Source: Mansonella perstans (taxonomy: Eukaryota; Nematoda; Chromadorea; Rhabditida; Onchocercidae). From it: DNA of 19,738 nucleotides. Each line of letters begins with the position of its first letter. The first letter of the stretch is position 1. Where the stretch lies: the NCBI GenBank assembly GCA_037074765.1, contig JBAMDO010000444.1, positions 1 to 19,738 on the forward strand. The letters are read 5' to 3'. Shown piece after piece: positions 1-19,738 of this stretch. A program made the translations under genes and the position numbers. The notes beneath the pieces were generated by a model. It worked only from the letters and a program-made list of their open reading frames with translations, was not told the origin of the DNA and did not search any database.

Positions 1-145
1 TGGGTACCGAAAGGCAGAAGCGAAGTTAAACGAGTCTAAATAAGTGTAGAGCTTGTAAACGGTGGACGACCAAACCATTCAAGCTTCCGGAAATGCCCAG
101 CCTCCCAGAAGAACGAGTAACTCGGTCTAGAACCTTTGCACATGT
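1..145 (+). pseudogene. BEL/Pao integrase fragment, zinc-binding end (element C, left part)
   Basis: Seen: in the frame of the ATG at 93 the translation holds a C-x2-C pair (CRACKRW, about 42-65) followed by [16 protein letters not shown], ending at position 145. In BEL/Pao polyproteins this pattern is the end of the H2C2 zinc-binding domain and the linker to the integrase core. A stop at 27-29 closes the frame upstream, so the fragment is already damaged. The reading continues in sense, after the solo LTR at 146-707, into the catalytic core at 708, which shows that the two parts were one gene. The 5' part of the element lies outside the window. It would have joined element cDNA to the genome; it cannot be functional here. 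Confidence 0.75.
141..145. repeat. Target site duplication of solo LTR E (left copy, CATGT)
   Basis: CATGT at 141-145 is repeated at 708-712, directly outside the TG..CA ends of the LTR. Removing the LTR and one copy restores an uninterrupted integrase frame, which confirms the boundaries. Five-base duplications are usual for BEL/Pao integrases. Confidence 0.85.
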
Positions 146-212
146 TGCTGTGAAAGTTTTATTGAGTTGTCGTTGAAAGAACGGGTTGAATTAAATATTG
201 TGCAGTCTCAAT

Positions 213-234
213 CTCAAACTTGGGTAATTAAACC
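213..234 (-). repeat. SL1 spliced-leader sequence inside LTR E
   Basis: A perfect 22-nt match to nematode SL1 (starts GGTTTAATTACC, ends AAGTTTGAG) on the minus strand, the sense strand of the LTR. It lies about 67 nt before the LTR 3' end. It is followed by ATTGAGACTG, not by the GTAAAC splice donor of SL RNA genes, so it looks like a copy made from trans-spliced RNA. Confidence 0.9.
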
Positions 235-404
235 ATTTGTTACAATTATTAATGAACGCACGCGGACATAATTAGAAACATTAATAAACGCGAAAAACAT
301 AAAAATATAAAATAACTGGATGATGAGATTGATGAATATCGCCATAAGAAAAAACCGTTATAATGGAAGTTTGACAGTTTATTTATAGTATTAGAAGGGG
401 GATC

Positions 405-581
405 AAAGACGTGATAAGTTGATCATAATGTGAAATAATAAAGGATAGAATAATGATGTGATGGGGAGATCATAAGATCAAATAATGAAGGATAGAATAA
501 AGACGTGATAAGTTGATCATAATGTGAAATAATAAAGGATAAAATAATGATGTGATGGAGAGATCATAAGATCAAATAATG
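405..581. repeat. Tandem duplication, period 94 bp, in LTR E
   Basis: The block starting AAAGACGTGATAAG at 405 starts again at 499 and runs to about 581 with only a few substitutions (for example GGATAGAAT against GGATAAAAT). It corresponds to about 1.9 copies and lies in the U3-like part of the LTR. Confidence 0.85.
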
Positions 582-707
582 TTCTTATTATTTATGTACG
601 GCTTGAATTTTTGGATGTAAGACTACAAAAATAAGAAATTAATCTTACATCGTAAAATTAATTATATTTATTTACTTATTGAAGCTCGCGGTATAGGTTT
701 CGCGACA

Positions 708-830
708 CATGTAGGTCTAGACTTCGGTCCCCTCTCTGTTAAAACTGAGAGTGGAAATATCAAACGATGGGTACTCTGTTTACTGAGAGTGGAAATATCA
801 AACGATGGGTACTCTGTTGTAGAAACCAGA
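708..830 (+). pseudogene. BEL/Pao integrase core fragment (element C, right part)
   Basis: Seen: directly after the solo LTR the frame reads VGLDFGPLSVKTESGNIKRW, the start of the integrase catalytic core; the D in GLDFGP fits the first Asp of the DDE triad by family knowledge. A 38-bp tandem duplication (744 to about 819) then shifts the frame, and the rest of the core, including the second Asp and the Glu, is missing before the DUF5641-like tail begins near 845. The gene is therefore broken by the LTR, by the duplication and by an internal deletion. No function is possible. Confidence 0.75.
744..819. repeat. 38-bp tandem duplication in integrase core
   Basis: ACTGAGAGTGGAAATATC at 744 recurs at 782 with the same following bases (GATGGGTACTCTGTT). 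The length of 38 is not a multiple of three, so the second copy puts the integrase out of frame. Confidence 0.9.
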
Positions 831-844
831 ATACCACGCGAGGA

Positions 845-1141
845 AAAAATTGTGCTAGTCAACGAACCTTATATTCCTCGTAGTGTGTGGAAGTTAGCTA
901 GGATCAAAAATAAAGAAAGGAAAGGATGGGATGGCTAGAGGTGCCATCATAGAAATGCCACGTGGAAAAGTTCTCACCAGACCAGTAAATGTTTTGTGTC
1001 CCCTAGAAGTGGAAGATAACGAAACTATTCAACAACCAACTCCTCAAACCCTGATTCAAAACCCAGAACCAGAAGGACCAATTGCTACGAGAACCAGAGC
1101 GGCAACAAGGAAACGAAATGAAATCCCACCAATTTCGAAGA
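845..1141 (+). pseudogene. Integrase C-terminal DUF5641-like tail of element C
   Basis: Seen: VLVNEPYIPRSVWKLARI (852-903) in one frame and RGAIIEMPRGKVLTRPVNVL (about 934-995) in the next, with a one-base frame change and a TAG around 925-937. This is the small beta-barrel at the end of BEL/Pao polyproteins (DUF5641 in family terms). It is followed by an acidic/proline stretch and a basic linker PIATRTRAATRKR (about 1078-1122), after which the frame runs without a stop into the env-like gene. The ATG at 931 is only the first Met after the frameshift, not a natural start. Confidence 0.75.
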
Positions 1142-2733
1142 CAATAACGAATTGCTTATATTTAATATCGCTGATTCTCATAACCGCAGTTGAGACAAAC
1201 TCTAAGCAAGACTATAAATGGACATCGGGCACTCCCTTTAATATGCCACAGAAATGAATTGCAATAAATTTACACTCGGAGTCACATTCGGATACTTGCA
1301 ATCAAATGTAGTAATATTACTCGAACAGTGTGCACTAAGGCCTTTTTGCGACTATCGTTGTCAGTAGTTTCAGACGAAACTATTAGTTCTGCTACATCTT
1401 ACCATTTATGCACAATTTTAAACGATCAGAAGGAATTAAATGGATCACCGCTAAAGAGAATTAAGCAGAATAAGTGGACAACGAGCAACAATATTCACTA
1501 TTCATACGGCTGGTTAGGAATAAGATCAATCAACCACTAATTTCATCCTAAAAAAGGGATCACTCCTCCTTTATGATGGTAAGAGATTACTATTGGATCT
1601 CGATGATACAAACCACTGCAGAACACAAAGTGGTAAACGTGTATTACAAACAAGTATCATACTTTGGAATAATACCCAGGCAACCAATAAATACTTTTAT
1701 AAAAGAATTGGGAGATATAACGCCCAAATATATGAAAGGCATGTGATGATAGATGATCTGCAAATATCATTCACCTTTGAGAGGAATGAGAAGCTACAAG
1801 ATACAACTTGTAACTTTTCTAACCCTCATCTTATGAATGGAGACATAATCATCGATGAAGGAGTCGATCAACGGCAACCGAAGGATACGATGAACTCGGA
1901 TTCCAAAGATCAGTTGATTATGCAAGAATCAAGCAACGACGACGAAAATAAGTCAAGTAAATTTGATCCAGAAAACATTAAATTTCAATATATTTTTGAT
2001 GTTGTAAACTTACAATTTAAGCAAAAATTAATTGAGACACAACTACGAAGTTGTGAAAATAGAAATAGCTTATTACTTCTAATAGAATGGTTATCTACCA
2101 GCAACCCAACCTTAGTAGCTAAATTATTACTCCAAAGAAGCGATATTATAGCTAATACAGTTGATAACAAGTTACATACAGCACCTTGCAATGGTAAACA
2201 AGTCTGAATGGAGAAGAGTTAAATTCAAAGCAGGCATAGTTAGCAAATTCGAAATTGAAAGAATCAATGCAGAATTAGAGATCCTAGCCCAAAGACATGA
2301 AATTATCAACTTAAGAACTAATCTACCAAGATCGAAGTTACTCTGGACAGAAGTAGAAGAACAAGGAGAAGAGTTAATTCAACAACTGACAGCACAAATT
2401 GAGAAAACTACTGACGCAATAGAAGAAGAACTAGCACACGCAATAGCTCATTGGAAGCTCATTACTATTGGTGTAATTAGTTCTATAATTTTATTTACGA
2501 TAATTGTTGTAGAAGTGAAATTTAAATTGATTAACTTCATTTTTCATTTTCTATGTAACAACAAAACAAAAAACATAGAATTCATTCCCACTACAAGAGC
2601 CCAAATTCTTTTAAATAAAGATAACGATAAAATTTACTGTGATCGTTATCTTATACCTTATATTCCAATCATCCATTCTGCAAACTCATCAACTCCCCTC
2701 TCTCTGGAATATCGCGAAATTTGCGAAATTTAA
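1142..2733 (+). pseudogene. Env-like glycoprotein gene of element C, broken copy
   Basis: Seen: an N-terminal hydrophobic segment (NCLYLISLILITAVE) that would be the signal peptide, a cysteine-bearing ectodomain, then a conserved-looking block (QYIFDVVNLQF... LRSCENRN... NPTLVAKLLLQRSDIIA, about 1986-2150), a long charged helix (about 2250-2450), a membrane anchor (LITIGVISSIILFTIIVVEV, about 2458-2517) and a short tail. Compared with the A copy at 5762, the start ATG is ACG (1142), a TGG codon is TGA (1255-1257), and the frame changes at least three times (near 1260-1330, 1540-1593 and 2161-2207). The stop at 2731-2733 lies inside the following LTR. The central block resembles the fusion glycoproteins of chuviruses and gB-like class III proteins, which BEL/Pao elements including Ascaris Tas are reported to carry; that is inference. 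It is a dead copy. Confidence 0.7.
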
Positions 2734-3206
2734 AATAAACCTAATCTCAATCAAAGGGGAATAAATTCTATAATTGCCAGCTATCCCATCAATCATTTGT
2801 TTAACTTACATTCACTATGAATTTTGGTCCATTATATTAACATCATTAATCAATCCATCTTCTTCCCAATTATCAACTGTCGCTCTTACACAAGCAGCAT
2901 AAATGCTTTCATCATGTCCAGACTAATTAGCATGAATCCAATCTTCCCCCTATCAAATATCACTGATCTACTACTATCATCATGATCTTTGAACCATTAT
3001 AGTCTCCACCTCTTCTTCTCCCCAATAAACTGTCAAATCTTCAACAAGCATCAGTTAATGCTCTCAACAGTTCCAGACTGGTTGGTATCTATCAAGTTCC
3101 TCCCTTTTTATTATATTAACTTTTATTATACGATTTACTTCGCGTTTCGTATATTACTTCGCGTTTTCATGTATTATCATTATAATTCGTGTTTGTTAAT
3201 GTTATT

Positions 3207-3212
3207 AATAAA
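3207..3212 (+). promoter_or_regulatory. Poly(A) signal AATAAA in LTR A, immediately before SL1 array
   Basis: AATAAA ends one base before the first SL1 copy begins (3214). Cleavage usually falls 10-30 nt downstream, which would put the RNA 3' end inside or just after the first SL1 copy. The same arrangement is seen in A'. Confidence 0.55.
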
Positions 3213-3213
3213 A

Positions 3214-3489
3214 GGTTTAATTACCCAAGTTTGATGTGCGAACACAATTCAACACAACGCAACTCAACACAAAGGTTTAATTACCCAAGTTTGAGCTGCG
3301 AACACAATTCAACACAACGCAACTCTACACAAAGGTTGTGCGAACACAATTCAACTCAACGCAACTCAACACAAAGGTTTAATTACCCAAGTTTGAGGTG
3401 TGATCACAATCCAACTCAAATTCCCACAATTCACTCAATTCGATTCAACGTAGATAACTCAACAAGACGTTTAAATAATCAAGTTTGAG
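3214..3489 (+). repeat. SL1 tandem array in LTR A
   Basis: SL1 copies at 3214-3235 (last base T, 21/22), 3274-3295 (perfect) and 3376-3397 (perfect), and a diverged copy ending CAAGTTTGAG at 3468-3489. The period is 60 nt for the first two: SL1 plus about 38 nt of AC-rich spacer (GCGAACACAATTCAACACAA and onward). Between copies two and three lies a unit that keeps the spacer but has lost most of SL1 (from 3334). All copies are in the sense direction of gag. Confidence 0.95.
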
Positions 3490-3624
3490 GTTTATCACAA
3501 ATCAAATCACCATCCTCCACCACACATACATAAACAAGTTTACCATCAACATTAATTCCTAAACAAACTTTAGGAAACATTATCCACAAGTTGAAACTCG
3601 TAAAAACTTCCACGACAAAAGTTT

Positions 3625-3642
3625 TGGTGCCACGAGCCGGGA
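3625..3642 (+). promoter_or_regulatory. Primer binding site of element A
   Basis: TGGTGCCACGAGCCGGGA lies seven bases after the LTR end. TGG pairs with the CCA end of a tRNA; the primer tRNA would have A as discriminator base and TCGTGGC as 3' acceptor strand. The identical 18 nt stand at the same place in element B. I could not assign the tRNA species. Confidence 0.8.
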
Positions 3643-3651
3643 GCGTTCGAT

Positions 3652-5046
3652 ATGCCGACTTCACTACATCACTCAGCGCTGCCAATAATGGAAAGAATAA
3701 TCGAACTTCTGGAAGAAATGCAGAAGCTCGATTTATCACAACCAGATCGAAACTTACCATTCGAAGAACAAAAAAGACAATACGAACATAAGAAACGAAT
3801 GGTAAAGGACAAAGCTATTCGACTGATGAACGTTAACAACTTGGAAGCGATTAATCAAAAATGGTTGGATCTCATACAAAACACCAGCATGATTGGAAAG
3901 AAGAAAGAGGAAAAAGAAAAATATGTGAAAATTGTCAGCGACAAAGATGGTATGTTACACATAATGTATAAGGGTAGAGAAGCTGTCATTACTCTTAATT
4001 CACTATATAACGATTTGGAACTAGCCTTTCAAGAAGAAAGGTCATTGGTTACCATGGAACAGAAAATGGTTAAACCATCACCTGTTAGTCATTCAACAAC
4101 ACATCTACCAAAGCTACCACTACCAACCTTTAGTGGAGACATAAGGCTTTGGAAAAAATTCTGGAATAGTTTCAATTCATCTATACACCAACAAGAATTA
4201 CCAGATATTCAAAAAATTACTTATTTGTTATCATGTTTAAAAGGAGAAGCATTGGAAACAATAAGAAGATTCGATGTAGCTCCTGGGAACTATGAAATAA
4301 TAAGACAAGTTCTCATAGAAAAATATGGTAATCAAGCAACCATCAAGAAATCGTTATATAGTGAACTGTATTCAATTCAACGCAACGATAAGGAATGGAA
4401 TACAAGAGTCGATGCAATGGAAAAAATTCTTCGACAACTAGAAGCAATGGGCGAGAATCTGGAACATTCCAGTATAGAAACAGTAATCGAAAATATACTC
4501 CCACCATGGATTCTGGAAAGGGTCTACCAGATGAAGGAAGAAAAGGAATCTTGGTCAGTAAGTAGTTTACGAAAATTCCTAATGACATTAATTCACAGAA
4601 GCGAAGAAGTGAGTAGAAGTCAAAAACCTCAACAGGAATCAAGTACAAGAAGAGTACCTCATTTTCAAAAGGGAAGAGGAACCTCTGCCCTATTCATAAC
4701 AAAACAATCAAATGAGGTAAAAAACCCTCAGTCAAGCAATAATTCAAAGGTCAACAAAGAAAAAAGACCTTGTATATTTTGCAATGAAAACCACTGGGAT
4801 AATGAATGCCCAAAGTACACAACGGCCAAACAACGATACGAACGCCTGAAGGAACTCAAGGCGTGCACTAACTGCTTCTGTACGAAGCATGCAACAATTG
4901 ACTGCAATCAAAGGAAACGCACATGTTTCCATTGTAAAGGCCAACATAGTACGGCATCATGCTACAAGAAATACTGCTCGACCAATGGTGGATCCAGCAA
5001 AGAAGAAACAAATTCGACAATCATCACAAGTTCACTAAATCATTAA
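3652..5046 (+). CDS. gag: Gag polyprotein of element A (DUF1759, three zinc knuckles)
   Basis: 464 codons from the first ATG, ten bases after the primer binding site. Domains: an N-terminal helical, charged region (1-145), a DUF1759-type capsid segment starting LPKLPLPTFSGD (about residue 152) with WKKFWNSF, ITYLLSCLKGEAL and ATIKKSLYSELYS, and three zinc knuckles at about 374-386 (CIFCNENHWDNEC), 405-418 (CTNCFCTKHATIDC) and 425-437 (CFHCKGQHSTASC). Gag forms the particle and the knuckles bind the element RNA. The ORF is open from end to end, unlike the gag of B and D. It ends with TAA just before the protease, which lies in the +1 frame; the two overlap by eight bases. In B the two are in one frame, so the stop and shift may be damage or a real frameshift site. 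Confidence 0.9.
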   Translation: MPTSLHHSALPIMERIIELLEEMQKLDLSQPDRNLPFEEQKRQYEHKKRMVKDKAIRLMNVNNLEAINQKWLDLIQNTSMIGKKKEEKEKYVKIVSDKDGMLHIMYKGREAVITLNSLYNDLELAFQEERSLVTMEQKMVKPSPVSHSTTHLPKLPLPTFSGDIRLWKKFWNSFNSSIHQQELPDIQKITYLLSCLKGEALETIRRFDVAPGNYEIIRQVLIEKYGNQATIKKSLYSELYSIQRNDKEWNTRVDAMEKILRQLEAMGENLEHSSIETVIENILPPWILERVYQMKEEKESWSVSSLRKFLMTLIHRSEEVSRSQKPQQESSTRRVPHFQKGRGTSALFITKQSNEVKNPQSSNNSKVNKEKRPCIFCNENHWDNECPKYTTAKQRYERLKELKACTNCFCTKHATIDCNQRKRTCFHCKGQHSTASCYKKYCSTNGGSSKEETNSTIITSSLNH

Positions 5047-5713
5047 CCATCAAGGCAAGAAGGTTCTATTAATATGCAAAGAAATCGAAGCAGTCAACCC
5101 AAATAAGCCGGAGATCCAAGAAGACGCCTTCGTATTATTCGATCCAGGCTCCCAATCATCGTTCATCACAAAAAAGTTAGCCAGTCGTTTAGGTCTAACT
5201 GAAACCGCTAAGGAAGAATTAAAACTTTTTTCCTTTGGCAACCAACTTCCCAAGGTTTATCAAACTAACAAGGTAAACGTGGGAATAAGAAGTGTAGGAT
5301 CCAAAATCACAAATATCAATGCTTATGCATTAGATTATTTAACGGATAAACTACAAATTATTAATCCACCTTCTTACGATGTGAATTCCATCTCATGTCA
5401 GAAACAATTAGACGAGTCGGAAGGATATTGGAGACGACCCGACATCATAATCGGAGTAGACCACTTCTTCGAGTTTACGCAACCATACAAAGTCCACATT
5501 ATGTCATCAGGTTTTTATTTACTTCACACCAAGGTAAGACCGATAATAACAGGCTGTGGATATATCAATACGATGTGTGAATCTGATAGTGGTAATTCCA
5601 TTAATGTAGCCACTATCATCACTAGTCCAAACATAGATCAGTTTTGGAAAATGGTACAACCAACTGATCAAGAAGGAAAAGTTCTAATCAGACCAATTGC
5701 TACAAGAACATGA
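5039..5713 (+). pseudogene. Aspartic protease (DUF1758/A17-like) of element A, active-site Ser replaced
   Basis: The frame is open from 5039 with no ATG before 5279, so it would be made as a fusion with Gag. It opens KKVLLICKEIEAVNP and carries FDPGSQSSFI, where the catalytic motif D-S/T-G is D-P-G (5141-5149); the B copy has DSG. The protein then follows the B protease (PDIIIGVDHFFEF, SGFYLLHTKVRPIITG) to DQFWKM near 5650. There reverse transcriptase should begin, but the frame passes to a DUF5641 remnant (GKVLIRP) and the pre-env linker (IATRT), then a TGA at 5711-5713 where C has AGA. RT, RNase H and almost all integrase are deleted. The protease is very likely inactive. Confidence 0.75.
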
Positions 5714-5761
5714 GCGGCAACAAGGAAAAGAAATGAATCACGACCAATTTCTGAGACAATA
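5714..5761 (+). other. Basic linker between pol remnant and env of element A
   Basis: After the TGA the same frame continues AATRKRNESRPISETI up to the env ATG at 5762. It matches the linker of C at about 1098-1141, where no stop is present. Confidence 0.6.
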
Positions 5762-6302
5762 ATGAATTGTCTATGTATAATGGCGCTGGCTCTCACAATC
5801 ACAGTCGAGACAAACTCCAAACAAGACTGTAAATGGATAACAGGTACTCCATTCAATATGCCACAAAAGTGGAACTGTGATGAATTTACTCATCAAAATG
5901 TCACATTGACACACGTCACAGTTTACACGCGCACTCACACACGGATACCTGCTATCAAATGCAGCAATATTACGCGAACGACTTGTAGTAAAGCCTTTCT
6001 GCGACTATCCTTATCAGTAGTTTCAGACGAAACTATTATTTCTCCTATATCATACCATTTATGCACAAACTTAAACGACGAGAAAGAATTAACTGGATCA
6101 TTGCTAAAAAGAATCAAGCCAAACAAATGGACGACAAATAACAACGTACAATATTCCTACGGTTGGCTCGGAACAAGATGTCAATCTACCACTAACTACG
6201 TAATTGAAGAAGGATCACTCCTCCTTTATGATGGTAAAGGATTATTGTCGGATCTCGATGATACAAACCACTGCCGAACACAAAGTGGCAAGTGTGTATT
6301 GC
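5762..6302 (+). pseudogene. Env-like glycoprotein of element A, N-terminal part, cut by LTR A'
   Basis: The ATG at 5762 starts a hydrophobic signal-peptide-like segment (NCLCIMALALTITVE) followed by a cysteine-bearing ectodomain without frameshifts for about 180 codons: C at the KWNCDEF, IKCSN, TTCSK, YHLCT, GTRCQ, NHCRT and GKCVL positions. It matches env of C in order (C 1142-1645) but has no internal breaks. At 6303 the inverted LTR A' begins and the frame ends 20 bases later at 6322. The rest of the ectodomain and the membrane anchor are absent. Seven cysteines suggest disulfide bonds in a secreted or membrane protein. It would have given the particle a surface protein; as it stands it could give at most a short secreted fragment. 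Confidence 0.75.
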
Positions 6303-6428
6303 TGTCGTGGAAGTTTTTGTGAGTGGTCAACTTGTGGTTAGTGTTTCCTAAAGTTTGTTTAGGACTTGTGTTGGTGGTACACTTAATTGTGCATATGTCG
6401 TGGAGAATGCTGATTTGATTGTGATAAC

Positions 6429-6758
6429 CTCAAACTCGGTTATTAAACGTTGTGTTGAGTTATCTGCTTGAATTGTGGGATAACCTCAAACTTGGTTGTT
6501 TAGACTGTTGCTTGAGTTATCTACGTAGAATCGATTGAATGATTTGTGTGGATTTGAGTTGGATTGTTGTCGCACCTCAAACTTGGGTAATTAAACCTTT
6601 TATTAAATAACATTGAGTTGAATTGTGTTCGCACAACCTTTGTGTTGAGTTGCGTTGTGTTGAATTGTGTTCGCAGCTCAAACTTGGGTAATTAAACCTT
6701 TGTGTTGAGTTGCGTTGTGTTGAATTGTGTTCGCACCTCAAACTTGGGTAATTAAACC
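6429..6758 (-). repeat. SL1 tandem array in LTR A'
   Basis: On the minus strand, perfect SL1 copies lie at 6737-6758, 6677-6698 (period 60) and 6576-6597. Diverged copies lie at about 6485-6506 and 6429-6449. A partial unit without most of SL1 stands at about 6610-6650. The order and spacers match LTR A, but A' holds one unit more. Confidence 0.95.
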
Positions 6759-7191
6759 TTTTATTAATAACATTAACAAACACGAATTATAATGATAATA
6801 CATGAAAACGCGAAGTAATACACGAAACGCGAAGTAAATCGTATAATAAAAGTTAATATAATAAAAAGGGAGGAACTTGATAGATACCAACCAATCTGGA
6901 ATTGTTGAGAGCACTAACTGATGCTTGTTGAAGATTTGACAGTTTATTGGGGAGAAGAAGAGGTGGAGACTATAATGGTTCAAAGATCATGATGATAGTA
7001 GTAGATCAGTGATATTTGATAGGGGGAAGATTGGATTCATGCTAATTAGTCTGGACATGATGAAAGCATTTATGCTGCTTGTGTAAGAGCGACAGTTGAT
7101 AATTGGGAAGGAAGAAGATGGATTGATTAATGATGTTAATATAATGGACCAAAATTCATAGTGAATGTAAGTTAAACAAATGATTGATGGG

Positions 7192-7196
7192 ATAGC
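7192..7196. repeat. Target site duplication of element B (left copy, ATAGC)
   Basis: ATAGC at 7192-7196 recurs at 11409-11413 directly outside the two LTRs. LTR A, which has the uninterrupted site (CCAGCTATCCC near 2780 on plus), carries ATAGC only once. This proves the insertion point. Confidence 0.95.
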
Positions 7197-7546
7197 TGTC
7201 GCGAAATTCATAACGCGAAATTCCCAATAGGGTTTAAATCTGATTCTATTAACGGCTTTTATGAGCCACCTAAGTAATTTGTAATGTTTGATCTCTTTGT
7301 TACAATTATAAGCTGTCAAAATCTTTCCTACCATAACCTAACAAAGAGGCAGCTGCAATTAACATCTTACTAACCAAACCCATTCTGTAACTGCGCCGAA
7401 ATCCTTTGTTTCATGCTTATGCTTACATGCAATGTATTGTACCTTCTCAACCAAGCTTATCTGTACAAAGGATTTGCTTTTTTATGATCTTTAATTTCTT
7501 ATAACTCAACTCACTAATACAAGTTTTCTCCGCCTACAATACTCAA

Positions 7547-7554
7547 TATATAAA
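7547..7554 (+). promoter_or_regulatory. Putative TATA box of element B 5' LTR
   Basis: TATATAAA stands about 350 bp into the LTR. Transcription would start near 7577-7585, about 140 nt before the first SL1, leaving an outron-like leader. The same box is at 11023-11030 in the 3' LTR. Confidence 0.5.
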
Positions 7555-7563
7555 CTCTCAATC

Positions 7564-7588
7564 ATCCCAAAAAGACCATTTTTGGGAT
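7564..7588 (+). other. Hairpin at the predicted transcription start of element B
   Basis: A perfect 10-bp stem (ATCCCAAAAA against TTTTTGGGAT) with the loop GACCA. It lies 10-34 nt downstream of the TATA box and is repeated unchanged at 11040-11064. Confidence 0.6.
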
Positions 7589-7724
7589 TTGGGATTTGTT
7601 CACATCCACGGCTACTGGTTCTATCCTGCTCATCATTTCCGCTTTATTATATGTTAATGTTATTAAATGCGCGTTGTATATAATTGTTACTTAATTCTCG
7701 CGTTATCCAATTATTCTAGTAAAA

Positions 7725-7846
7725 GGTTTAATTACCCAAGTTTGAGGTGTCAACACAACGCAACTCAACACAACGGTTTAATTACCCAAGTTTGAGGTGT
7801 CAACACAACGCAACTCAACACAACAGTTTAACATCCCAAGTTTGAG
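7725..7846 (+). repeat. SL1 tandem array in 5' LTR of element B (2 units plus diverged copy)
   Basis: Perfect SL1 at 7725-7746 and 7775-7796, period 50 (SL1 plus a 28-nt spacer, GTGTCAACACAACG and onward). A third copy at 7825-7846 differs at four bases (18/22) and is preceded by AG in place of GG. The spacer differs from that of LTR A but shares the CAACGCAACTCAACACAA core. Confidence 0.95.
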
Positions 7847-7890
7847 ATTCGACTGTGCCACGTTACAAAAACTTTCCCGACAATATTTTT

Positions 7891-7908
7891 TGGTGCCACG
7901 AGCCGGGA
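7891..7908 (+). promoter_or_regulatory. Primer binding site of element B
   Basis: TGGTGCCACGAGCCGGGA, the same as in A, eight bases after the LTR end. The gag ATG follows at 7912. Confidence 0.85.
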
Positions 7909-7911
7909 ACC

Positions 7912-9474
7912 ATGTCGAGCAACTTTATTGCCAGCATAGAACCGGTACTACAGGAGTTGGGACAACTGATCGAGGAAACCAAGGGATTGGACTTAACGCC
8001 TCTCGATGAGCAGCTACCAAACAACGAGCTCTCCATACAATGCGAGGCGAGAAGAAGAACCCTCAACCAAAATAGCAAACTCCTCGAGTTATACATTGGC
8101 ATGATCGAATCGACCAATGAAAAATGGATGGAATTTATCCAGACAGTTTCGTCGCCGCTGAAGAAGATGGAAGAGGAAGAAAGATATACGAAGGTCATCA
8201 ACGAAAAGGGTATTTTTACTTTGTTAACTAGCGCTAGGAAATTGCATGTGCTTTGTAAAATACCTTTACAGGAGATTGAAGAAACATTGAAGGGACTAGG
8301 TAGGGTTAAAATAGAATCACCAGTCCCACAAGAATTCCAACAACAAGCGCCACGACAAGTTGAATCAACAGTTACCCTGCCTAAATTACCCCTGCCAACA
8401 TTCAGTGGTGACCCTAGGGTATGGAGACAATTTTGGAGTGGCTTTGAGGCCGCAGTCGACAAGCACCCGATTCCAGCCATCCAAAAGTTAAATTATTTAC
8501 TCTCTTGTCTCCAAGGGGAAGCTTTGCTAGCTGTTAGAGGCTACGACATCGCTCCCGAAAATTATGAACCAATAAAAGAGATTCTTATCAATAAATTTGG
8601 AAAAACGTCTACCATCAAGAAGTCCCTCTTCAAGGAATTGGTGGATTCCATTAAGGGGAGCGAAAGAGATTGAAAAGAAACAATCGAAGCGATGGAAAGA
8701 GTATTCCGACAGTTGGAAGCCCTAGGGGAGAATCTGGAACAAACTATCTTTGAATACGTCATCGAGGCAAGTCTGCCGAATTGGGCTCTAGAGAAGGTGT
8801 ATGAACAAAAGGAGAAAGAGCAAGTATGGTCGGTTGCTAAACTCCGATCATTCTTATGGAAACTGATTGATAGAAAAGAGGAAATGGCCAAAAGTCACTT
8901 CTCTAGTAGTGGAAAGGCAAAGGATTCAAAAGATTACAAGCCTCATAAGTTTCCACGTAATACCAGAGGAGAAACATCTGCCCTTGCTGCAAACGAGCAA
9001 TCTAATTCAAAGGGTCATACAGCGGTCAACGAGTCAAGAGAGGTTACAACGAGAAAACCACGGAAACCTTGTGCCTTTTGTAATAAGAAACATTGGGATA
9101 CCGACTGCCAGGAGTATCCCACCCTCAAACAACGATTGGAACGACTGGGGGTAATCAAAGCATGCCTCAATTGCCTTAACAAAGGACATGAGGCAAAGGA
9201 TTGCAGTAGGAGCAAACAAAAATGTTTCTACTGCAAAAGTCCACACCATAGTGCATTGTGTCATATCAATTATGGCGTACAAAATGTTGGGCCAGTCGAT
9301 CAGACTCCGACTTCTCCAACCTCGACCAATTCAACGATAAGAGGGTCAAATCAAGGAGCCAAGGAAGTTTTACTCCTGTGCAAAGAAATCACAGTGGGTA
9401 ACCCAAGAAACCCAAAAAGCCAAGAAAGGGCCCTAGCAATGTTTGATAGCGGCTCACAATTATCCTTTATATAA
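7912..9474 (+). pseudogene. gag: Gag (and protease start) of element B with in-frame TGA
   Basis: The ATG at 7912 (context GGGAACCATG) follows the PBS; an upstream GTG at 7855 lies in the LTR and is not a eukaryotic start. One frame runs to 9474, broken only by TGA at 8671-8673 where A has a Trp codon. Domains match A: DUF1759-type region from about residue 156 (LPKLPLPTFSGDPRVWRQFW, LNYLLSCLQGEALLA), zinc knuckles at about 387 (CAFCNKKHWDTDC), 418 (CLNCLNKGHEAKDC) and 438 (CFYCKSPHHSALC), then protease start with the intact active site FDSGSQLSFI (9445-9453). Here Gag and protease share one frame. A two-base TA insertion at about 9470 ends the frame. Gag is truncated to 253 aa by the TGA. 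Confidence 0.9.
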
Positions 9475-10001
9475 CTAAGGATCTGGCAAGGCGCCTTAAT
9501 CTTCAAGGAAAAGAAGAAGGTCAAATGCGGATTGCTTCATTTGGCAATAAGAAGCCAATGCGACATCCCTCAACCAAAGTAAAAATTGAAGCAAAAATAG
9601 GACCGGATGAAGTTATCTGGTTTGAGGCTAACACGATCGATTACTTGACAAATAAATTACAAGTAGTCAACTTAAAGGATCAGGATTTAACCTCGATAAT
9701 CGACCAGGACCAATTAGAAGGCCCTAAAAGTTATTGGAAACAACCGGATATACTCATTGGGACGTACTCATTTGGACGATATACTCATTGGGACGATATA
9801 CTCATTGAGTAGTCACTTCTTCAAATTTATCCAAATAGGAAAAGCGCAAAAATTAAATCCGGATTTTCCTTACTCCACACCAAGCTTGGACCTATGTTAG
9901 CAGGAAGTGGACACATAAATGGGATTCCAATTCTTGATTCAGAGAAAGCCGAACCAGTATGTATGGCTAACGTTACCGGTCCGGACGTCGACCAATTCTG
10001 G
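9475..10001 (+). pseudogene. Protease remainder of element B, frameshifted
   Basis: After the TA insertion the frame continues TKDLARRL and RIASFGNKKPM (up to 9812). A local triplication of about 17-20 bp (9747-9810) interrupts the IG..HFF region, and further shifts lie between 9812 and 9894. From 9894 it follows the A protease again (GSGHINGIPI, DVDQFWKLE). At least three breaks after the active site make it nonfunctional. Confidence 0.8.
9747..9810. repeat. Local triplication in protease of element B
   Basis: The block GATATACTCATTGG appears at 9748, in altered form (GTACTCATTTGG) at about 9764, again at about 9778 and 9796, each joined by GACG or GGACGA. In A the same place is a single IGVDHFF stretch, so this is an insertion by slippage. 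Confidence 0.7.
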
Positions 10002-10618
10002 AAATTAGAAATGATCGGCATTCAAGAATCCCCCACAGTAGATGATGATCATCAAGCTATAAAACATTTTGAACAAACCATCGTTATGATGGATGGAAGA
10101 TATAAAGTACGTTGGCTGTGGAAAAGCTCCACACAAAGACTAAGCAACAATTATGGATTATGCCATGGACGTTTGAAATATCTAGTTAAACGTCTACAAC
10201 TCCAATCACTTCTTCATTTATACGACAAGACAATTAAAGATCAATTACAAACTGGGATAATTGAAGAAGTACCTCAGAATGATGAGGTTGGTGTTATACA
10301 TTATCTACCACATCACGAGGTGCTAACCCCTGGCAAAAATACAACCAAATTAAGAATAGTTTATGACGCTTCAGCACGTCACAAAGGATTTAAAAGCCTA
10401 AACGACATATTGTATCGAGGTCTATGAGGATAGTGATAACTGCTGATGTCGAAAAGGCAATCTTACAAATAGGGCTACAAGAAAGCGAAGACCAGGAACC
10501 TATTGCGCGACGAACAAGAAGCCACACGAAGTTGCGCAATACAAGCAACAGCCGTATCAAACAATGGGATGTGTTAAAAGATCAACAACAACAACCAGGA
10601 GCGATAAAGGAATTATAA
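10002..10618 (+). pseudogene. N-terminal RT fragment of element B fused to pol/env linker
   Basis: Seen: [48 protein letters not shown]-like IHYLPHHEV and LRIVYDASARHKGFK mark the start of a Pao-type reverse transcriptase. Relative to D, about 45 bp are missing after DILYRGL, which shifts the frame (stop 10425-10427). The next frame reads ITADVEKAILQIGLQESE (about 10436-10490), the first catalytic-Asp motif of RT, and is then joined directly to EPIARRTRSHTKLRN (about 10495-10545), which matches the basic linker ahead of env in A and C. The polymerase core (YVDN box), RNase H and integrase are gone. A stop at 10616-10618 ends the frame. Confidence 0.85.
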
Positions 10619-10672
10619 CCATAACTACCCTCAATCCCCATTCTAGCTTCTTCTCTCTCCTCCCTTTGGGAG
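10619..10672 (+). other. Pyrimidine-rich tract and GGGAG before 3' LTR of element B
   Basis: CTTCTTCTCTCTCCTCCC is followed by TTTGGGAG and the LTR. The plus-strand primer of LTR elements is normally a polypurine tract; here only the short GGGAG is purine. Confidence 0.5.
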
Positions 10673-11408
10673 TGTCGCGAAATTCATAACGCGAAATTCC
10701 CAATAGGGTTTAAATCTGATTCTATTAACGGCTTTTATGAGCCACCTAAGTAATTTGTAATGTTTGATCTCTTTGTTACAATTATAAGCTGTCAAAATCT
10801 TTCCTACCATAACCTAACAAAGAGGCAGCTGCAATTAACATCTTACTAACCAAACCCATTCTGTAACTGCGCCGAAATCCTTTGTTTCATGCTTATGCTT
10901 ACATGCAATGTATTGTACCTTCTCAACCAAGCTTATCTGTACAAAGGATTTGCTTTTTTATGATCTTTAATTTCTTATAACTCAACTCACTAATACAAGT
11001 TTTCTCCGCCTACAATACTCAATATATAAACTCTCAATCATCCCAAAAAGACCATTTTTGGGATTTGGGATTTGTTCACATCCACGGCTACTGGTTCTAT
11101 CCTGCTCATCATTTCCGCTTTATTATATGTTAATGTTATTAAATGCGCGTTGTATATAATTGTTACTTAATTCTCGCGTTATCCAATTATTCTAGTAAAA
11201 GGTTTAATTACCCAAGTTTGAGGTGTCAACACAACGCAACTCAACACAACGGTTTAATTACCCAAGTTTGAGGTGTCAACACAACGCAACTCAACACAAC
11301 GGTTTAATTACCCAAGTTTGAGGTGTCAACACAACGCAACTCAACACAACAGTTTAACATCCCAAGTTTGAGATTCGACTGTGCCACGTTACAAAAACTT
11401 TCCCGACA
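10673..11408 (+). repeat. 3' LTR of element B (736 bp)
   Basis: Same as the 5' LTR over its whole length by eye, apart from one extra 50-bp SL1 unit (736 against 686 bp). TATA box at 11023-11030, hairpin at 11040-11064. It ends CGACA, followed by the TSD ATAGC at 11409-11413. Confidence 0.95.
11201..11372 (+). repeat. SL1 tandem array in 3' LTR of element B (3 units plus diverged copy)
   Basis: Perfect SL1 at 11201-11222, 11251-11272 and 11301-11322, period 50, and the diverged copy at 11351-11372. The 5' LTR has two perfect units, so the array changed length between the two LTRs of one element. Confidence 0.95.
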
Positions 11409-11483
11409 ATAGCTGGCAATTATAGAATTTATTCCCCTTTGATTGAGATTAGGTTTATTTTAAATTTCGCAAATTTCGCGACA

Positions 11484-11825
11484 ATTGGTGTAATTTTAGA
11501 ACTACAACCGTTTCTCTACTACTATTTAACAAGGTTAAAGCACTTTTCTTGTTGATTACCGTCGCATTTCCTTGCTCTTCCTTCTCCTTCTGCGGCGGCG
11601 AAACTTTCTGGGTGAATTCCAGCCATTTTTCATTGGTGATTCGATTATGCCAATATATAACTCGAAGAATTTGATTTTTTGATTGGAGGTCTTCTTCTCA
11701 CCGCGCATTATTTGGAAAGTTTTTTGTCTGGTAGCTGTTCGTCGAGAGGCATTAAGTCCAATCCTTTGGCTTCCTCGATGAGGTGTCCCAACTTCTATAT
11801 TGCGGATTCTATGTTGATAATAGGC
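11484..11825 (-). pseudogene. Gag N-terminal remnant of element F
   Basis: On the minus strand, in several frames, it matches B gag: TAGAAGTTGGGACACCTCATC, GLNASRR (out of frame), KFFELYIGIIES and NATVINKKSALTLLNSS in place of B's LELYIGMIES and TKVINEKGIFTLLTSA. The remnant ends at 11484, where LTR A' starts. PBS and start codon are absent: the LTR end at 11826 is followed directly by sequence that corresponds to about the fifth codon of B gag. Confidence 0.75.
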
Positions 11826-12789
11826 TGTCAAACACGGCCGTCGTCGTAGTTGTAGCGCAGTCGAATCTCAAACATTGGTAATTAAAGCTTTTATTAGAAA
11901 AATTTGATAACACGGAGTTCAACATGACAATTGCTAATATCGCATGAATAACTTTAAAATTTAATGGTAAAATTATTATTGTAATAAAAGTGGGATAATA
12001 AGAAGAACGAAGCCAGTCGCTGGTATGAATAGACTGAAAATGGTAGAAGAGAAAGAATTCATAGCGCAAGGTTAAAATGATAGAAGAAGGAGGATTGATA
12101 GATTACGGCATAGACGCCTTTGTCGGCATGGCATAGATTAGAGATGATAGAAAATGATTTACAGATGTCGTGAAGAATTGTTCTGAGAGGTAGACGTCTG
12201 CCAATATTGTTCCAGCGGGTTTGTCCGGGAGCGTTGTATTGAGTTGAGTTGATCGTGTTGCGGAAAACCTGTGGTAGGATAATAAAACCTTTATTGAAGC
12301 GCGCCACAGAGTGAGGAATGTACAACGTACCAAAGGATACAGTTTGTGGATCGAGTGTCTATTTATAGTCACAGGAGAGGCGGGATTAAGGCTTAATACA
12401 ATGATCCTAACGTTAAAATGATAAAGAGGACATTAATAATGGTTGAGAATGGATGATTTACCAAAGTACTTGTATGAATAAACAAAGATGTTATTTGGTG
12501 GAAAGATTGACGTTCACATTGGGTGAAGAGAGAGAATTAATTGTTTAAGACATCGGGTCTTTGAATGGTAATATAACGCCGTAGACGATGCTTTGTTAGC
12601 TTACTGTAGGAGAGAGGATTAAAAGTACAATACAAAACCTTTGTTATAGACAGATATCTTAAGCTATTGCTATATAAAGGGTGTGAATTTACATATTAAC
12701 AAAGAACATGGAAATACTTTACAATGTTATTAACATTTATTTATAATTTAATTTATTGAGTTATTGTAAGTTTCGCGAAATTCGCGACA
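11826..12789 (-). mobile_element. LTR F (5' LTR of remnant F), minus orientation
   Basis: On its own strand it starts TGTCGCGAAATTTCGCGAAAC (ending at 12789 on plus) and ends near 11826 with TTTGACA; this 3' boundary is less sure. A diverged SL1 (19/22) lies at 11867-11888 and is followed by ATTCGACTGCGC, the same as after the last SL1 of B (ATTCGACTGTGC). It is about 964 bp. Element F has lost its internal region beyond gag. Confidence 0.75.
11867..11888 (-). repeat. Diverged SL1 copy in LTR F
   Basis: 19 of 22 bases match SL1 on the minus strand. There is only one copy, so F may keep an older state of the LTR or have lost its array. Confidence 0.8.
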
Positions 12790-13026
12790 ACAGATACAAA
12801 AACGTTACTTATCATTCGGTTGTTCCGGCAGTATTTCCACATGAAACAGAAGCTCGTTTGAACAGAATGTGTTGAAGGATGAACAGTAAAGTGTTACATT
12901 TACACACTGGTAGCGTGTAAAGCTTTTTGTGGATTTGTAATACATCTTAGCAACAGCGAACTGCTAAGATGTTTTGGAAATTCTTTTTTCTTTTTCACAA
13001 GGTTCTCGAGTTCAATTGCGAGGAAA
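12790..13026. other. Host-like flank, no gene seen
   Basis: No SL1, LTR or pol similarity. A small inverted repeat (ACATCTTAGCA near 12942 and TGCTAAGATGT near 12962) can fold into a hairpin. A pyrimidine-rich stretch TTCTTTTTTCTTTTTCACAAG (about 12981-13001) could be a splice or trans-splice acceptor for the following ORF. Confidence 0.5.
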
Positions 13027-13236
13027 ATGCCTGAGATGTGTGAAATTGAACCCTATATAAAATATAATTCAGAAATATTTCATATTATAATACGTAAGCA
13101 GGAGATCGACAATAGCTTTGATTTTAGTGAGGAACATTGGCACAATTTATACGAGAATAATGTGGACAAAAATGGGAAGAGGGTGATGATGAACAGGACC
13201 ATGGCAAATTGGGTCATTGATGATGACTTGTTTTAA
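13027..13236 (+). CDS. Small unrecognised ORF, 69 aa
   Basis: The ATG at 13027 follows GGAAA, 26 bases after a pyrimidine-rich AG acceptor-like site; the frame is open upstream to 12883 but without another ATG. The product is acidic with aromatic residues (HWHNLYENN, MANWVIDDDLF) and has no membrane segment or signal peptide. The composition looks more coding than the surrounding AT-rich DNA. I do not recognise the family. It may be a complete small protein or the last exon of a gene whose other exons I could not find. It is convergent with the five-exon gene at 13916-15763. Confidence 0.4.
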   Translation: MPEMCEIEPYIKYNSEIFHIIIRKQEIDNSFDFSEEHWHNLYENNVDKNGKRVMMNRTMANWVIDDDLF

Positions 13237-13915
13237 AGTAGATATCTTTTATTCATCAATTGATAATATTCGTAAATTTTTAAATAGGCAAAGCAGACTT
13301 GTTTTTAAGAAAAAATGAAAGTTTACAAAACGATGTTTGAAATTCTCGTAAAAAGAGTTTCGAGATTTTTGCGCATTAGTTTTTCAAAGAATGAATACTG
13401 AAAAACGATAATATTATCAAGAAACTAGAAATTGCAGAATCAACTATTTATTTAAAGTAAGCAATAATCGATTGTAGAACTTTTTCCCTTGAGCTGTTTT
13501 AAGTTTTTGATTTTTGGAAAGCTCTTCGGTTGATGTCAACACTTCGTTTAATTTGTTTATAATATATACAAAAAAGGAAAAAAAACAATGCAAATGAAAT
13601 GGTCCATAAGAAGTTTGATCAGAAAATAATTGAAGAAATAGCCGAAGTACCTTCATTAGATATATAGAAAAGAGAAAGTAAAAGGATTTTTAAATTGATA
13701 TGAAGTTACTAGAAATTTGATAATAATAAGTACTTTTTGGCAAACAATATAAAAACAAAAAACAAACAAGAAACAATTTGTCAGTTTTTATTGAAGTAAA
13801 AAATAATTTCAAAAAAAAATGGCAAGAATAGAACAGCTCGAAAAAATATCATAATTTTTTGTTTCGTTGTAATAAGTCTTATCCTCAAAAAATGTAATTT
13901 ATTTATTTTGCGATA
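13237..13915. other. Intergenic AT-rich region with poly(A) signal of the five-exon gene
   Basis: No gene supported; the minus ORF at 13444-13656 is low complexity. TTTATTTATT at 13898-13907 reads as overlapping AATAAA on the minus strand, 9-20 nt after the stop of the neighbouring gene. Confidence 0.55.
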
Positions 13916-15763
13916 CTACAACGTGTTGGGCAAACTTCCACGTATTTGAACAGCTTTACTCATATTTCCTCTGCTATTTTTTGACTCGAAATCGAGAATC
14001 CCAATAGCTAGTCCCCATCCGTTTGTCCTTTCATCCTTCGTTATCATTCCTGTTCCGCGAAGAGTCATACTTGTATCCGAAGGCGCTCCCGTCTGTAGTT
14101 AATACTTCATACGTTATAATAAAGCAAGAAGTAATTCGCTTAAAAAGATAAAATAATCAAGTAGGTCATTTATGCATGAGATTTTGTATTTTGTGAGAAA
14201 ATATGGCTTTTTTTTTCAAGCAAATTATCAGCAATTTTCATCAGCCCAGTTTGTATCTACTTACAAAATTTCATTCAATAACATTTCTTGCTCATAAACT
14301 TCCGTAACATCATTTTTACAATGGCTTGCTGTTTTGCGCAAATTCATTAATTCTTTTTTCTTTAGCAAATAATACATACCTGATATATAACAGATAAATA
14401 TTCGAACACTTTTTGTCTAGCTGTTTTCTTTTTAGCACATTTGAGATAATCTACTATTTGTAATGATGTTTCCGATTTCAAAGGTTCAATTACTGCTCTG
14501 AAAATTTTGAACTTTGAAGTTTGAAAAGTTTGATTGATTGAAGAATAAAGTTTGATTGATTGAAGAAGTTTGATTGAAGAATTTTCATTTAAACGAAAAG
14601 TTAAGCTTCTGCAATATAAAATTGATAAAGAATCAAATTATATAGCCCTAACTGAAATTAATCATTTTCAAAATCCAGCACTAACTTCACTGGTTTTAGT
14701 TCTTCATCCTTTTTCTGTTTGGTGGTGAACATAGATAATTTTTTGGCAGCATTGAATATTGTGCTTATCTCCCGTTTTTCCATCTTTTCGCTATTCACTG
14801 TAATATATATCAAAATTATTTTGAATATTTTCCAGTAATTTCATCTATGATTTCAACTACAGAATTACAACAGAGTTAAAATTTCTTATGCATCATTTAT
14901 CCAATAGCACTTCTAAAAGCAATTTTTTTAAAATTTTCGGTTAAGAGAATTTTTTTTTCCTTTTCTACTCTGTGCAATTTTAGTTCTAAGCTAATGACAT
15001 ATTAAAACAAGAAATCACCCGGATCGGTTTTGAGATGATTTTTTTTAACAAGAAGATTCAATAACAATAAAATATGGCAGCACTCATAGATGGAGCTGAA
15101 CATAACATGAATAAGTATATTCAGATCGCAGTGATAAGCAATGTATTCATGTTAGAAGTACACAAAGCAATGTTATCATTTCCAACAACAACTGTTTTAT
15201 TTCTCAGAGCTTTTTGAACCTTTTTCTAACGTTAATGAGGCCGACAATTCATCATTCTTTGCCATCCTCCTAGCAGTGGTCGTAACATTGCTGCTTCTAG
15301 GATCAAATTTCTGCTGCACATTTATTTGCACCAATGGCGCTTGATACCGAACAGTGGATGCAGAATTACTGGGTATAGGTGCATTCTCACTGAAATCGAT
15401 ACACAACGTCATGTGGGATGGTCTGGTGCATGATGAAGAGAAATAGTTACGTATTGCGGTTTGTACTACTTGTCGTACCATCTGCAAATACAAACCGTTT
15501 TAAATTTTTGAGTTTTTGTTGATGACAATATTTCTTCGTATAATAATTATTCTTGGACCCGATATTCGGTGATGTTACCGCTGGACAAAATTTTTAAGGA
15601 ATTGCAATTTTCAAAATATCTACAGAAAAATTACTGATGAAATCAATAAATCAACAACCACATGATCGTAGCAGGCATATCCAGTATTAAATTCTGAAAC
15701 TACTGTACTGCTTGCGGGTCCACTATTACGCTTCGTGCTCCCTGATATTGACGACATTGACAT
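13916..15763 (-). CDS. Five-exon host gene, 256 aa, family not recognised
   Basis: My splice model on the minus strand: exons 15763-15662, 15481-15220, 14797-14686, 14497-14380 and 14092-13916 (102, 262, 112, 118 and 177 nt; 771 nt in all, frame kept at every junction). Donors are GTGGTT, GTTCAA, GTTAGT and GTATGT; acceptors TTTGCAG, ATTACAG, TTTTCAG and CTACAG. The ATG (15763) follows GTCTAGAAG, a possible trans-splice acceptor. The product starts Ser-rich (MSMSSISGSTKRNSG), has a middle with basic patches, a Lys/Glu-rich helix (EKMEKREISTIFNAAKKL), a second helical stretch (TSLQIVDYLKCAKKKTARQK) and a Gly-containing end (TLRGTGMITKDERTNGWGLA, then IRGSLPNTL). No signal peptide or membrane segment. 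It is probably cytosolic or nuclear. The consistent phases, four canonical introns and nearby poly(A) signal support a real gene; exon 2 could end differently. Function unknown. Confidence 0.65.
14519..14582. repeat. Short direct repeats in intron 3
   Basis: GTTTGATTGATTGAAGAA occurs at about 14528 and 14549, and a shorter form (GTTTGATTGAAGAA) at about 14569. It is simple slippage-type repetition in the intron between exons 3 and 4. Confidence 0.7.
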
Positions 15764-16579
15764 CTTCTAGACATCAGCAAACGTTATATGCAGTTATCTG
15801 AATTTAAATAGTTTTGTGCTTACGAAATATTCAAATTCTTCAATTTTTCGAGTATTTAAAAAATGGTTAATGTAATTTTAATTGGAAAAACGGTTGATTT
15901 TTAGTTTATGATTCAGTTATTGTTGTGAAATACTGATCTGGCGAATTTCTGCTTTCTGCAATCCCTATCTGGCTAAACTAGCATTTTTAGGAAGAGAAAA
16001 TCAGTTTCCAGTTTAATATTTTCTTATGACTTAATTTTTATAAAGAATTGATTGCTAATTTTATTTCATGGATTATGGGACAAAAAAGAAAATGGATTTT
16101 CATTCCCGACTTGTCATCAGCCTTCCATGCAACACTGATACTTTCTTTCAATATATCATAAAAATCTTACACACTTATTTTTCCGTATTCAAATAAATTT
16201 GTTTAAGAAACATCGGATTTGAAAAGGCGTTTTTTAAATTCTCCTCAATAGATATTATTCGGATGGCGATCACTGACGGTAATAGGTGATATAGCTAAAA
16301 ATGATAATTTGCGAATTTTTGGAAGAACTTGATAAGTACTTTACGGAAGTAATATTCACTTCCTAACTATTATTTGGATTTGAATATAATTCTTAGAGGC
16401 ATAAAAGGATTCCCACATTCTCTCACTTCTCAAACTAAAAAATTTTTGAAAAATCTACTGTTATACTTCATCGTTTCTTCAGTTGGAATTAGTTAAGTCA
16501 TTGTACTGGAAACTATTGCCGCTCTGCAAACCCTTTAATTTCGTCTTCTAAAATAGACTGAAGTATAAGTATCCGAGAT
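15764..16579. other. Intergenic region, no gene seen
   Basis: AT-rich DNA upstream of the five-exon gene. No ORF, LTR, SL1 or pol similarity was found on either strand; it should hold the promoter or outron of that gene. Confidence 0.5.
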
Positions 16580-16873
16580 TCTATTGTTGACGTGCTGTAT
16601 TTAATGAAGTCCCAAACACGACTAAATTTCAGATATACACAGGGTTGCCTCCAAATACGGATCAATCTATTGTTTACTTTACTGCCTGTTTTAAATGAAA
16701 TAGATTAGATTCTTCCAAATGCGACTCAATCCACAGTTTTTTATTTACTTTACTGCCTGTTTTAAATGAAATCCATTAGATTCTTCCAAATTCGATTCAA
16801 TTTACAGTTGACGTGCAGCTTTTAATAAAGTCTATTGGATTATTCCAAACACGATTCAATCAATATTTACACG
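16580..16873. repeat. Diverged tandem repeats, about 60-86 bp units
   Basis: Four to five units start near 16580, 16666, 16730, 16801 and 16860. Each contains a form of TTTAAATGAAATnnATTAGAT, then TTCCAAAnnCGAnTCAATC; two also share TTTACTTTACTGCCTG. The unit length varies by indels. The array ends where the decayed element D begins, so it may be a minisatellite into which D was cut or joined. Confidence 0.75.
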
Positions 16874-17137
16874 TTATTTAGATGATAGATGATATCGACC
16901 AGTAGACCTCCATAGCTTGTCATCTTCAGTGTAAAATAAATTCCATTTGTTTATTTCATCGTCATTGACTCCTTCAGATTGCGCTTGTCTAATTAATAAC
17001 CATTCTGACAATTTGTAATCCTCAGCTGTGAATCGATTCTTTTCCGTTGAAACTGACTGTAGCCAAGATAATCTGCCTTTAGTTGTTATTCGAATAAACT
17101 TAAGGATCCACGCTGTGGTTTGTAATAGTCTTAGCAT
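16874..17137 (-). pseudogene. RNase H-integrase linker of element D, truncated
   Basis: On the minus strand: LLRLLQTTAWILKFI-like start (LRLLQTTAWILKFIR), then AEDYKLSEWLLIRQAQSEGV and DDKLWRSTGRYHLSSK. In Pao polyproteins this region leads to the H2C2 domain of integrase (RLGN/RSTG motif). The similarity stops at about 16874 in tandem repeats; H2C2, core and everything 3' are missing. Confidence 0.7.
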
Positions 17138-18000
17138 TTGCTAAAACGTCCAGCATCAATAAATTGAAAATTATGATCTTTACGCATTCGCGAGACCTCT
17201 GATACTTTAATTCGTTATTATTGTCAAAATCGTAATCCCATTGTGGCCAGCTAGTTTCTTCTTGTACTAGCCATGAGGGACCATGCCACCATGGCGTGTA
17301 ACTTGTGAGTTGTTTTGGGTTAAGACCCCTTGTTGCCACATCTACGGGATTCTCTTCTGAAGGAATATAATGAAAGGTAAATTTCGTTCTACGTATTTCC
17401 TCGACTCGATTTTGAACAAATCTTGGCATTAAGTTAGAATGGTTCTTTATCCAATGTAAGGCACATTTAGAATCCGACCATAAGATTACCTTTATATTAG
17501 TAAGGTTTAGTTGTGTCTTGACGAACTGTCCTGCTCGTGTTCCGATAAGTATAGCCATCAATTCTAGGCGTGGTAATTGTCATTCCTTTGATAGGAGCAA
17601 TGCGGGATTTGGCGAAGATAAACGATGAAGTTGTTCCACACTTTTCCTGACTCACTAGATAAACTGCTGCTGAATATGCTAAGCTTGAAGCATCAGTGAA
17701 CACATGTATTTCAATTAAGTCAGTAAAGGTTATGGCAAATCGTAGCAAGTTAATTATAACCGTTGCCCCTTCGACGATAAGAGACTTCCATTTTTTATGG
17801 TCTTGCTCGTGTAATATTTGATCCCAAGATTTATTTTCTTTCCACAGATGTTGTAGAAATATTTTGAATTTTATCATTATTGGGACTAGAAATCCTAATC
17901 GCATTGTGATGCGACGAATTGTAGAATCGTTCGTTTCGTTAATTTTGGTCCAACCCATGAATTTAATTTTACTTGGATGATATCCTGGCAGGGATTCCAC
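17100..18000 (-). pseudogene. RNase H region of element D, one frameshift
   Basis: Frame 18000-17497: PGYHPSKIKFMGW, RRITMRLGFLVPIMIKFKIF and IEIHVFTDASSLAYSAAVYL (17683-17710, first Asp of RNase H). Frame 17561-17100: MAILIGTRAG, VILWSDSKCALHWIKN (second Asp), then EENPVDVATRGLNPKQL (about 17295-17345) and WWHGPSWL. The two frames change over in 17497-17561. RNase H would cut the RNA strand during reverse transcription. The order and motifs are those of BEL/Pao elements; the gene is broken but well kept. Confidence 0.85.
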
Positions 18001-18780
18001 GGAATGCCAAGGATTTTCATGTTTTTTCTCACCGCTCGATCTTGATGAGGCAATCTTGCATAGAATTCTGAAGCTTAAAGATGCATTTCATTTCAGCATA
18101 CTTTTCTAATGCGTCTCATGTTCCGTTTGACGCTACAATAACATTGTCCACATAAAGGTTTTTCTTTATTTCTAATGCTAATTCGCTATTATGATTTTCC
18201 AAATGATGGTTTAGGATAGCAGATAGTAAAAATGGGGATGATATTACTCCAAACGGCATTCTTCTAAAACGGTAGCACTTTATGTTATCGTTTGATACTT
18301 CTCCTTCCGTTTCTTTTAGCCAAAGGAATCGAGTACAATTTCTTTCTGAAGGGTGTAATTCTATTGCAAGAATGCCTTTTCAATATCCGCTGTAATTACT
18401 CCCTTCATCATTCTAAAACGGAGTAATATACCAACTAAATCTGGTAGGAGTACTGAACCTCTATACATTATGTCGTTTAGACTTTAAATCCTTTGTGACG
18501 TGCTGAAGCGTCATAGACTATTCTTAGTTTGGTTGTATTTTTGCCAGGGATTAGCACCTTGTGATGTGATAGATAATATATAACACCAACCTCATCGTTC
18601 GGAGGTACTTCTTCGATTATTCCAGTTTGTAATTGATCTTTGACTGTCTTGTCGTATAAATGAAGGAGCGATTGGAGTTGTAGACGTTTAACTAGATACT
18701 TCAAACGTCCAAGGCATAATCCGTAATTGTTGCTTAGTTTTTGTGTGGAACTTTTCCACGGCTAACGTACTTGGTATCTT
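18001..18780 (-). pseudogene. Reverse transcriptase of element D, several breaks
   Basis: Minus-strand pieces, in order: LKYLVKRLQLQSLLHLYDKT, IYYLSHHKVL and LRIVYDASARHKGFK (18704-18485), ITADIEKAF (about 18400), the PFGV box (about 18249-18260) and LYVDN (18143-18154), the catalytic box, here YVDN as in many Pao elements. Stops or shifts lie after GFK (18477), at the LQ-stop near 18365, and after 18100. It contains the sequence that is deleted in B after YRG. The 5' part is about 93% identical by eye to B, while gag and protease of D are much more diverged. Confidence 0.85.
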
Positions 18781-19410
18781 CCATCCATCATAACGATGGT
18801 CAAAGTGTTTTATAGCTTGATGATCATCATCTGCAGTGGGGGATTCTTGAATGCCGATCATTTCTAGTTTCCAGAATTAGCCCTGTGGGATAACTGTCAT
18901 TCTTACAAAGTTTGTTAATATCACCACTTCCAACAATCATAGAACCAACCTTCGATTGAACTAATATATGTCCTGATTGTAGCTCCTTGAGATCTTGTAG
19001 ATTTATAAATTTGAAGAAATAGTCCGCTCCAATGAGTATGTCGGGCTTTTCCCAATGTTATTTAGATCATTGAATTGAAATTCCTTTGGTATCTACTACC
19101 TGTAGTTCGTTTGTTAAGTATTCGGCTACATTAGCGCAGAGCGATATAACCTCGTTGTCTTCACTTTCAGTTCCGCACAGGAAGTGGGACACTGCATTGG
19201 TTTCTTCTTACCAAATGCAGCTATCGTTATATTTTGTTTCTCCGACTCAGTTAATCTCAATTGATGACATAGTTTCTTGAAGATAAAGGACAATTGTGAG
19301 CCTATATCAAATAATACTAGGGCTTTTTGTTGTCGTTGGGGTTGCGACGGATTGAAGACTTTTACCTTTTTACATAAAAGTAGAGTTCCCCTTGTGGTCC
19401 CCTTCTTGTT
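18781..19410 (-). pseudogene. Protease region of element D, active-site Ser replaced by Ile
   Basis: Minus strand: ALVLFDIGSQLSFIFKKL (about 19320-19268) has D-I-G (19300-19308) in place of D-S-G; AAFGKKKPMQ follows, then frameshifts, then [10 protein letters not shown] and [16 protein letters not shown] (about 19050-18915), and [17 protein letters not shown] sequence near 18870, where RT starts. Only fragments remain in frame. Confidence 0.75.
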
Positions 19411-19738
19411 TCAAGTCGCAGCTGTTGAATTGTAGAGTGATGTCGAACACTCCTTCCCTGGTGTCGAATACTCCTTCTCTGGTGTTGTTGATATTCTTCT
19501 TTTCCCATACACGGCACTGTTATGCGACGCTTTACAGAAGAAGCATTGCTTTTTCACCTTACATTTTTCTCCCTTATGACTATTTTTGAAACAATTCGTA
19601 CATTTCTGGAGCGTCTTGAGGCGATTCATTCGTAAATTAGCAGTAGGATAGACGTCGCAATCGCTATCTCAGTGGTCCCAGTGCAAATATGCAAGGTCTC
19701 TTTTATCGTTGCTTGTGGCGATTTCTTATTAGTTCGTA
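19411..19738 (-). pseudogene. Gag C-terminus of element D, zinc knuckles
   Basis: Minus strand: a first damaged knuckle (HWDH, a TGA, then DSDCDVYP, about 19690-19650), a second intact knuckle CTNCFKNSHKGEKC and a third in which the last Cys is Tyr (CFFCKASHNSAVY). A duplicated STPEKEYSTPGKECST segment follows. The rest of gag and the 5' LTR lie beyond the window end. Confidence 0.8.

Follow-up and report, generated by a model that had tools for sequence, protein, structure and literature searches.

The host spliced leader SL1 at the R position of BEL/Pao LTRs in Mansonella perstans and its probable role as R region

In the nematode Mansonella perstans, the 22-nt spliced leader SL1 is located at the R position of the LTRs of BEL/Pao retrotransposons. 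In LTR retrotransposons and retroviruses, the R region is a short repeat that lies next to the poly(A) signal, occurs at either end of the RNA and is used in first strand transfer. Based on comparison of LTR sequences and on two insertions in which U3 is joined to host mRNA by SL1, it is proposed, with a probability of roughly 70%, that SL1 represents the R region of these BEL/Pao elements and bridges the first strand transfer. The best reading of the same data is that trans-splicing would supply this R-region SL1 at least in part. The window is a stretch of 19,738 nucleotides from contig C444 of an assembly of 75.73 Mb in 539 contigs, and all counts given below as genome-wide refer to this one genome.

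SL1-bearing LTRs in the window

A pattern search of the window yielded eleven perfect SL1 22-mers, starting at 3274, 3376, 7725, 7775, 11201, 11251 and 11301 on the plus strand and at 213, 6576, 6677 and 6737 on the minus strand. This confirmed the count of an earlier note made from the letters of the window, namely eleven perfect copies in five LTRs (one in LTR E, two in A, three in A' and two and three in the LTRs of element B) in addition to diverged copies. The latter start at 3214 (1 mismatch), at 3468, 7825 and 11351 (4 mismatches each), at 11867 (3 mismatches, in the LTR that the earlier note had named F) and at 6485 (5 mismatches). The interval 3214-3489, to which the feature had been assigned, does contain real SL1 copies but covers part of LTR A only; the SL1-bearing feature spans 213 to 11888. 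The assignment of the elements to BEL/Pao also held, with matches to DUF1759, DUF1758 and Peptidase_A17 in reading frames of the window. The following features were recorded:

213-234, minus strand: perfect SL1 of LTR E, after AACAAAT (sequence reading)
2878-3617, plus strand: LTR A, with SL1 at 3214-3235 (1 mismatch), 3274-3295, 3376-3397 and 3468-3489 (4 mismatches)
3604-5713, plus strand: frames of element A, with DUF1759 (3604-5046) and DUF1758 peptidase (5039-5713)
6303-7094, minus strand: LTR A', with perfect SL1 at 6737-6758, 6677-6698 and 6576-6597
7192-7196, no strand: left target site duplication of element B, ATAGC
7197-7882, plus strand: 5' LTR of element B (TG...CA), direct repeat of 10673-11322 (99.4% over 650 aligned bases)
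7725-7746, plus strand: perfect SL1 directly behind AGTAAAA, 5' LTR of element B
7775-7796, plus strand: perfect SL1, second array copy, 5' LTR of element B
7825-7846, plus strand: diverged SL1 (4 mismatches), final array copy, 5' LTR of element B
7846-8673, plus strand: gag-like frame with DUF1759 (7.6e-19)
7891-7908, plus strand: predicted primer binding site TGGTGCCACGAGCCGGGA, 8 bases behind the 5' LTR of element B
10673-11408, plus strand: 3' LTR of element B
11201-11222, plus strand: perfect SL1 directly behind AGTAAAA, 3' LTR of element B
11251-11272, plus strand: perfect SL1, array copy, 3' LTR of element B
11301-11322, plus strand: perfect SL1, array copy, 3' LTR of element B (this array exceeds that of the 5' LTR by one 50-bp unit)
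11351-11372, plus strand: diverged SL1 (4 mismatches), 3' LTR of element B
11409-11413, no strand: right target site duplication of element B, ATAGC
11867-11888, minus strand: SL1 of LTR F (3 mismatches)
17469-17898, minus strand: Pao peptidase (Peptidase_A17) of a further element

BEL/Pao elements produce short target duplications of 4-6 bp. Element B combines TG...CA LTRs with the ATAGC duplication, and a further element on C4 is flanked by AGCGC. The perfect SL1 copies of element B are arranged in 50-bp units, two in the 5' LTR versus three in the 3' LTR, and no single long frame was found in this element. The predicted primer binding site recurs at 3625; a search for tRNA genes in the window returned none. 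LTRs A and A' belong to a segment that is repeated in inverted orientation (88% over 900 bases), and LTR A' is a mosaic, in which a second U3 tail (AATAAAA) precedes the last SL1.

Furthermore, positions 2712-2784 and 11409-11481 represent inverted copies of 73 bases with 100% identity; the flank of LTR A thus repeats the insertion site of element B, and an undisturbed copy of B's target site is present in the window. Tandem repeats were observed at 405-581 (47- and 94-bp periods, upstream of the SL1 of LTR E on the sense strand of this LTR) and at 16673-16809 (71-bp period, 1.9 copies).

Placement of SL1 across the genome

The 22-mer of the window is the host SL1, as it serves as leader in the tandemly arrayed SL1 RNA genes of this assembly (Rfam RF00198, 121.8 bits); identity with the leader of this species, on which the earlier note had made its claim depend, was thereby established. 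Exact matches to SL1 plus gene body were obtained at 68 places genome-wide, 67 of them on C518, where positions 7301-28034 are occupied by an array of 67 SL1 RNA genes with a mostly 307-bp period. Within one 3.1-kb stretch of this array, Rfam searches detected no family besides SL1 RNA, and no 5S rRNA there. A perfect SL1 followed by a diverged SL RNA-like body at C181:393356 is apparently a stray SL1 RNA gene or pseudogene.

In total, 266 perfect SL1 copies were counted genome-wide and none of the reversed pattern, and chance or a simple repeat was rejected as their source on these numbers. Outside the 68 SL1 RNA genes, 198 copies were found. Most of the 192 places examined were covered over ~640 bases only; one of them (on C191) is among the 68 genes and C181:393356 is gene-like, leaving 190 LTR-type copies for analysis, with 7 of the 198 non-gene copies outside it. 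Derivation from copied SL RNA genes was also discarded, as the SL RNA body follows SL1 in none of the 190 copies once the two gene-like places are set aside.

A poly(A)-type hexamer, the signal typical of the U3/R border, directly precedes SL1 in 155 of the 190 copies (exact AATAAA 0-3 nt away in 149, a variant hexamer in 6). Among the other 35, 29 follow ...CAAC and three follow ...ACACAAA, and these 32 belong to arrays, in which a first copy precedes them; the three non-array copies (C65, C205:94789 and C215:85604) have U3-like sequence upstream, without hexamer. Grouping of the 155 first copies gave 22 clusters for the last 100 bases of U3 and 33 for the first 60 bases of U5.

The earlier note had suggested a genome search for SL1 outside the SL RNA genes, and such copies are linked to LTRs rather than scattered, as seen from the hexamers and also from the Pao domains. 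Peptidase_A17 was matched 106 times genome-wide, and among the 44 best of these matches a same-strand SL1 is located within 7 kb in 28 (1.2% expected) and an opposite-strand SL1 is near in 2. Six sites where a 5' LTR was expected, next to Pao matches without a nearby perfect SL1, yielded at best stretches with 7-10 mismatches, which counts against the R-region reading; two of them resemble a decayed SL1 (C66, 7 mismatches, behind AATAAAG; C45, 8 mismatches, before a familiar U5), and the other four of the six do not. Exact SL1 was absent from IMG/VR and GTDB contigs, as expected for viral and prokaryotic collections.

These placements bear on the reading that trans-spliced RNA delivered SL1 to a Pao LTR on one or a few occasions, after which it was inherited as functionless, ordinary U5. 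The same inference has been printed for Brugia malayi, SL1 decays in old copies, the arrays in the two LTRs of one element differ by whole units, and mutations common to several elements affect SL1 much as they do the flank (19/35 versus 24/35 variant cells; 54 listed variant places), so that a steady renewal of SL1, which should appear as unshared SL1 mutations, did not emerge from this comparison. Nevertheless, such an inheritance is considered unlikely in view of the position right behind the hexamer in 155 of 190 copies (149 exact) from 22 U3 clusters, and because SL1 formed the junction in two insertions of host mRNA and in chimeric LTRs (see below). The earlier note had concluded that SL1 became fixed in the LTR from trans-spliced element RNA. 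Entry into element DNA is upheld by the host-mRNA joints and the Pao link; as a merely passive trace, SL1 had been described too modestly, given its R position and its use as a joint.

Host mRNAs and LTR halves joined at SL1

In two insertions, the order U3-AATAAA-SL1 continues into a host mRNA exactly at the 3' splice site of the parent gene, and an intron of this gene is missing. The first insertion (C35:8819, minus strand) proceeds from U3 and TTAATAAA through SL1 into GTGCAAAACAATGTCGAC..., the 5' end of the gene for ribosomal protein L6, as identified by PF03868 and by eL6 chains of the PDB. With a slash marking the joint, the L6 gene on C539 reads TTTTTGTAG/GTGCAAAACAATG, and SL1 of the insertion is joined at TTTTTGTAG/GTGC. 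Moreover, a 317-base intron behind AAAAAGGGG in the gene is absent from the insertion, which agrees with the gene in 234 of 239 aligned bases and in 19 of 19 bases of the next exon. SL1 was sought in 3.2 kb of the C539 gene and not found (best match with 7 mismatches). Behind the L6 piece, Pao reverse transcriptase and peptidase follow, and a 3' LTR was found at 5342, 3.5 kb further along. On either side, the insertion is bordered by the duplication ACCAC, and its two U3s are 97.8% alike over 360 bases.

In the second insertion (C535:691869), U3-TTAATAAA-SL1 leads into AGAAAGGCG..., which in the NAP gene on C181 (PF00956, found in a close copy) is the exon behind TTGCTTTCAG; SL1 is joined at TTGCTTTCAG/AGAAAGG. 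Bases 1-90 of the piece are identical to the gene, the following intron is absent, and no SL1 was detected in 701 bases of the C181 gene (best match with 9 mismatches). The piece then meets the complement of the primer site and an inverted LTR at a shared TCCCGG. Positions 691869-692103 thus comprise two inverted U3 ends around the NAP piece and the primer-site complement inside one 5-bp duplication, TAAGC, which flanks the whole insertion; the left LTR starts with TATCGCG instead of TGTCGCG. Apparently, this is an aberrant reverse transcription product that still integrated.

The L6 and NAP pieces, both fragments, have the hallmarks of SL-tagged retrogenes, i.e., they are intron-free and carry the leader at the 3' splice site of the parent. 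Judged from these sequences, SL1 must in both insertions have been acquired when the host mRNA was trans-spliced, and the joining of U3 at SL1 must predate integration. A joint of the type U3-SL1-host mRNA is what a first strand transfer would be expected to yield if SL1 served as the repeat.

Further joints at SL1 were observed between LTR halves. The LTR at C526:280733, flanked by the duplication ATATT, has a U3 94% like that of one family and a U5 96% like that of C104, the U3 of which is only 65% like that of C526. At C445:13776 (U3 0.94, U5 0.97) and in LTR A' of the window (U3 0.92, U5 0.96), the two halves are also closest to different families; mosaic structures were seen in A' and the C309 group, where units of another family separate the SL1 copies. 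Halves from different families, switched at SL1, would fit the strand-transfer step seen in the host-mRNA insertions. Homology for strand transfer, a further trait of R regions, is hence indicated indirectly, through products, namely the two host-mRNA joints and the LTR chimeras. One of three rows of an automatic chimera screen (C220) was dropped, its U3 partner being the L6 insertion.

A test of block discordance covered 153 of the 155 first copies. Like U3 combined with unlike U5 was found in 232 of 1788 pairs at SL1 and in 35 of 613 at the next downstream anchor, compared with 0/515, 0/621, 0/768 and 0/1104 at four upstream anchors. In the reverse direction, 3 of 613 pairs were discordant at SL1 versus up to 77 of 768 elsewhere, so that SL1 is singled out in one direction only.

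DNA recombination after integration, or assembly error, at a repeated 22-mer could in principle create both chimeras and host-gene joints; array length and TTTGAG vary between LTRs of one element, and the C535 structure is inverted. However, perfect 5-bp duplications lie outside both host-mRNA insertions and the C526 chimera, which therefore appear to have integrated as finished molecules, and the host parts lack introns. This explanation is accordingly rated as very improbable.

Directly behind a full SL1, a partial SL1 was detected in 10 of 190 copies when lengths of 4-22 were tested, with 6 bases in eight copies and 21 bases in two. Both lengths correspond to what follows an AG (CCCAAG/TTTGAG and AAAG/GTTTAATT). 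Distinct shifted joint contexts between copies follow an AG in 65 of 83 cases, mostly at SL1 ends within arrays; CAG/CTCAAC and GAAG/AATATTGG are the informative ones. The 18 joints not after AG include a 2-base slip in C510, diverged SL1 ends and damaged array copies. At C46:115120 and C429:5057, two SL1 copies stand head to tail without spacer, the second minus its first G and with 2 mismatches.

The AG joints could represent 2-base microhomology instead, and next to acceptors of the TTTCAG type, AAG and GAG are weak. In the C4 element, the U3s of which are identical over 400 bases, an extra TTTGAG is present in the 3' LTR and not in the 5' LTR; TTTGAG can thus arise by slippage, and it was downgraded as proof of trans-splicing.

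The AG joints nevertheless suit splicing better than an arrangement in which transcription starts at an encoded SL1, R begins there, and the RNA imitates a trans-spliced mRNA for translation with no need for trans-splicing. Such a start would also give a perfect SL1 at the R position, and host SL1 mRNAs could jump in through chance homology. TATA-like motifs do not define a start site, since their positions vary (-25 to -84) and most copies lack such a motif. In two U3 clusters, motifs at -48/-49 would direct initiation to a point ~20 bases ahead of SL1, although others are found at -25 to -34. An encoded start is considered a decidedly unlikely source of the leader.

Proposed mechanism and known systems

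For SL1 as R region, the following course is proposed. Transcription from U3 would yield element RNA that extends into the 3' LTR, and polyadenylation is predicted to follow AATAAA and hence to fall in or near SL1. Trans-splicing, presumably regular for genomic RNA, would place SL1 at the RNA 5' end before U5, with AGs in or near the encoded SL1 as putative acceptors. The resulting strong-stop DNA would terminate in the complement of SL1, and its pairing with the SL1 of the 3' LTR would accomplish the first strand transfer. Of these steps, the last pairing is the one recorded by the two host-mRNA insertions, and the earlier ones are inferred. Tandem SL1 arrays may result from slipped transfer between SL1 copies.

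Regarding the consequences, we lean slightly towards the view that the R function has been handed to the host: each cycle would take its 5' R from SL1 RNA, U3 and U5 would be rejoined at SL1 every time, families would trade LTR halves, and any SL1-bearing host mRNA could be copied into a mobile U3-SL1-gene insertion. If this is true, the strand-transfer repeat is provided by a host RNA-processing pathway, and trans-splicing is linked to retrotransposition. The presence of SL1 in nematode LTRs would be explained, a route for shuffling host mRNAs and LTR halves would exist, and Pao LTRs are predicted to track the SL sequence of their own host across nematodes.

The earlier note knew of no such SL1 trace in LTR retrotransposons; in its basic form, however, it has been published. 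For Brugia malayi, Foster et al. 2020 described 120 'integral' SL1 copies, of which 60 lie no more than 1 kb from PAO elements, some of these elements having SL1 at both ends on the same strand, and inferred that leaders had been added to expressed elements and integrated (PMC7181701). As in M. perstans, SL1 is found outside SL RNA genes, in Brugia about half of it near PAO, and, as far as the available text of that account goes, both the association of SL1 with PAO and its derivation from trans-spliced element RNA have already been published (PMC7181701). By contrast, the same portion of the account does not include LTR placement, poly(A) signal, R role, arrays, host-mRNA joints or LTR swaps (PMC7181701).

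In flatworms, partial leaders occur in LTR and LINE loci and are, as here, ascribed to trans-spliced transcripts; in the accessible part of the report this is a remark on partial leaders, without an R role (PMC12582326). Dinoflagellate retrogenes carry relict spliced leaders, repeats of which mark repeated rounds, and they resemble the present case in that the leader of a trans-spliced mRNA became fixed in DNA through reverse transcription (PMC6050394). According to the portion of that source at hand, they differ in that genes rather than LTRs are concerned and the leader tags the copy instead of forming a joint to U3 (PMC6050394). For the Ty3/Gypsy element Cer1 of C. elegans, spliced mRNA with and without SL1 is described, and the 8-kb genomic RNA is, in the passages available, not SL1 trans-spliced at that site, which counts against the R-region reading (PMC3315495).

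A literature search, outside which most subscription papers and preprints lay, revealed no report of a spliced leader as R region, of U3-SL-host-mRNA joints or of LTR swaps. Into the R region of retroviruses and LTR elements, foreign RNAs can be recombined. Compared with the classical R region, the repeat proposed here differs in being a host leader that other RNAs can donate.
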